This document shows positions 1 to 64,000 of a stretch of DNA of 64,000 nucleotides, one piece after another. Position numbers and translations under genes: made by a program. The stretch is from Gammaproteobacteria bacterium (lineage in GTDB: Bacteria > Pseudomonadota > Gammaproteobacteria > DRLM01): assembly GCA_023266095.1 (NCBI GenBank), contig JAHFRV010000006.1, positions 1 to 64,000 of the forward strand, written 5' to 3'. Numbering within the stretch: position 1 is the first letter of the stretch; every line of letters starts with the position of its first letter. Below the pieces are notes generated by a model. The model was not told where the DNA came from. It did no database searches and worked only from the letters and a program-made list of their open reading frames with translations.

Positions 1-986
1 TCTCCGAGGCGGTGCGCGAGTACCCCGACTTGATCAAACAATACCTCGGCACGGTGGTGCCGACCGGCGATAATTTTTATGCAGCGCTCAACTCGGCCGT
101 GTTCAGCGACGGCTCTTTCGTCTACATTCCAAAGGGCGTGCGTTGCCCGATGGAGCTGTCCACTTATTTCCGCATCAACGCCGCCAACACCGGCCAGTTC
201 GAACGCACCTTGATCATCGCCGACGAAGGTTCGTATGTGAGTTACCTCGAAGGCTGCACCGCGCCGATGCGCGACGAGAATCAATTGCACGCCGCGGTGG
301 TCGAGCTCGTCGCGCTCAAAGACGCGCAAATCAAATATTCGACGGTGCAGAACTGGTACCCCGGCGATGCGCAAGGCCGCGGCGGCATCTACAATTTCGT
401 CACCAAGCGCGGCGCCTGCCGCGGTGCGAACTCCAAGATTTCTTGGACCCAGGTCGAGACCGGCTCCGCCATCACTTGGAAATATCCGAGCTGCATCCTG
501 GAAGGCGACAACTCGGTCGGCGAATTTTATTCGGTGGCGCTCGCCAATAATTATCAGCAGGCCGACACCGGTACCAAGATGATCCACATCGGCAAGAACA
601 CCAGCAGCACCATCGTTTCGAAGGGCATCTCGGCCGGCCACGGCCAGAACGCCTATCGCGGTCTGGTGAAGATATTGAAGAGCGCGACGGGCGCGCGCAA
701 TTACACCCAGTGCGATTCCTTATTGCTGGGCGACAAATGCGGCGCGCACACCTTCCCTTATATCGAGGTGAAGAACTCGACGGCGAAGGTGGAGCACGAG
801 GCCACCACCTCCAAAATCAGCGACGATCAATTGTTTTACTGCAAGCAGCGCGGGCTGTCGGCGGAAGACGCGGTGTCGATGATCGTCAACGGCTTCTGCA
901 AAGAGGTCATCAAAGAACTGCCGATGGAGTTCGCGGTGGAGGCCCAGAACTTGTTGGGCGTGAGTCTGGAAGGCAGCGTCGGCTGA
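1..986 (+). CDS. sufB: Fe-S cluster scaffold SufB, C-terminal part (5' end outside window)
   Basis: C-terminal two thirds of SufB, the main scaffold subunit of the SufBC2D complex that builds [4Fe-4S] clusters in the cytosol. The frame is open to the left edge, so the true start lies outside; about 325 residues are visible against roughly 480-495 for a full protein. The stretch [15 protein letters not shown] near visible residue 233 carries the conserved cysteine used in sulfur transfer and cluster assembly, and the preceding region is the right-handed beta-helix typical of SufB/SufD. It leads a run of suf genes, followed after 72 bases by sufC. Any operon promoter or IscR/SufR-type regulator would be left of the window. 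Confidence 0.97.
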
Positions 987-1058
987 TAATGTTTTAATCA
1001 CGGTGCGCGCAGGGCGCTTGCATGAGTCCCGTGGTCATTAATCCTGGAAGTTGAGCGT

Positions 1059-1814
1059 ATGTTGAGCATTAAGAATCTTAAAGTGAACGTGGACGGCAAG
1101 GCCATCCTCAAGGGCATCGATCTCGAGATCCAAGCCGGCGAAGTGCACGCCATCATGGGGCCGAACGGCTCCGGCAAGTCCACCCTCGCCAATGTGCTGG
1201 CGGGTCGTGAAGGTTACGAAGTGGTGGACGGCACGGTAACTTATCAGGGCCAGAATCTGCTCGAGCTGGCGCCGGAACTACGCGCGCGCTCAGGCGTATT
1301 CTTGGCTTTTCAATACCCGGTGGAAATCCCCGGCGTGAGTAACGTCTATCTGCTCAAGGCCGCGGTCAACGCGGTGCGCAAACACCGCGGTTTGGATGAG
1401 CTCGACGCCATGGATTTTCTCGCGCTGGTGCGGGAGAAGATGAAGCTGGTGAAAATGGATGAGCAATTTCTTTATCGCGCCGTCAATGAAGGTTTCTCCG
1501 GCGGCGAGAAGAAGCGCAACGAGATTTTGCAGATGGCCTTGTTGGAGCCGGCGCTGGGCATACTCGACGAAACCGATTCGGGCCTCGACATCGACGCGTT
1601 GAAGATCGTCTCCGACGGTGTGAATGCCTTACGCAGCAAAGACCGCGCCTTGGTGCTGGTGACGCATTATCAACGGCTCCTGGACTACGTGGTGCCCGAC
1701 CGGGTGCACGTGCTGGCGCATGGCCGCATCGTCAAATCCGGCGATCGCGGCCTGGCCCTGGAGCTGGAGCAAAAAGGCTATGGTTGGATCGAAACCCAAG
1801 CGGCCGCCCTGTAA
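1059..1814 (+). CDS. sufC: Fe-S assembly ATPase SufC
   Basis: ABC-type ATPase of the SufBC2D scaffold complex; it is cytosolic and not a transporter. All nucleotide-binding motifs are present in 251 residues: Walker A GPNGSGKST at 34-42, signature FSGGEKKR near 147-154 and Walker B/D-loop LDETDSGLD near 169-178. The SufC-specific DETDSGLD wording separates it from ordinary ABC importers. Length matches the family (about 248-260). It lies between sufB and sufD, and its stop is 17 bases before the sufD start, fitting one transcript. Confidence 0.97.
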   Translation: MLSIKNLKVNVDGKAILKGIDLEIQAGEVHAIMGPNGSGKSTLANVLAGREGYEVVDGTVTYQGQNLLELAPELRARSGVFLAFQYPVEIPGVSNVYLLKAAVNAVRKHRGLDELDAMDFLALVREKMKLVKMDEQFLYRAVNEGFSGGEKKRNEILQMALLEPALGILDETDSGLDIDALKIVSDGVNALRSKDRALVLVTHYQRLLDYVVPDRVHVLAHGRIVKSGDRGLALELEQKGYGWIETQAAAL

Positions 1815-1831
1815 GCCGCCAGGTCACTGAA

Positions 1832-3175
1832 ATGAATGCCGTCATGCAAGCCCATCAGCATTATGCCGCCGAATTCGAGCGGGTCGAATCCGTCTTGGCG
1901 GGCGCGGCCTCGCCTTGGCTGCGCGAATTGCGCCGCAACGCCTTGGCCGTCTTCGTCGAGCGGGGTTTTCCCACCGCCCGCGACGAGGATTGGAAATACA
2001 CCCGCACCGCGGCCATCGAGAAGCGCGCCTTCAGTTGCGTCCCCGCGGCCGCCGCGCCGCTGAATGCACAGCGTCTTCAGCAGGTGTTGCACACGGAATT
2101 CGCCGCCCACCGCATCGTCATCGTCGACGGCCGTTACCGCCCGGAATGGTCGCAACTCGACGGCCTGCCCGCCGGAGTGCGCGTCACCGCCTTGGCCGCG
2201 GCCTTGAGCGACGAGTCCTCCGGCGTGCGCACCGCGCTGGGCAAGGCGGTGAATATCCAGCGCCATCCCTTCGCCGCGCTCAATACCGCGTTCATCGATG
2301 ACGGCGTCTTCATCGCTTTGCAAAAAGGCGCGGTGCTCGACCAGCCCGTGCAGATCGTGTTCGTCGCCAGCGCGGCGCAAGGCGGTCACGCCACCCATCC
2401 CCGCGTGGTGGTGGCGGCGGACGAGCACAGCCGGGCCACGCTCATCGAACGCTTCGTGGCCTTGGACGAGGCGGTGTATTTCACCAATGCCGTCACCGAG
2501 GTGGTGTTGGGCGACCATGCCAGTGTCGAACTCTGCCGTTTGCAAGAGGAAAGCGCCAAGGCCTTTCATATTTCCGGCGTGTTCGTGACGCAGGGCCGCG
2601 CCAGCCGATTCACCTCGCACGCCATCTCGCTGGGCGCCTTGCTGGCGCGCGACGATATCGACGTGCAATTGGCGGCGCCCGGTGTGGAATGCACCTTGAA
2701 CGGTTTGTACATGGCCGGCGGCCGCCAGCATGCGGACACCCACAGCCGCGTCGATCATTTGCAGCCGCACGGCACCAGCCATGAATTTTACAAAGGCGTG
2801 CTCGACGGCCACGGCCGCGGGGTGTTCAACGGCAAGGTGATCGTCCATCCCGACGCGCAAAAAACCGACGCGCGCCAGCGCAACGAGAATTTATTATTGT
2901 CCGACGACGCGGAAGCCGACACCAAGCCCGAGTTGGAAATCTACGCCGACGACGTAAAATGCGCGCACGGCGCCACGGTCGGCCAGTTGGACGCCGACTC
3001 GGTGTTTTATCTGCGTTCGCGCGGCATGGACGAGGCGGCGGCGCGCAGTCTGCTCACTTACGCCTTCGCCAGCGAGATCATCGAACGGGTGCCGGTGCCG
3101 GCGATCCGCGCCTATCTGCAGCAAGCGGTGCTGGCCCGTCTCCCCGGCGGACCCGCCATCGAGGAGTTTTTATGA
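1832..3175 (+). CDS. sufD: Fe-S assembly scaffold subunit SufD
   Basis: Second beta-helix subunit of the SufBC2D scaffold, a paralogue of SufB involved in iron entry and cluster assembly. I chose the ATG at 1832 (MNAVMQAHQ) over the longer frame from 1784, because the longer form would overlap sufC by 31 bases and 1832 has an AGG just upstream. The protein is 447 residues, near the usual 420-450. The C-terminal region has the conserved SufBD core ([31 protein letters not shown]). Its stop overlaps the sufS start as ATGA, indicating translational coupling. Confidence 0.96.
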
Positions 3176-4431
3176 GTAGCCAGAAGGCGCAGATAACACC
3201 GGGCCCGGCTCCAGCGCTGGATGCGGCACGCCTCCGCGCGGACTTCCCGATTCTGCACCAACAGGTGCACGGCAAGCCGCTGGTGTATCTCGACAACGCC
3301 GCCACCACGCAAAAGCCGCGGCAGGTGATCGAGGCGCTCGATCATTATTACAACACCGACAACGCCAATATCCATCGCGGCGTGCATACCCTGAGTCAGC
3401 GCGCCACCGACGCGTACGAGGGCGCCCGCGAAAAAGTCCGGCGCTTCATCAACGCCGCCGATCTGTGCGAGATCATCTTCGTGCGCGGCGCCACCGAGGG
3501 CATCAATCTGGTGGCGCAGAGTTACGGCCGCCCCCGTTTCAAAGCCGGCGATGAAATTCTCATCAGCGCCATGGAACATCACTCCAATATCGTGCCGTGG
3601 CAGATGTTGTGCGAACAGACCGGCGCGCTGTTGAAAGTCGCGCCGATCAACGACGCCGGCGAGCTGGTCCTCGACGAGTTTCACAAACTGCTGTCGCCGC
3701 GCACCAAGCTGGTGGCTGTGGTGCACATCTCCAACGCCCTCGGCACCATCAATCCGGTGCGGGAAATCATCGCCGCCGCCCATGGGGTGGGCGCGGTGGT
3801 GTTGCTCGACGGCGCCCAGGCCGTAGCCCATGCCGCGGTGGACGTGCGGGCCTTGAATTGCGATTTTTACGTATTTTCCAGCCATAAATTGTACGGCCCC
3901 ACCGGCGTAGGGGTGTTGTACGGCAAACGCGAATTGCTGGAAGCCATGCCGCCTTATCAAGGCGGCGGCGACATGATCCGCATGGTCAGCTTCAAAAAAA
4001 CCGAATACAACAGTTTGCCCTACAAATTCGAGGCGGGCACGCCGCACATCGCCGGCGGCATCGGTCTCGGCGCGGCTATCGACTACGTGACGGCGGTCGG
4101 TTTGGAGGCCATCGCCGCTTATGAAGACGACTTGTTGGGTTATGCCACCGAGCAGGCCTTGACTGTACCCGGCCTGCGTTTGATCGGCACCGCCCGCGCC
4201 AAGGCGGCGATACTGTCGTTCGTGCTCGAACGCATCCATCCTCACGACATCGGCACCATAGTCGATCACGAGGGCGTAGCGATCCGCACCGGTCATCACT
4301 GCGCCATGCCGGTGATGGATTTTTTCAATGTGCCGGCGACCGCCCGCGCGTCGTTGGCCTTGTACAATACCCGCGACGACGTCGATCGTTTTATCGCGGC
4401 GTTGCATAAGGTGAATGAGGTGTTCGCCTGA
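3172..4431 (+). CDS. sufS: Cysteine desulfurase SufS
   Basis: PLP-dependent group II cysteine desulfurase that takes sulfur from L-cysteine as an enzyme-bound persulfide and passes it to SufU or the SufBCD scaffold. Start at the ATG overlapping the sufD stop ([11 protein letters not shown]), giving 419 residues; the longer upstream frame would run deep inside sufD. The PLP lysine lies in [10 protein letters not shown] (about residue 239) and the catalytic cysteine in [12 protein letters not shown] (about 377), both as in SufS/CsdA. The short loop around the cysteine is the group II type, which needs an acceptor protein; the next gene supplies a SufU-type one. Confidence 0.97.
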
Positions 4432-4880
4432 TGTCCGGCCTGCGCGAGCTTTACCAAGAGGTGATCTTCGATCACAACCGCCACCCCCGCAATTTCGGCA
4501 AGCTGGAGGGTGCCAACCGCTATGCGGTCGGTCATAATCCTTTGTGCGGCGATAGGCTGACTTTGTATCTCAAAGTGGAAAACGATCTGATCAAGGATGC
4601 GCGTTTCGAAGGCATGGGCTGCGCCATCTCCACCGCCTCCGCCTCGTTGATGACCGAGCGTTTGAAGGGCATGACCGTGGCGGACGCCGAGGACTTGTTC
4701 GGGCGGTTCCATGATTTGTTGACCAACGCCGCTACGGACGATGATACCGCCGCCCTCGGCAAGCTCACGGTGCTGCTCGGTGTGCGCGAATATCCCGCGC
4801 GGGTCAAGTGCGCGACGCTGGCTTGGCACACCCTGCACGCGGCGCTGGCCAATCAGGAACAGTCAGTGACGACGGAATAA
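4431..4880 (+). CDS. sufU: SufU-type (IscU-like) Fe-S assembly protein
   Basis: NifU/IscU-like protein of the SUF branch, 149 residues, probably the sulfur acceptor for SufS. Three conserved cysteines are visible: NPLCGD (about 38), GMGCAISTASASLM (about 64) and RVKCATLAW (about 126). The GC(A/I)IS segment and the insertion between the second and third cysteines are typical of SufU. The ATG overlaps the sufS stop by one base (TGATG). No sufE was seen, so SufU likely replaces it here. Confidence 0.94.
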   Translation: MSGLRELYQEVIFDHNRHPRNFGKLEGANRYAVGHNPLCGDRLTLYLKVENDLIKDARFEGMGCAISTASASLMTERLKGMTVADAEDLFGRFHDLLTNAATDDDTAALGKLTVLLGVREYPARVKCATLAWHTLHAALANQEQSVTTE

Positions 4881-4882
4881 TC

Positions 4883-5434
4883 ATGCGCAGTAACGAGATC
4901 ATTTCCCTCAACCGCGATTGCGAAGCGGTGTTGATCCCCGCCGGGACCCAAGTGACTTTGCCCGCCGGCCAGCAGGTGACCATCACCCAGGCCCTCGGCG
5001 GCAGTTACACCTGTTATGTCGAAGGCAGCCTGGTGCGCATCGACAGCAAAGACGCCGATGCGCTCGGCAAATCATTACAAGAAACATCCGCCGATTCCGC
5101 CGAGCTGACCGGCGACGGTACGGTCGATGAAACCCTGGTGTGGGAACAACTCGCCACCTGTTATGACCCGGAGATCCCCATCAACATCGTCGAGCTGGGT
5201 TTGATCTACGAATGTCATATCGTGCCTTTGCCTGAAGGCGGCAATCGCGTCGATATCAAGATGACCCTCACCGCGCCGGGCTGCGGCATGGGTTCGATAT
5301 TGCAAGCCGACGTGGCCAGCAAAGTGAAAAGCGTGCCCAACGTCACCGACGTCAACGTCGAGCTGGTGTTCGAGCCGCAATGGGATCAAAGCCGCATGAC
5401 CGAGGCCGCACGTTTGCAGGCCGGGCTGTTTTAA
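4883..5434 (+). CDS. sufT: SufT: Fe-S maturation protein with DUF59/MIP18 domain
   Basis: 183-residue auxiliary Fe-S maturation protein. Residues 1-60 form the N-terminal extension found in the SufT subfamily (MRSNEIISLNRDCEAVLIPAG); residues about 85-175 are a DUF59/MIP18-like domain with YDPEIPINIVELGLIY and TLTAPGCGMG, which holds the family's conserved cysteine. In studied bacteria SufT supports cluster maturation under high demand for Fe-S proteins such as lipoyl synthase and aconitase; that is family knowledge. The start at 4883, two bases after the sufU stop, is preferred over the frame opening at 4808, which overlaps sufU. Confidence 0.92.
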   Translation: MRSNEIISLNRDCEAVLIPAGTQVTLPAGQQVTITQALGGSYTCYVEGSLVRIDSKDADALGKSLQETSADSAELTGDGTVDETLVWEQLATCYDPEIPINIVELGLIYECHIVPLPEGGNRVDIKMTLTAPGCGMGSILQADVASKVKSVPNVTDVNVELVFEPQWDQSRMTEAARLQAGLF

Positions 5435-5449
5435 CGGGGGCGGCTTGCG

Positions 5450-5770
5450 ATGTCGGATTGGGTAACGGTCGCCGCGGTCGCGGAGTTGACGCCGGGGACG
5501 CGGCGGATCATTGATGTCGATGACGTACAGGTCGCCGTGTTCAATTTGAACGGGGAGTTTTACGCGATCGAGGACGTCTGCACCCACGACTACGCGCCGC
5601 TGGCCGACGCCAAACTGGACGGCGATGAAATCATCTGTCCCCGCCACGGCGCGCGGTTTTGCATCAAGACCGGCGCCGTCACCGCGCCTCCCGCCTATGA
5701 AGCGATCGCCACCTTTCCAGTGCGCGTCCATGAAGGTGTGATACAGGTCCGCGATCCACGTTGGGATTGA
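5450..5770 (+). CDS. Rieske-type [2Fe-2S] ferredoxin (non-heme oxygenase ferredoxin type)
   Basis: Small 106-residue soluble Rieske ferredoxin. Both ligand pairs are present: C44-T-H46 and C63-P-R-H66, in the motifs CTHDYAPL and CPRHGARF. It has no signal peptide or membrane segment, so it is cytosolic, unlike the bc1 Rieske protein encoded at 6958. It resembles the ferredoxin component of aromatic-ring dioxygenases (BphF/NirD-like), but no oxygenase gene is nearby. As last gene of the suf operon, 15 bases after sufT, a role in Fe-S assembly or as an electron donor for it is likelier; this is inference. Confidence 0.9.
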   Translation: MSDWVTVAAVAELTPGTRRIIDVDDVQVAVFNLNGEFYAIEDVCTHDYAPLADAKLDGDEIICPRHGARFCIKTGAVTAPPAYEAIATFPVRVHEGVIQVRDPRWD

Positions 5771-5854
5771 TCGGCGCCGCATCTTACCGCGGGGCGGTGC
5801 ATCCTGGCGGCAGGTTACGCCGCTACGCGGCTAAGTCACCGTATATCGACTACT

Positions 5855-6688
5855 TCAGCGCTTGACCGCCATCACCCCGTCGCCGCTCAACTCCGCGGCG
5901 AATCCGGCCTTTCGCAAACGTTTCGCCACTTCATTGGGCACATCACGGCCGCTGGTCAATTTGTTCGGCGCGCCGGCATAATGAAACAGCTTACCCTTGC
6001 GCTTCACTACGCGGGCTAATTGGTCATAAAAAATCTGCGAATAGAGTTCGCCGGCGATACCGAAGCGTGGCGGGTCGTGCAGGATGGCGTCGATCGAGCC
6101 GCTCGGCAGCGACATTATCTGCTCGCCGATGTCACCCAAGCTTAAGCGCAACACCTCATCAGCTTGGGGCGACCAGGGATTGAGACTGCGCAGCCAGATC
6201 ACGTCGGGATTTTTCTCGAAAGAAAGCACCTGCCTGGCCAGTCCGCGCACGCACCACGCGGCAAAATAACCGAGGCCGCCGCAAGTATCCAGAATCACCT
6301 TGCCACGCGGTTGTATCAAAGCGACCTTGCGTTCAGCGTCCGCATAGGGTGAGGTTTGCGCCGTGGGCAGCATCTTGATCCCGTCGATTTCGAATGTCGG
6401 CGGTCCCCAGTTGGTCGGCACCAACTTGATCAGCGACGTCGTATAGCGCGACACTGGTTGAAACGCCCCGTCATCCCAGTAATAGATGGTTCTGTCATTG
6501 CAGGTTTCGAGATAAGGAAACCATCGGCCTTGCCAGCGCCAGCCATGAGTGGCCACCTCAATACGCGTCATCGACAGCCCCAAATCCAGCGAGCACTCGA
6601 CCTGCGCCGCGCCCGCCTGCAAGGCAGCGAGCAGGCTGGTATGCGCCTTCAAGGTTAACAGCGGTCCGCTCGATTTCTCGTTCATCAT
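5855..6688 (-). CDS. SAM-dependent methyltransferase (COG2521-like)
   Basis: A class I methyltransferase-like protein of about 277 residues. The SAM-binding motif I is DTCGGLGYFAAW, followed by an acidic strand end (FEKNPD), and a DPPRFG motif (HDPPRFGIAGEL) resembles the DPPY-type catalytic motif of base methyltransferases. It recalls the predicted methyltransferases of COG2521; substrate unknown. I start at the MM pair at 6688/6685, since the 20 residues before it in the longer frame are low-complexity and lack family character. It stands alone, convergent with the suf operon and divergent from petA. Confidence 0.75.
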   Translation of the reverse strand: MMNEKSSGPLLTLKAHTSLLAALQAGAAQVECSLDLGLSMTRIEVATHGWRWQGRWFPYLETCNDRTIYYWDDGAFQPVSRYTTSLIKLVPTNWGPPTFEIDGIKMLPTAQTSPYADAERKVALIQPRGKVILDTCGGLGYFAAWCVRGLARQVLSFEKNPDVIWLRSLNPWSPQADEVLRLSLGDIGEQIMSLPSGSIDAILHDPPRFGIAGELYSQIFYDQLARVVKRKGKLFHYAGAPNKLTSGRDVPNEVAKRLRKAGFAAELSGDGVMAVKR

Positions 6689-6957
6689 AAATTCTGCACT
6701 GCCCGCGTCGCCGTGATCACCTTGCGTACGGCGTCGGGTCGAAGTCAATCAGCGCGCCACTACAGGCAGCCTCGGCAAAAGCTTGATGATATGCCGAATT
6801 GCCCTGGCGGGGTTAGTGAATGAGGCGGATCATGGCAGAGGGCGGAATCCGGTTAATGGCGCGTCCCCGCCGGGTGTCGATGCCGGCGCGCGAGCCACCG
6901 AACTGATATAAACTTATTGCTGTCAAAGTTTGCGCCGCAAGGCTAAAGGAGTAGGCG

Positions 6958-7461
6958 ATGGTAGGAAAGGAAGGAGTAGACGAGGAGCGCCGCGATTTTC
7001 TGTTGACGGCCACCGGTACGGTCGGCGCCGTGGGCATTGCCGCCGCTTGCTGGCCTTTCATCAGCAGCATGAATCCCACCTTGGATGTGCAGGCTCAGGC
7101 CAATACCGAAGTGGACCTCAGCGGCGTGGCCGCCGGCGCGATGCGCACCGTGGCCTGGCGCGGCAAACCAGTATTCATCGTGCACCGCAACCCCGAGCAG
7201 ATCGCGGCCATGGCCCAGTCGGAGGGTGGCAAAGATCCGGCGCCGGATCGAACACGGGTGCAGGAGCCGCAGTGGCTGGTGGTGGTGGGCATTTGCACCC
7301 ATTTGGGTTGTGTGCCCAACAAGACCGAGGACGGTTGGTTGTGTCCCTGTCACGGCAGCGTCTACGACAACAGTGGCCGTGTCCTGCAAGGCCCGGCGCC
7401 GCGCAATCTCGAGGTGCCGCCCTACCATTTCGTCGAGCCCACTAAAATCGTCATCGGATAA
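6958..7461 (+). CDS. petA: Ubiquinol-cytochrome c reductase Rieske Fe-S subunit
   Basis: Rieske subunit of the cytochrome bc1 complex, 167 residues, membrane-anchored with its cluster on the periplasmic side. The N-terminus has a twin-arginine motif ([12 protein letters not shown]11-R12) and a hydrophobic anchor at about 17-37. Cluster ligands are C113-T-H115 with C118 and C129/C131-H132 ([14 protein letters not shown]), including the disulfide cysteines of bc1-type Rieske proteins. A strong ribosome site, AAAGGAGTAGGCG, precedes the ATG. First gene of petABC; 13 bases separate it from petB. Confidence 0.97.
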
Positions 7462-7474
7462 CAAGGAGCCGGTC

Positions 7475-8710
7475 ATGGCGCAACGTCTCATCGACTGGAT
7501 AGATCAGCGGTTCCCGCTGACCTCGTTCATCAAACGTGAACTCACCGATTATCCCACCCCGCGCAATCTCAGTTATTGGTGGAACTTCGGCTTTCTCGCC
7601 GGCTTTTTGCTGATGCTGCAAATCGTCAGCGGCGTGTTTCTGGCCATGCACTACAAACCCGATGTCACGCTCGCCTTCGATTCCGTGCAGCACATCATGC
7701 GTGACGTCAATTACGGCTGGCTGATCCGTTATCTCCACTCCACCGGCGCCTCGGCGTTTTTCGCGGTGATCTTTATTCACATGGCGCGCACGCTCTACTA
7801 CGGCTCCTATCGCGCGCCGCGCGAGCTGATGTGGTGGAGCGGCCAAGTACTGTTGATCCTGCTGATGGCCAGCGCCTTCATGGGTTATCTGTTGCCCTGG
7901 GGCCAGATGTCGTTTTGGGGCGCGCAGGTCATCACCAGCCTGTTCGGCGCCACGCCGCTGATCGGCGACGAGATCGTCTTGTGGCTGCGCGGCGATTTCG
8001 TGGTGGGCGACGCCACCTTGAACCGCTTCTTCGCCCTGCACTACCTGGTGCCGTTTTTCATCGTGGCCATGGTGCTCATCCACCTGGTGGCCTTGCACCA
8101 TGTGAAGAGCAGCAACCCGTCCGGCATCGATCTCGCCGACAAGGACAACATTCCCTTTCACCCCTATTTCACCGCCAAGGATTTTTTCGGGCTGGGCGTG
8201 TTTTTAATCATCTTCTGCGGCTTCGTCTTCTTCGCGCCGGAGTTTTTCATCGAGCCTGCCAATAACGAGCCGGCCAATCCCTTGCTGACCCCGCCGCATA
8301 TCGTGCCGGAGTGGTACTTCCTGCCGTTCTACGCCATTCTGCGCGCCATCCCCGATACCCTGGGCGGCGTGGCGGCCATGAGCTTGTCGATTTTGATCTT
8401 CGCCGCCATGCCCTTTCTCGACCGTTCCCGCATTCCGGGCGGCGCGCGCTTCCGGCCGTTTTATCGCGCTATGTTTTATATCTTCGTGGTGGATGTCTTG
8501 GTGCTGGCGTACATCGGCAGTCAGCCGCCCGGTGGGCTGATATTTAAGATCGACGTGGCGGCGACCGTGATCTACTTCGCGGTTTTTCTCACATTGCCTT
8601 TTCATTCGCGCTGGGAAGAACGCTGGCTGCACGCGCGTGGCCTGCCGCCGGCCTTGCGCAACTTGCTTGACAGTGCAAGCGAGCCGCAACCGCGACGGGA
8701 AGCGCGCTGA
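7475..8710 (+). CDS. petB: Cytochrome b of the bc1 complex
   Basis: Integral-membrane cytochrome b, 411 residues, carrying both b hemes and the quinol oxidation and quinone reduction sites. It has the histidine-bearing helices (AMHYKP, RYLHSTGASAFF, LVALHHVKSSNP) and the PEWY motif of the Qo site (IVPEWYFLPFYAI). The ATG at 7475 (MAQRLIDWIDQRF) follows AAGGAGCC; the reading frame is open further upstream only within petA. The length suits a full eight-helix cytochrome b and not the split b6/IV form. Its stop overlaps the petC start (TGATG). Confidence 0.97.
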   Translation: MAQRLIDWIDQRFPLTSFIKRELTDYPTPRNLSYWWNFGFLAGFLLMLQIVSGVFLAMHYKPDVTLAFDSVQHIMRDVNYGWLIRYLHSTGASAFFAVIFIHMARTLYYGSYRAPRELMWWSGQVLLILLMASAFMGYLLPWGQMSFWGAQVITSLFGATPLIGDEIVLWLRGDFVVGDATLNRFFALHYLVPFFIVAMVLIHLVALHHVKSSNPSGIDLADKDNIPFHPYFTAKDFFGLGVFLIIFCGFVFFAPEFFIEPANNEPANPLLTPPHIVPEWYFLPFYAILRAIPDTLGGVAAMSLSILIFAAMPFLDRSRIPGGARFRPFYRAMFYIFVVDVLVLAYIGSQPPGGLIFKIDVAATVIYFAVFLTLPFHSRWEERWLHARGLPPALRNLLDSASEPQPRREAR

Positions 8711-9360
8711 TGAAATTACGCGCACTGAGTTATCTCATGTTGTTGTTAGCCGCGCCTGCGACGTGGGCTGACAACGCGCTCAAGGACGTCGTGATCGATC
8801 AGAGTCCCACCGCGCTCCGCCGCGGCGCCGCCACCGTCACCGGCGTGTGCATGGCTTGCCACAGTCTGAAATATCTGCACTATCGCGACTTGCTCAAATT
8901 GGGTTTCAACCCCGAAGATGTGGCGGGCATGAGCATGGGCAACAAACTGGAAGACCCGCTGTTGGCGATGACGCCGCCCGATGTCAGCGAACAAACCTAC
9001 GGCCGCGTGCCGCCCGATTTATCGTTGCTGGCCAAGGCCCGTGAAGACGGGCCGCGTTACATCTACAGCTTGCTCACCGGTTTTTATCAAGACAAAAGCG
9101 GCGAGACCAATAATCACCTATACCCCGGTATCCGCATGCCCGACATCCTCGGCTGGAGCGGCGCCGACGCGAGTCAACGTGCGGCGCTGGCAACCCAGGC
9201 CAACGAGGTCACGGCGTTTTTAGCCTGGGCGGCCGATCCGCGCGCGGATGAGCGGCGAAGCTTGGGTTACTACGTGATCGCCTATTTGGTCTTGCTCACC
9301 GGTCTGCTGTATGTGCTTAAGCGGAGAGTGTGGGCGCGCTTGGGGCAGGGTTCGAACTAG
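8710..9360 (+). CDS. petC: Cytochrome c1 of the bc1 complex
   Basis: Periplasmic cytochrome c1, 216 residues, which passes electrons from the Rieske protein to soluble cytochrome c. A cleavable signal peptide (MKLRALSYLMLLLAAPATWA) precedes the mature N-terminus; the heme c site is C47-M-A-C50-H51, and a C-terminal membrane anchor lies at about 180-203 (YYVIAYLVLLTGLLYVL). It ends the petABC operon by overlapping the petB stop. The usual sspA/sspB stringent-starvation genes downstream are absent; a repeat-rich gap follows. Confidence 0.96.
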   Translation: MKLRALSYLMLLLAAPATWADNALKDVVIDQSPTALRRGAATVTGVCMACHSLKYLHYRDLLKLGFNPEDVAGMSMGNKLEDPLLAMTPPDVSEQTYGRVPPDLSLLAKAREDGPRYIYSLLTGFYQDKSGETNNHLYPGIRMPDILGWSGADASQRAALATQANEVTAFLAWAADPRADERRSLGYYVIAYLVLLTGLLYVLKRRVWARLGQGSN

Positions 9361-9389
9361 GCCGCATCAAAAAACCGCTGTCGTCTTAG

Positions 9390-9528
9390 AACCTGTTCAT
9401 GATCTCGCTGAAGGGCGCATCGCGGCGTTAAAATCGCCCTCAAAATGCTCACATACTCTCTGTATGCTGCGCTTTTTCGATCGATTTTGCCTTGCGCTGC
9501 ATCCCTTGATCGAGATCATGAACAGGTT
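9390..9528. repeat. MITE-like 139-nt inverted-repeat element
   Basis: Two 67-nt arms facing each other around a 5-nt loop (TCTCT). The outer 18 bases (AACCTGTTCATGATCTCG and its exact complement) match perfectly; further in, blocks AAGGG, AAAATCG, AAAA and the tip ATAC also pair, with mismatches between. There is no coding capacity. The size, perfect termini and lack of a gene fit a non-autonomous miniature transposable element or a decayed insertion-sequence relic. Family not identified. Confidence 0.7.
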
Positions 9529-9536
9529 ATTAGGGA

Positions 9537-9572
9537 TGCTCTGAATAATTCCGTCCTGGAATTTTCAGAGCA
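9537..9572. repeat. Hairpin TGCTCTGAA...TTCAGAGCA
   Basis: A near-perfect stem directly beside the MITE-like element: TGCTCTGAATAATTCC against GGAATTTTCAGAGCA, 15 pairs with one bulged base and a 5-base loop. No T-run follows on either strand, so it is not a standard intrinsic terminator. It may be part of the same mobile-element debris. Confidence 0.6.
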
Positions 9573-9605
9573 ACAACCCTGCGCTTGGCGCTTCCCTGTG
9601 CCGCG

Positions 9606-9635
9606 GGAACCTTCGAATAAATCATCAAAGGTTCC
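9606..9635. repeat. Hairpin GGAACCTT...AAGGTTCC
   Basis: An 8-bp perfect inverted repeat with a 14-base AT-rich loop, third in the row of palindromes between petC and speE. Apart from these three structures I see no gene in 9361-9715. Confidence 0.5.
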
Positions 9636-9715
9636 TTAGCCTGTATCGAACGCGAATTTCTTATGCACGCCACTGGCGGCAGCCAAATGCAATGAGTAAA
9701 GCGGTTCAACCAAGC

Positions 9716-10567
9716 TTAACCGCCTATCCCCGCCATGAACGCCGGTGCGACCAGGGCCGCGCGATGTATCTCGGCACGGTAATAATCGGTGGCGAAATTT
9801 TTCCGCGCCGCGTCTTGTTCGCGAAAGTTAACCGGGTCCACGCCCTTGCCCGCCATGGTTGCGCTCCACCAGCCTGAGGGGTAGACGCATTGCGGGAAGT
9901 AAAAAGTCCGGGTGTGGTCGAAGCCCGCCGCGCGCATCGCCTTGTGCATGGATTGAATCAGCGTCTTGTGGAATAACGGCGATTCGCTTTGGCCCACCAA
10001 TATCCCGCCCGGGCGCAGAGCGCGGTGACAGTTGCGGTAGAACGCTTCGTTGAACAGGCCTTCCGCCGGGCCGACCGGGTCGGTGCTGTCGACGATGATG
10101 ACATCGAGGCTTTCCGGCGCGGCGTCTTTCAGCCACTGTATGCCGTCGCCGAAGTAGAGGTGGGCGCGCGGGTCATCATTGGCGCTGCACAATGCCGGGA
10201 AATATTTTTCAGCAAGGCGGGTGACGCGCTCATCGATCTCCACCTGCCAGGCTTCTTCCACGCCTGGATGTTTGAGTACCTCGCGCAGGGTGCCGCAATC
10301 GCCGCCGCCGATCACCATCACCTTTTTGGGTGCGCGATGGGCGAACAGCACTGGGTGGCTCATCATTTCGTGATAGAGGAAATTGTCGCGGTCGGTGAGC
10401 ATCACACAGCCGTCGATGACCATCAGCTTGCCGAAGCCTTCGGTGTCATAAATCTCGATGTGCTGATAGGGCGTCTGCTCGTCGTGGAGCTTGGCCTTGA
10501 TTTTAAAAGAAAAGGCTGCCCCGTCGGCGGGATAGATTTCGGTGAACCAGGTGTTGTCCAGCGCCAT
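9716..10567 (-). CDS. speE: Spermidine synthase (polyamine aminopropyltransferase)
   Basis: Transfers an aminopropyl group from decarboxylated SAM to putrescine, giving spermidine; cytosolic. The 283 residues match the E. coli enzyme (about 287). Family signs: start MALDNTWFTE, the YQHIEIYDTEGFGK segment, the nucleotide-binding loop GGGDCGTLREVL (87-98) and the catalytic aspartate region VDSTDPVGPAEGLF. The loop has GGGDC where many members have GGGDG. It is transcribed away from speA, with 133 bases between the two starts, so the polyamine genes share a divergent control region. Confidence 0.96.
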   Translation of the reverse strand: MALDNTWFTEIYPADGAAFSFKIKAKLHDEQTPYQHIEIYDTEGFGKLMVIDGCVMLTDRDNFLYHEMMSHPVLFAHRAPKKVMVIGGGDCGTLREVLKHPGVEEAWQVEIDERVTRLAEKYFPALCSANDDPRAHLYFGDGIQWLKDAAPESLDVIIVDSTDPVGPAEGLFNEAFYRNCHRALRPGGILVGQSESPLFHKTLIQSMHKAMRAAGFDHTRTFYFPQCVYPSGWWSATMAGKGVDPVNFREQDAARKNFATDYYRAEIHRAALVAPAFMAGIGG

Positions 10568-10700
10568 GATGTGCGGCTCCTCGGCAGAGTGATCAAAGAG
10601 CGGCTAAAGATACAGGATGGCCGCCGCCCCGCCAATAAGCGCGGGATGGCGAATTTCTTTATAATCGCCGTTCTTTCACCCAGCAAGAGACGGCAAGCCG

Positions 10701-12587
10701 ATGGCAGAGTGGGACATTCAACAGGCAAGGGACACCTTCAATATCCCGCATTGGGGCGGCGACTATTTCGATATCAACGACGAGGGCCATTTGCACGTGC
10801 GGCCGCGGCGTGGCAGCGGGCACCCGGGCATCGATCTGTTCAAGCTCAGCCAGGAGGCGCAGGCGGCGGGACAGACCTTGCCGCTGCTGGTGCGCTTCTC
10901 CGATATTCTGCACGACCGGGTCGATACCTTGTGCGGCGCGTTCGCGCAGGCCATGCAAGTGGCCGGTTATCAGGGCCGCTACACCGCGGTCTATCCCATC
11001 AAGGTCAATCAGCAGAAAAGCGTGGTGCAGGAAATTCTGCGCGACGGCGATCAGCGGGTGGGGCTGGAGGCGGGCAGCAAACCGGAGTTGATGGCGGTGC
11101 TGGCGCTGTCGCGGCCGGGCGGGGTGATCATCTGCAACGGCTACAAAGACCGCGAATACATCCGGCTCGCCCTCATCGGCAAACGGCTCGGTCACCGCGT
11201 CTACATTGTGGTGGAAAAACTCTCCGAGCTGGCGGTGGTCATCGAAGAATCGCGCAAACTCGACGTGACGCCGCTGCTGGGTGTCCGGGTCCGGCTGGCC
11301 TCCATCGGCGCCGGCAAGTGGCAGAACACCGGCGGCGATAAATCCAAATTCGGTTTGTCCGCCGCGCAGGCGCTCGCCGCCATCGAGCAATTGCGGCAGG
11401 CGCAACTGCTGGATTCCCTGCAGCTGATGCATTTCCACCTGGGTTCGCAAGTGGCCAATGTGCGCGACATTCAGCGCGGCGTGCGCGAGGCGGCACGTTA
11501 TTACGCCGAGTTGCACCGCCTCGGCATCGACATCCGCTGCGTGGACGTGGGCGGCGGTTTGGGCGTCGACTACGAAGGCACCCGTTCGCGCAGTTATTGC
11601 TCGATGAATTACAGCGTGCAGGAATACGCCAATAACGTCATCCACACCTTGTGGGAGATATGCGAACAGCAGGGTCTGCCCCATCCCGACGTGATCACCG
11701 AATCGGGGCGGGCGATGACCGCCCATCACGCGGTGCTGATCACCAACGTCATCGACATCGAGCGGGCGCCGGTCGAACTTACCCTCGCTCCGCCGGCCGA
11801 AGATGAGCCGCATATCATTCACGACTTGTGGCAGGCGCTGCAAAATATCAGCGCCCGCTCGGTGCTGGAGGTGTATCACGACGCGGAGTATTGGGTGGGC
11901 GAAGCGCAAACCATGTATACCCACGGCGTGTTGACTCTGGCCCAACGTGCCCGCGCCGAGCAGTTGTTCTTCGCCATTTGCGCCACGGTGCGCGGGCTGC
12001 TGAAGCCGGAGAGCCGTGCCCACCGCGAGCTGCTCGACGAGTTGAACGAGAAACTCGCCGACAAATATTTCTGCAACTTCTCGCTGTTCCAATCTTTGCC
12101 GGACGTGTGGGCCATCGATCAGGTGTTTCCGATCATGCCGCTGCATCGTCTCGCCGAACGTCCCGAACGGCGCGCGGTGATACAGGATCTCACCTGCGAT
12201 TCCGACGGCCGTATCGATCACTACGTCGACCGCGAAGGGGTCGAGTCGAGTTTGCCCTTGCATGCGGTGCGGCCCGGTGAGCCCTATTTGATCGGCGTGT
12301 TTCTGATCGGCGCTTATCAGGAAATTCTCGGCGATATGCACAATCTGTTCGGCGACACCGATGCCGTGAACGTCGAGCTCACCGCCGACGGCGGTCATCG
12401 TTTAGTGCAGCCGCAGCGCGGCGACACCGTGGATGAGTTATTGCGTTACGTCCATTACGACATCGACGATTTGCTGGCGAGTTATCGCTCTAAAATCGCC
12501 GCCGCCGAATTGAACGCCGAACAGCGCCGGCTTTATTTCGAGGAACTGGAGGCCGGTTTGCACGGCTATACCTATCTCGAAGAGTGA
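10701..12587 (+). CDS. speA: Biosynthetic arginine decarboxylase
   Basis: PLP enzyme that converts arginine to agmatine, first step of the arginine route to putrescine and then spermidine. The 628 residues fit the SpeA family (about 630-660). The PLP lysine is K101 in YPIKVNQQ; the phosphate-binding region DVGGGLGVDYEGT and the C-terminal PIMPLHRL and GAYQEILGDMHNLFGD segments match fold III decarboxylases. The start MAEWDIQQARDTF aligns with the family N-terminus. I found no agmatine-processing gene (speB or aguA/B) here. Confidence 0.97.
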   Translation: MAEWDIQQARDTFNIPHWGGDYFDINDEGHLHVRPRRGSGHPGIDLFKLSQEAQAAGQTLPLLVRFSDILHDRVDTLCGAFAQAMQVAGYQGRYTAVYPIKVNQQKSVVQEILRDGDQRVGLEAGSKPELMAVLALSRPGGVIICNGYKDREYIRLALIGKRLGHRVYIVVEKLSELAVVIEESRKLDVTPLLGVRVRLASIGAGKWQNTGGDKSKFGLSAAQALAAIEQLRQAQLLDSLQLMHFHLGSQVANVRDIQRGVREAARYYAELHRLGIDIRCVDVGGGLGVDYEGTRSRSYCSMNYSVQEYANNVIHTLWEICEQQGLPHPDVITESGRAMTAHHAVLITNVIDIERAPVELTLAPPAEDEPHIIHDLWQALQNISARSVLEVYHDAEYWVGEAQTMYTHGVLTLAQRARAEQLFFAICATVRGLLKPESRAHRELLDELNEKLADKYFCNFSLFQSLPDVWAIDQVFPIMPLHRLAERPERRAVIQDLTCDSDGRIDHYVDREGVESSLPLHAVRPGEPYLIGVFLIGAYQEILGDMHNLFGDTDAVNVELTADGGHRLVQPQRGDTVDELLRYVHYDIDDLLASYRSKIAAAELNAEQRRLYFEELEAGLHGYTYLEE

Positions 12588-12754
12588 GATTGATCTACGA
12601 CCCATGGATGAAGCTATGCCTAGTTCAGCGGCCGGCTCGGCGGGCCGTTAACAGGGGGGTACGGCCGGCGTTCCCAGGGTCGGGACGGGTTTGGCAGGTC
12701 AGGGCCGCCTGTGGCATGATGTTTTTACTATAAGAAACGCGATAAGGTGACGCC

Positions 12755-13318
12755 ATGAAAAAAACCGTTGCACTGACATGTCTAAGCTTGACGCTGGTGG
12801 CCTGGTTGCCCAGCCCGGCGTCGGCCATCGATTTCGGCAAGATCGGTTTCAGTCTCGATAAGAAAAAGGCGTATTACGGGGTGGCGATGTTTAACCCCAA
12901 CTATAAAACCACCGCCAAAGATCATCGCTCCACCGGCCTGCTCGGGCGGCTGGGTTACGATATAAGCAAGCATCTCGCGGTCGAAGCGCACGTCGCCGCG
13001 ACCATCGGCGGGGAATCCGTGGTGGATAAGACGCAGGGCGAAATGCAGATGTCCAATTTGTACGGTGCTTTCCTGCGCGCCAATACCCAATTCAGTATGG
13101 GCCGTATTTATTTATTGGGCGGCTATGTGCATGGTACGCGGGTGATTAAATCCCTCCAAAATTCATTCGAAGACGACGACAGCAATAAGGCATTTGGTTT
13201 CGGTGCCGAAATCACCGACGACGGCATGTTCGGTATTGCCTTGGACTGGATACAATATTTCGATAACCGCAACTACGCGGTAGAAGCCTGGAATCTCGGT
13301 ATCGTGAGCCGCTTCTAA
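12755..13318 (+). CDS. Small outer-membrane beta-barrel protein
   Basis: 187-residue protein with a clear signal peptide (cut expected after PASA, about residue 24) and a series of short amphipathic strands ending in a C-terminal phenylalanine (GIVSRF), typical of barrels inserted by the Bam complex. It resembles the OmpA/opacity-type 8-strand barrel family (OMP_b-brl). Function unknown. It is monocistronic; a possible promoter (TTGGCA and CATGAT with an 18-base spacer) lies near 12690-12715. Confidence 0.75.
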   Translation: MKKTVALTCLSLTLVAWLPSPASAIDFGKIGFSLDKKKAYYGVAMFNPNYKTTAKDHRSTGLLGRLGYDISKHLAVEAHVAATIGGESVVDKTQGEMQMSNLYGAFLRANTQFSMGRIYLLGGYVHGTRVIKSLQNSFEDDDSNKAFGFGAEITDDGMFGIALDWIQYFDNRNYAVEAWNLGIVSRF

Positions 13319-13365
13319 ATGGCGAGATCGGCCATGCAAGCGACTTCCCGTGGGCGGATGCGCTG

Positions 13366-13644
13366 ATGAGCGCGGAGATCGTCAAACTGTCTCATCCCAC
13401 TCCCGAGTTTCTCGAAGCGCACGGCGTGATGGGCTGGCCGATTTGGAGCAAGGACGTTTCCAGCTTTCCCTGGCATTACCAAAGTAGCGAGACCTGTTAT
13501 TTTCTCGAAGGTGAAGTGCGGGTCACTCCAGACGGCGGTACGCCGTTGCGCATGGGTAAAGGTGATTGGGTGGTGTTCCCCGCCGGTATGAGTTGTACCT
13601 GGGAGATTCTCCAAACGGTCCGTAAACATTACCGCTTCGCTTGA
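13366..13644 (+). CDS. Small cupin-domain protein
   Basis: 92 residues forming a single cupin barrel of the DUF861/EutQ-like type: SETCYFLEGEVRVTPDGG and GKGDWVVFPAGMSCTWEI correspond to the two cupin motifs. The metal-ligand histidines of classic cupins are mostly missing, as is common in this subfamily. Substrate unknown. It starts 47 bases after the barrel protein and may share its transcript. Confidence 0.75.
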   Translation: MSAEIVKLSHPTPEFLEAHGVMGWPIWSKDVSSFPWHYQSSETCYFLEGEVRVTPDGGTPLRMGKGDWVVFPAGMSCTWEILQTVRKHYRFA

Positions 13645-13772
13645 ATGAGGCGAGGCGACTTTTTCATCCTGCTATCCCATCCGTTGAAATATCTCCAGAC
13701 CTTGCCGCGATTTATTTGATCGCTCTCGTTGGCCGGTGCTAGCGCTTCGCGCGCGGCTGCGCCACTCGCGGT

Positions 13773-16700
13773 TTAGTTCCGCCAAGTCAGACTGCGTATG
13801 CCGCCATAGCTGGTGGTGCCTATGACATTGCCCGCACCGCTGCTGGTGTTGATAGTGACGAGCTGCGAGCCGGTGTTATTAAATCCATAGAGAACTCCGC
13901 CAACGGGGTCGAAGGCCAGTGCGGTGATGCCGTCGTAACTTACGGGGGCCATCGCGCTGCCGACGCCGGTGCCGGTATCGATGGTGATGAGTTCGTAAGT
14001 GTACGGACCCGCGCCGGTGCCGCCGATGCCGTAGAGCGTATTGCCGCTGAAGGCCAGCGCGCCGGGGACGTCATCGAAACCGACGGTGCCGGTGCCGACG
14101 GGGCTGGCGGCGCCGGTGCCGGTGTTGATAGCGAGCAGTTGTCTGGTGGAGGTGTTCACCGCGTATAAGGTGTTGTTGGCGTTGAAGGCCAGGCCGGCGA
14201 CGCAGCAGGCGATGCCTAGATCGCCGATCGGCGTGGTGGTGCCGGTGGCGAGGTCCACGGTGACCAGTTTGCCGTTGTCGGCGTCGTTGGCGATGGCGTA
14301 GTAAATACCGGTGTTGGGATTGTAGGCCACGCCGCTGACCGCGCCGAGACCGAGTTGTCCCTTAGCGCTGCCGACGCCGTTGCCGGTATTGAGTTGCAAC
14401 AGGCCTAGTTGGTTGGCGCCGTAAAGGCGACCGTTGGTTTCATCATAAGCCAAGGCGCCGATGACATCTTCATGCAATACCGCACCTACCGTGCTGCCCG
14501 CGCCGTTGCTGGTATTGATGGTGATGAGCCGCGGCGTTTCGCCGGCGGGATCGGTGTCGATGCCGTAAAGAATATTTCCGGACGCATTATAGGCCAGGCC
14601 TTCGACGTCGCCGAAGCCCAGACCGCCCACCCAGGTTTTGGCACCGTTAGCGGTGTTGAGTAGATACAGTTCGTCGCTGTCGAGATCGCTGGCGTAGAGT
14701 TTGTTGTTATTGGGATCGAAGGCCAAGCCGTGTAGATTGCCGCCGGGCGTGCCGACCTGGGTGGCCGCCGCCGTGCCGGTGTCGATGCGATACAGCTGAG
14801 TGCCGGCGACGCCGTACAAGACTTCGGTATTGGGATCGTAGGCCAAATCATACACCGTGCCGGTGACGGCGCTGAGCGGCGCGATGGACGTGGCAATACC
14901 GGTGTTGGGATGGACCTCCACCAGGTATTGTCCGCCGAGAGGATCACTGCTCACGCCGTAAAAAATCTGGCGGATGCTGTCGTAAGCCATGCCCCGCAGT
15001 TGGTTGCCGCTGTTATCACCGAGACTAGTGAGTTGGTAGTTCTGGCCCGCGCCATTGCTTTTGTCGATGACGATCAGTTGCCGGCTGTTGCTATCAAATC
15101 CATAAAGCGTGTTGCGGCTCATGTCATAAGCGAGAGCCGCCACGCCGCCGTAGCCCAGCGGGCCGACCAGGCTGGCGGCGCCGCTGCCGGTATCGACCGT
15201 ATACAGATTCCCGGTGCTGGTGGAGACGCCGTACAAGGTGAAACTATCGGCATCGTAGGTCAGTACCGGCAGGGCGGCGGCGCCGGTGATGTTCCTGACG
15301 AGGGTGGCGGCGCCGCTGGTGGTGTTGATGGTCAGCAAGTCGTTGGTCGTGACATCGCTGCCGTAAAGTATGCCGCTGCCCCGACTGTCGAAAGCCAGAC
15401 CTTGCACATCGGTGTAGCCGCCGGCGAAATCGCCTATTTCGGTAGTGACGTTGGTACTGGTGTTGTAACTGTAGAGGGTCGTGCCGTCGCTGCCGTAGAG
15501 AATGCCGGTATTCGAATTGAAAGCCATCCCCTTCGTTATCGGCGTGGGGCCGACTACATTGGCGGTGCCGCTGTAGAAATTGATTTTAAGCAATTCGCCT
15601 GCGGCTACGGCATACAGGTTACCGGCGTTGAGGTCGAAGGCCAGCCCGCTGACGGCGGGGAAGCCGGCCAGACCCGCGCCGGACAGCCGCTGGGTAACGG
15701 CGGTGGCGGGGTTGATGCCGAGGAGAAGGCTCAGGTTGTAGCCCGCGCTGTTCGTCACGGCGCTGGCGATCAACTTGGATCGATCATCGTCGTGCAGCTG
15801 GATGTGATAATCCGCGTGGGCGCCCAGCGTCGCGCCGATGCCGTTGGGATCGGTGAGACGTAATTCGATGCTTTCCAGCGCTTCGGCGCTGTTGTCATTT
15901 TGAATGCTGATCGAGACCGTTTGCGTGGTGTCGTCGATGGAGCCGCTGGGGAAAGTCACCCCGCCGCTCAACAGCGTGTAGTCGGCAATGCTGGCGGCGG
16001 TGCTCGCCAGCCTGGCATTGACGGTGACGGTGACCGGCGCGGCCAGACTGACCGGCCCGTTGAGGTTCATCCGCACCGGAATCCTGATCACGCCGTCGCC
16101 CTCGTCGATCACCGCATCGCTGCCTATGAAATTCATGGTGGGGATGGTGTCATCGTCGATAATGTCGGCGGTGACATTCCTGGCAGTGAGTCCATTGTAT
16201 TTCGGGTCGGCGCTACTGACGGCATGGCTGATGGCGGCGCTGTGCGCACCTTCGATGGCGCTGTCATCGACGGCGGTCACCGTCACGGTTTGTTCGCTGT
16301 TCCAATTGGCCGGGGTAAAAGTGAACGAGGTGGGGTTGACGGAGATTTGGCCGCCGAAATTCAGAGTGATGACGGTGTCGCCGGTAGGTTGGCTGGCCAG
16401 GGCGAGGGTGTAACTGTCGGTTGCGCCGCCCTCGGTGACCTGCGTACTGCCGGTACTCTCGGTGAAATTGACACCCGCGGTGTCATTGTCGGTGATAGTG
16501 ACCGCGGCGTCGCCGACCGTGAATTGATGGTATAGCGCATCGGCGCTGCTGACAGTATGGCTGATGACACTGCGATGACTGCCTTCCTCTGCGGTGTCAT
16601 CGATGGCGGCCACCACCACCATTTGTTCCTGGTTCCAATTGGCGGCGGTGAAGGTCAGGGTACTGGGCAAGGTGGTGAGTTGCCCGTCATGCAGTATGGA

Positions 16701-16940
16701 AATAATGACATCGGCGCTGGGCGCGCTGGTGAGTACTAAGGTATAGGTATCCGAGGCGCCGCCTTCGCTTACAGCCGTGCTGCCGCCGCTGACGGTCAGC
16801 GTGATACCGGGGCTGGCCGGCGTCGGTGAGCCGGAACCGGAGCCTCCCGAGCAAGCACTCAGTGCAGCCAGCAGAACTAAGTATCCGAGTCGTGCCCATC
16901 CCATGCGCGTCACCCCCTGTGATTTTATTCGAGAGTCCAT
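13773..16940 (-). CDS. Large lipoprotein with Calx-beta-like domains and two predicted beta-propellers
   Basis: 1055 residues. The N-terminus has a lipobox (LLAALSAC, Cys about 30), so the protein should be lipid-anchored. Residues about 45-385 hold three Calx-beta-like repeats, each ending in an acidic motif such as ITDNDTA or LHDDD, with the phrase FTAANWN/FTPANWN recurring. From about 395 to the end there are about 14 copies of a 40-48-residue unit with consensus LLTINTxxGAATxVG...GLAYDPxxxxLYG, which would make two seven-bladed propellers. ATG codons at 16940 and 16904 are both possible starts. Probably a cell-surface binding or adhesion protein; no enzymatic motif seen. It stands alone. 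Confidence 0.8.
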   Translation of the reverse strand: MDSRIKSQGVTRMGWARLGYLVLLAALSACSGGSGSGSPTPASPGITLTVSGGSTAVSEGGASDTYTLVLTSAPSADVIISILHDGQLTTLPSTLTFTAANWNQEQMVVVAAIDDTAEEGSHRSVISHTVSSADALYHQFTVGDAAVTITDNDTAGVNFTESTGSTQVTEGGATDSYTLALASQPTGDTVITLNFGGQISVNPTSFTFTPANWNSEQTVTVTAVDDSAIEGAHSAAISHAVSSADPKYNGLTARNVTADIIDDDTIPTMNFIGSDAVIDEGDGVIRIPVRMNLNGPVSLAAPVTVTVNARLASTAASIADYTLLSGGVTFPSGSIDDTTQTVSISIQNDNSAEALESIELRLTDPNGIGATLGAHADYHIQLHDDDRSKLIASAVTNSAGYNLSLLLGINPATAVTQRLSGAGLAGFPAVSGLAFDLNAGNLYAVAAGELLKINFYSGTANVVGPTPITKGMAFNSNTGILYGSDGTTLYSYNTSTNVTTEIGDFAGGYTDVQGLAFDSRGSGILYGSDVTTNDLLTINTTSGAATLVRNITGAAALPVLTYDADSFTLYGVSTSTGNLYTVDTGSGAASLVGPLGYGGVAALAYDMSRNTLYGFDSNSRQLIVIDKSNGAGQNYQLTSLGDNSGNQLRGMAYDSIRQIFYGVSSDPLGGQYLVEVHPNTGIATSIAPLSAVTGTVYDLAYDPNTEVLYGVAGTQLYRIDTGTAAATQVGTPGGNLHGLAFDPNNNKLYASDLDSDELYLLNTANGAKTWVGGLGFGDVEGLAYNASGNILYGIDTDPAGETPRLITINTSNGAGSTVGAVLHEDVIGALAYDETNGRLYGANQLGLLQLNTGNGVGSAKGQLGLGAVSGVAYNPNTGIYYAIANDADNGKLVTVDLATGTTTPIGDLGIACCVAGLAFNANNTLYAVNTSTRQLLAINTGTGAASPVGTGTVGFDDVPGALAFSGNTLYGIGGTGAGPYTYELITIDTGTGVGSAMAPVSYDGITALAFDPVGGVLYGFNNTGSQLVTINTSSGAGNVIGTTSYGGIRSLTWRN

Positions 16941-17110
16941 TCCTGCCCTTTATCGATATAGTGAGGTGGCGAAAGTAGCAGCGGCTGGCCACTATAAAAC
17001 TTTAATGATGCGGCTTCGCCGGCATAACCTAGCCTAACGTGGCGCGGAGCAGGCTGCAATCAGCATAAGGCTTATATAAAACAAGTGCATGTTCGTGGAT
17101 AAACGGTAAG

Positions 17111-17296
17111 TCGGGCCGCCTTCGCAACGCGCCCGGCGCGGGTATGGCCGACGACAAGGTGATGTATGCCTTCGTGCCCGCGATGATCCGTGATTGTTTG
17201 GATCAGGAGCCCCTCATTCCCAACGTCGAACTACCTGTATGTTCCGGCGCGAAAACCCGTGATTATGGGTTGGCCGCCAAAGGTGTCGCCGGGTGA
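17111..17296 (+). pseudogene. Decayed fragment of a circularly permuted ATP-grasp protein (COG2308-like)
   Basis: The frame through 17144 encodes GAGMADDKVMYAFVPAMIR, then LDQEPLIPNVE, matching the signature of the circularly permuted ATP-grasp (DUF404/DUF407) family, in which ADDKxxYAxVPxMIRxYLxEEPxLPNVxT is conserved. After PNVE the match breaks up (apparent indel near 17228) and a stop follows at 17294. Full members are about 450-850 residues, so this is a remnant of about 60 codons. The rest of the 16941-17614 gap has no gene I can support; a frame ending at 17513 is unrecognised. Confidence 0.6.
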
Positions 17297-17614
17297 TGCA
17301 GCCGCGGGGGCACCGTCCCGACCTATTGAAAATTTCTGTTCAGTGAAGAGTTGCCCGCAGCACCTGCCGCGCAACGTATCCCCTTTGCGCCTGGTGACTG
17401 CCTTGCAGCGGGAGGTGATCGACGCCGAGTGTGAACAGCGCTTTCAATACGCCTTACATCGACCCATTGCCGATATACCTGGCCAGCATCTGAAGGACAT
17501 CACCACCCGATAAAAAATAGCCGCGAGCCGCGACAGGTATCGCGGTATTCATGTGCTCGATCCGGCCGGCACGGGGGCGTTAAGCGAATGCAGTGAGTGA
17601 CGGGGCGCGGGCGG

Positions 17615-17995
17615 TCAGCGACGATGGCTGTCGTGCACGCCGGTCCCGGGTGGCAGGCGGGGAATGAGTGAATTAAAACCTTGGCGATGGCGATAGGCGC
17701 GCGGTGAACAGCCGGCGGCGCGTTTGAAGGCGCGGGAAAACACCTCCGGGTTGCTGAAGCCCACTTCATAGCCGATGAGCTTCACGCTCTTGGGCGTATC
17801 CAGCAATAATTGTTTGGCCTTTTCAAAACGCCGCCACAGCAAATAGTCATGGAGACGCATGCCCACTTCGACTTTGAAACGCCGGCTCAAATAATCGGGA
17901 TGCACCCCCAGCTGCGCGGCCAAGCCCGCCAAGCCCACCGGTTCGGCATAATGGCTGTCGATGTACACCCTCGCTTCGGCGATTTTGGTATTCAT
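17615..17995 (-). CDS. Short AraC/XylS-family regulator (DNA-binding domain only)
   Basis: 126 residues consisting almost entirely of the double helix-turn-helix AraC domain: LAGLAAQLGVHPDYLSRRFK is the first HTH and IGYEVGFSNPEVFSRAFKR the second, followed by the CSPRAYR tail. It lacks a ligand-binding domain, as in MarA/SoxS/Rob-type regulators, so its activity is likely set by its own level. The ATG at 17995 is preceded by AGGGGGG. It sits between the pseudogene fragment and the SPOR gene; no target is evident. Confidence 0.85.
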   Translation of the reverse strand: MNTKIAEARVYIDSHYAEPVGLAGLAAQLGVHPDYLSRRFKVEVGMRLHDYLLWRRFEKAKQLLLDTPKSVKLIGYEVGFSNPEVFSRAFKRAAGCSPRAYRHRQGFNSLIPRLPPGTGVHDSHRR

Positions 17996-18199
17996 CGGAC
18001 CCCCCTGTGAGTGGGTGCGCGGGGCGGCGAGTGTTGGCTGGTAAAGCTAAGAATGGCGGGCCAAGTCTGACGCTGAGCGCCGCGACGGCGCACTGAGTCA
18101 TCTATAAGCGAGGATGGCCATGCTGTCAATTCGCGCGGCCTGCACTTTGGATAAAAGAGGGTTTGAGCCCGTAAATATCCGGATTGCAATTTACCGCGG

Positions 18200-18781
18200 C
18201 TAACCTTTGATCTGCAGCAAAATCGCGTTGATGTTGTTATTGAGCAGGCGGGTGCGAATCTTGTTCACCTCGCGCGGATCGGTATAAGGCCCCACCCGTA
18301 CCCGATGCCAGGTGTCCTTGTCGCCGCCGCTGACGGTTTCGATACGCGATTCCACACCCAGCAGCGCCAGTTGCGCCTTGAGATTATCCGCTTCGGGGTA
18401 GGCGCGGAAGGAGCCTACTTGCAGCAGATAGACGGCCGGCTTGTCAGTGGCGGAAGGAGCAGAACGTCCACTCTTGGGCGCGTCGGGTACCACCACTTCC
18501 ATCTCGGGCAGAATGGTATAGAAATCGAAACGCGGTTTCGCCGCCGCCGCGTCCTGGCTTTTCGGTTTTGCGGTGGAAGATTTTTTTGCCGATGGCGTAG
18601 CGGGTGGCGGTGCAGCTGGTTCGGCTGGCGCCGCTGCGGTGACGGGGCGTCCTTGCAGATAAAAATAGGCGGCGACCGACAGACCGATGAGGAGTCCGAT
18701 CACCAGCCACAGCCAGCCCGGCACCGGTGAACCGGAGCGGGCGGCGGCTTTTTTGCGGCGCTTGTGCGAAGCCTGCGCCAT
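18200..18781 (-). CDS. SPOR-domain cell-division protein (FtsN-like)
   Basis: 193 residues: a basic cytoplasmic N-terminus, one membrane span at about 24-45 (WLWLVIGLLIGLSVAAYFYL), a proline/alanine/lysine-rich periplasmic linker and a C-terminal SPOR domain (about 113-190, YLLQVGSFRAYPEADNLKAQL) that binds denuded septal peptidoglycan. The layout and its place directly after argS and priA match the FtsN-like SPOR proteins of Pseudomonas and relatives. Its ATG is 4 bases after the argS stop, so the genes are probably cotranscribed. Confidence 0.88.
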   Translation of the reverse strand: MAQASHKRRKKAAARSGSPVPGWLWLVIGLLIGLSVAAYFYLQGRPVTAAAPAEPAAPPPATPSAKKSSTAKPKSQDAAAAKPRFDFYTILPEMEVVVPDAPKSGRSAPSATDKPAVYLLQVGSFRAYPEADNLKAQLALLGVESRIETVSGGDKDTWHRVRVGPYTDPREVNKIRTRLLNNNINAILLQIKG

Positions 18782-18784
18782 GAA

Positions 18785-20545
18785 CTACATGGTCTCCGGC
18801 GCCGACACACCGAGCAGGGCGAGGCCGTTGCGGATCACCTGTCGTGTCGCCTCGATGAGATTGAGACGGGCGTCTCGCAGCTCCGCCGAGTCCACCAGAA
18901 ATTGGTGGGAGTTGTAATAGGTGTGAAACTCGTAGGCGACTTCACGCAGATAATGGGCGACCAGATGCGGCTCGTGGCTGAGCGCGGCGGTTTCCACCAC
19001 TTCCGGATAACGCGATAGCGTAATCAACAGCGATTGTTCATGCTCTTCGTGCAGGAGGTGGAGATGGGCCGTGCCGCGCGCGACGTCGCGCGTGAGATTC
19101 TTTTCACTCAATTGCCGCAACACGCTGCACACCCGGGCATGGGCGTATTGGATGTAATACACCGGATTGTCCGCCGACTGCGACTTGGCCAGGTCGAGAT
19201 CGAAGTCCATGTGTTGTTCGCATTTGCGGGTCACGTAAAAGAAGCGCGCCGCGTCGTTGCCCACTTCCTGGCGCAGTTCGCGCAGGGTGACGAATTCGCC
19301 GGAACGAGTGGACATCTGCATGCGCTCGCCGCCTTTGTACAAGATGGCGAATTGCACCAGCAACACATCGAGTTTGGCCGGGTCGTCGCCCATGGCCTGC
19401 AAGGCGGCTTTGACCCGCGGCACGTAGCCGTGATGATCGGCGCCCCACACGTCGATGACGCGCGCGAAGCCGCGCTCCAGCTTGTCCATGTGATAAGCGA
19501 TGTCCGAGGCGAAGTAAGTGGTTTGGCCGTTGTCGCGCACCAGCACCCGGTCCTTCTCGTCGCCGAAATCGGTGGCGCGGAACCACAGAGCGCCGTCTTG
19601 TTCATAGGCGTGGCCGCTGGCCTTGAGCCGTTGCAACGCGCGTTCCACCGCGCCGCTCTCGGCGAGTGAACGTTCCGAGTACCACAGGTCGTAGCTGACG
19701 CCGAACTCCTGCAAATCCTGGCGGATGTCGGCGAGCACGATGTGCAAACCCGCGTCGAACACCGTGCGGTAATCGGCGGCGCCGAGCAGTTGGCGCGCGC
19801 GTGCGATCAAGGCGTCGATGTGCTGTTCCTTATCGCCGCCCGCCGGCTCGTCGGGCGGAATGCCGTTCATCACTTGCGCGGCGTCGCGCCGGAATTTGTC
19901 GCCATGAATCTGCCGTAGCGAGGCGGCGATGTCGCGCACATAGCCGCCTTTGTAGCCATTGATGGGGAAGGTGAAGCGCTCGCCCAGTAATTCCAGATAA
20001 CGCAGCCACACGCTGGCGGCGAGGATATCCATCTGGCGGCCGGCGTCGTTGACGTAGTATTCGCGGTGGACACGGAAGCCGGCGGCGTCGAGCAGATTGG
20101 CCACGGCCGCGCCATAGGCCGCGCCGCGGCCGTGACCGACGTGCAGCGGGCCGGTGGGATTGGCGGAGACGAACTCCACCTGCACCGCGAGTTGATTCCC
20201 CGCCGTGCTGCGGCCGTAGGCGTCGCCCGCCTGCAAAATCTCGCTGACGGTCTTTTGATAGGCGTCGGACGGCAAGAAGAAATTGATGAAGCCCGGCCCG
20301 GCGATCTCCACCTTGGTCACCAACGCCGAGGGCGGCAGCGCCGCGACGATGGCTTCCGCCAGCTCGCGCGGTTTGCGTTTGAGGGCCTTGGCGAGGCCCA
20401 TGGCCACTGCGCTGGCGAAGTCGCCGTGCTGACGGTCGCGCGCGCGTTCCACTTTGGCGGCCACGCTTTCCGTGGCGGGGAGCGTGCCGTCGGCCCGCAA
20501 TTGGGCGAGGGCCTGGGCGAGTAGGGACTCGAGGTGATTTTTCAT
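18785..20545 (-). CDS. argS: Arginyl-tRNA synthetase
   Basis: Class I aminoacyl-tRNA synthetase charging tRNA-Arg, 586 residues as expected. Motifs: N-terminal Arg-S (Add1) domain 1-90, HIGH-type HVGHG at 135-139, a KMSKS-like MQMSTRSGE near 408 (ArgRS often lacks the canonical lysines) and a C-terminal anticodon-binding DALR domain ending [15 protein letters not shown]. Encoded downstream of priA on the same strand. Confidence 0.97.
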
Positions 20546-20643
20546 GCTGGTTACCGCGTTGAGATGCTCAAGTGGAAGGCGGGTCGATGATCGCTGCGCG
20601 TATTATCCGGGGTCCGGGCCCGCTTGCAAAGGGCGGCGGATGA

Positions 20644-22872
20644 TCAGCTAAGGTCCATAGGATCGACGTCGATCGACCAGCGCACTTTGCGCGCCAGAGG
20701 TAGCGCAGCGAGTTGCGGCAGCCAGGCGTCGAGCAGACGGTGCAGGTCAGCCCGGGCCTCGGTTTGTAATAACAATTGGGCGCGATACCGGCCGGCGCGG
20801 CGTTCCATCGGCGCGGGCACCGGGCCGAGCAGTTCCACCCCGCGGTGCTGGATTTGATTGGCCAAGGCCGCCGCCTCGGTCAAAAAGCGCTGCGGCAGTT
20901 CCGCGGCGGTGGCCTCGGCCCGCAACAGCGCCATATGACTGTAAGGCGGCAGGCAGGCCTCGCGCCGTTCCGCCAAGGCGGCCTCGGCGAAACGCGCATA
21001 ACCCTGGGTGATCAAGGTGTGCAGCAGGGGATGATCCGGGTGGTGGGTTTGTATCACCACTTCGCCGGCATGTTCGGCGCGGCCGGCGCGGCCCGCCACC
21101 TGGACGATGAGCTGGGCGAGGGTTTCGCTGGCGCGGAAGTCGACGCTGAACAAGCCTTGGTCGGCGTCCAGGATAGCGGCGAGGGTGACCTTGGGCAGGT
21201 GATGGCCTTTGGCCAACATCTGGGTGCCGATCAAAATGGCGTGTTCGCCGCGCAGCGCCTCGGCTAGCAATTGTTGCAAGCTGCCTTTGCGGCGGGTGCT
21301 GTCGCGGTCGATGCGGGCGATGGAATAGTCGGGGAAATGGGCGCGCAACACTTCCTCGACCCGTTCGGTGCCGTGGCCGAGGGGGCGCAATTCTTCGCTG
21401 CTGCATGCGGGGCAATAAACTTCGGCCTTTTGTTCGCCGCCGCAGTGATGGCAACGCAGGCGGCGCTGGGCCTGGTGATAAATCAAATGGGCATCGCAGC
21501 GCCGGCAGTGCGCCACCCAGCCGCAGTCGTGACAGAGCAGGGTGGGCGCGTAGCCGCGCCGGTTTAAAAACAACAGGACTTGATGGCCGCGCGCCAGGTG
21601 TTCCGCCAGGGTTTTCAACAAGGGTTCGGACAGCGCGCCGTTCAATTTTTTGTGGCGGACATCCAGGGTGCGGATGCGCGGCGGGCGGGCCTCGCCGGCG
21701 CGCTCCGGCAGACGCAGGCTTTGATAGCGGCCGCGCTCCACGTTGTACAGCGTCTCCAAAGACGGCGTGGCCGAGCCGAGCACGATGGGCACGCCGAGCT
21801 GGTGGGCGCGCCACACCGCGACATCGCGGGCGTGATAACGAAAGCCGTCTTGTTGTTTTAGAGAGAGATCATGTTCTTCGTCGATGATGATGAGCCCGGC
21901 CTTGGGCAGCGGCGTGAAGACCGCCGAGCGGGTGCCGATGATCACCTTGGCCTCGCCCGCCGCGGCGGCGGCCCAGGCTTGCAAGCGCTGCCGGTCGGTC
22001 AGCGCCGAGTGCAGCACTACCATGGGGTGGGCCAGCCGCGCCGCGAAGCGCGCTAGCAATTGCGGGGTAAGGCCGATCTCCGGCACCAGCACCAGCGCCT
22101 GTTCGCCGGCCGCCGCCACCCGGTCGATGATCTCTAGATACACCTCGGTCTTGCCGCTGCCGGTGACGCCTTCCAGCACGAAGGACGCGAACTGATCCAG
22201 CGAGGCGCACACCCGGTTCACGGCGGCGGTCTGCGTGTCGTTGAGTGCGAGGGTTTGAGTCGTAGGCGCGTGATCGGCGCGGTTGAAGAGGGGCGGCGCG
22301 TCGTATTGCTCCACCCAGCCTTTGGCCATGAGGGCTCGCAGCGCAGTCCGCGCCGTGTCACCTTGGCGGGCAATCTGTTCCGCGCCGGCGCTGCCGTGGG
22401 ACTGTTGTCGCAGCCAGTGTAATAAGGCCGCTTGCCGTGGTGCCCGCTGCAGTTGGGCAGCGTCCGCTGTTCGTCCCGTTTCCGTGAGCCGCCAGTGTGT
22501 TTCGTTGCCATCGCCGGGATTTTTGCCCTGCCGCAATAACGTGGGCAGCAGCGTGCTGAACACATCACCGATAGGGTGGTGATAGTAGTGCGCCGCCCAG
22601 TGCCCCAGCGCGAGCAGGTCCGCGGCGATCACCGGTTGAGTATCGAGTAGTTGTGAAGCCGGCCGCAGGCGGCGGCTTTCCACCCGGCTTTCTTCACTCA
22701 CGGCTAATAGGATGCCAGTGGCCTGGCCGCGACCGAAGGGCACCCTCAGTCGTACCCCGGCTTGCAAGGCGGCGGGGTCGCAGCCGCGCGGCGGCAGGTA
22801 ATCAAACGTGCCGTAAAGCGGGGTGGGCACAGCGATTTGGAGGATGGTGGGTTTGGCGGCGGGCGGCATCAC
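20644..22872 (-). CDS. priA: Primosomal protein N' (replication restart helicase PriA)
   Basis: 3'-5' superfamily 2 helicase that reloads the replisome at stalled forks. 742 residues with a 3'BD N-terminal domain (PTPLYGTFDYLPP), Walker A GVTGSGKTEVYLE near 238, DEEH box near 331, eight zinc cysteines between about 444 and 485 (CHDCGW, CRRCDA, CHHCGG, CPACSS) and the QVAGRAGRA motif VI. A complete functional set. Upstream of its start is an unusual pair of DnaA boxes. Confidence 0.97.
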   Translation of the reverse strand: MMPPAAKPTILQIAVPTPLYGTFDYLPPRGCDPAALQAGVRLRVPFGRGQATGILLAVSEESRVESRRLRPASQLLDTQPVIAADLLALGHWAAHYYHHPIGDVFSTLLPTLLRQGKNPGDGNETHWRLTETGRTADAAQLQRAPRQAALLHWLRQQSHGSAGAEQIARQGDTARTALRALMAKGWVEQYDAPPLFNRADHAPTTQTLALNDTQTAAVNRVCASLDQFASFVLEGVTGSGKTEVYLEIIDRVAAAGEQALVLVPEIGLTPQLLARFAARLAHPMVVLHSALTDRQRLQAWAAAAAGEAKVIIGTRSAVFTPLPKAGLIIIDEEHDLSLKQQDGFRYHARDVAVWRAHQLGVPIVLGSATPSLETLYNVERGRYQSLRLPERAGEARPPRIRTLDVRHKKLNGALSEPLLKTLAEHLARGHQVLLFLNRRGYAPTLLCHDCGWVAHCRRCDAHLIYHQAQRRLRCHHCGGEQKAEVYCPACSSEELRPLGHGTERVEEVLRAHFPDYSIARIDRDSTRRKGSLQQLLAEALRGEHAILIGTQMLAKGHHLPKVTLAAILDADQGLFSVDFRASETLAQLIVQVAGRAGRAEHAGEVVIQTHHPDHPLLHTLITQGYARFAEAALAERREACLPPYSHMALLRAEATAAELPQRFLTEAAALANQIQHRGVELLGPVPAPMERRAGRYRAQLLLQTEARADLHRLLDAWLPQLAALPLARKVRWSIDVDPMDLS

Positions 22873-22989
22873 GCTACTCTATCAATTCTGTAAATAATTG
22901 GCGGACGGTCGGTCCCAGTTAGCGTCGCGCATTAAACCGCTGGGTGACCAAATCTCTGTAACTCATTCAATGGGCAGGGTGTCCATTCC

Positions 22990-23012
22990 TTATCCACAAA
23001 AGCTGTGGATAA
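22990..23012. promoter_or_regulatory. Two inverted consensus DnaA boxes
   Basis: TTATCCACA and its exact complement TGTGGATAA, separated by AAAGC, form a 23-bp palindrome between priA and hemJ. Each half equals the strict DnaA-box consensus. A partial third copy (CTGTGTGGAAG) follows and an AT-rich stretch lies at about 23085-23145. The rest of 22873-23296 shows no gene. A role as a DnaA regulatory or titration site is inference. Confidence 0.6.
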
Positions 23013-23296
23013 CTGTGTGGAAGAAATGGGGTCAAGCGCCGTGAAGCCGCGAATTTATTGGACTTGTGACAGATTGGTGACAAATTCGCCTTATTGATAA
23101 CGTTATTAAAAACATATAGTTAAATTATTCTTGACTTGGTTTGCCAGTTTGTTGGCGCCTTCTGGTCAAGAACCTAGCCATCGCGGTGTCATTGTGTATA
23201 AGCAATCTCCAATAGGGCCGGTGGAGAGACTTGCGGTGACTATTATATAGAGCGGTAGAGAGCGGGCCGGGCCGGCCCCGCCCCCACCGCGACGGC

Positions 23297-23722
23297 TTAA
23301 AAAGGCCGCACCACCACCAGGATAGTTGCCGCGATGAGTATCAATACCGGCAACTCGTTGAGCCAGCGGAAGAAGACATGTCCACGGCGGTTGCGGTCGT
23401 GTTTGAAGTCCAGCAGCAGCTTGCCGCAATAGACATGATAGACGACCAGCAGCGCGACCAGCGTCAGTTTGGCGTGCAGCCAGCCGTTGTGGGAATAGGC
23501 CTCCCAGGCGTAATCCACCAGCAGCCACACGCCCATCACGAGGGTCAGCACCGCGCCGGGGGTCATGATGCCATAGAAGAGTTTCCGCTCCATCACCTTG
23601 AAGCGTTCCCGGCTCAGCGTATCGTCCGCCATGGCGTGATAGACGAACAAACGCGGCAGATAAAATAACCCGGCGAACCAAGTCACCATGAAAATAATGT
23701 GAAAGGCCTTGACCCAAAGCAT
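23297..23722 (-). CDS. hemJ: Protoporphyrinogen IX oxidase HemJ
   Basis: 141-residue membrane protein with four predicted helices; it oxidises protoporphyrinogen IX to protoporphyrin IX in heme synthesis. Characteristic features are LWVKAFHIIFMVTWFAGLFYLPRLFVYH at the N-terminus (described here by its ends, two conserved histidines), WLHAKLTLV and the C-terminal VVVRPF. Length and motifs match HemJ (YggA-type UPF0093). Heme supply suits the cytochrome bc1 genes elsewhere in the window. Confidence 0.92.
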   Translation of the reverse strand: MLWVKAFHIIFMVTWFAGLFYLPRLFVYHAMADDTLSRERFKVMERKLFYGIMTPGAVLTLVMGVWLLVDYAWEAYSHNGWLHAKLTLVALLVVYHVYCGKLLLDFKHDRNRRGHVFFRWLNELPVLILIAATILVVVRPF

Positions 23723-23893
23723 GTGCTGTCCTTGTATGAGCGGCGGCGCCAGAATGAGCGGGCCAATGAGTGATGCGCGCCACTATGCCAAAATTTTCCG
23801 CAAAGGACCACGCGGCGCCGCGACTCACTTTGGCGAGGACCGCCGCAAGGGGTAACATCGCCGGCATGAAAGGGCGGACGTGTTCATAACGAT

Positions 23894-24334
23894 GTGGTCG
23901 GCGTGATCGAGCAATTATCCGGCGAGACCGGCTGGTGGGCGCTGTTCGTCAGCGCTTTTATCTCTTCCACTTTATTGCCCGGCGGTTCCGAGGCCTTGTT
24001 GCTGTGGTTGGCCACCCAGCAGCCGCAAGACAAATGGCTGCTGCTGGCGGTGGCCAGCGCGGGCAATACCCTCGGCGGCATGAGTTCGTGGGGCATCGGT
24101 CGCTTCATCGCCTGGCGTTTTCCGGCGCGGGGCTTGCGCGGCGAGAAGGAACAACGCGCGCTGACGCGGGTCCGCCGCTGGGGCAGTCCGCTGCTGTTGT
24201 TGTCGTGGCTGCCGCTGGTGGGTGATCCCTTGTGCGTGGCGGCGGGCTGGTTGAAACTGCGCTGGTGGTCGGCCCTGGTTTTCATCGCCCTGGGCAAAGC
24301 CGGGCGCTACGCGGTGTTATTGATATTCACCTAA
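23894..24334 (+). CDS. YqaA-family membrane protein (SNARE-associated/DedA-like)
   Basis: 146-residue inner-membrane protein of the YqaA branch of the DedA superfamily. Motifs: [35 protein letters not shown] and [19 protein letters not shown], with three or four membrane spans. E. coli YqaA has no firm function; relatives act in lipid scrambling and envelope homeostasis. The first in-frame start is the GTG at 23894, with another GTG at 23903; no ATG precedes the conserved region. Confidence 0.85.
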
Positions 24335-24423
24335 CTTGGATGCGCGAATGGCGCGCCTGCCCCATGTTACAATCCGCCTCCCTTGTGTTGGACGCGCCCC
24401 GACGGCGCCATCGCCTGAAATCC

Positions 24424-27400
24424 ATGACTGCACACAGCGCTAGCCGTATCCGCGAAATCCCTTATAACTACACTTCGTTCTCCGACCGCGAGATCGTCAA
24501 GCGTTATCTCGGCCCGGATATGTGGGACGTGCTCAACGAACTGCGTGGCACGCGCCGCACCGGCCGTTCGGCGCAGATGTTGTTCGAGGTGCTGGGTGAC
24601 ATGTGGGTGGTGGCGCGCAATCCTTATATTCAAGACGACCTCTTGGAAAACCCCCAGCGGCTCACCTCGCTGTCGGCGACCCTGCATCAGCGCCTTGATC
24701 AAATCGTGACGCGCGCGGACGACAACCCATTGGCCCTGCAATTGGTCGAGCGCGCCCGCGCGGCGGTGCGTGACTTCGAGGGCTGGTTTCCCGAACAGCG
24801 CAGTCTGCGGCAACGGGCCCTGCGCCGTTTCGGCAAAGTCACGCGGCGCGACAACATCAGCTTCGACGGGCTGGCCCGCGTCTCGCACGTTACCGACGCC
24901 ACCGACTGGCGCGTCGAGTTTCCCTTCGTGGTGCTGCACCCCGACAGCGAAGAAGAAATGGCGCCGCTGGTGGCGGCCTGCATCGAATTGGGTCTGACCA
25001 TCATCCCCCGCGGCGGCGGCACCGGTTACACCGGCAGCGCTGTGCCGCTGTTCGCCGACACCGCAGTGATCAACACAGAAAAATTGGAAGGCTTGGGCAA
25101 GGTCGAGCGGCGCGTCTTGCCCGGTTTGAGCGAGCCCGTGCCCACCGTGCGCGCCGAGTGCGGCGTGGTCACCAAACGCGTGGCGGAAGTGGCGGAGGCC
25201 AACGGCCTGGTGTTCGCCGTCGATCCCACCTCGATGGACGCCTCCACCATCGGTGGCAATGTCGCCATGAACGCCGGCGGCAAAAAGGCCGTGTTGTGGG
25301 GCACCACCGTGGACAATCTGGTGTCCTGGCGCATGGTCACGCCGGACGCGGAATGGTTGGACATCGAACGCCTCAACCACAACCTCGGCAAGATCCACGA
25401 GCAGGAGACCGTGGAGTTCCGCCTCACCCGTTACCGCCCCGACGGCAAGACCCGCATCGGCGAACCGGAACTCCTCCGCATGCCCGGCCGGGTCTTTCGC
25501 AAAGAGGGGCTGGGCAAAGACGTCACCGATAAATTCCTCGGCGGCCTGCCCGGCGTGCAAAAAGAAGGCTGCGACGGTTTGATCACCTCGGCGGTGTTCG
25601 TGCTGCACCGCATGCCCAGCCACACCCGCACCGTGTGCCTGGAATTCTTCGGCAACGACATGCGCCGCGCGGTCTCCGCCATCGTCGAGATCAAGGATTA
25701 CCTCGACGCCAATCCCAAGGCGGTGTTGTCGGGCATGGAACATCTCGACGAACGTTATCTGCGCGCGGTCAAATACAGCACCAAGGCGCCGCGCCGCGAA
25801 CGGCCGAAAATGGTGTTGCTGGTTGACGTCTCCGGCGACGACGATCACGCGGTGGCCGAGGCCGCCTCGCAAGTGGTGCGCTACGCCAACGCCCGCGAGG
25901 CGGAAGGCTTCGTCGCGGTGAGTCCCGAGGCGCGCCGCCGCTTCTGGGTGGATCGCGCCCGCACCGCCGCCATCGCCGCCCACACCAACGCCTTCAAGAT
26001 CAACGAAGACGTGGTGATCCCGCTGGACAAGCTCGCCGATTACAGCGTCGGCATCGAACGCATCAACATCGAACAGTCGATCTCCAACAAGCTGCGCCTG
26101 CTCGACGCGGTGGAAGCGTATCTCGCCGGCGAATTGCCGGAAGTGCGGCAAGTCGCCGAATACGAGGCCAGCGCCGAAGACAGCGCCATCGTCGCCGCCA
26201 AGCAGCAGGCCGCCCGTGACCATCTCGCGGCGGTGCGCACCCGCTGGTCCACTTATCTCGCGCGGATGGACGATCCGGCCGCGCAACATCAAGCCCTGCT
26301 CAACGACGAACTGCGCGCGGCCTTGCAAGCGGGCGACACCCTATTGTCGCTGCTGCTGCATCGCGCCTTGCGGGTGTCTTATCGCGCCGAGGTGGAACGC
26401 CCGCTCAAGGAAATCTTCGGCGGCCAGGCCTTCGAGCGGGTGCGCGCGCGCCTCGACGAAATCCACGTCGCGCTTCGTTCCAGCCGCTTGTTCGTCGCGC
26501 TGCACATGCACGCCGGTGACGGCAATGTGCACACCAATATCCCGGTCAATTCCAACGACTACGAAATGCTGCAAGAGGCGGAGCGGATCGTCGACCGGGT
26601 GATGGCGCTGTCGTTGTCACTCAACGGGGTGATCTCCGGCGAACACGGCATCGGCATCACCAAGATTCAATACCTCGCGCCGGAGGACATCGCCGCCTTC
26701 GCCGGCTACAAACAACAGGTCGATCCCGAGGGCCGCTTCAATCGCGGCAAGCTGCTGGCGGGCGCCGACCTCGGCAATGCCTACACCCCTTCGTTGCGGT
26801 TGGTGCAGCAGGAAGCGCTGCTGCTGGAGGAGAGTGAACTCGGCGCGCTCAACGACGACATCCGCCACTGCCTGCGTTGCGGCAAATGCAAACCGGTGTG
26901 CAACACCCATGTGCCGCGCGCCAATCTGCTCTATTCGCCGCGCAATAAAATCCTCGCCACCGGCCTAATGATCGAGGCCTTCTTGTACGAGGAGCAGACC
27001 CGGCGCGGCATCTCGATCCGTCACTTCGACGAGATGAACGACGTCGCCGATCATTGCACCATCTGCCACAAATGTTTGAATCCCTGCCCGGTGGACATCG
27101 ACTTCGGCGACGTGTCGATCCGCATGCGCAAGATTCTCAAAGACCGCGGCCAGCGCCACACCAACGTCGGCGCCTGGGCCGCGATGGCGTTCTTGAACGT
27201 CACCGATCCCTCGACCATCAAGCTGATGCGCAAAGGCATGATCGAATGGGGCTACGCCGCGCAGCGGACCGCCCACGGCGTCGCCAAGAAATTGCACCTG
27301 CTGGGCGGCTCGCAGGAACGGCCCGCCGCCACCACCGGCAAGGCGCCGCTCCGCGCGCAGGTGGTGCAGTTCATGAAAAAGCCGCTGCCCAATAAGCTGC

Positions 27401-28284
27401 CGGCCCAGACCATGCGCGCCTTATTGGGCGTGGAGGACAGCAAGACCATCCCGGTGTTGCGCGACCCCGCCAAAGTCACCGAAGACAGCGACGCGGTGTT
27501 TTATTTCCCCGGTTGCGGCTCCGAGCGGCTGTTCAGTCAGATCGGTCTCGCCACCCTCGCGAGCTTGTACGAAGTGGGCACGCAGACCGTGTTGCCGCCG
27601 GGTTATCTGTGCTGCGGTTATCCGCAGACCTCCGGCGGCGACGTGGCCAAAGGTCAGCAGATCACCACCGACAACCGCGTGCTGTTCCACCGCGTGGCCA
27701 ACGCGCTCAGCTACCTCGATATCAAGACCGTGATCGTCTCCTGCGGCACCTGCATGGATCAATTGCTCAAATACGAATTCCAGCAGATCTTCCCCGACTG
27801 CCGGCTGCTCGACATCCACGAGTACCTGATGGAAAAAGGCGTGAGCCTGGAAGGCGTCAGCGGCGTGCGCTACATGTACCACGACCCCTGCCACTCGCCG
27901 ATGAAGACCCATAATCCGGTCAATGTGGCGTCGAAGTTATTGGGTGGCGCCGAAGTGAAACTCTCCGACCGCTGCTGCGGCGAGGCCGGCACCTTCGCCG
28001 TGGCGCGTCCCGACATCGCCAGCCAAGTGCGCTTCCGCAAGGAAGAAGAACTCAAAAAAGGCATCGAGCAACTCACCGGCCAACCCATCGCGCAGGACGG
28101 CAACGTCAAAATGCTCACCTCCTGCCCCGCCTGTCAGCAAGGCCTCTCGCGTTACCGCGACGACACCGGCCTCGACACCGACTACATCGTGGTCGAGCTG
28201 GTCAACCAATGGCTGGGCGACGGCTGGCAGCAACGCTTCATCGACCGCACCAAACAGGGCGGGGTCGAGCGGGTGTTGTTGTAA
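24424..28284 (+). CDS. Giant FAD-linked oxidoreductase with Fe-S and CCG domains (DUF3683, D-lactate dehydrogenase-like)
   Basis: 1286 residues combining a flavoprotein and an iron-sulfur subunit. Order: N-terminal DUF3683-type region (1-150); FAD_binding_4 with [15 protein letters not shown] near 195; a FAD-oxidase C domain ending in [15 protein letters not shown] and [13 protein letters not shown]; two ferredoxin clusters ([11 protein letters not shown] near 816 and [12 protein letters not shown] near 878); and two cysteine-rich CCG domains ([11 protein letters not shown] near 1063, CCGEAG near 1184). This is the GlcD-GlcF/GlpC arrangement fused, seen in many proteobacteria and presumed to oxidise D-lactate or another 2-hydroxyacid into the quinone pool; the substrate is inferred. 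ATG at 24424 chosen, since the upstream frame overlaps the YqaA-like gene. Confidence 0.9.
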
Positions 28285-28545
28285 ACGACAAGTGCACGAG
28301 CGCGGGCGAAGACGGCCGCGCCCGTGCTCGCCATCAGCCCCTCTCTCCAAGGGGAGGGCGGGGGGAGTGGGGTTCGATATATTCCATCCGCGACCTACGC
28401 CCCGCTCCGCCTGACACTCCCTGCCATTCCGGGTATCATGCCGACACAAGCCGGACATAAATTCGGACAAAAAAACGGCTGTACTCATATAAATATTTGA
28501 TTTAATGTATAAATTAATAAATCCGGGACGGACATTCCTGCGGAC

Positions 28546-29730
28546 ATGAATAGCGACATCCAAGGCCGGGCGATATCGGCGCTGCGCATCGAAACCGCGC
28601 GCTCCGGCCCATTCACCTTCCAACTCGGGCTCGCGCCGCCGGAGCTTGAGACCCTGCTGCTGCGGGTCGGCGACGCCCACGAGCGCTTCCGCGCCTCGCC
28701 CCTGTCGCAGGTCGCGAGCCGGCTGGAAAAAGAGGTGGTCGTCAGCAGCATCTTCGGCACCAACAGCATCGAGGGCGGCACGCTCAGCGAGCACGAGACG
28801 CAGCTCGCGCTGGAGCTCGATCCGGCCAAGGTGCGCGATATCGAGCAGCGCCGCGCCGTCAATCTCAAGGCTGCTTATGATCTGTCGCGCGATGCCGCGG
28901 CCGGCAAAGACTGGCGTCCGGACGTGGAGTTCATTTGCCGCGTCCACGCCGCCATCACCGAACGATTGCCGCATGCCCACAACCGGCCTGGCATGTTGCG
29001 GGACAATGCGAAGGACATCGTCACGCATGTCGGCGACGAGGCCCACGGCGGTCGCTACAAGCCGCCGCAGCACGGCAAAGACATCCGGCTGTTGCTCGAT
29101 GCGTTGGTGCGGTGGCACGACGCGCTTCACGAGCAAAAGGTCCCGGCGCTGATCCGCGCACCGCTCATGCACCTCTATTTCGAATTGATCCACCCCTTCT
29201 GGGACGGCAACGGCCGCGTCGGCCGCGTGCTGGAGGCCACGCTGCTGCAAGCGGAGGGCTTCCGCTACGCGCCGTTCGCGCAGGCGCGCTATTACCTCGC
29301 GCACATCGACGAATATTTCACGCTGTTCAACACCTGCCGCAAACAGGCGGAGAAGAACGCGCCGCAGCCCAATACCGCCTTCGTGAAATTCTTTTTGCAA
29401 GGCATGCTCGCCGGCATCAACACGCTGCACGACCGGGTGAACAGCCTGATCGCCATATTGGTGTTCGAGAGCAATCTCAAACACGCGCGCGACACCAAGA
29501 CGATCAACACGCGCCAATATGCGATCGCGACGCACGTCTTGAACGCGGGCGCGGCCATCCCGCTCACCGAGCTGCGCAAGGCGCCGTGGTATACCGCCAT
29601 GTACGAGAGGCGCACCGACAAGACTCGGCAGCGCGACCTCGCCGGTCTCCGCGAGCAGCGGCTGGTGATCGTCGACAAGCAAAACCGGGTGTGGCCGGGC
29701 TGCATCACGCTGGAGAAAGAGCATGAATGA
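28546..29730 (+). CDS. Fic-family protein (AMPylator-type, self-inhibited)
   Basis: 394 residues. The catalytic Fic motif HPFWDGNGRVGR is complete at about 216-227 (HPFx[D/E]GNGRxxR). An inhibitory-helix motif [S/T]xxxE[G/N] is visible near 72-77 (TNSIEG), so this is a class II Fic with an N-terminal, built-in inhibitor. A C-terminal winged-helix-like segment follows (NAGAAIPLTELRKAPWYTAMYERRTDKTR). Such proteins transfer AMP to target proteins or act as antitoxin-like regulators; the target is unknown. An AT-rich promoter-like stretch (about 28485-28530) precedes it. First gene of the defence-type island. Confidence 0.9.
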   Translation: MNSDIQGRAISALRIETARSGPFTFQLGLAPPELETLLLRVGDAHERFRASPLSQVASRLEKEVVVSSIFGTNSIEGGTLSEHETQLALELDPAKVRDIEQRRAVNLKAAYDLSRDAAAGKDWRPDVEFICRVHAAITERLPHAHNRPGMLRDNAKDIVTHVGDEAHGGRYKPPQHGKDIRLLLDALVRWHDALHEQKVPALIRAPLMHLYFELIHPFWDGNGRVGRVLEATLLQAEGFRYAPFAQARYYLAHIDEYFTLFNTCRKQAEKNAPQPNTAFVKFFLQGMLAGINTLHDRVNSLIAILVFESNLKHARDTKTINTRQYAIATHVLNAGAAIPLTELRKAPWYTAMYERRTDKTRQRDLAGLREQRLVIVDKQNRVWPGCITLEKEHE

Positions 29731-29918
29731 CGATGATCGGCTGGGCGAGACGCACCCGGACCCGGCTTGAAAGCGCCCCACTTCCGATCCGTGCCGTAGC
29801 CGGAAGCAATGCAGCGGGTTTCGAAAGCGAGCGCGGTCCCGGATGTTATTCATCCCATCCGGGCTATCCGGCGCGTTGCGGCGGCGAAAACGACATGTGA
29901 AGATGCGGAGATAACGAA

Positions 29919-31865
29919 ATGACAGGCCCCATGGAACCGGAAAAGCTCGATCTCAGCTCGCACACCATCGCCGCCGACAAGCGTGATGAATTGCTGCGCC
30001 TCTTTCCGGAGATACGCACCGAAGGCGGCAAGCTCGACTTCGAACGCTTGAAGCTCGCGCTGGGCGAGGCGGTGGACACCGGCAAGGAGCGCTACGGCAT
30101 GAGCTGGCCCGGCAAGGCCGACTGCTACAAGACCCTGCAAACCCCGAGCCTCGCCACGCTGCGCCCCTGTCCGGAAGAGAGCGTCGAGTTCGACAGCAGC
30201 GAGAATCTCATCATCGAGGGCGACAATCTCGAAGTGCTGAAGCTCTTGCAGAAGTCCTATCTCGGCAAGGTCAAGATGATCTACATCGACCCGCCCTACA
30301 ACACCGGCAACGACTTCATCTACCCCGACAACTACGCCGAATCGCTGCGGACCTATCTCGAATACACCGGCCAGGTGGACGCCGAAGGGCGTAAGTTCAG
30401 CAGCAACACCGAGGCCGACGGCCGCTTTCATTCGAAGTGGCTGAACATGATGTATCCGAGGCTCTATCTCGCGCGGAATTTGTTGCGGGAGGATGGGGTT
30501 TCTTTTATCTCAATAGATGATAATGAGGCCGCTAACCTTAAGAAGATTTGTGATGACATCTTCGGAGAAGATAACTTCCTTGCACAGCTATCCTGGAAAA
30601 CGGATGGGAATTTCGATAATCAAGCGAAATTCAAGCGTTGCCACGAGTACATTCTAGTTTATGCGAAAAATTCTGAACGATTCCCACACCCTCCAGTAAT
30701 TGACCCCAGCACACCGCAAGATAGCAAACTGTTTCGTGAAGAGATTCGAAACACAATAGTTAAGAACGGCCCTAAGAATCCTGTCAGTGACGTCGAATTA
30801 CCGGCAGGGTTTCCCTGTGATGTCGATTCAGGTGTTATAGGACCAAGATCCGATATATGGCCACATTATCTGCAACCAGGTTATATCAAAGATTGCCGAT
30901 TGACCGCTCCGGTCATAGTCAGAAGTGGTTGGAGTTCAAAAGAGCTGCTGCTAGATTTTATTAACAATGGATGCAAGCCTGTTTTGGATTCTAAAGAGCA
31001 AGAGACTCGTTTTTTAATTTCGCCTACAGGAGCAATTGAGGCTATTAAAGCGAGGACGAATCGGGCCAGTCACGTTGTCACCTCTATTAGTGGTTTTGGG
31101 GGACCTCAAAAGGCCACTGCTGACATTCAACAGTTAGGTGTGCCCTTTTATGATTACCCTAAGCCCGCTCAGCTCATAAAATACTTCCTGCAAATGAATG
31201 ATGGAAAGGATTTTATTTGCATCGACTTCTTCGCCGGTTCCGGCACCACCGCCCACGCCGTGCTCGATCTCAACAAACGAGACGGCGGCAACCGCAAGTT
31301 CATCCTCGTGCAGTTGCCCGAGCCGACGGGCCGCGCCGATTATCCGACCATCGCCGACATCACCAAGGAGCGGGTACGCCGCGTCATCAAGAAACTCAAC
31401 GACGAGGAGGCGGGCAAGCTCGACCTCGATGACTTCAAGAAACAGGACCGCGGCTTCCGCGTCTTCAAACTGGCGGAATCCAATTTCAAACCCTGGCACG
31501 CGCGGGCGGCGCAAGATGATGCGGCGGCGCTGGAAAGACAGCTCGAACTGCATGTGGACCATCTTCGCGACGGCCGCACCGCCGCGGACATCCTCTATGA
31601 AATCCTGCTGAAGAGCGGCTTCCCGCTCACCGCGCCGGTGACGACGCTCATCCTCGCGGGCAAGACGGTGTACAGCGCGGCGGACGGTGCCTTGTTCATT
31701 TGTCTCGAACGCGAACTGACGCTCGACCTCATCCGCGCCATGGCGGAACAAAAGCCGGAGCGCGTGGTGTGCCTCGACGAAGGCTTCGCCGGCAACGACC
31801 AGCTCAAGGCCAACGCCGTGCAGATCTTCAAGACCCGGGGCGTGACGAGTTTCAAGACGGTGTGA
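29919..31865 (+). CDS. mod: Type III restriction-modification DNA methyltransferase (Mod)
   Basis: N6-adenine methyltransferase of the beta class, 648 residues. Catalytic motif IV DPPYNTGND lies near 124 and SAM-binding motif I FFAGSGTTAHAV near 436, in the beta-class order IV, target-recognition domain, I. The region between them (nucleotides about 30480-31210) is clearly richer in A/T than both flanks, pointing to an exchanged target-recognition domain. In type III systems Mod sets sequence specificity and partners Res, encoded at 33892. GGAG 8 bases before the ATG supports the start. Complete, no frameshift. Confidence 0.93.
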   Translation: MTGPMEPEKLDLSSHTIAADKRDELLRLFPEIRTEGGKLDFERLKLALGEAVDTGKERYGMSWPGKADCYKTLQTPSLATLRPCPEESVEFDSSENLIIEGDNLEVLKLLQKSYLGKVKMIYIDPPYNTGNDFIYPDNYAESLRTYLEYTGQVDAEGRKFSSNTEADGRFHSKWLNMMYPRLYLARNLLREDGVSFISIDDNEAANLKKICDDIFGEDNFLAQLSWKTDGNFDNQAKFKRCHEYILVYAKNSERFPHPPVIDPSTPQDSKLFREEIRNTIVKNGPKNPVSDVELPAGFPCDVDSGVIGPRSDIWPHYLQPGYIKDCRLTAPVIVRSGWSSKELLLDFINNGCKPVLDSKEQETRFLISPTGAIEAIKARTNRASHVVTSISGFGGPQKATADIQQLGVPFYDYPKPAQLIKYFLQMNDGKDFICIDFFAGSGTTAHAVLDLNKRDGGNRKFILVQLPEPTGRADYPTIADITKERVRRVIKKLNDEEAGKLDLDDFKKQDRGFRVFKLAESNFKPWHARAAQDDAAALERQLELHVDHLRDGRTAADILYEILLKSGFPLTAPVTTLILAGKTVYSAADGALFICLERELTLDLIRAMAEQKPERVVCLDEGFAGNDQLKANAVQIFKTRGVTSFKTV

Positions 31866-31873
31866 AGAAAGCG

Positions 31874-32017
31874 AATGACTGCAGACCGCAACTTTGAATA
31901 CCTCATCGGCCTCGTGCGCGGGCCGTGCAAGTTCCGACATGGCGTGGTCAATACCTCGGCCAATAAGGGTGACGCCGTAAAAGGTGAGACGGCCATTGAG
32001 GGTGCGCCGAATGGATA
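31874..32017 (+). CDS. Small ORF between mod and the AlbA_2 gene, possible truncated Schlafen N-terminus
   Basis: 47 codons starting MTADRNFEYLIGLVRG and ending at a TAA that overlaps the next ATG. The first 15 residues recall the opening helix of AlbA_2/Schlafen-type proteins (xNFEYLIxLVRELCxLP), but what follows does not match the expected EWVEFK core. It begins 9 bases after the mod stop. It may be a remnant of an earlier copy of the following gene or a coupling leader; expression is unproven. Confidence 0.3.
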
Positions 32018-33684
32018 ACGCGGAGCTTATCGCGCTCGTCGACCGGCTGCGCCGTGAATCCAGCGAGGTCGAGTGGTTGGAGTTCAAGGAGAACCGGTAC
32101 GAACCGCAAGTCTTGGGCGAATATCTCTCGGCGCTGGCCAACGCCGCCTGTCTGGCTGGGAAGCCACGCGGCTATCTCCTGTTCGGGATCGACAATGTCT
32201 CCCATGGCGTTGCTGGTACTTTGTTTGATCCCTATGCCGTCAAGGGCAAGGGCAATCAGGATTTGCTTCTCTGGCTGAGCATGGGGTTGCAACCCAATAC
32301 CGGCCTGGATGTTCACGTTGTTGATCATCCGGAAGGCCGGGTCGTGCTCTTTGACATCGCCCCGGCGTGGAGTCGTCCCGTGCAGTTTTACGGCACGGCA
32401 TATATCCGTGTGGGTTCCAGTAAGACCGAGCTCGCCAAACATCCGGAGAAGGAGCGGGCCATCTGGACTTGCCGATCAGACTGGTCGGCGCAGCTTTGCG
32501 AGCGCGCTGCGCTGGTCGACCTCGACTCCGATGCCATCCTGAAGGCGCGTGAGCAGTTCAAGATCAAGCATCCGTCACAAGCCCCGGAAGTGGATGCCTG
32601 GGATGATGCGACCTTTCTTAACAAGGCGAAACTGACCATTCAGGGGGCCATCACCCACGCGGCGATTGTGTTGCTCGGGAAGCCGGAATCCGTCGCCTTG
32701 TTATCGCCGGCGGTAGCCAAGATTTCCTGGATTCTAAAAGATGCACACAACCGTGAACTGGACTACGAGCACTTCGGCCCGCCCTTCATCTTGCAGGTAG
32801 ACAGGGTGTTGCGGCGCATCCGCAATCTCACTCTGCGAACACTTCCCAGCGGTACATTGTTTCCACAGGAGATGACTCAGTATGACCCTTGGGTCATCCG
32901 CGAGGCTTTGCACAACTGCATCGCTCATCAGGATTATGGCCTGCGCGGGCGGATCAATATCATCGAGACGCCAAACTCGATTTTACTCACGAATGTCGGC
33001 AGTTTCCTGCCGGGTAATGTGGAGAAGGTGATTCGGCAGGATGCGCCCTTGGAAATCTACCGCAATCCGTTCTTGGCGGAAGCGATGGTCAATCTCAATA
33101 TGATCGACACTCAAGGCGGTGGTATCAAACGCATGTTCCAGGCGCAGATCAAGCGTTTCTTCCCTCTGCCTGACTACGACTTGTCGGAACCGGACCGTGT
33201 GGCTGTGAAGGTGAGAGGAGAGATTCTGGATGAACAGTATACCCGCACGCTGATGGAACGGGCCGACCTCGATCTCTGGCAGGTGATGTTGCTGGACAAG
33301 GTTCAGAAACGTATTTCAGTTTCACATGAAGATCATCGCCAACTCAAGGCCGCGGGTTTGGTTGAGGGGCGTTATCCAAATTTGCTGATCGCGGGGCGAA
33401 TCGCGAAAGTGACGGGTCAGTCGGGTCGGCATATTCGCGAGCGGGGTTTCGACAAGAAGTACTATCTGGATTTGATACTTGCCCTGGTCCGGGAGCATGG
33501 GCCGGTGAGCCGCGCTGAGATCGATCGCCTGCTACTTAGCAAGCTCCCCGAGGTGCTTACCGAGAGTCAAAAGAAACATAGGGTTCATAATCTATTGTCG
33601 GAGCTGTCGCGGCAGAGGCTGATCCTGAACGCGGGCAGTCGGGCCCGGCCCAAATGGCAGGTTATCGATAGTGCAGAAAATTAA
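32011..33684 (+). CDS. AlbA_2/Schlafen-domain ATP-binding protein in type III R-M locus
   Basis: 557 residues from the ATG at 32011 (MDNAELIALVDRLRRES), preceded by GAGGG. The N-terminal AlbA_2 (Schlafen-like, divergent AAA_4) domain spans about 15-150, with EWLEFKEN and GKPRGYLLFGIDN. Residues about 290-360 resemble the RecG-C/HATPase_c_4 module (REALHNCIAHQDYG, INIIETPNSILLTNVGSF), followed by a winged-helix C-terminus. Such proteins are frequent in defence islands and in some type III loci, and may be nucleases or transcription regulators; the role here is unknown. It is placed between mod and res, which suggests a third component. Confidence 0.85.
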   Translation: MDNAELIALVDRLRRESSEVEWLEFKENRYEPQVLGEYLSALANAACLAGKPRGYLLFGIDNVSHGVAGTLFDPYAVKGKGNQDLLLWLSMGLQPNTGLDVHVVDHPEGRVVLFDIAPAWSRPVQFYGTAYIRVGSSKTELAKHPEKERAIWTCRSDWSAQLCERAALVDLDSDAILKAREQFKIKHPSQAPEVDAWDDATFLNKAKLTIQGAITHAAIVLLGKPESVALLSPAVAKISWILKDAHNRELDYEHFGPPFILQVDRVLRRIRNLTLRTLPSGTLFPQEMTQYDPWVIREALHNCIAHQDYGLRGRINIIETPNSILLTNVGSFLPGNVEKVIRQDAPLEIYRNPFLAEAMVNLNMIDTQGGGIKRMFQAQIKRFFPLPDYDLSEPDRVAVKVRGEILDEQYTRTLMERADLDLWQVMLLDKVQKRISVSHEDHRQLKAAGLVEGRYPNLLIAGRIAKVTGQSGRHIRERGFDKKYYLDLILALVREHGPVSRAEIDRLLLSKLPEVLTESQKKHRVHNLLSELSRQRLILNAGSRARPKWQVIDSAEN

Positions 33685-33891
33685 CAAAGCCGAAAACCGG
33701 GTTGAGCCAGGATTATTTCCACGCCGCGTTATATATCTATGTTTTTAAATAGTTTGTCTTTGATGGAAGGGTATTTTGGAAAGGTGGCTTATCAAAGGCC
33801 GTATCAAACAAAGAGGGAGCGGTAAGCTGAAAACCACTTATTTGATGGTTGGACCTGCAAACTGGCAGGGTCACGCTGCTACCGGAAAATT

Positions 33892-36858
33892 ATGACCATG
33901 AAACTCCAATTCGACCCCTACCAGCCCTACCAGCTCGACGCCGTCGCCGCGGTGACGGAGCTGTTCGACGGCGAGCCGCAGGGCGCGCCGGAGTACGCGG
34001 TGATCGACACCGGCGATCACGGCGGCCTCTTCGCCGGGCAGGACCGTTCCGAGCTGGGCGTGGGCAACCGGCTGCTGCTCGCCGAGGAACGACTGCTCGC
34101 CAACACCCGTCGCGTGCAGGCCCGCAACGATATCGAGCCGGACGACGGCGCCGCGCCGCTGGCGGCGTGGGAGTTGCTCGACGCGGCGGCCAATGCCTCG
34201 CGCCACTGCCCGCACTTCTCGGTGGAGATGGAGACCGGCACGGGCAAGACCTATGTCTATCTGCGGACGATCTTCGAGCTGTCGCGGCGTTACGGCTTCC
34301 AGAAGTTCATCGTCGTGGTGCCGAGCGTGGCGATCCGCGAGGGCGTGCTGAAGAACATCGAGATCACCCGCGAGCACTTCCGCGCGCTCTACAACAATCC
34401 GCCGTTCGAATCCTTCGTCTACGACGCGAAGAAGGTCAACCGCCTGCGGCAGTTCGCCACCGGCAACACCTTGCAAATCTGCGTGATCAATATCCAGGCC
34501 TTCAACAAGAAGGACAAGGCCGTCATCTATAAGGAGAGCGACCGGCTCTCCGGCCGCCAGCCGATCGAGTTCATCCAGGCGGCGCGGCCCATCGTCATCA
34601 TTGACGAGCCGCAGAGCGTCGAGGGTGGCGAAGAAGGCGCGGGCATCGCGGCGCTGAAGGAGCTCAATCCGCTCTGCACGCTGCGCTACTCCGCGACCCA
34701 TCGCAACCCGTACAACCTGGTGTACCGGCTCGATCCGGTGCGCGCCTTTGAATTGAAGCTGGTAAAGCAGATCGTGGTGGCGAGCGCCGCCGCCGAAGGC
34801 GGCGCCAACGACGCCTACGTGCGCGTGGAAAAGATCGACCACACCAAGGGCATCAAGGCCCGGCTGCGGCTGCATGTGCAGGGCAAGGACGGCCCCAAGG
34901 AAAAGTCGGTGTCCGTCAAGAGCGGCGCCGACCTGTATGTGCTTTCAAACGAGCGCGCCTGTTACCGGGATGGTTATTCGGTGGCGGAGATCAACGCCGA
35001 ACCCGGCAACGAGTTCGTGCGCTTCAACAGCGGCCGGGTGCTGCGGCTGGGCGAGGAGACCGGCGGTCTGCGCGGCGACATCTGGCGGGTGCAGATACGC
35101 CACACCGTGAAGAAACATTTGGAGAAGGAACTGCAAGTCCGCGGCCGCGGGATCAAGGTGTTGAGTCTGTTCTTCGTCGACCGCGTGACTAATTACCGCG
35201 ACCACGGCGAGGACGGGCGGCGGATCAACGGCAAGTTCGCCGAGACCTTCGAGGCGGTGTTGACGGAGTTGGCTCGCGACGCGCGTTACCAGGGCTTGGA
35301 GTGCCTGCGGCATCCCGTCGACCGGCTGCATAACGGCTATTTCGCGCAAGATAAAAAAGGCCTGCTCAAGGACACCCGCGGCGACACGCAGGCCGACGAC
35401 GAGGTGTACAACCTCATCATGAAGGACAAGGAACGCCTGTTGTCGCTGGACGAACCCTTGCGCTTCATCTTCAGCCACTCGGCGCTGCGCGAGGGCTGGG
35501 ACAATCCCAATGTCTTTCAGATCTGCACGCTCAACGAATCGCGCAGCGCCGTGAAAAAACGCCAGGAGATCGGCCGGGGTCTGCGTCTGCCGGTGGACCA
35601 GAACGGTCTGCGCGTGTTCGACGAGTCGCTGAACAAGCTGCTGGTAGTGGCGAACGAGAGTTACGAGGATTTCGCACGCGCCCTGCAAAGCGAATACGAA
35701 GAAGATTGCGGCGTGGCCTTCGGCCGGGTGCCGGTGACGGCGCTGGCCAAATTGATCCGGGTGGTCGATGGCGAAGAGCGGCCCATCGGCCGGGCGGCGG
35801 CCGAGTCGATCCGCGCGGCCTTGGTCGAGCAAAAGATGCTCGACGGCGAAGGCCGCATCCAGTCCGCATTCGACCCCAGGCGCCGGGACTTCGCGCTCGA
35901 CCTGCCGGCAGCCTATCGCGAGCTCGCGCCGGCGGTGATCGATCTGCTGTCGGCGTATCGGATCGAGCGGCACATCCGCCGCGAGAAAGACGAAGGTCCC
36001 AACCGTCTGCGCAAGGAGCTACGGCTGAATCCCGAGTTCCAGGCGCTGTGGGATCGCATCAAACCCAAGACGACGTATCGGGTGGAATTCGCCACCGAGG
36101 AGTTGGTGATGCGCGCGGTGGCGGGCCTGCGGCGCATGGAAAAAATCGAGGCCGCGAAAATCAACGTCACGACGGGCCGGATCGGCGTGACCAAGGCGGG
36201 GGTGACGACCACCGCGCTCGGCGCGGCCGAGGAGCGGGTGGCCTATGGCGGTAACCCGTTGCCGGACGTGCTCGCCTATCTGCAAAACGAAACCGAGCTG
36301 ACGCGCTCGACTTTAGTGCGCATCCTCAAAGGCTCGGGGCGTCTCGGCGAGTTTTTCGTCAACCCCCAGCGGTTCATGGATGCGGTCGCGGCCGTCCTCA
36401 AATATGAATTGCATCGCCTGCTGGTGGACGGCATCAAATACGAACGCCTGCCGGGCGCCGGGCCGGAGACGGAATGGGAGCAGGCGCTCTTCAAAAATGA
36501 GGAGCTGATCAATTATCTGGCCGCGCTCCAGGTCGACAAATCGGTCTATGAATATGTGGTCTATGAGTCGGATGTCGAGCGGGCCTTCGCGCGCAAGTTG
36601 GATCAGCGGCCGGATATCAAACTCTTCGTGAAACTGCCGGGCTGGTTTCTGGTGGATACGCCGGTCGGCAAATACAACCCGGACTGGGCCGTCGTCAAGC
36701 ATGAGGATCAAACGGTCTATCTGGTCCGCGAGACCAAGGGCACTCGCGATTTCCTGAAACTTCGCACCGGCGAGGCCGACAAGATCCGCTGCGGCCAGCG
36801 CCACTTCGAGGCCTTGGGCGTCTCATTCGCCGTGGCGGTTTCCGCGGATGAAGTTTGA
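33892..36858 (+). CDS. res: Type III restriction endonuclease subunit (Res)
   Basis: 988 residues: SF2 helicase/translocase plus nuclease. Walker A METGTGKTYVYL near 113, Walker B IVIIDEPQ near 236, motif III-type TLRYSATH near 264, a late SF2 motif IGRGLRLPV near 561, and a C-terminal PD-(D/E)xK nuclease core: YNPDWAVV with the catalytic aspartate near 931, then YLVRETKG near 943-950. With Mod it forms the complex that cuts DNA with two head-to-head unmethylated sites. Two ATGs (33892 and 33898) are possible starts. The 207-base gap upstream of it is AT-rich and carries no other gene. Confidence 0.95.
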   Translation: MTMKLQFDPYQPYQLDAVAAVTELFDGEPQGAPEYAVIDTGDHGGLFAGQDRSELGVGNRLLLAEERLLANTRRVQARNDIEPDDGAAPLAAWELLDAAANASRHCPHFSVEMETGTGKTYVYLRTIFELSRRYGFQKFIVVVPSVAIREGVLKNIEITREHFRALYNNPPFESFVYDAKKVNRLRQFATGNTLQICVINIQAFNKKDKAVIYKESDRLSGRQPIEFIQAARPIVIIDEPQSVEGGEEGAGIAALKELNPLCTLRYSATHRNPYNLVYRLDPVRAFELKLVKQIVVASAAAEGGANDAYVRVEKIDHTKGIKARLRLHVQGKDGPKEKSVSVKSGADLYVLSNERACYRDGYSVAEINAEPGNEFVRFNSGRVLRLGEETGGLRGDIWRVQIRHTVKKHLEKELQVRGRGIKVLSLFFVDRVTNYRDHGEDGRRINGKFAETFEAVLTELARDARYQGLECLRHPVDRLHNGYFAQDKKGLLKDTRGDTQADDEVYNLIMKDKERLLSLDEPLRFIFSHSALREGWDNPNVFQICTLNESRSAVKKRQEIGRGLRLPVDQNGLRVFDESLNKLLVVANESYEDFARALQSEYEEDCGVAFGRVPVTALAKLIRVVDGEERPIGRAAAESIRAALVEQKMLDGEGRIQSAFDPRRRDFALDLPAAYRELAPAVIDLLSAYRIERHIRREKDEGPNRLRKELRLNPEFQALWDRIKPKTTYRVEFATEELVMRAVAGLRRMEKIEAAKINVTTGRIGVTKAGVTTTALGAAEERVAYGGNPLPDVLAYLQNETELTRSTLVRILKGSGRLGEFFVNPQRFMDAVAAVLKYELHRLLVDGIKYERLPGAGPETEWEQALFKNEELINYLAALQVDKSVYEYVVYESDVERAFARKLDQRPDIKLFVKLPGWFLVDTPVGKYNPDWAVVKHEDQTVYLVRETKGTRDFLKLRTGEADKIRCGQRHFEALGVSFAVAVSADEV

Positions 36859-37063
36859 AGCGCGGTGGGGGTCGTCGTCGCAGGATTATCATGTGAATCG
36901 CCGGCTTTGGCGGCATCGGTAAATACGAAAATGCGCGCGGTTTGCTGATGCCGTTACGTTCACTCGGCGAGCGTCCCATAAAAGCCCGGATTTCGCCGAC
37001 CGGCGGCGCGACGATCGCGCGCCTGCGTGTGTATCCTTTTGCGGAAGCGGCTACATGGCCGCG

Positions 37064-38071
37064 TCAGCAAATGCGCGGCAGCGCTTCCTCGTCCAGCGGC
37101 TCGATCAAACGTTCGCCGCCGATACGGGTTTCCAATACCACCGCGGAGGTTTCTTCGGTCAGCCTGCCGATCAGCGCCGCCTGTTCGCCGCCGGGTGTTG
37201 CGCGCAAGGCCCGCAGCGCCTGTTCCGCCGCCGCGGCCTCGACGACGGCGACGAGGCGGCCTTCGCAGGCGAGTGTATAGGGATCGAAACCTAAGATGTC
37301 GCACACTGTGCGCACCGCGGCGCGGATCGGGATGTCCGCCTCGCGCACCCGCGGCGTGAGGCCGGTGGCCGTGTGGATTTCATGCAGCACCGCGGTGAGA
37401 CCGCCGCGGGTCGGATCGCGCATGAAACGCAAGCCGGGCAGAGGCAATAACGCGCGGGTGAGGGGTAGGATACTGGCGGCGTCGGAGAGCAGATCGCCGC
37501 GCAGGCCGAATTCCTCGCGCGCCAGCATCACCGCCGCGCCGTGGTCGCCGACCGGGCCGCTCACCAGGATGGTATCGCCCGCGCGGATTTCTTCCAAACC
37601 CAATCGCGTTGCGCTGTCACGCAGACCGATGCCGGAGGTCGCGAGATAGAGGCCGCTGGCCTCGCCGCGCCGCACGACTTTGGTGTCGCCGGCGGCGATA
37701 CGCACCTCGCAGGCGAGTGCGGCGCGGTGTATGCCCTGGACGATGCGTTCCAATTGAGCAAGCTCCAGCCCCTCTTCCAGAAACACGTTGAGGCTGAGAT
37801 ACAGCGGTGTGGCGCCGCACACCGCGAGGTCGTTGACCGTGCCGTGCACCGCCAGCGAGCCGATGTTGCCGCCCGGAAATTCCAACGGCTGCACGGTGTA
37901 GCCGTCGGTGGTGAAGACCAGTTCACCCGCGCCGCGCGCGATGGGCAGCACGACCGCGTCGTCGCGGCAATTGAACAGACGGTCGCCGAGATGATGGGCG
38001 AAGACCTCTTCGATCAGGCGGCGCATGCGCGGGCCGCCGTTGCCGTGGGCGAGGCTGATGCGTTCGCTCAT
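37064..38071 (-). CDS. hypE: Hydrogenase maturation protein HypE
   Basis: 335 residues; dehydrates the S-carboxamide that HypF places on its C-terminal cysteine to a thiocyanate, the source of the cyanide ligands of [NiFe] sites. It starts at MSERISLAHGNGG, the normal HypE N-terminus, overlapping the hypF stop as ATGA. The AIR-synthase-like core (LVFTTDGYTVQPLEFPGG, AAGDTKVV) and the C-terminal PRIC, whose last residue is the carrier cysteine, are intact. Last gene of the minus-strand hyp operon. Confidence 0.97.
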   Translation of the reverse strand: MSERISLAHGNGGPRMRRLIEEVFAHHLGDRLFNCRDDAVVLPIARGAGELVFTTDGYTVQPLEFPGGNIGSLAVHGTVNDLAVCGATPLYLSLNVFLEEGLELAQLERIVQGIHRAALACEVRIAAGDTKVVRRGEASGLYLATSGIGLRDSATRLGLEEIRAGDTILVSGPVGDHGAAVMLAREEFGLRGDLLSDAASILPLTRALLPLPGLRFMRDPTRGGLTAVLHEIHTATGLTPRVREADIPIRAAVRTVCDILGFDPYTLACEGRLVAVVEAAAAEQALRALRATPGGEQAALIGRLTEETSAVVLETRIGGERLIEPLDEEALPRIC

Positions 38072-40362
38072 GCGTCGTGCAGCGGGCACACCGCGGCGGC
38101 TTCGATGATCTGGCCGTAACTGAGGCCGCCGTCATTCATCGGCATCGTCCGCGGCAGATAGACGCGAAAACCTTGCTGCATGAGCAGGGCACTGGCGCGT
38201 GCACTGAGCCGTCTGTTTTGGAAGACACCGCCACTCAAGCCCACCGCGAAATCGCCGTGCCGCACCCGCACCGCGTTGGCCTGATCGACGATGAGCCGCG
38301 CCAGCGCCTCATGAAAACGCGCCGCGCGCATCGCCGTGGTCTGCGTCCCGTCCAGCAGCATCGGCAACAAATCTTGCCAATCGCCGCGCAACACGCCGTC
38401 TTCATCCGGCTGCAATGCCAGTGACGGAGTGTCGTCAACCGAGGTTTCGCAAGTCGCCGCCAGCGCCTCCAGCACCATCGCGGCCTGGCCTTCATAACTC
38501 GCGTGCTGTATCACGCCGAGCAGGCTCGCGGCGGCGTCGAACAGACGGCCCGCCGCGCTGGTCCACGGGCTGTTGATGTCTAGTCGCCAGGCACGGTGCA
38601 GCAAGGCCATGCCGTCGGGTGCGTAGGGAACGGCGCGATCCGTTTGCCAGCACAACGCGGCGGCGCTGCGCCATGGTTCGCGCGCCGCAGGTTCGCCGCC
38701 GGGCAGACGATAGCGGCGCAGACTGGCGACGCGCCGCCATGCGCCGGGCCGGCCGAGCAAGGCCTCGCCGCCCCACAACGTGCCGTCCTCGCCGAGGCCG
38801 ACGCCGTCCCAGGTGAAGACCAGCCAGCGCGCTTCATGCGGATATTCACCGGCGAGCACGCCGGCGTGGGCGTGATGGTGCAACACGGTGGTGACGGGCA
38901 GGCCGCATTGTTGCGCCCAATGGCGGCTGGCGTAGCGTGGATGCGCATCGCAGATAACGGCCGCCGCTTCCACCGCATACAAGGCTTGCAAGTCCGCTAT
39001 CGTTCGCGCGAATACGCGCAGGCTGCGCGGGCTGTCGAGTTCACCGATGTGCGGCGAGATCACCACGCGATCACGCCAAGCGAGTGCGACGGTGTTTTTC
39101 ATATGTCCTCCGACCGCCAGCAGCGGTGCGGCGAGCGTGAACGGCAGCGTGAGTTCCAGCGGCGCATCGCCGCGGCCGAGGCGCAGCGGCCGCGCGGCGC
39201 CGGCGATGCAGCGATAGACGGCATCATCAACGGGACGCGCGATGGGTCGGTCGTGATGCAGGAAGGCGTCGGCGATTCCGGCGAGCCGCGATTCCGCCTC
39301 GTCGTTGTCGCCGATCACCGGTTCGCCGCTGAGGTTGCCGGAGGTGGCGACCAGCGGCGCGCCGAAGGCATCGAGCAGCAAGTGATGCAGCGGACTGTAA
39401 GGCAGCAGGACGCCGATCTCATCCAGACCCGGCGCGATAGTGTCGGGCAGCGGACACGCCGCGCCGCGCGGCAGCAGGACGATGGGCCGCGCGCTACCGC
39501 GCAACAAGGCGAGTTGTTCGGCATCGATACGCACGTAGCGTGCGAGCGTTGCGCGCGTCGCATCGTCGTCATCGGCGAACATCACCGCCAGCGGTTTGTG
39601 CGGTCGTGGTTTGCGTAAGCGCAGACGCGCGATGGCCTTTTCGTTGCGGGCGTCGCCCATCAGATGATAACCGCCGATACCTTTGATGGCGACGAGGCCG
39701 CCTTCGCGCAGCAGGGCGAGACAGGCGGCCAGCGCCGCGGCGTTGCCGGTGATCCGTTCCGTACCGTGATGGAAAGACCAGCGCGGGCCGCAGCGCGGGC
39801 AGGCGATGGGCTCGGCGTGAAAGCGGCGATCGGCGGGATCGAGATATTCGCGGCGGCAAGCGGGGCACAACTCGAATCCCGCCATGGTGGTATTGGCGCG
39901 GTCGTAAGGCAGGGCGCGGATCAGGGTGTAACGCGGTCCGCACTGCGCGCAATTGATGAAGGGATAGCTGTGGCGGCGGTCGCTGACATCGCGCAATTCA
40001 TACAGACACGCCGCGCAGGTCGCGAGGTCGGGCGGCAGGTGGATGTCGGCGTGTTCTAATGCTTCGCTGAGGCGGATGGTGAAATCGCAGAGATTTTCTA
40101 ACGCAACCTCGCGGACCTCGGCGATCAGCGGTTCCGCCGGCGCCGGTGCCTCAGCTATCAGTGCAGCTTGAAAGCTATCGAGCGCACGCGGCTCGCCTTG
40201 TACATGCACGTTCACCGTACCACGCCGATTAATCACCCAGCCCTGCAAACCATGACGCTGCGCGAGGCGGAACACGTAGGGCCGGAAACCCACGCCTTGC
40301 ACCCGGCCGTGCACATGCAATAGCCGCGCGTGGACTGGCGGCTCGGGTTGCGCGTCGCTCAT
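38068..40362 (-). CDS. hypF: Carbamoyltransferase HypF
   Basis: 764 residues; converts carbamoyl phosphate to a carbamoyl-adenylate and transfers it to HypE. All four domains are visible: acylphosphatase-like (about 15-105, GRVQGVGFRPYVFRLA), two zinc fingers (CAACLYELRD, CAQCGPRYT, CPACRREYLD, CPRCGPRW), YrdC-like (about 195-375) and a C-terminal Kae1-like domain (HHHAHAGVLAGEY, FAVGLSGGVFQNR). Start taken at MSDAQPEPP, which overlaps the hypD stop as ATGA; the longer frame reads inside hypD. Confidence 0.96.
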   Translation of the reverse strand: MSDAQPEPPVHARLLHVHGRVQGVGFRPYVFRLAQRHGLQGWVINRRGTVNVHVQGEPRALDSFQAALIAEAPAPAEPLIAEVREVALENLCDFTIRLSEALEHADIHLPPDLATCAACLYELRDVSDRRHSYPFINCAQCGPRYTLIRALPYDRANTTMAGFELCPACRREYLDPADRRFHAEPIACPRCGPRWSFHHGTERITGNAAALAACLALLREGGLVAIKGIGGYHLMGDARNEKAIARLRLRKPRPHKPLAVMFADDDDATRATLARYVRIDAEQLALLRGSARPIVLLPRGAACPLPDTIAPGLDEIGVLLPYSPLHHLLLDAFGAPLVATSGNLSGEPVIGDNDEAESRLAGIADAFLHHDRPIARPVDDAVYRCIAGAARPLRLGRGDAPLELTLPFTLAAPLLAVGGHMKNTVALAWRDRVVISPHIGELDSPRSLRVFARTIADLQALYAVEAAAVICDAHPRYASRHWAQQCGLPVTTVLHHHAHAGVLAGEYPHEARWLVFTWDGVGLGEDGTLWGGEALLGRPGAWRRVASLRRYRLPGGEPAAREPWRSAAALCWQTDRAVPYAPDGMALLHRAWRLDINSPWTSAAGRLFDAAASLLGVIQHASYEGQAAMVLEALAATCETSVDDTPSLALQPDEDGVLRGDWQDLLPMLLDGTQTTAMRAARFHEALARLIVDQANAVRVRHGDFAVGLSGGVFQNRRLSARASALLMQQGFRVYLPRTMPMNDGGLSYGQIIEAAAVCPLHDA

Positions 40363-41498
40363 GTGCGGCCCCGTGCCTGTGTCGCGCGCACGCCGCCGCG
40401 CCACCAGATGCGGCAGGCCCCTTCGTCCGACACCATACACGGTCCCACTGGTTGTTGCGGTGTGCAGGCTTTGCCGTACAGCCGGCAGGCGTCGGGGTAG
40501 ATGCGGCCCAATACCACCGCGGCGCAGTCGCAGCCGGGCGGCATTTCGCCGGCGCGGCGGCGCGCCTGTTCATCGATGGGGAAATGCTGTTCCGCGTCGA
40601 GGTGCCGGTATTGTTCGTTCAAACTGAAACCGGAGCGCGGGATCACGCCGATGCCGCGCCAGTGGCTGTCGCTGACGTCGAACACCTGCCGCAGCAGACG
40701 CTGCGCGGTGAGGTTGCCGTGGATATTGACGAGTTCGGGATAACAATTGTCGAGGCGCGCCGTGTGTTCGGCGGCTTGTTGCAAGGTGGCGTAAAACGCG
40801 GCGAGCAGACTCTCGGCGCTGAAACCGGCGACCGCGGTGGGCAGGCCGTGCCGTTCCGCAACGAAGCGCCATTGCTCGCTGCCCATGATGGTGGCGACGT
40901 GGCCGGGCGCGACCAGCGCGTCGAAGGCCGCGCCGCCGGCGGCGAGCAGCATCGCCACCGCCGGCCAGGTGAGGCGGCCGGAGATCAGCAGCAGTAAATT
41001 AGCGGGCAGGTTTTCGGCGATCATCGCCGCGACCGGCGCCATGGTCGTCTCGAAACCGGCGGCGAAGAACACGACTGTTTTGTCGGGATGGCGCCGCGCG
41101 ATGGCGTGCGCCTCCAGCGGCGAGGCGATGGCGCGGATGTCGGCGCCCGCGGTGCGCGCCTGCTCCAGCGAGCGTGGCTCCGGTTTGGAGGTGTTCACCG
41201 GTACGCGCAGCAGGTCGCCGAAACAGACGAGGAGGATGGGGTGACGCAAGGCCATCTGCATGGCGGTGTAGATATCTTCCTCGGGGCAGATGCACACCGG
41301 GCAGCCGGGGCCGGGGATGAGTTCGATGTACTCTGGCAGCGCGGCGCGCAGGCCGCTGTGGCTGATGCTGCGTTCGTGACCGCCGCAGACGTTCATGATC
41401 CGGAAGCGTCCGCGCGGCGGCAGGGCGTGCAGGCGCCGCAGCCAGTCTTGCGCGCTGCCCTGCATCTCAAGTGCGCCGCGGCGCATGGACGTTGTCAT
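40359..41498 (-). CDS. hypD: Hydrogenase maturation protein HypD
   Basis: Up to 379 residues; with HypC it forms the complex that assembles Fe(CN)2CO. The core holds the essential cysteine motifs CGGHERSISHSG, GPGCPVCICPEEDI and the late GCDCAAVVLGRIYPDACRLYG cysteines around its [4Fe-4S] cluster. Two starts are possible: ATG at 41498 (overlapping hypB by 32 bases) and ATG at 41465, one base after the hypB stop. The second is what tight coupling would predict; neither has a clear ribosome site. Confidence 0.95.
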   Translation of the reverse strand: MTTSMRRGALEMQGSAQDWLRRLHALPPRGRFRIMNVCGGHERSISHSGLRAALPEYIELIPGPGCPVCICPEEDIYTAMQMALRHPILLVCFGDLLRVPVNTSKPEPRSLEQARTAGADIRAIASPLEAHAIARRHPDKTVVFFAAGFETTMAPVAAMIAENLPANLLLLISGRLTWPAVAMLLAAGGAAFDALVAPGHVATIMGSEQWRFVAERHGLPTAVAGFSAESLLAAFYATLQQAAEHTARLDNCYPELVNIHGNLTAQRLLRQVFDVSDSHWRGIGVIPRSGFSLNEQYRHLDAEQHFPIDEQARRRAGEMPPGCDCAAVVLGRIYPDACRLYGKACTPQQPVGPCMVSDEGACRIWWRGGVRATQARGRT

Positions 41499-42231
41499 GC
41501 CGATACCGCGATGATTCTATAAGGCTGGCGCGCAACCAGCCGCACCAATCCTGCATGCCCGCACCGCTTTTGGCGGAGAGGCTGAACACCGGTGCCGGAT
41601 TGGCGAGCTCGCGTAAACAGCCTTCGGCGCGCGCGGGGTCGAAATCGTCGAGCAGCGGCAGCAGATCAGACTTGCTGAGCAGCAGGAGGTCGGCGGCGCG
41701 GAACATCACCGGGTATTTGGCGGGTTTGTCGTCGCCCTCGGGCGTGGACAACAACACGACATTGCGATGCTGGCCCAAATCGAAACTCGCCGGGCACACC
41801 AGGTTGCCGACGTTTTCGATGAACAGCAGGTCGACACCGGTGAGATCCAGCTGTCGCAGGGCGGTGTGTACCATGCGGGCGTCGAGATGGCAGGCGTTGC
41901 CGGTGGTGATTTGCACCGCGGGTATTCCGTGAGCGCGCAGACGCCGCGCGTCGTGGTCGGTGGCGAGGTCGCCCTCGATCACCGCCATGGTGAATTCACC
42001 GCGCAGCATGTCGGCGCTTGTGGCCAGCAGCGCGGTTTTGCCCGCGCCGGGCGAGGACATCAGGTTGAGGACGAGCACGCCTAGTGTGTCGAAGTGGCGG
42101 CGATTGCGCTGCGCCTGTTGGTCGTTGTCGGCGAGCAGGCCGCGCAAGATCGTGGTCGCCCGGCCAGGTAGCGGAGGCGCGACATCACTGGTTATGGCGG
42201 GAGCGAGTTGGCAGCCGCAGTCACCGCACAT
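41467..42231 (-). CDS. hypB: Nickel-insertion GTPase HypB
   Basis: 254 residues; GTPase that with HypA delivers nickel to the hydrogenase large subunit. The N-terminal CGDCGC high-affinity nickel motif is present, with no histidine-rich stretch, so it is a delivery and not a storage form. The P-loop is SSPGAGKT at about 58-65 and the G-domain metal residues lie in TGNACHLDARMV; NVGNLVCPASFDLG is also conserved. It overlaps hypA by 11 bases. Confidence 0.96.
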   Translation of the reverse strand: MCGDCGCQLAPAITSDVAPPLPGRATTILRGLLADNDQQAQRNRRHFDTLGVLVLNLMSSPGAGKTALLATSADMLRGEFTMAVIEGDLATDHDARRLRAHGIPAVQITTGNACHLDARMVHTALRQLDLTGVDLLFIENVGNLVCPASFDLGQHRNVVLLSTPEGDDKPAKYPVMFRAADLLLLSKSDLLPLLDDFDPARAEGCLRELANPAPVFSLSAKSGAGMQDWCGWLRASLIESSRYRHDNVHAPRRT

Positions 42232-42601
42232 GGGCGCGTTCCTCGGCGGCTGGCGCCGCCATGATGAATTCCACGTCCCGCAGCAGCAGTTCGTCGCCGC
42301 TGATGAGTTGGGTGCGCCAATCGTCGCACTGGCGGCAGCGCAACTGATTAAGGCTGACCTCGCTGATCGCGCCGCAGCCCTGGCAGCGTACTCGCAGCGG
42401 AGTCTCTTCGATGTCGAGGATGGCGCCGGCGGCGAAGCTGTCGCGGCTGCTGAGCGGAAAGGCCGTGCGTAATAAGGCGATCTCCACCCCCGCGAGCGGG
42501 CCGATGGTGAGACGGATGCGGCTGACGCCGCGTGCCTGATGTTGCGCCGCCAGCCGGCTCACCTGGTCGAGGAGGGCGCGGCAGAGCGAGAGCTCATGCA
42601 T
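42221..42601 (-). CDS. hypA: Nickel metallochaperone HypA
   Basis: 126 residues. The N-terminal MHELSLCRALL supplies the Met1-His2-Glu3 nickel site; the zinc site is two CxxC pairs, CQGCG and CRQCD, at about 74-95. It works with HypB in nickel insertion. It overlaps hypC by 8 bases, fitting a single hypCABDFE transcript. Confidence 0.95.
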   Translation of the reverse strand: MHELSLCRALLDQVSRLAAQHQARGVSRIRLTIGPLAGVEIALLRTAFPLSSRDSFAAGAILDIEETPLRVRCQGCGAISEVSLNQLRCRQCDDWRTQLISGDELLLRDVEFIMAAPAAEERAHVR

Positions 42602-42833
42602 GAGGGCGGGTCTCGTCTTTCAATAAGGTGCCCACCAGGTCGAGGACATCACGGGCGTAGGCGCGGTCGATTTTCTGGATGGCGTAACCCACGTGTACCA
42701 ATACATAGTCGCCCGGCTCGATCGCGCCATCCTGCAACAGGAACAGACTCACTTCGCGCTCCACGCCGCCGGTCTGGCAGCGGGCGCGGTGGCCGTCGAT
42801 GGCGATGATCTGCATGGGAATGCCGAGGCACAT
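42594..42833 (-). CDS. hypC: Hydrogenase assembly chaperone HypC
   Basis: 79 residues beginning MCLGIPMQI. Cys2, exposed after removal of the initiator methionine, binds HypD and the Fe(CN)2CO unit and holds the large-subunit precursor. GDYVLVHVGYAIQKID is the family's second signature. The start at 42833 is fixed by the invariant MC(L/I)(G/A)(I/V)P N-terminus; the upstream frame is not coding. First gene of the hyp operon, 135 bases from the start of the divergent hydrogenase operon. Confidence 0.95.
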   Translation of the reverse strand: MCLGIPMQIIAIDGHRARCQTGGVEREVSLFLLQDGAIEPGDYVLVHVGYAIQKIDRAYARDVLDLVGTLLKDETRPHA

Positions 42834-42968
42834 AGGGTATCCGGCGTCGGGTGTACCGGTAGAGTATATAGCGGATGTGGCGCGTGCATAGAGTCGGTAC
42901 GGAAGTATCGTCATGCTGGACAGTGGCGGCGCGCGGGTGGACGATAAGGAGGCTGCCAGGAGAAAGCG

Positions 42969-44081
42969 ATGAACCAGGTATTGAGCTATCTGCCGCGCCC
43001 AGACTTACAGGTGTTGATCGAGACCTTGCAGGCGGCGGGATTTCACTGCGTCGGTCCGCGGGTGGTCGACGGCGCGATCGGTTATGGCGCGTTGGATGAT
43101 GCGGCGCAATTGCCGTGGGGCGTGACGGAGATGCAGGCGCCGGGCCACTACCGTCTGTCCGATTCCGATACACCGCGTTGTTTCGCCTGGGCCAATGGCC
43201 CGCAGGCGTTGAAGCCGTTTCTGTTCGCCCCGCGGGAAAATTTATGGACTTCACGGCGCGAGGCGGATGGCGGGCTGCACTGCGATGAGACCCTGCCCGA
43301 GGCGATGCCGCTGGCCGTGATCGGCGTGCGGCCCTGTGACCTCGCCGCCCTCGCCCTGCACGATCAACACTTCTTGCGGCAAGCGGTGTCCGATCCCTAT
43401 TACGCGCGGCGCCGCGAAGCGCTGTTTCTGGTGGCGGTGAATTGCACCCATCCCGCCGCCACCTGTTTCTGCGTCTCCACCGGCGACGGGCCGCGCGCGA
43501 CCTACGGTTACGACCTCGCCCTCACCGAGCTCGATGACGGCTATCTCGTGGAAGCGCACAGCGAGCGCGGCCGCGCCATCGCCGCGGTATTGCCGCTGGC
43601 AGCGGAGGAGGAGGCGCAGGTCGCGGCGGCCGATGTTGCGCTGCAGCAGGCCGCCGACAGTCAGACGCGCCGTCTGCCCGGCACGCATCTGCAAGCGCCG
43701 CTGTTCGCCAATTTGAACCATCCGCGCTGGGACGAGGTGGCGGAACGCTGCTTGAGTTGCGGCAACTGCACCTCGGTGTGTCCCACTTGTTTTTGTTACA
43801 GCGCCCACGACCAGCCGACCCTGGCCGGCGACCTGGTCGAACATTATCGCGAGTGGGATTCCTGTTTCACCCAGGGCCACAGCTACATCCACGGCATCAC
43901 CCTCCGCGCCGAGACCGCGCCGCGTTACCGCCAGTGGCTCACCCACAAGCTCGGCAGCTGGCACGCGCAATACGGCCGTTCCGGCTGCGTAGGTTGCGGC
44001 CGCTGTATCGCCTGGTGCCCGGTCGGCATCGACCTCACCGAAGAGGCGGCGGCGATCTGCGGCGAGGTCGCGCCGGCATGA
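42969..44081 (+). CDS. hydB: Group 3b [NiFe] hydrogenase beta subunit (Fe-S, 4Fe-4S dicluster)
   Basis: 370 residues; Fe-S subunit of the cytosolic NADP-linked bidirectional hydrogenase (sulfhydrogenase type), wiring the small subunit to the flavin subunit. Two ferredoxin-type cluster sites are visible: CLSCGNCTSVCPTCFC (about 261-276) and CVGCGRCIAWCPVG (about 340-353). The N-terminal two thirds resembles the HydB/AsrA family (GVRPCDLAALALHDQHF). AGGAG lies 7 bases before the ATG. The stop overlaps hydG as ATGA. Confidence 0.93.
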   Translation: MNQVLSYLPRPDLQVLIETLQAAGFHCVGPRVVDGAIGYGALDDAAQLPWGVTEMQAPGHYRLSDSDTPRCFAWANGPQALKPFLFAPRENLWTSRREADGGLHCDETLPEAMPLAVIGVRPCDLAALALHDQHFLRQAVSDPYYARRREALFLVAVNCTHPAATCFCVSTGDGPRATYGYDLALTELDDGYLVEAHSERGRAIAAVLPLAAEEEAQVAAADVALQQAADSQTRRLPGTHLQAPLFANLNHPRWDEVAERCLSCGNCTSVCPTCFCYSAHDQPTLAGDLVEHYREWDSCFTQGHSYIHGITLRAETAPRYRQWLTHKLGSWHAQYGRSGCVGCGRCIAWCPVGIDLTEEAAAICGEVAPA

Positions 44082-44911
44082 GCAATCCCTATCCGCCGCG
44101 CGAGGCCCGCATCGTCGAGCGTATCCAGGAATCGTCCGGCCTGTTCACGCTGCGTCTGCAACTCACCGACTCAGCCATGCAAGGTGATTACCGCTTTGCG
44201 CCGGGTCAGTTCAATATGCTTTATCTGCACGGCGTCGGCGAAGTCGCGATCTCCATCGTCTCCGATCCCAGCGATGAACACCTTATCGACCACACCATCC
44301 GCGCCGTGGGCCGCGTCACCCGCGGACTGGAACAACTCAAGGCGGGTGAGCGTATCGGCCTGCGCGGGCCGTATGGGCGCGGCTGGCCGCTCAGTGCGGC
44401 CGAGGGTCGTGATGTGGTGGTGGTCACTGGCGGCCTCGGCTGTGCCCCGGTGGTGTCGGTAATCAATTACATCGCGCGCCGCCGCGCGCGTTTCGGCCAT
44501 CTCAATATCGTGCAGGGCGTGAAACACAGCAGCGATTTGATCTGGCGCGAACGCTATGCAGAGTGGCGCGCGCTGCCCGACACGCTAGTGCTGCTCGCCA
44601 CCGACGCCGGCGAACCCCTGTGGCCCTGGCATATCGGTCGCGTCACCGATCTTTTCGATCGCTTGCAGTTCGATCCGCAGCGCGCCAGCGTGATGATGTG
44701 CGGGCCGGAGGGCATGATGCGCGCGGTGGTCAACCACATGCGGGCGGCGGGGGTGGCCGATACCGATATCTGGCTCAGCATGGAGCGCAATATGCAATGC
44801 GCGCTCGGTCACTGCGGCCATTGCCAATACGGCGACAAGTTCATCTGCCGCGACGGGCCGGTGTTCAGTTTCGATCAGGTCGCGGCGCTGTTCGACGTGC
44901 CGGGGTTTTGA
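44078..44911 (+). CDS. hydG: Group 3b [NiFe] hydrogenase gamma subunit (FAD/NAD(P) reductase)
   Basis: 277 residues of the ferredoxin-NADP reductase type: FAD-binding barrel (APGQFNMLYLHGVGEVAISI), NAD(P)-binding fold (VVVVTGGLGCAPVVSVI) and a C-terminal [2Fe-2S] site CALGHCGHCQYGDKFIC near 240-256. This is the architecture of HydG/AsrB and dihydroorotate-oxidase electron-transfer subunits. In group 3b enzymes it exchanges electrons with NADP(H). The ATG at 44078 overlaps the hydB stop. Confidence 0.93.
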   Translation: MSNPYPPREARIVERIQESSGLFTLRLQLTDSAMQGDYRFAPGQFNMLYLHGVGEVAISIVSDPSDEHLIDHTIRAVGRVTRGLEQLKAGERIGLRGPYGRGWPLSAAEGRDVVVVTGGLGCAPVVSVINYIARRRARFGHLNIVQGVKHSSDLIWRERYAEWRALPDTLVLLATDAGEPLWPWHIGRVTDLFDRLQFDPQRASVMMCGPEGMMRAVVNHMRAAGVADTDIWLSMERNMQCALGHCGHCQYGDKFICRDGPVFSFDQVAALFDVPGF

Positions 44912-44913
44912 GC

Positions 44914-45705
44914 ATGAATAACAAACCGCGGGTCGCCGTGCACAAGTTCAGCTCCTGCGACGGCTGCCAGCTCGCCTTTCTCAATCTCGGCGAAGCCTTG
45001 CTGGAGCTGGCCGAATTGGTCGACTTCGCGCATTTCCTGGAGGCGGGTTTCGTTGACGCGGCGGCGCAAGTCGATATCGCCTTCATCGAAGGCAGCGTCT
45101 CGACGCCGGATGACGCCGCGCGCCTGCTGGCCATCCGCGCCAACAGCCGGTATCTGATCACCATCGGCGCCTGCGCCACCGCCGGCGGCGTGCAGGCGCT
45201 GCGCAATCTCGCCGACGCCGCCGCGTGGACCGCGGCGGTGTACGCGAGTCCCGAATTCATACACAGCCTCGCCACCTCGACACCGATCCGCGCCCAGGTC
45301 AAGGTCGATCTCGAGTTGTGGGGCTGCCCGGTCAATAGTCGTCAGGTGATCGCGGCGATCCGCGCGCTGTTGTTCGGCGTGGCGCCGGTGACGGAGAACG
45401 ACAAGGTCTGCATGGAATGCAAGCGCCGCGGTAACGTCTGTGTGCTGGTGGCGCGCGGCGAGCCGTGTATGGGGCCGGTGACGCGCACCGGCTGCGGCGC
45501 CTTGTGTCCGAGTTTCGGCCGCGATTGTTATGCCTGTTATGGGCCGGCGGAAAACGTCAACGGCGCCGCACTCGCCAACCGTTTCATCGGGCTGGGGCTG
45601 GCGCCGGCGGAGGTGGCGCGGCGTTTCCTTTCCATCAACAACGCCGCGCCCGAGTTCAATGCCGTCGGCCGCGCCTGGCAAAAGGCGGAGCCGCATGATG
45701 GATAA
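44914..45705 (+). CDS. hydD: Group 3b [NiFe] hydrogenase delta (small) subunit
   Basis: 263 residues; small subunit carrying the proximal and further [4Fe-4S] clusters. The proximal-cluster motif SSCDGCQLAF is at the N-terminus, with GACATAGGV and WGCPVN further on; the C-terminal half has CMECKRRGNVC, CMGPVTRTGCGALCP and CYACYGP. No Tat signal, so it is cytosolic, as group 3 requires. It begins 2 bases after the hydG stop and overlaps the large-subunit start. Confidence 0.94.
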   Translation: MNNKPRVAVHKFSSCDGCQLAFLNLGEALLELAELVDFAHFLEAGFVDAAAQVDIAFIEGSVSTPDDAARLLAIRANSRYLITIGACATAGGVQALRNLADAAAWTAAVYASPEFIHSLATSTPIRAQVKVDLELWGCPVNSRQVIAAIRALLFGVAPVTENDKVCMECKRRGNVCVLVARGEPCMGPVTRTGCGALCPSFGRDCYACYGPAENVNGAALANRFIGLGLAPAEVARRFLSINNAAPEFNAVGRAWQKAEPHDG

Positions 45706-47572
45706 ACGCGAGATCAAGATCCACGTGCCGGCGCTGGCGCGGGTGGAGGGCGAGGGCGCGCTCGATCTCCACATCCACGACGGCGCGATCGCGGCGTTGC
45801 AACTGCGCATCTACGAGCCGCCGCGTTATTTCGAGCAATTGCTGGTCGGGCGCGACTACACCGAGGTGCCCGATCTGGTGGCGCGCATCTGCGGCATCTG
45901 TCCCGTCGCCTATCAGATGAGCGCGGTGCAGGCGTTGGAAAAGATCATCGGTTACACGCCGCCGCCCTGGCTGCAGGCGCTGCGGCGGGTGATGTATTGC
46001 GGCGAGTGGATACAAAGCCACAGCCTGCACATCCACATGCTGGCGGCACCGGACCTGCTGGGCTTCGACAGCATCACGGCGATGGCCACGCAGTACGGTA
46101 ACGAGGTTCGCCGCGGCCTCCTGCTGCAAGGACTGGGCAATGCATTGATCGAATTGCTCGGCGCGCGCTCGGTGCACCCGGTGGGGGTGAAGGTCGGCGG
46201 CTTTCATCGTCTCCCGAGCTACGAAGAGCGCGAGGCGCTGCGCCGGCGCCTGCTCGCCGCCTTGCCGCAGGCCGCGGCGCTGCTGCGCTGGACGGCGACG
46301 CTGCCGCTGCCGGACGACGATCAGGATTTCGTCTGCTTGGCTTTGCGGCACGGCAGCGACTACCCCATGCAAGGTGACCGCTTGGTCTCCACCAGCGGCT
46401 TGGATATCGATATCGAGGAGTTCGAGCAGCACATCATCGAACAGCAAGTGCCGCATTCCACCGCGCTGCACGCCCTGCTGCACGGCGAGCCTTATCTGCT
46501 GGGGCCGCTGGCGCGGCTCAATCTCAACGGCGATCGCCTGCCGCCCGCGTTGCGCGCGATCTTGGCTGACCTCGGCGTCCGCTTTCCGAGCCGCAATATG
46601 TTTCACAGCATCGTCGCCCGCGCCGCGGAGATCTGGCTGGCGCTGCACGAGGCGGCGCGGCTGCTGGCGTGGGATAGCGAAGCCGAGGCGCCCGTGTGTC
46701 CGACGCCGCTGCCGCGCGCGGGTACTGCCGCCGGTTGTACCGAGGCGCCGCGCGGGATGTTGTGGCACCGATATGAAATGGACGGACACGGCGCGATCAC
46801 GCGCGCGCGCATCGTGCCGCCCACCAGCCAGAATCAGGCGCGCATCGAGGCGGACCTGCGCGCGAGCTTGACGCGCTTCGGTCTCGATCGGCCGGAACAG
46901 GCGATTCGCCTCCGCGCCGAGATGGTGATCCGCAACTACGACCCCTGTATCTCCTGCGCCACCCATTTTCTGAAGCTGCGTGTCGCGCGCGATGCGACCG
47001 GGCAAACGACCCGCTCACCCGCGCTTGCGCGGCGGGTGGTGGTATTGGGCGTGGGTACGGAACACGCGGGTGACGACGTCGGCCTGCGCCTGATTGAACG
47101 GCTGCGTGATGACGCCGCACTCGCGCCGTACCTCGCGCGCGGTCGTTTGATGCTGCATGCCTGCCGCCAGCCCATGCTGGATTGGCCGCGCTGCGTGCGT
47201 GAGGGTGATAGTGTGTTCATCATCGATGCCTTGCGGGCGGCGGCGGCCGATGGTCTGCGCATCATCGACGGCGCGGCATTGGCGGACGCCGGGCGAGCCT
47301 TGTCCAGTCATGCGCTGGGCGTCGGTGATGCGCAGGCCTGGCCTGCTGCGGTGGGGCAGGTGGCGGCGGATGTCACAGTGCTGGGTGTCCGGATCGATGC
47401 GGCGAAGTCGCCACCGGACGCCGTGTCATTGACCCGCTTGGTCGAGCAGGTCCGCGAGCGGCTGCTGGCCCGCTTGCCCGGTGAGTCACCCTCTGTCGAG
47501 TACCTCGCCCAGGAACGATCCCACACCGGAAACACCGCTGCTAGCGCCGGAACAACCAGAACAACAAGGTGA
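45695..47572 (+). CDS. hydA: [NiFe] hydrogenase large subunit fused to its maturation protease
   Basis: 625 residues in one uninterrupted frame. Residues 1-424 are a normal group 3b large subunit: L1 motif RICGICPVAYQ near 62 (Tyr where many NiFe enzymes have His) and L2 motif DPCISCATH ending at His424, the expected cleavage point. Instead of a short tail, the chain continues through a linker into an M52/HycI-HybD-like protease domain (about 448-590): VVVLGVGTEHAGDDVGLRLIE, FIIDALRAAAADG and SSHALGVGDA carry the three residues (Asp, Asp, His) that bind the C-terminal nickel region in this protease family. No separate protease gene is present. The first ATG at 45695 or 45698 may be used. The last 20 residues are low complexity and overlap a convergent gene. 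Confidence 0.88.
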   Translation: MMDKREIKIHVPALARVEGEGALDLHIHDGAIAALQLRIYEPPRYFEQLLVGRDYTEVPDLVARICGICPVAYQMSAVQALEKIIGYTPPPWLQALRRVMYCGEWIQSHSLHIHMLAAPDLLGFDSITAMATQYGNEVRRGLLLQGLGNALIELLGARSVHPVGVKVGGFHRLPSYEEREALRRRLLAALPQAAALLRWTATLPLPDDDQDFVCLALRHGSDYPMQGDRLVSTSGLDIDIEEFEQHIIEQQVPHSTALHALLHGEPYLLGPLARLNLNGDRLPPALRAILADLGVRFPSRNMFHSIVARAAEIWLALHEAARLLAWDSEAEAPVCPTPLPRAGTAAGCTEAPRGMLWHRYEMDGHGAITRARIVPPTSQNQARIEADLRASLTRFGLDRPEQAIRLRAEMVIRNYDPCISCATHFLKLRVARDATGQTTRSPALARRVVVLGVGTEHAGDDVGLRLIERLRDDAALAPYLARGRLMLHACRQPMLDWPRCVREGDSVFIIDALRAAAADGLRIIDGAALADAGRALSSHALGVGDAQAWPAAVGQVAADVTVLGVRIDAAKSPPDAVSLTRLVEQVRERLLARLPGESPSVEYLAQERSHTGNTAASAGTTRTTR

Positions 47573-47756
47573 GTATCAGGCTGATGACGATGGATGTGAC
47601 GATGGGGAAGTAGAAGGAGAAGTTTTCCTTTTCCACCACGATGTCGCCCGGCAAGCGGCCCAGCCCCAGCTTTTGAAGCAGCGGCCAGAGCAGGCCGAGC
47701 GCGACCAGAATGATCCCGATGATGATAAGCAGCTTGGCCATGGAGGTGCCCTTCAT
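47541..47756 (-). CDS. DUF2905 small membrane protein
   Basis: 71 residues (66 if the ATG at 47741 is used) with two membrane helices: LLIIIGIILVALGLLWPLLQKL and FPIVTSIVISLILTLLFWLF. Between them is the family signature LGRLPGDIVVEKENFSFYFP. Function unknown in all members. Its 3' end overlaps the tail of the hydrogenase large-subunit gene by 32 bases on the opposite strand. Confidence 0.85.
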   Translation of the reverse strand: MKGTSMAKLLIIIGIILVALGLLWPLLQKLGLGRLPGDIVVEKENFSFYFPIVTSIVISLILTLLFWLFRR

Positions 47757-47886
47757 TGCCCGGCGGTCATCCTATGCTGGGTGGTCAGCGGCAGCTCATC
47801 GGGGTTTTGCAAACCCGCTCCCGCCGCCAGCGAGCGGATGCCGTGATCGTGACGGGTTGGCTCCACCCGGGTAGATCTGCTCACCT

Positions 47887-47913
47887 GTCGGAAACGGCGA
47901 CGCCCTTTCCGAC
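47887..47913. terminator. Hairpin just downstream of rpiA
   Basis: GTCGGAAA and TTTCCGAC form a perfect 8-bp stem with an 11-base loop, 14 bases after the rpiA stop on the minus strand. No T-run follows, so it may act as a 3'-end stabiliser or a weak terminator. Confidence 0.35.
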
Positions 47914-47926
47914 CCGCGGTCCCAAC

Positions 47927-48583
47927 TCACGTGATAGTGCGCACGCCTTGCGCGGTGCCGAGGAGCAACACATCGGCGGGGCGCAGCGCGAAGATGCCGT
48001 TGGTGACCACGCCGGGGATGTTGTTGAGCTCGCTTTCCAGTTTCGCCGCTTCCATGATTTTCAGATTGCGCACGTCGAGGATGATGTTGCCGTTGTCGGT
48101 GATGAAACCTTCGCGGAAGAGCGGTTGGCCGCCCATTTTGACGATTTGGCGCGCGACGTAGCTGCGGGCCATGGGAATCACTTCGATGGGCAGCGGAAAG
48201 GTGCCGAGCATGTCGACCAGTTTGGATTCATCGGCGATGCAGACGAATTTTTTGGCCACCGCGGCCACGATCTTTTCGCGAGTCAGCGCGCCGCCGCCGC
48301 CTTTGATGAGTTGCAGATGGCGGTTGGCTTCGTCGGCGCCGTCGACGTAGAGGGCCATGTCGTCGACGTTATTGAGGCTGAGCACCGGAATACCGTGTTT
48401 CTTCAAACGCTCGGCGGAGGCGACCGAGCTGGCCACGGTGCCTTCGATTTTATGTTTGATGGTCACCAGGGCGTCGATGAAGTGATTGGCGGTGGAGCCG
48501 GTGCCGATGCCGATGATGGTGCCCGCTTGCACGTAGTCCAAGGCCGCTTCCGCCGCCGCTTTTTTGAGTGCGTCCTGAGACAT
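47927..48583 (-). CDS. rpiA: Ribose-5-phosphate isomerase A
   Basis: 218 residues; interconverts ribose 5-phosphate and ribulose 5-phosphate in the pentose phosphate and Calvin pathways. Motifs: [40 protein letters not shown] (given by its catalytic DGADE and KGGGGAL parts) and [12 protein letters not shown] at 48583 ([11 protein letters not shown]) preceded by GGAGAAG; the upstream extension is not conserved. It diverges from ilvA with about 115 bases between. Confidence 0.95.
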
Positions 48584-48698
48584 GATGCTTCTCCATGATA
48601 AGTGCGTTATGGGCACGATCATACCCGATCTTATCCGGTAAAGTCATACCTGGCGCCTCAGCTAGGCAGTCAAGGGGGGAAGCTGTTAATGTAGTCCG

Positions 48699-50213
48699 AT
48701 GCCAAAGAAATATCTGGAAAAAATTCTCAAGGCGCGGGTTTACGATGTGGCGATCGAGACGCCGCTCGATCTCATGCGCGCCCTTTCCGAACGGCTGAAT
48801 AACCAAGTGTGGTTGAAGCGGGAAGATTTACAGCCGGTGTTCTCGTTCAAGCTGCGCGGCGCCTATAACAAGATCGTGCATCTCGATGCCGAGCAGCGCG
48901 CCCGAGGCGTCATTACCGCCTCGGCGGGCAATCACGCGCAAGGCGTGGCCTTGGCCGCCAGCCGGCTGGGAATACAGGCGCTGATCGTAATGCCGCGTAC
49001 TACGCCGGATATTAAAGTGCAATCAGTGCGTAAATTGGGCGCCAAGACAGTGTTGCATGGCGATACCTACGACGAGGCCTATGTCCGCGCGGTCAAATTG
49101 GCGGACGAAAAAGGCATGGTGTTCGTCCATCCTTACGATGACCCCGAGGTGATTGCCGGTCAGGGTACGGTGGCGATGGAGATACTGCGGCAGCACGAGG
49201 CGCCGCCTCACGCCATCTTCGTGCCGGTGGGCGGCGGCGGCTTGATCGCCGGGGTGTCCAGTTACGTGAAGGCGCTTTACCCCGCGGTGAAGGTGATCGG
49301 CGTCGAGCCGGACGACGCGCCGACCTTGCAGCGCGCCTTGCAGAAAAAGAAACGGGTGGTGTTGGAGCAAGTGGGTATCTTCGCCGACGGGGTGGCGGTG
49401 CGCCAGATCGGCGCGGAGCCGTTCCGCATCGCCCGCCAGTGCGTGGATGAGGTGATCCTGGTCAGCACCGACGAGATCTGCGCCGCCATAAAAGACATCT
49501 TCGACGACACCCGCTCCATCGCCGAACCGGCGGGGGCGTTGGCGGTGGCGGGTATGAAGCGTTATGTGGAACGCAGCAAACTCAGTGGCCAGCACCTGGT
49601 GGCGATCGATAGCGGCGCCAATATGAATTTCGACCGGCTGCGTCATGTTGCGGAACGCGCCGAGGTGGGCGAGCGTAACGAGGCGATCCTGGCGGTGACC
49701 ATTCCCGAGCGTGCCGGCAGTTTCCGCACCTTTTGCGAGGCGCTCGGCGCGCGCAGTGTCACCGAGTTCAATTACCGTTATTCCGATACCACGGCGGCCC
49801 ACGTGTTCGCCGGCATTCAATTGCGGGGCGGCGACGCGGAGCGGCTGGAGATCGTGCAGCGGCTGCGCGCCGATGGATATCCGGTGCTGGACCTGACCGA
49901 CAATGAAATGGCCAAGCTACACATCCGCCATATGGTGGGCGGCCATGCGGCCGGTATCGAAGACGAGGTGTTATACCGTTTCGAGTTCCCCGAGCGGCCG
50001 GGCGCCCTCTTGCGTTTCCTGACCAATATGGGGCAGCGTTGGAACATCAGTTTGTTCCACTACCGTAATCACGGTGCCGCCTACGGTCGGGTGCTGGTGG
50101 GTATTCAAGTGCCGGCCAATGATCGCCAACGTCTGCAACATTTCCTCACCGACTTGGGTTATGCCTACCAGGAAGAGACCGCCAATCCGGTCTACGGACT
50201 GTTTTTGCGTTGA
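48699..50213 (+). CDS. ilvA: Threonine dehydratase, biosynthetic
   Basis: 504 residues; deaminates threonine to 2-oxobutanoate, first step of isoleucine synthesis. The PLP lysine is in FSFKLRGAYNK (about 53), the phosphate-binding loop is VGGGGLIAG, and two ACT-like regulatory domains follow from about residue 325, so isoleucine feedback inhibition is expected. This long form is the biosynthetic and not the catabolic enzyme. MPKKYLEKIL matches the usual N-terminus. Confidence 0.96.
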   Translation: MPKKYLEKILKARVYDVAIETPLDLMRALSERLNNQVWLKREDLQPVFSFKLRGAYNKIVHLDAEQRARGVITASAGNHAQGVALAASRLGIQALIVMPRTTPDIKVQSVRKLGAKTVLHGDTYDEAYVRAVKLADEKGMVFVHPYDDPEVIAGQGTVAMEILRQHEAPPHAIFVPVGGGGLIAGVSSYVKALYPAVKVIGVEPDDAPTLQRALQKKKRVVLEQVGIFADGVAVRQIGAEPFRIARQCVDEVILVSTDEICAAIKDIFDDTRSIAEPAGALAVAGMKRYVERSKLSGQHLVAIDSGANMNFDRLRHVAERAEVGERNEAILAVTIPERAGSFRTFCEALGARSVTEFNYRYSDTTAAHVFAGIQLRGGDAERLEIVQRLRADGYPVLDLTDNEMAKLHIRHMVGGHAAGIEDEVLYRFEFPERPGALLRFLTNMGQRWNISLFHYRNHGAAYGRVLVGIQVPANDRQRLQHFLTDLGYAYQEETANPVYGLFLR

Positions 50214-50340
50214 GGTTGCCGAGCCCGCTGCCGCGGAAGTGGTCGGGTGGCGCACTGTCGTGCATCAAGTGTCTGAGGCGGGGATGAGACCTTCAAATAC
50301 ACGAAGGGCCCGCCATCGCGAGCCCTCCGTACAGCACTGC

Positions 50341-50370
50341 AAAAAGCCGAAAACCGCGGCGGTTTTCGGC
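50341..50370 (-). terminator. Intrinsic terminator after the histone H1-like gene
   Basis: On the minus strand GCCGAAAACCGC/GCGGTTTTCGGC forms a strong stem followed by TTTTT, 8 bases past the stop of the lysine-rich gene. Because the stem is symmetrical it could also reduce read-through from ilvA, though the T-run is only on the minus side. Confidence 0.7.
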
Positions 50371-50377
50371 GGATTGC

Positions 50378-50677
50378 TTAAGCTGGCATCGCGGGAACGG
50401 CCTTTTTCTTGGAGGCTCGCTTCTTTGAAGCCGCTTTCTTTTTACCGGCCTTTTTCTTGCCAGCCTTCTTTTTACCGGCCTTTTTCTTGCCGGCTTTCTT
50501 TTTACCAACCTTTTTCTTGGCAACCTTTTTCTTAGCGGCTTTTTTCTTGCCAGCCTTTTTCCGGGTTGCCTTTTTGGCGGTGGCCTTCTTGGCTACCACC
50601 TTCTTGGTGGTGGTTTTCTTCGCAGCTGACTTCTTCTTTGAAGTCACTTTCTTCTTCGTGGCTTTCTTTGTTGCCAT
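50378..50677 (-). CDS. Lysine/alanine-rich histone H1-like protein
   Basis: 99 residues, nearly all Lys and Ala with some Gly, Val and Thr, built of KKAGK/KKxAKK-type repeats (for example KKKAGKKKAGKKKAGKK). It is the bacterial histone H1-like/AlgP type, expected to bind DNA non-specifically and possibly to shape the nucleoid. The start at 50677 (MATKKATKKK) follows a strong GGAGGAATCACA site. Repeat number likely varies among strains, since the DNA is a direct repeat of GGC/CTTTTT units. It precedes its own terminator. Confidence 0.8.
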   Translation of the reverse strand: MATKKATKKKVTSKKKSAAKKTTTKKVVAKKATAKKATRKKAGKKKAAKKKVAKKKVGKKKAGKKKAGKKKAGKKKAGKKKAASKKRASKKKAVPAMPA

Positions 50678-50994
50678 TGTGATTCCTCCGTTGTGAACGT
50701 AGCGTTCGCTACTAAGTATAAACAACTTCTTTAAAAAACAAAGAGCGTTTATTCCAAAAGACTATCGAACGATTTTGAACATTCCTTTAGGGCCCGGCGG
50801 TGTGTGTGATGAATTCGCATGAGAGAGAGGCGACGCGATGGTGGTTTTTTACCATCGCCGCCATCTAAAAACGCCAACGAAACATGCTTGAGTGAGGTGA
50901 TAAAAGGCGTGCGAAACGGAAGGCGAACACTGTGGTGGGTGCGGGCCGTATTGCGCGTTTTTCTCGGGGAAAACGCGGTTTTCTAATGTGCCGC
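50678..50994. promoter_or_regulatory. Gene-free interval with the upstream region of the H1-like gene
   Basis: The 317 bases contain the ribosome site of the H1-like gene, a 6-bp inverted repeat GTAGCG-TT-CGCTAC at 50699-50712 just upstream of it, and an AT-rich stretch near 50712-50760 with a minus-strand TATACT. The repeat lies about 25 bases before the start codon, where it could be an operator or a leader hairpin. Nothing else is recognisable up to the EVE gene. Confidence 0.45.
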
Positions 50995-51453
50995 TTACTC
51001 CAATTCCAGGATGTAGTTCCACGCTTCAGCGCTGATCGGCATGATGGAGAGCCGGTTGCCTTTGCGGAGCAGCAGCAACTCGGTGAGAGCGTGGTGATTT
51101 TTGAGTTCAGTAAGGGTGATGGTGCGTTTGAAACGCTTACGAAAACGAACGTCGACCATGTACCAACGAGGCGCCTCGGGTGTGCTCTTAGGGTCGAAGT
51201 GTGGGTTTTCGGGGTCGAGGGCGGTGAAGTCGGGGTAAGCTTGCCGCACTATCTCGACGATACCGACGATGCCCGGTTCTTTGCAATTGGAGTGGTAGAA
51301 GAAGGCGAGGTCGCCCTTTTTCATCTGGTCACGAAGCATGTTTCGTGCTTGGTAATTGCGCACGCCATCCCAGTGTTCGGTCTGTTTGGGGCGGGCTTGG
51401 AGGTCGTCGATGCCGAAGGCGTCCGGTTCTGATTTCATCAACCAGTAATGCAT
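50995..51453 (-). CDS. EVE-domain protein
   Basis: 152 residues forming a complete EVE domain, the PUA-like fold that binds modified bases. The N-terminal MHYWLMKSEPDAFGIDDL, WDGVRNYQARNML and GDLAFFYHSNCKEPGIVGIVEI are diagnostic. The bacterial single-domain form is a housekeeping protein, possibly reading modified RNA or DNA; its exact role is unsettled. It lies 52 bases upstream of the cyclo-ligase gene's end on the same strand. Confidence 0.93.
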   Translation of the reverse strand: MHYWLMKSEPDAFGIDDLQARPKQTEHWDGVRNYQARNMLRDQMKKGDLAFFYHSNCKEPGIVGIVEIVRQAYPDFTALDPENPHFDPKSTPEAPRWYMVDVRFRKRFKRTITLTELKNHHALTELLLLRKGNRLSIMPISAEAWNYILELE

Positions 51454-51505
51454 GAATGCTCCTAAGAATACGCATGATGAACGGCGCGGTGAGTGTGAAC
51501 CGGGC

Positions 51506-52159
51506 CTAGATTAGATGGAGTTGTTGGTCGGTGGCGATACCATCGAGTGGTATATCCCACCACTGGGGGTCGAGGGCGTCGACGCGTTGCAGGGCGTGAG
51601 CGATGCCGAGCAGGCGCGGTTTGCGCCAATGGTGGCGATGGCGCAGGCCCGCGAGGCTGCGATCGTAGAATCCGCCGCCCATGCCGAGTCGGTTGCCTTG
51701 AATGTCGAAGCCGACCAGCGGCAACAACAGCAGATCCAGTAGTCGCGCGTCGACGAGACGGAGTCCCGCACCGCTGGGTTCGGGAATGCCGAAGATGTTG
51801 GGCGCGAGCGGATCACCGGGGTAGTAGGGCGTGAAACGCAAGCGACGATCCGCGCTGATGACCGGCAGGTAACATGTTTTGCGCATGGCCCAGGCGTGTT
51901 GAAGCAGCGGAGTGAGATCCAACTCGCCGTCGTTGGCGAGATAAAAGCCAATGTGCCGGCTGCGGCGGAAGAGCGATGAGCACCAGACCAGGCGAGCCAG
52001 TTTGGACGCGGCATGACGTTGTTGCACCTTGCTCAGTTGTTGCCGCTGTTGCCGCAGCCGGCGGCGTAATGCCGAACGATCCGCGCCGGTGAGAGTCCTG
52101 TCGTGTATGTCGCTGGATGAAGCCGTGGTTGGGGGAGGGAACGGTGGGTTGCTGTTCAT
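51506..52159 (-). CDS. ygfA: 5-formyltetrahydrofolate cyclo-ligase
   Basis: 217 residues; ATP-dependent conversion of 5-formyl-THF to 5,10-methenyl-THF. Signature parts are RRRLRQQRQQLS near the N-terminus, FGIPEP in the middle and the conserved GFDIQGNRLGMGGGFYDRSL. The ATG at 52159 is preferred; the first frame start at 52189 would lie inside the 6S RNA. In gammaproteobacteria this gene sits right after ssrS and can be transcribed with it, which holds here. Confidence 0.92.
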   Translation of the reverse strand: MNSNPPFPPPTTASSSDIHDRTLTGADRSALRRRLRQQRQQLSKVQQRHAASKLARLVWCSSLFRRSRHIGFYLANDGELDLTPLLQHAWAMRKTCYLPVISADRRLRFTPYYPGDPLAPNIFGIPEPSGAGLRLVDARLLDLLLLPLVGFDIQGNRLGMGGGFYDRSLAGLRHRHHWRKPRLLGIAHALQRVDALDPQWWDIPLDGIATDQQLHLI

Positions 52160-52186
52160 TCCGGGGTGGGTCCGCGGTGATAAAAG

Positions 52187-52370
52187 CACCCTCCGCGTGA
52201 ACCGTCGCGGACCATCGCCCTTGAACCATTCGGTTCAGGTGGGAACCCAATCAGTGTTTTTAGGCTTTCCGGCGGAGCGGACATGCACACCAACACTGGC
52301 AGGGCCCCCAAGGGTAATGAAATAGGGTCAAGGAGTAACCTGGCCCGCTAACGGGAACCGCAGAGGATGC
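52187..52370 (-). ncRNA. ssrS: 6S RNA
   Basis: About 184 nt, the size of the E. coli RNA. On the minus strand the ends pair (CCTCTGCGGTTCCCGT with ACGGTTCACGCGGAGG). Inside are conserved pieces: GCGGGCCAG, ATTTCATTACCC, GTTGGTGTGCATG, CGGAAAGCCTAAAAAC and CCTGAACCGAATGGTTCAAGG. 6S RNA mimics an open promoter and sequesters sigma70 RNA polymerase in stationary phase. It lies between zapA and the cyclo-ligase gene, the standard gammaproteobacterial position. End points are approximate. Confidence 0.9.
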
Positions 52371-52420
52371 GTCTTTGATTCTATCGTGAAACTCGAATAA
52401 GCGAAACTACCGTGACCGGC

Positions 52421-52735
52421 TTACAGGTCGATCTGCCGGGAGTCGTGGAGAGCGGCGTCAATTTTGTTTTGCAGACTGCGGATGCGGTGGCCGAGATTGT
52501 CGGATTGGGAGTCGATCTCGTTGCGTGCCTTGAGCAATTCGTGGGTGATGTTGAGCGCGGCCATGACCGCGATGCGGTCGGCGCCGACCACTTTGCCGCT
52601 GTCGCGGATTTCCTTCATTTTCTTACCGAGGTAGCTGGCGGCGGACAACAGCGCGTCGCGTTCCTGGTCCGGGCAGGCGATCCGGTATTCCTTTTCCAGG
52701 ATGTGGATGGTAATCGGCGTGGTAGAGTCGCTCAT
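52421..52735 (-). CDS. zapA: Cell-division protein ZapA
   Basis: 104 residues; binds FtsZ and bundles protofilaments at the division ring. The N-terminal globular part (ITIHILEKEYRIACPDQER) and C-terminal coiled coil (about 60-100) match ZapA. It overlaps the zapB-like gene upstream by 4 bases and is followed by ssrS. Confidence 0.93.
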   Translation of the reverse strand: MSDSTTPITIHILEKEYRIACPDQERDALLSAASYLGKKMKEIRDSGKVVGADRIAVMAALNITHELLKARNEIDSQSDNLGHRIRSLQNKIDAALHDSRQIDL

Positions 52736-52965
52736 GCTTCGGTTTCCAGCGATTTAAGGCGCAGTAACAGCATTTCCGTCTGCGTGCGGGCCAAGTCGGT
52801 TTTATGTTGCAGCTTGGCGCGCTCGGTGACCAGCATGGTTTGTTGCTGGCGGAGCAGGCGGTTTTCTTCCTTGAGGCGCTGGCAGGTGCGTATGAGTTCG
52901 TCGAGACGATGGTCGAGGCCGCGGATGTCGGCTTCAGTGATGCGATTGGGTTTGTCGGTGTTCAT
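52732..52965 (-). CDS. ZapB-like coiled-coil protein (TIGR02449)
   Basis: 77 residues, almost entirely coiled coil (LDELIRTCQRLKEENRLLRQQ). Matches the TIGR02449 family always found before zapA in gammaproteobacteria. A role in the divisome next to ZapA is inferred from position and structure. Confidence 0.85.
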   Translation of the reverse strand: MNTDKPNRITEADIRGLDHRLDELIRTCQRLKEENRLLRQQQTMLVTERAKLQHKTDLARTQTEMLLLRLKSLETEA

Positions 52966-53138
52966 GGGACATCAATATAGAGTGGCGGCGAAATGGGGTC
53001 AATCACCGGCTGTGGTAGTGGCCGTTTGGGCAGGCATGATAGCATAACCTCCAGTCTTCTATTGTGTCCGGCATTAACGCGTGCTCAGTAAAGGGTCTAT
53101 CCTCAATCAGTGGATTTGCCGCTTGATTTTATCGATCG

Positions 53139-53747
53139 ATGGAGAATGTCTTGAGTTCAGCGCCCCTGCCCCTTGATTACGACGCCTATGTCGCCCTGTT
53201 CGAGGGCTTGGCTTTGGAATTGACGCCGGCGGAATGCCATGGCGGTTTGACGGGTTTGCTGTGCGCTACCGATACTGTCGCCGCCGAGCAGTGGATCGCC
53301 GAGTTGATGGCCGGTAAGCCGACCATCATGTTGGCCGACGATGGCGTGGCCGGTGCGGATGACGATACCCCGACGTTGCGGCGTCTGTATGAAATTACCA
53401 CCGATCGGCTGGAAGATCCGGATTATGGTTTCACCTTATTATTGCCCGCCGATACTCATCCCCTGGCCGAGCGGACCGAGGCCTTGTCCCAGTGGTGTCA
53501 GGGTTTCTTATGGGGCCTGGGCCTGGGCGGTATTCAAGATGAAGCCAAGATGCCCGGCGATGTGAATGAGGTGATGCGGGATATGTCGGAGATCTCGCGC
53601 CTGCGCTTCGCCGACCAGGGCGGTGGCAACGACGATGAAACCGCCTATGCCGAGATCGTGGAATATGTGCGCATGGCGGCCTTGCTGGTGTATGAAGAAT
53701 TACGCCCGCTGCGGGTGGCGCGGCCCGACGGGGATGTTGTGCACTAA
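53139..53747 (+). CDS. UPF0149 family protein (YgfB-like)
   Basis: 202 residues from the ATG at 53139. A TTG at 53151 is an alternative start and has GGAG at an ideal distance. The family core is LTPAECHGGLTGLLCA, followed by SQWCQGFLWGLGLGG and EIVEYVRMAALLVYEELRP. YgfB homologues have been linked to regulation in Pseudomonas, but no general function is established. It diverges from the zapB-like gene and is followed by pepP after 15 bases, an arrangement conserved in gammaproteobacteria. Confidence 0.9.
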   Translation: MENVLSSAPLPLDYDAYVALFEGLALELTPAECHGGLTGLLCATDTVAAEQWIAELMAGKPTIMLADDGVAGADDDTPTLRRLYEITTDRLEDPDYGFTLLLPADTHPLAERTEALSQWCQGFLWGLGLGGIQDEAKMPGDVNEVMRDMSEISRLRFADQGGGNDDETAYAEIVEYVRMAALLVYEELRPLRVARPDGDVVH

Positions 53748-53762
53748 TCGAGGGCTCGTCGG

Positions 53763-55109
53763 GTGTTGGATAGCAAAGAATTCGTGAAACGCCGCAAACA
53801 ACTGATGCGCATGATGGGTGAGGGCGCCATGGCCATTCTGCCCGCCGCGCCGCAGCGTCACCGCAATCGCGACAGCGAATACCCGTACCGGCAGGACAGC
53901 GATTTTTTCTATCTCACCGGATTCGGCGAGCCGGAGGCGGTGGCGGTGCTGGTGCCGCATCGTGAGCAGGGCGAATACGTGTTGTTCTGCCGCGACCGCG
54001 ACCCGCTGATGGAAACCTGGCACGGCCGCCGCGCCGGACCGGCCGGGGCCCGCGAGCGTTACGGCGCCGACGATGCTTATCCTATCGGTGATATCGACGA
54101 CATCCTGCCCGGCCTGTTGGAAAACCGCGAGCGGGTTTATTACAGCATGGGTTACAGCCCCGAATTCGATCAGCGGCTGATGGCCTGGGTCAACCGGGTG
54201 CGGGCCCGCTCGCGCGGCGGCAGTCACGCGCCGGTGGAGTTCGTGGCCCTCGAACATGTCCTGCACGACATGCGTCTCTATAAGAGTCCGGCGGAGATTA
54301 AAGTGATGCGCCAGTCGGCGAGCATCGCCGCCGCAGCTCATCAACGTGCCATGCGCATGTGCCGTCCGGACATGATGGAGTACGAAGTCGAGGCGGAGTT
54401 TCTCCACGAGTTCCGCCGCGCCGGGGCCTGGGTGTCCTACAATCCCATCGTCGCCGGCGGCGGCAATGCCTGCATCCTGCATTACACCGAGAACAACGCG
54501 CCGCTGCGCGACGGCGATCTGCTGTTGATCGACGCCGGCGCCGAGTTGCACGGTTATGCCTCCGACATCACCCGTACCTTTCCCATCAACGGCCGTTTCA
54601 GCCCTGCCCAGCGGGCGTTGTACGAGGTGGTGTTGGCGGCGCAGCAGGCCGCCTTCGATTGCGTGAAGCCGGGCAGTCATTGGAATGTACCGCACGACGC
54701 GGCGGTGCGCACGCTCACCGAAGGCTTGGTCGAGCTGGGTTTGCTCAAGGGCAAGGTCAACGAGCTGATCGCCAGCGAGGCCTACCGACGGTTTTACATG
54801 CACCGCACCGGCCACTGGCTGGGCATGGATGTCCATGACGTCGGCGATTACAAAGTCGGCGGCCAGTGGCGGGTGCTGGAGCCGGGCATGGTGCTCACCG
54901 TGGAGCCGGGTCTGTACATTCCCGCCGGTAGCAAGGGCGTGGCGAAAAAATGGTGGGATATCGGCATCCGTATCGAAGACGATGTATTGGTCACCAAGCA
55001 CGGTCACGAGGTGTTGACGAAAGCGGCGCCCAAGACCGTCGCCGAGATCGAATCTCTCATGGCCGATGGCGCGGTGGCCGGGTCCGCGGCGCGGGCCCGG
55101 CATGCTTGA
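53763..55109 (+). CDS. pepP: Xaa-Pro aminopeptidase
   Basis: 448 residues with a GTG start (MLDSKEFVKRR). Cleaves the N-terminal residue of peptides with proline at position 2; a dimanganese creatinase-fold (M24B) enzyme. Metal ligands are visible in order: IDAGAELHGYASDITRT (two Asp), HRTGHWLGMDVHD (His), VLTVEPGLYIP (Glu) and GIRIEDDVLV (Glu). Overlaps ubiH by 8 bases. Confidence 0.95.
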   Translation: MLDSKEFVKRRKQLMRMMGEGAMAILPAAPQRHRNRDSEYPYRQDSDFFYLTGFGEPEAVAVLVPHREQGEYVLFCRDRDPLMETWHGRRAGPAGARERYGADDAYPIGDIDDILPGLLENRERVYYSMGYSPEFDQRLMAWVNRVRARSRGGSHAPVEFVALEHVLHDMRLYKSPAEIKVMRQSASIAAAAHQRAMRMCRPDMMEYEVEAEFLHEFRRAGAWVSYNPIVAGGGNACILHYTENNAPLRDGDLLLIDAGAELHGYASDITRTFPINGRFSPAQRALYEVVLAAQQAAFDCVKPGSHWNVPHDAAVRTLTEGLVELGLLKGKVNELIASEAYRRFYMHRTGHWLGMDVHDVGDYKVGGQWRVLEPGMVLTVEPGLYIPAGSKGVAKKWWDIGIRIEDDVLVTKHGHEVLTKAAPKTVAEIESLMADGAVAGSAARARHA

Positions 55110-56352
55110 GCCGGTCGATCACGATGTGGTGATCGTCGGCGGCGGCATGGTGGGGGCCAGCCTCGCCATCGCGTTGAGCGCCACGCCGCTCAAAGTCGCG
55201 CTGTTGGAAGCGGTGCCTTTTCGTTCGCAGAGCCAGCCGAGTTACGACGATCGCGCCCTCGCCCTCGCTTATGGCACGCGCCGCATTTTCAGCGGCATGG
55301 GCGTGTGGCCGGCATTGGCGCCGCAGGTGACTCCCATCGAACACATCCATATTTCCGATCGCGGTCATTTCGGCGCCACGCGTTTGGATCGCCGCGATGC
55401 CGCGGTGGAGGCGCTGGGTTATGTGGCCGAGAGTCGGATCGTCGGCGCAGTGGTGGCCGAACGTTTGCAGCAACTTGCCAATCTCACCGTGTATTGTCCC
55501 GCCACACTCAGTGATGTGGTGCTGGGCAGCGGTGTCGCCGAGGTGGTGGTGAAGGAGGGCGAGATGCAGCGGCGTTTGACCTGCCGTTTAGTGGTGGCCG
55601 CCGATGGCGCCACCTCCACCGTGCGCGAGTTGTTGGGCATCGCCATGCAGCGTTGGGAATACGGTCAGACCGCGATCATCACCAATGTCACGCCCGACCG
55701 GCCGCACGGCAATCGCGCCTACGAACGCTTCACCGACAGCGGGCCGCTGGCGCTGTTGCCCATGTCGGACAATCGCTATTCCGTGGTGTGGACGGTGCGC
55801 GCCGATTACGCGACTAGCGTGTTAACCATGGACGACGTGACTTTTCTTGCCGCTTTGCAGGCGCGGGTCGGGCGGCGGGTCGGTACGTTGATCAAAGTGG
55901 GGCGGCGCCGCGATTATCCTTTGGCCATGGTGCGGGCGCGCGAACATGTGCGTCCGCGGCTGGCCTTGATCGGCAATGCCGCCCACACCTTGCATCCGGT
56001 GGCCGGCCAGGGTTTCAATCTCGGTGTGCGTGACGTGGCGGTGTTGGCCGAGGTGTTGAACGAAGCCGTGCTCGCGGGTCAGGACATCGGCACGATGGAT
56101 GTATTGCAGCGTTATGCCGGCTGGCGGCAGCGCGATCATCTCAAAATGATCGCCTTCACCGACGGTTTGGCGCGGGTGTTCGCCAATCCGCTGTGGCCGG
56201 TGCGCGTCGTGCGCAATATGAGCATGGTGCTGGTGGATCTGTTGCCGCCGTTGAAAGAGGTATTGACCCGCCACACCATGGGTCTGGCCGGCAAGCTGCC
56301 ACGGCTGGCGCGGGGTTTACCGTTGCAAGGGACACGCAATGAACCGGTCTGA
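55102..56352 (+). CDS. ubiH: 2-octaprenyl-6-methoxyphenyl hydroxylase UbiH
   Basis: 416-residue FAD monooxygenase for one ring hydroxylation of ubiquinone synthesis. The FAD fold VVIVGGGMVGASLAIAL is at the N-terminus, the second motif is DDRALALAYGTRRIF, and the FAD ribityl site is LIGNAAHTLHPVAGQGFNLG near 290-310. The ATG at 55102 lies inside the end of pepP. The order pepP-ubiH-ubiI is conserved in Proteobacteria, supporting this name over UbiF. Confidence 0.92.
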   Translation: MLEPVDHDVVIVGGGMVGASLAIALSATPLKVALLEAVPFRSQSQPSYDDRALALAYGTRRIFSGMGVWPALAPQVTPIEHIHISDRGHFGATRLDRRDAAVEALGYVAESRIVGAVVAERLQQLANLTVYCPATLSDVVLGSGVAEVVVKEGEMQRRLTCRLVVAADGATSTVRELLGIAMQRWEYGQTAIITNVTPDRPHGNRAYERFTDSGPLALLPMSDNRYSVVWTVRADYATSVLTMDDVTFLAALQARVGRRVGTLIKVGRRRDYPLAMVRAREHVRPRLALIGNAAHTLHPVAGQGFNLGVRDVAVLAEVLNEAVLAGQDIGTMDVLQRYAGWRQRDHLKMIAFTDGLARVFANPLWPVRVVRNMSMVLVDLLPPLKEVLTRHTMGLAGKLPRLARGLPLQGTRNEPV

Positions 56353-57562
56353 ACACTATGATGTGTTGATCGTCGGTGCTGGCATGGTGGGCGCCACCCT
56401 CGCTTGCGCTTTGGCCGGCTCGTCGCTACGGGTCGCAGTTCTGGAAGGCATCGCGCCGCGGGATGTGCGCGCCGCCGATCCTGTCGATCTGCGGGTCTCC
56501 GCCATTACCCGCGCTTCGCGAAACATTTTCACCGCACTGGATGCCTGGGAGGGCATGCTGGCGCGACGGGTGAGTCCCTACCGCGAGATGCACGTGTGGG
56601 ACGCCGGCGGCGACGGCGTGATTCATTTCGACAGCGCCGACGTGGGTGAGGCGGAATTGGGGCACATCGTCGAGAATCGCGTGGTGCAAATCGCTTTGTG
56701 GGACCGGTTGCAGCGCGCGGACAATGTCAGTCTCTATTGTCCCGCCGCCTGCGCCGAGTTGCGGCGCGAGGCCGGCCATATCAGCGTGCGACTAGAAGAC
56801 GGCCGGCTGCTCAGCGCGCGGCTAGTGGTGGGTGCGGACGGCGCGCAGTCGCGGGTGCGGCGCTTCGCCCGTATCCCGGTGCACGGCTGGCAATACGATC
56901 AACACGGCGTGGTGGCGACAGTGCGTACCGAACGCAGTCATCGCGAGACGGCATGGCAACGTTTTTTACCCGACGGCCCGCTGGCGTTTTTGCCGCTGCA
57001 TGACGGCCGCTGTTCCATCGTCTGGTCCACCTCGCCGGGACATGCGGCGACTTTGTTGGCCATGGAAGACGCAGTGTTTTGCGAAGAGCTCACCCGTGCC
57101 TTCGCTGCAACACTGGGTCGGATTGCAGCCACCAGTGAACGCGCCGCCTTTCCGCTGCACTTGCAACATGCGGAACGTTATGTGACGGTGGGTCTGGCCT
57201 TGATCGGCGACGCGGCGCACACCGTGCACCCGCTGGCGGGGCAGGGCGTCAATCTGGGCATACTCGACGCGGCGGCTTTGGCGGAAGTCTTGCTCGATGC
57301 CCGCGCCGCCGGCAAAGACCACGCGAGTCTCGCGGTGCTGCGCCGCTATGAACGCTGGCGTAAGGGCCACAATCTGCTGATGATGGCCAGCATGGATGGC
57401 TTCAAACGTTTGTTCGGCAGTGACTGGTGGCCGCTGCGGGCCGCGCGCAATGCGGGGCTCACTCTTACCGACCGGCTGAGCCCGGTCAAACATCTCATCA
57501 TGGCGCAGGCCATGGGCCGCGGCGGTGATCTGCCGCGCTTGGCGCGGGCCGCGACTCTTTAG
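56339..57562 (+). CDS. ubiI: UbiI/VisC-type FAD-dependent ubiquinone hydroxylase
   Basis: 407 residues, paralogue of the preceding UbiH. FAD fold VLIVGAGMVGATLACAL, DLRVSAITRASRNIF, and the second FAD site LIGDAAHTVHPLAGQGVNLG. VisC/UbiI hydroxylates C5 of the ring in E. coli. It overlaps ubiH by 14 bases. Assignment among UbiI, UbiF and UbiM rests on position. Confidence 0.88.
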   Translation: MNRSEHYDVLIVGAGMVGATLACALAGSSLRVAVLEGIAPRDVRAADPVDLRVSAITRASRNIFTALDAWEGMLARRVSPYREMHVWDAGGDGVIHFDSADVGEAELGHIVENRVVQIALWDRLQRADNVSLYCPAACAELRREAGHISVRLEDGRLLSARLVVGADGAQSRVRRFARIPVHGWQYDQHGVVATVRTERSHRETAWQRFLPDGPLAFLPLHDGRCSIVWSTSPGHAATLLAMEDAVFCEELTRAFAATLGRIAATSERAAFPLHLQHAERYVTVGLALIGDAAHTVHPLAGQGVNLGILDAAALAEVLLDARAAGKDHASLAVLRRYERWRKGHNLLMMASMDGFKRLFGSDWWPLRAARNAGLTLTDRLSPVKHLIMAQAMGRGGDLPRLARAATL

Positions 57563-57774
57563 CGCGTACCGTTGTCAGTAGCTTGAGTCAGCCCTGCCAA
57601 ATGGCGCGCGCCGTCCTGGCGAAGGCGTGAAAACTTCGGGACGGTTCAGCGTGAATTCAGCGGGGCCTTATAAGCTGCACGAGTGAATGCGCTTTCATTC
57701 ACTCGGCGTGATCGCTGATTCGGCGATGGCCGCGACTCCCGCCTTCCGTCCATGCCCCTGCAAAGGCCCTTCCC

Positions 57775-59001
57775 ATGAGCTTATTTCAGATTATCGCGGT
57801 GTTGGTGGCGCTCGCGGCGCTGTTCAGTTATCTCAATTACCGCCACATCGGTTTGCCATCCACCGTCGGGTTGATGGTGATGGCCTTGATCTTGTCATTT
57901 GTTCTGGAAGGACTGGGTGCATGGGGATTCGGGATGGAAGAGCGTGCCGCACATTTCCTGGCGCGCATCGACTTCAATCAAACCGTCCTGCATGGGATGT
58001 TGGGTTTTCTGCTGTTCGCCGGGGCCTTGCATGTCAATTTCGAGGAGTTGGCGCAACAGCGCTGGGCGGTGATCCTGCTGGCGACGTTCGGGGTGGTGTT
58101 GTCCACCATGATCATCGGCGTCTTGTTGTGGTGGGTGTTAGGCTGGCTGAGCATTCCCCTGTCGTTTCTCTACTGTTTGATTTTCGGCGCATTGATCTCT
58201 CCGACCGATCCGATCGCGGTCTTGGCGATACTCAAGGGGCTGGACGCGCCCAAAGGTTTGGAGATGAAGATCGCAGGTGAGGCCTTGTTCAATGACGGGG
58301 TGGGTGTGGTGCTGTTTTTGGTTTTGGTCGGGATCGCGACCGGCCATGGCCCTATCACGGTGGCCGACATCGGCTGGCTGTTCGTGAAGGAATGGCTGGG
58401 CGGCGTGGTGTTTGGTCTGGTCAGCGGGGCGATAGCCTGCTGGTTGTTGATGCGTGTTGATAATTATCAAGTTGAGGTTTTAATCACTCTGGCCTTGGTG
58501 ATGGGCGGTTATGCCCTGGCCGAAGCCTGGCAGTTATCGGCGCCGCTCGCCATCGTGGTGGCGGGTTTGTTGGTTGGCAATCATGGCCACCGTTTCGCCA
58601 TAGCGGCACAAACCCGCCAGCACTTGGACACGTTCTGGGAGTTGATCGACGAAATCTTCAACGCCGTGTTGTTCGTCTTGGTCGGCTTGGAGGTGTTGGT
58701 GCTGGTGTATACCTGGGATTATCTGCTCGCCAGCCTGGTGGCCATTCCTATCGTGTTGTTGGCGCGCTTCATCAGTGTCGGCGTACCGGTGGGTTTGCTG
58801 CGCAGTGTGCAGGTCTTTGCACCCAACACCGTGAAAATTCTCACCTGGGGTGGTTTGCGGGGCGGGGTTTCAGTGGCCCTGGCGTTGGCATTGCCGGCGG
58901 GTCCCGAGAGAAGTGTCATTCTGCCGGTCACCTACGCGGTGGTGGCCTTTTCCATCATTGTGCAGGGCCTCAGTATAGCGCGCTTGCTGCGGAGGGCTTA
59001 A
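57775..59001 (+). CDS. Na+/H+ antiporter (CPA1, NhaP-like)
   Basis: 408 residues with about 12 membrane helices. CPA1 motifs are present: LISPTDPIAVLAIL (helix 5, cation-site Asp) and EALFNDGVGVVLFLV (helix 6, Asn-Asp pair), with LTWGGLRGGVSVALAL near the C-terminus. There is no long cytosolic C-terminal domain. Exchanges Na+ (or K+) for protons. It is monocistronic; the 212 bases before it carry no gene. Confidence 0.93.
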   Translation: MSLFQIIAVLVALAALFSYLNYRHIGLPSTVGLMVMALILSFVLEGLGAWGFGMEERAAHFLARIDFNQTVLHGMLGFLLFAGALHVNFEELAQQRWAVILLATFGVVLSTMIIGVLLWWVLGWLSIPLSFLYCLIFGALISPTDPIAVLAILKGLDAPKGLEMKIAGEALFNDGVGVVLFLVLVGIATGHGPITVADIGWLFVKEWLGGVVFGLVSGAIACWLLMRVDNYQVEVLITLALVMGGYALAEAWQLSAPLAIVVAGLLVGNHGHRFAIAAQTRQHLDTFWELIDEIFNAVLFVLVGLEVLVLVYTWDYLLASLVAIPIVLLARFISVGVPVGLLRSVQVFAPNTVKILTWGGLRGGVSVALALALPAGPERSVILPVTYAVVAFSIIVQGLSIARLLRRA

Positions 59002-59155
59002 AAAAGCGGGGCTTGGCTGAGTGGCGAGTGGCGAACTCTATAATATTAAAAGTAATGCCACGAGATGAGGTCTCGTCGCGGCTATTTTATCGATCCAACT
59101 AGGGTTGCTTGGCCGAGAGAGCCATCGCCGCCGGCGGTTTCGTGGGCGCTTGCGA

Positions 59156-59184
59156 TTAATAATGATAATGATTATCATTATTAA
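59156..59184. promoter_or_regulatory. Fur box (29-bp perfect palindrome)
   Basis: TTAATAATGATAAT and ATTATCATTATTAA flank a central G, a perfect inverted repeat with 14-bp arms. The part GATAATGATTATCATTATT equals 17 of 19 bases of the Fur consensus. It lies 42 bases before the start of the iron-binding protein gene, so iron-repressed expression is expected. Confidence 0.9.
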
Positions 59185-59225
59185 AGTTTCGATTCATCAT
59201 CCGGATTTGGCAAGAGGAGTGTGAA

Positions 59226-60239
59226 ATGGTTAAGCGAGTAGGGCTGGTTTTGATCTCGGCGGTCATGGGGTTGGTCAGCGCCGGAAGCTTCGCGGCGGGT
59301 AAGGACGAACTGGTAGTGTACTCGGGGCGCAGCGATAGCTTCGTCAAGCCGGTGGTGGAGGCATTCACTAAACAGACCGGCATTCAGGTGATCTTGCACA
59401 ACGCCAGTTCCACCGAGTTGTTGAACAAGCTGCGTGTCGAAGGCGAGCGTACCGAGGCCGATCTTTACTTAAGCAATGATGCGGGTAATTTGCAATTGGG
59501 CAGTGAGTTGGGGCTGTTTCAGCCTCTGCCGGAAGCCTCGACCAAACTGGTGGATGCGCGCTGGCGTGCGCCGGACAATACCTGGCTGGGCCTGTCGGCG
59601 CGGGCACGGGTGTTGGTGGTGAATACCAAGGTCAAGGATCTGGATTTCATCAAGTCCGTGTTCGATCTCGCCGACCCGCGTTTGAAGGGGCGGCTCGGTA
59701 TCACCAACGCCGCCAATGAGAGTTTCGTGGCGGGCACCACCGTGTATATGCTGGCCGCCGGCAAGGAGAAGACCCGCAACTGGTTGCAGGGTCTGAAAGA
59801 CAATGCAGGCAAGACCGTGTTCGATAAACACGGCAAAATCGTCAGCGCGGTGGCCGAAGGCAAGCTCGATGTGGGTTTGGTGAATCATTATTACATTTAC
59901 CGCCACCTGAATGAACAACCCAACGCGCCGATCCGCATCGTGTTGCCCGATCAAGGCGAGCAAGGCATGGGCGTGGCGTGGAATGTCGCCGGTGTGGCGG
60001 TCAGTAAATACACTCAGAAAAAAGAATTGGCGGAAAAATTCGTGGCCTTCCTGGTCTCGGAAGAGGGGCAGAAGATCTTCGCCGAGGTGAACGAAGAATA
60101 CCCGACCCGCGCTGGTGTGCCCGTCGCCGCGCGCCTGCCGACCCCGGCCAGCGTGAAAGTGGCCAACGTGCCCTTGTCTAAATTGGGGCCGGAGCGCGAC
60201 GCCACCCTCGACTTGATCGATGCGGTGGGAATGCCGTAA
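59226..60239 (+). CDS. fbpA: Fe3+ ABC transporter periplasmic binding protein
   Basis: 337 residues. Signal peptide MVKRVGLVLISAVMGLVSAG ends near AFA; the mature protein begins KDELVVYSGRSDSFVKP, as in FbpA/FutA-type ferric binding proteins. The paired tyrosines of the iron site are in VNHYYIYRH (about 221-222). It delivers Fe3+ to the permease encoded next. GGAG is 8 bases upstream of the ATG; a Fur box precedes it. Confidence 0.93.
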   Translation: MVKRVGLVLISAVMGLVSAGSFAAGKDELVVYSGRSDSFVKPVVEAFTKQTGIQVILHNASSTELLNKLRVEGERTEADLYLSNDAGNLQLGSELGLFQPLPEASTKLVDARWRAPDNTWLGLSARARVLVVNTKVKDLDFIKSVFDLADPRLKGRLGITNAANESFVAGTTVYMLAAGKEKTRNWLQGLKDNAGKTVFDKHGKIVSAVAEGKLDVGLVNHYYIYRHLNEQPNAPIRIVLPDQGEQGMGVAWNVAGVAVSKYTQKKELAEKFVAFLVSEEGQKIFAEVNEEYPTRAGVPVAARLPTPASVKVANVPLSKLGPERDATLDLIDAVGMP

Positions 60240-60267
60240 ATGGGCTGATCCCGAGATTGGGAGCGGA

Positions 60268-61836
60268 ATGATCAAAAGCAGATTCGGTCCACTCGGAACG
60301 GTGGCGGGGATGGTCGTGCTGACGGCGGCCATCCCCTTGTTGTTTGTGATTTACAGCAGCGGGCAACTCAGTGCGGCGCAGTGGGCCGGGCTGTGGAGCA
60401 GCCGCTTGCCGATGTTATTGGGCAACACGCTGTCCTTGGCGGCGCTGGTCGGTATCGGCTCGCTGGTGCTGGGTCTCTCGTCGGCTTGGTTGATCGCGCG
60501 CCGCGACTTCCCCGGCCGCCGGTTCGCCCTGTGGTTGATGGTGTTGCCGTTGACCATCCCTACTTATGTGTTCGCTCACATCTATACCACCCTGTTCGAA
60601 GAGCAGGGTTGGCTGGGCCGGTTGTGGCGTGGGCTGTTCGGCGAGGCCGTGGCCATTCCCGATTTATATAATGTGTTCGGCGCGGCGTGGATATTGTCGT
60701 TGGCCAGTTTTTCCTACGTGTTTTTGCTGGCCCATGCGGCGCTGAGCCATTCCAGTCGCGCCTTGGAAGAGGCGGCGCGTATTCAAGGCGCCGCGCCGTG
60801 GCAGGTGTTTTGGCGCGTCACCCTGCCGCTGCTGCGGCCGGCCATCGCCGCCGGGCTGGCGGTGGTGGTGTTGCACGTGCTGTCGGATTTCGGCGCGGTG
60901 AGCATGTTGCGTTATCAGACCTTCACTTTGAGCATTTATCTGCAGATGAGCGGGCGCTTCGATTATCAGGGCGCCGCCGGTTTGAGTCTGGTGCTGGTCT
61001 TGTTGTCGCTCACCTTCTTGGCGATGGAGCGTTTCTTCCGCACCCGTCAACGTTATTATGCAGGGGCGCAGGGCGCCATCATCAAACCCAAACCGGCGCG
61101 GCCCTGGGAGTGTGTGTGGATAGGCTTATGGCTGAGTCACATCGTCCTGTTCGCTTTTGCCCTGCCGCTGCTGTGGATGCTGGATATGACCTGGACGGCC
61201 TGGCAAGCCGGCGCCTTGGGCGAGCGGTTCTGGGGTTATGTGTTCAATTCGCTGCTGGTGGCATTTTGCGCGGCCAGCGCGGCGATGCTGGTCGCTTTGC
61301 CGATCGGCCTGTTTCACGTGCGCCGTCCCACCTGGCTCAGCGGCGGTTTCATGAATTTGTCCAGCGTGGGTTTCGTGCTGCCCGGCCCGGTGATCGCCTT
61401 GGGTATCATCACCTTCATGCTGGCGGTGTTGCCGGTGTTGTATGGTGGTCTCGCCGCCTTGGTCGCGGCGCTGATGGTGCGTTTCCTACCGCTGGCGGTG
61501 CAGGCGGAAGAAGCGGCCATGCAGCAACTCACGCCGTCGGTCGAACAGGCGGGCCGTGTCCACGGCGCGGGTCCGCTGGAGAATCTGTGGCGGGTGACCC
61601 TGCCGATGATCCGCGGCGGCCTGGGGGTGGCGTGGGTGCTGGTGTTCATCGATGTGCTGAAGGAATTGCCCGCCACGCTGATTCTGCGGCCGATCGGTTT
61701 CGATACCCTGCCGGTACGAATTTGGATCGAAGCCAGCGAGGAAATGCTGGAGCTGGCGGCCCCCGCCGCGTTGATGCTGGTGGTGGCTTCCCTGCCCGCC
61801 TTGTGGATCCTGATGCGCGGCAAAAAAGGCCGTTAA
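60268..61836 (+). CDS. fbpB: Fe3+ ABC transporter permease
   Basis: 522 residues with two fused BPD_transp_1 permease units and about 12 helices. The EAA loops are visible in both halves: ALEEAARIQGAAPWQVFWRV and SVEQAGRVHGAGPLENLWRV (EAAxxxGxxxxxxF). The start MIKSRFGPLG follows GGGAGCGGA. The usual third gene, the ATPase fbpC, is not downstream; a riboswitch follows instead. The ATPase must be encoded elsewhere or shared. Confidence 0.93.
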   Translation: MIKSRFGPLGTVAGMVVLTAAIPLLFVIYSSGQLSAAQWAGLWSSRLPMLLGNTLSLAALVGIGSLVLGLSSAWLIARRDFPGRRFALWLMVLPLTIPTYVFAHIYTTLFEEQGWLGRLWRGLFGEAVAIPDLYNVFGAAWILSLASFSYVFLLAHAALSHSSRALEEAARIQGAAPWQVFWRVTLPLLRPAIAAGLAVVVLHVLSDFGAVSMLRYQTFTLSIYLQMSGRFDYQGAAGLSLVLVLLSLTFLAMERFFRTRQRYYAGAQGAIIKPKPARPWECVWIGLWLSHIVLFAFALPLLWMLDMTWTAWQAGALGERFWGYVFNSLLVAFCAASAAMLVALPIGLFHVRRPTWLSGGFMNLSSVGFVLPGPVIALGIITFMLAVLPVLYGGLAALVAALMVRFLPLAVQAEEAAMQQLTPSVEQAGRVHGAGPLENLWRVTLPMIRGGLGVAWVLVFIDVLKELPATLILRPIGFDTLPVRIWIEASEEMLELAAPAALMLVVASLPALWILMRGKKGR

Positions 61837-61853
61837 AAGCCGGCGGGGGGAGC

Positions 61854-61882
61854 TTGGTTTCCGCCGCCGCCCTCGGTATAGT
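61854..61882 (+). promoter_or_regulatory. Candidate sigma70 promoter of the glycine riboswitch operon
   Basis: TTGGTT at 61854-61859 and TATAGT at 61877-61882 with a 17-base spacer; the -10 box is 5/6 to consensus. Transcription would start near 61889, just ahead of the first aptamer. Confidence 0.55.
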
Positions 61883-61896
61883 GGCGCCTCAACATT

Positions 61897-62100
61897 GTCC
61901 CCCGTGGGAGAGGCCCCGTTGATTCGGGGCGCCGAAGGCGCAACCAGCCCGGAATCGCTCAGGCAAAAGGACCGCAGTGGGACGTTGACTCTGGAGAGCG
62001 GTCGCGAATGCGATCCACCGAAGGGGCTAAACGCTCTCAGGTACCCGGACAGAGGGGCAACGCTTGCGCAGTGCGCACGGCGTTGCCCCTTTTTGTTTTC
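61897..62100 (+). promoter_or_regulatory. Tandem glycine riboswitch with terminator platform
   Basis: Two glycine aptamers in a row: the first has GGGAGAGGCCCCG, GCGCCGAAGGCGC and CAGGCAAAAGGACCGC; the second has CTCTGGAGAGCGGTC, CCACCGAAGGGGC and CTCAGGTACCCGGACAGAGG. These are the conserved cores of the gcvT RNA element. Immediately after, GGGGCAACGC/GCGTTGCCCC and TTTTTG form an intrinsic terminator whose 5' arm abuts the closing stem of aptamer 2. Glycine binding to the tandem normally turns on the downstream genes, here lipA and gcvT. Confidence 0.93.
62054..62094 (+). terminator. Riboswitch intrinsic terminator
   Basis: A 10-bp stem GGGGCAACGC/GCGTTGCCCC followed by TTTTT, 59 bases before lipA. 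Its left arm begins in the AGAGGGG that closes the second aptamer, so the two structures compete. Confidence 0.85.
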
Positions 62101-62152
62101 AGGACGGGACCGGCAAACGCAACCGACGTTTGCTTCAGTAACGAGAACGGTG

Positions 62153-63076
62153 ATGGCCCAGCAATCCGACAAGAACCGCCCGGTGTTCGACCACTCCGCC
62201 ACCCCCAACGTGGGCCGCATGCCGATGTGGATACGCCAGCGTCTGGGCGGCGACACCCAGTATGCCGTCACCGCCGACGCCGTGCGTCAATACGCCTTGA
62301 ACACCGTGTGTGAAGAGGCGCGGTGTCCCAATCGCGCCGAATGCTGGAGCCAGGGCACCGCCACTTTCATGTTGCTGGGCGATACCTGTACCCGCGCCTG
62401 CGGTTTCTGCGCGGTGAAGACCGGCAAGCCGGTCTGGTTCGACGACGGCGAGCCTGCACGGGTGGCGGATGCGGTATTGGCGATGGGACTGGATTACGTG
62501 GTGCTCACCTCGGTGAATCGCGACGACCTTGCCGACGGCGGCGCCAGTATTTTCGCCGCCACCTTGAGCGAGCTGGCGCGCCGTAAGCCGGGCATCGGCC
62601 TCGAAATGCTCACCCCGGATTTTCACGGTTGCCAAGCACAGGCCGTGGCGGTGATCCATCAGGCGATCCGCGCGGCGGACACCCGCTTGGTGTGGGGGCA
62701 CAACGTGGAGACCGTCCCGGCGCTTTATAAAAGCGTGCGCAAGGGGTCGGATTACCGGCGCTCATTGGACTTGCTGGCGCTGGCGACACAGCTGGCCGGC
62801 GTGGAGGCCAAGTCGGCGCTGATGCTGGGTTTGGGCGAGAGCCGCGACGAAGTAACGGCGGTGCTGCGCGATCTGCGCGCTGTCGGGGTTCAGCGGATTT
62901 CCTTGGGCCAGTACCTGCGGCCGACCCGTTATCATCTGCCGGTGAAGGAATACATTACCCCCGCGCAATTCGACGAGTATCACGCCGAAGCGCGCGCGCT
63001 GGGATTTGCTTGGGTGAAGGCGGGCGCGTTGGTGCGCTCGTCCTATCATGCGGAAGAACAACAGGCTGTCGCTTGA
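62153..63076 (+). CDS. lipA: Lipoyl synthase
   Basis: 307-residue radical SAM enzyme inserting two sulfurs into octanoyl chains on lipoyl domains, including the GcvH protein. Both cluster motifs are present: the auxiliary CEEARCPNRAEC near 46-57 and the SAM-binding CTRACGFC near 78-85. The C-terminal RSSYHAEE has the conserved RSSY. The ATG at 62153 lies just after the riboswitch terminator. It precedes gcvT, 12 bases apart. In most genomes lipA sits with lipB. Confidence 0.95.
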   Translation: MAQQSDKNRPVFDHSATPNVGRMPMWIRQRLGGDTQYAVTADAVRQYALNTVCEEARCPNRAECWSQGTATFMLLGDTCTRACGFCAVKTGKPVWFDDGEPARVADAVLAMGLDYVVLTSVNRDDLADGGASIFAATLSELARRKPGIGLEMLTPDFHGCQAQAVAVIHQAIRAADTRLVWGHNVETVPALYKSVRKGSDYRRSLDLLALATQLAGVEAKSALMLGLGESRDEVTAVLRDLRAVGVQRISLGQYLRPTRYHLPVKEYITPAQFDEYHAEARALGFAWVKAGALVRSSYHAEEQQAVA

Positions 63077-63088
63077 GCGGGAGAGACC

Positions 63089-64000
63089 ATGGGTAAACGC
63101 ACACCTCTTTATGACACCCACCTGGCCGCCGGCGCCAAGTTGGTGGACTTCGGCGGCTGGGACATGCCGCTGCACTACGGCTCGCAGATCGAGGAACATC
63201 ATCAGGTGCGCCGCGATGCCGGCATGTTCGACGTGTCGCATATGACCATCGTCGATTTGCGCGGCGAACGCGTGCAGGATTTTCTGCGTTATCTGGTCGC
63301 CAATAACATCGACAAGCTTAAACTTCCCGGCGGCGCGCTCTACACCTGCATGCTCAACGCTGAGGGCGGCGTCATCGACGATTTGATCGTCTATTTCGTC
63401 GAGCCGCGCTGGTATCGCCTGGTGGTGAACGCCGCCACCCGCGACAAGGACCTGGCATGGATCACCCAACAGGCCAAGCCTTACGCCGTCGAGGTGCGCG
63501 AACGCGCCGAGCTGGCGATGATCGCGATTCAAGGCCCGCAAGCGCGCGATAAGACGCAGCGCGCGCTCGGCGATATCGTGCGCGCCGCCACCGCGCTGCA
63601 GAAACCCTTTACCTTCGTGGTGGTGGGCGACTTGTTCATCGCCCGCACCGGTTATACCGGCGAAGACGGTTACGAGATCATGCTGCCGGCGACACAATCC
63701 GCCGCGATCTGGCAAAAGCTGGCGGCCGCCGGCGTAGCGCCCGCCGGTCTCGGCGCCCGCGACACCTTGCGTCTCGAAGCGGGTATGAATCTCTACGGCA
63801 ACGACATGGACGAGACCACCTCGCCCCTCGAATCGGGGCTGGCCTGGACCGTCGCCTTCGAACCGGCGGAGCGCAACTTCATCGGCCGCGCCGCCTTGGA
63901 GGCGCAGCGTCAGCGCGGTTCGCTTGGGCAATTCGTCGGACTGGTGTTGCTCGACAAAGGGGTGTTGCGCAATCATGAAGCACTGCTGCAAAACGGCGAG
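63089..64000 (+). CDS. gcvT: Glycine cleavage system T protein (aminomethyltransferase), 3' end outside window
   Basis: 304 residues visible of about 360-370; the frame runs off the right edge. T protein releases the methylene unit from aminomethyl-lipoyl GcvH to tetrahydrofolate, giving ammonia. [31 protein letters not shown] is the family N-terminus (shown here by its ends, GKRTPLYD and [11 protein letters not shown]), and [18 protein letters not shown] is the substrate/THF region. It follows lipA in the riboswitch-controlled operon; gcvH and gcvP probably continue to the right. Confidence 0.95.

Follow-up and report, generated by a model that had tools for sequence, protein, structure and literature searches.

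In the biology of [NiFe] hydrogenases, it has long been asked how a maturation protease finds its one large subunit and how it senses nickel. The peptide that is cleaved off is apparently not the main element by which the protease recognizes its substrate (PMC5299533, PMC7654741). In the group 3b enzyme SHI of P. furiosus, the hydrogenase is inactive unless a HybD-like protease removes the last four residues (PMC2865534). The extension is not essential in the Cupriavidus MBH and some hydrogenase groups have none (PMC7294309), so there may be cases in which an enzyme can do without cleavage. Here we describe a group 3b-type large subunit that carries a maturation protease of its own behind the expected cleavage site. 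Our search of the open literature found no natural fusion of this kind.

The gene lies in a 64,000-nt stretch of DNA, hereafter the window, from a Gammaproteobacteria bacterium (DRLM01; GCA_023266095.1, contig JAHFRV010000006.1, positions 1 to 64,000). Translation of 45695-47572 on the plus strand gives a single frame of 625 residues with no internal stop, and the neighbourhood reads as follows.

37064..42830, minus strand: hypC, hypA, hypB, hypD, hypF and hypE, divergent maturation genes that make up the full cofactor machinery
42969..44081, plus strand: iron-sulfur subunit (beta-like)
44078..44911, plus strand: FAD/NAD(P)-binding subunit (gamma-like)
44914..45705, plus strand: hydrogenase small subunit (sulfhydrogenase delta-like)
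45695..46966, plus strand: group 3b-type [NiFe]-hydrogenase large subunit, residues 1-424, with RICGIC as the N-terminal and DPCISCATH as the C-terminal motif
46967..46993, plus strand: FLKLRVARD, residues 425-433, which fits the 9-residue extension F-L-x-L-x-V-x-R-x of unfused relatives
46994..47035, plus strand: linker between the extension motif and the protease domain, residues 434-447
47036..47479, plus strand: HybD/HycI/HoxW-type maturation protease domain, approximately residues 448-595, from profile, ligand alignment and Foldseek
47072-47074, 47225-47227 and 47309-47311, plus strand: metal-ligand equivalents Asp460, Asp511 and His539, from alignment
47480..47569, plus strand: low-complexity C-terminal tail of about 30 residues
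47570-47572, plus strand: TGA stop of the fused gene

The identity of the large subunit is supported by profiles, structures and gene order. Residues 7-428 match the NCBIfam models of the group 3b alpha subunit (ShyA/HydA; E 1e-76 and 3e-73), with scores under the equivalog cut-offs of these archaeal models, and the best PDB matches are group 3b alpha subunits (5yxy, 9nez). Both CxxC motifs, RICGIC and DPCISCATH, are found, and genes for the small, FAD/NAD(P) and Fe-S subunits accompany the large subunit. The His of DPCISCATH is residue 424, the expected cleavage point, and 201 residues lie beyond it. The extension motif FLKLRVARD is kept, and the protease domain then follows where a stop would be expected, with 27 residues from His424 to the first protease Gly-x-Gly. 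Among the hyp genes, a separate protease gene is absent; it is the sole accessory gene missing as a gene of its own. The earlier note had stated that the locus holds no other protease gene, and neither the hyp cluster nor the operon contains a separate one. The low-complexity tail is longer in the window copy and is mostly missing from the two closest fused relatives. Further along the window (50378-50725, minus strand), we also observed a small lysine/alanine-rich protein with KKKAGKKKA repeats, of histone H1-like type.

The C-terminal domain belongs to the HybD/HycI type of maturation proteases by several lines of evidence. Residues 449-591 match the hydrogenase maturation protease model TIGR00072 (NCBIfam, E 1.7e-8), at 34.6-37.7 bits against a curated cut-off of 47.45, which the fused copies of G062, G135, G141 and G136 pass. 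Pfam HycI matches 8 of the 10 fused homologues, the window copy not being among them, and a profile made from the tails of all ten fused proteins recovers E. coli HybD (1cfz, E 9e-11). The full-length AlphaFold model (pLDDT 39) was too poor for judging geometry and was not used. Foldseek with a model of the domain, itself of medium confidence (pLDDT 63), ranks HybD/HycI structures first, with 5ija and 5zby as best matches and 1cfz among the others, and thus points to a HybD-like alpha/beta fold. The domain has diverged in the window lineage, with 25% identity to the separate protease of the unfused locus L004.

All three metal ligands are conserved. The D/D/H trio, equivalent to the ligands E16, D62 and H93 of HybD, is present in 10 of 10 fused and 70 of 70 separate proteases; for the relation to HybD itself, we verified the match with PDB entry 1cfz. 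Identity among the ten fused tails falls to 17% and few columns are invariant (F1, L2, L4, G30, D36, L46, P69, D87, A88, S113, S114 and H115), the three ligands among them. As F1, L2 and L4 are invariant along with the ligand columns, conservation extends to the cleavage site as well as to the catalytic part. The FLxL of the extension, invariant in 10 of 10 fused proteins, is also nearly invariant among unfused relatives. Pairs of fused domains have a pN/pS of 0.35-0.59, within the range of separate-protease pairs (0.07-0.85). The earlier note had read GDDVG, IIDALR and SSHALG as nickel-binding-type motifs; one correction concerns GDDVG, whose first Asp is the ligand equivalent Asp460 and whose second Asp is not conserved in fused homologues. 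Several fused copies have an altered version (RQP, NNP, PAP) of the DRPG-like loop that many separate proteases carry. A tethered protease may need less stringent substrate recognition, but the loop is missing from some separate proteases too.

We surveyed the window's class (369 genomes, with matches in 128) and read 88 large-subunit loci that contain the C-terminal motif. Ten of these are fused and 78 unfused. The fusion of a large subunit to a maturation protease, claimed at first from the window alone, thus extends to nine further genomes, and the ten fused genomes fall under seven family codes (f1, f132, f153, f58, f137, f131 and f78). Unfused relatives have 7-20 residues after the His, exactly nine in 58 of 78. 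A separate protease gene lies nearby on the same strand in 69 of the 78 unfused loci, usually directly downstream, and in none of the 10 fused loci, within the stretch fetched for each. The commonest arrangement, found in 30 unfused loci, is a 4-base overlap of the large-subunit stop with the protease gene, as in L004, where the protease starts inside the large-subunit stop (ATGA). Three unfused loci (L048 and L049, of G262 and G357, and L076, of G240) have unusual extensions of 17-20 residues, and no protease was found near them. Outside the class, we sampled 398 genomes across the phylum; 28 of them had matches, none with a fusion, and none of 38 matches in plasmid records covers 80% of the query. 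Long open frames at protease matches in the phylum sample and elsewhere were rejected: wherever both genes were readable, these proved to be shadow frames out of register with them, with G320 as the exception.

Because the usual layout is two overlapping genes in different frames, a single indel could join them, and a sequencing or assembly error had to be considered. One locus does look like such a joining error: in L110 (G320:C184:2500-5500), which is fusion-like by open-frame length, subunit and protease are in a common frame from which DPCISCATH is displaced into a different one, so that this is probably a frameshift in a draft genome and makes a useful negative control. In the window and the nine other genomes, by contrast, DPCISCATH and the protease share one frame, the linkers vary in length and sequence by whole codons, and one case (G136) is a single-contig genome. 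The fused frame recurs, at 77% identity and with only whole-codon indels, in an independently sequenced member of the genus, so the junction is not an assembly error. The earlier note had named a stop codon or frameshift near the junction as one finding that would speak against the fusion; none appears in this genome or in the other fused ones, and for the fused set we consider an error so improbable that it can be set aside.

It is less clear how often the fusion arose. In the large-subunit tree, the fused copies form three groups: the window with G002 and G136; G362 alone; and G062, G141, G135, G082, G310 and G208. A single fused group appeared in 0 of 200 bootstrap trees. However, one fused clade is not rejected by the AU test (p = 0.226), and in the quick tree analysis the tree holding the fused copies together scored even better; for these reasons, we do not firmly claim that the fusion arose three times independently. 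The unfused G003 and G004 belong to the window's own family, and the next fused relative, G136, stands under another family code, which suggests that the hydrogenase operon was transferred. In four unfused loci (L045, L088, L091 and L099, of G115, G154, G265 and G393), subunit and protease are in the same frame, parted by a stop or a few bases, a layout in which loss of the stop could fuse both genes.

We also asked, with family profile searches, whether the genomes encode a second protease. The window genome has one [NiFe] large subunit, the only other match being weak (E 0.2), and the searches detected no second protease gene. Against the possibility raised earlier of an inactive fused copy served by a protease from elsewhere in the genome, none was detected there and the active-site residues of the fused copy are intact. 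In G002, G136, G062 and G082, too, the family searches detected no large subunit and no protease besides the fused ones. The remaining five fused genomes (G362, G141, G135, G310 and G208) each have an extra large subunit with a strong Pfam match and exactly one extra, stronger protease match, the two on the same contig in four of the five. Score and length lead us to infer that this extra large subunit is of group 1. Weaker PF00374 matches on the same contig in G310 and G208 may be further relatives. The six-frame search with TIGR00072 missed the window's own fused domain, and two control genomes without a fusion (G262 and G240) gave no match either. A diverged second protease may therefore exist, and the silence of the searches is good, imperfect evidence.

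Taken together, the protein is probably a bifunctional precursor: after nickel insertion, its protease domain would cut behind His424 and thereby free itself. The fusion, the intact extension, the intact metal ligands, the selective constraint on the protease domain and the lack of any other protease in our searches all come from sequence; we infer from there to the cleavage, its dependence on nickel, the cis geometry and the release of the domain. The Hyp proteins from the adjoining genes would insert NiFe(CN)2CO while the C-terminal extension keeps the active site open. With nickel in place, the tethered protease would cut after His424, before Phe425; the large subunit would then close, and the free protease would leave with the old extension and the linker at its N-terminus. 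The cut is probably intramolecular, as 22-23 residues separate the scissile bond from the domain's first strand, enough to loop back and so permit cutting in cis. Cutting between neighbouring molecules would yield the same products. The boldest reading, a little less likely than not, is a self-processing precursor in which a nickel-triggered intramolecular cut acts as a one-to-one, one-shot switch, arisen maybe up to three times.

It is less likely that the fused protease works mainly in trans, with the tethered or released domain cutting other precursors and the fusion fixing only dose and delivery. It shares self-processing with the intramolecular explanation and differs in geometry. The first cut would release a free active domain able to act in trans, nothing in the sequence speaks against this, and every known relative cuts in trans. 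On the data in hand, cutting in trans would be as compatible as cutting in cis. The linkers from the His to Gly-x-Gly are of similar reach across the fused groups (26-36 residues), which fits tethering and tells weakly against the trans reading.

It is improbable that the extension instead stays on the mature enzyme, with the protease domain in a structural or regulatory role or as a vestige. Some [NiFe] groups do mature without a cleavable tail (PMC7294309), but the metal ligands and the FLxL tail are invariant here, selection is as on free proteases and, in P. furiosus, the group 3b enzyme becomes active only after the cut (PMC2865534). An internal start (GTG, residues 448-449) yielding a free protease as a second product is very unlikely. 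The window copy, L006 and L009 each have an in-frame GTG shortly ahead of the protease domain; the fused L022 and L041 have no ATG, GTG or TTG between the His and Gly-x-Gly, no clear ribosome-binding site precedes the internal start codons that exist, and such a start would leave the fused product in place. We rejected it as not conserved across the fused genes.

From a practical perspective, a natural covalent pair sets substrate and enzyme at one to one, and the fusion makes nickel-triggered cutting measurable within a single polypeptide. Mutation of a ligand in the fused protein could yield a trapped enzyme-substrate complex. Where group 3b hydrogenases are to be expressed, the fusion could also be a compact building block that spares the additional protease gene. 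In annotation, naming the protein a large subunit by homology would conceal its second domain.

The locus can finally be placed beside the systems it resembles. The beta-gamma-delta-alpha operon is the same as in group 3b SHI, and the large subunit aligns over its entire length with the P. furiosus SHI precursor (HydA/ShyA; 9nez, 5yxy), as far as the final residue of the latter, so the window protein extends beyond the point at which the known precursor ends. Known precursors and the unfused relatives in our set end 4 to about 20 residues past the His, whereas the window protein adds 201, with a protease among them. Its protease shares the fold and three metal ligands of the HybD/HycI/HoxW/FrxA endopeptidases (1cfz, 5ija, 2e85); unlike these separate proteins of about 150-165 residues, which act in trans, it is attached behind the expected cut site. 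Both parts are well known; the architecture that joins them appears to be new.
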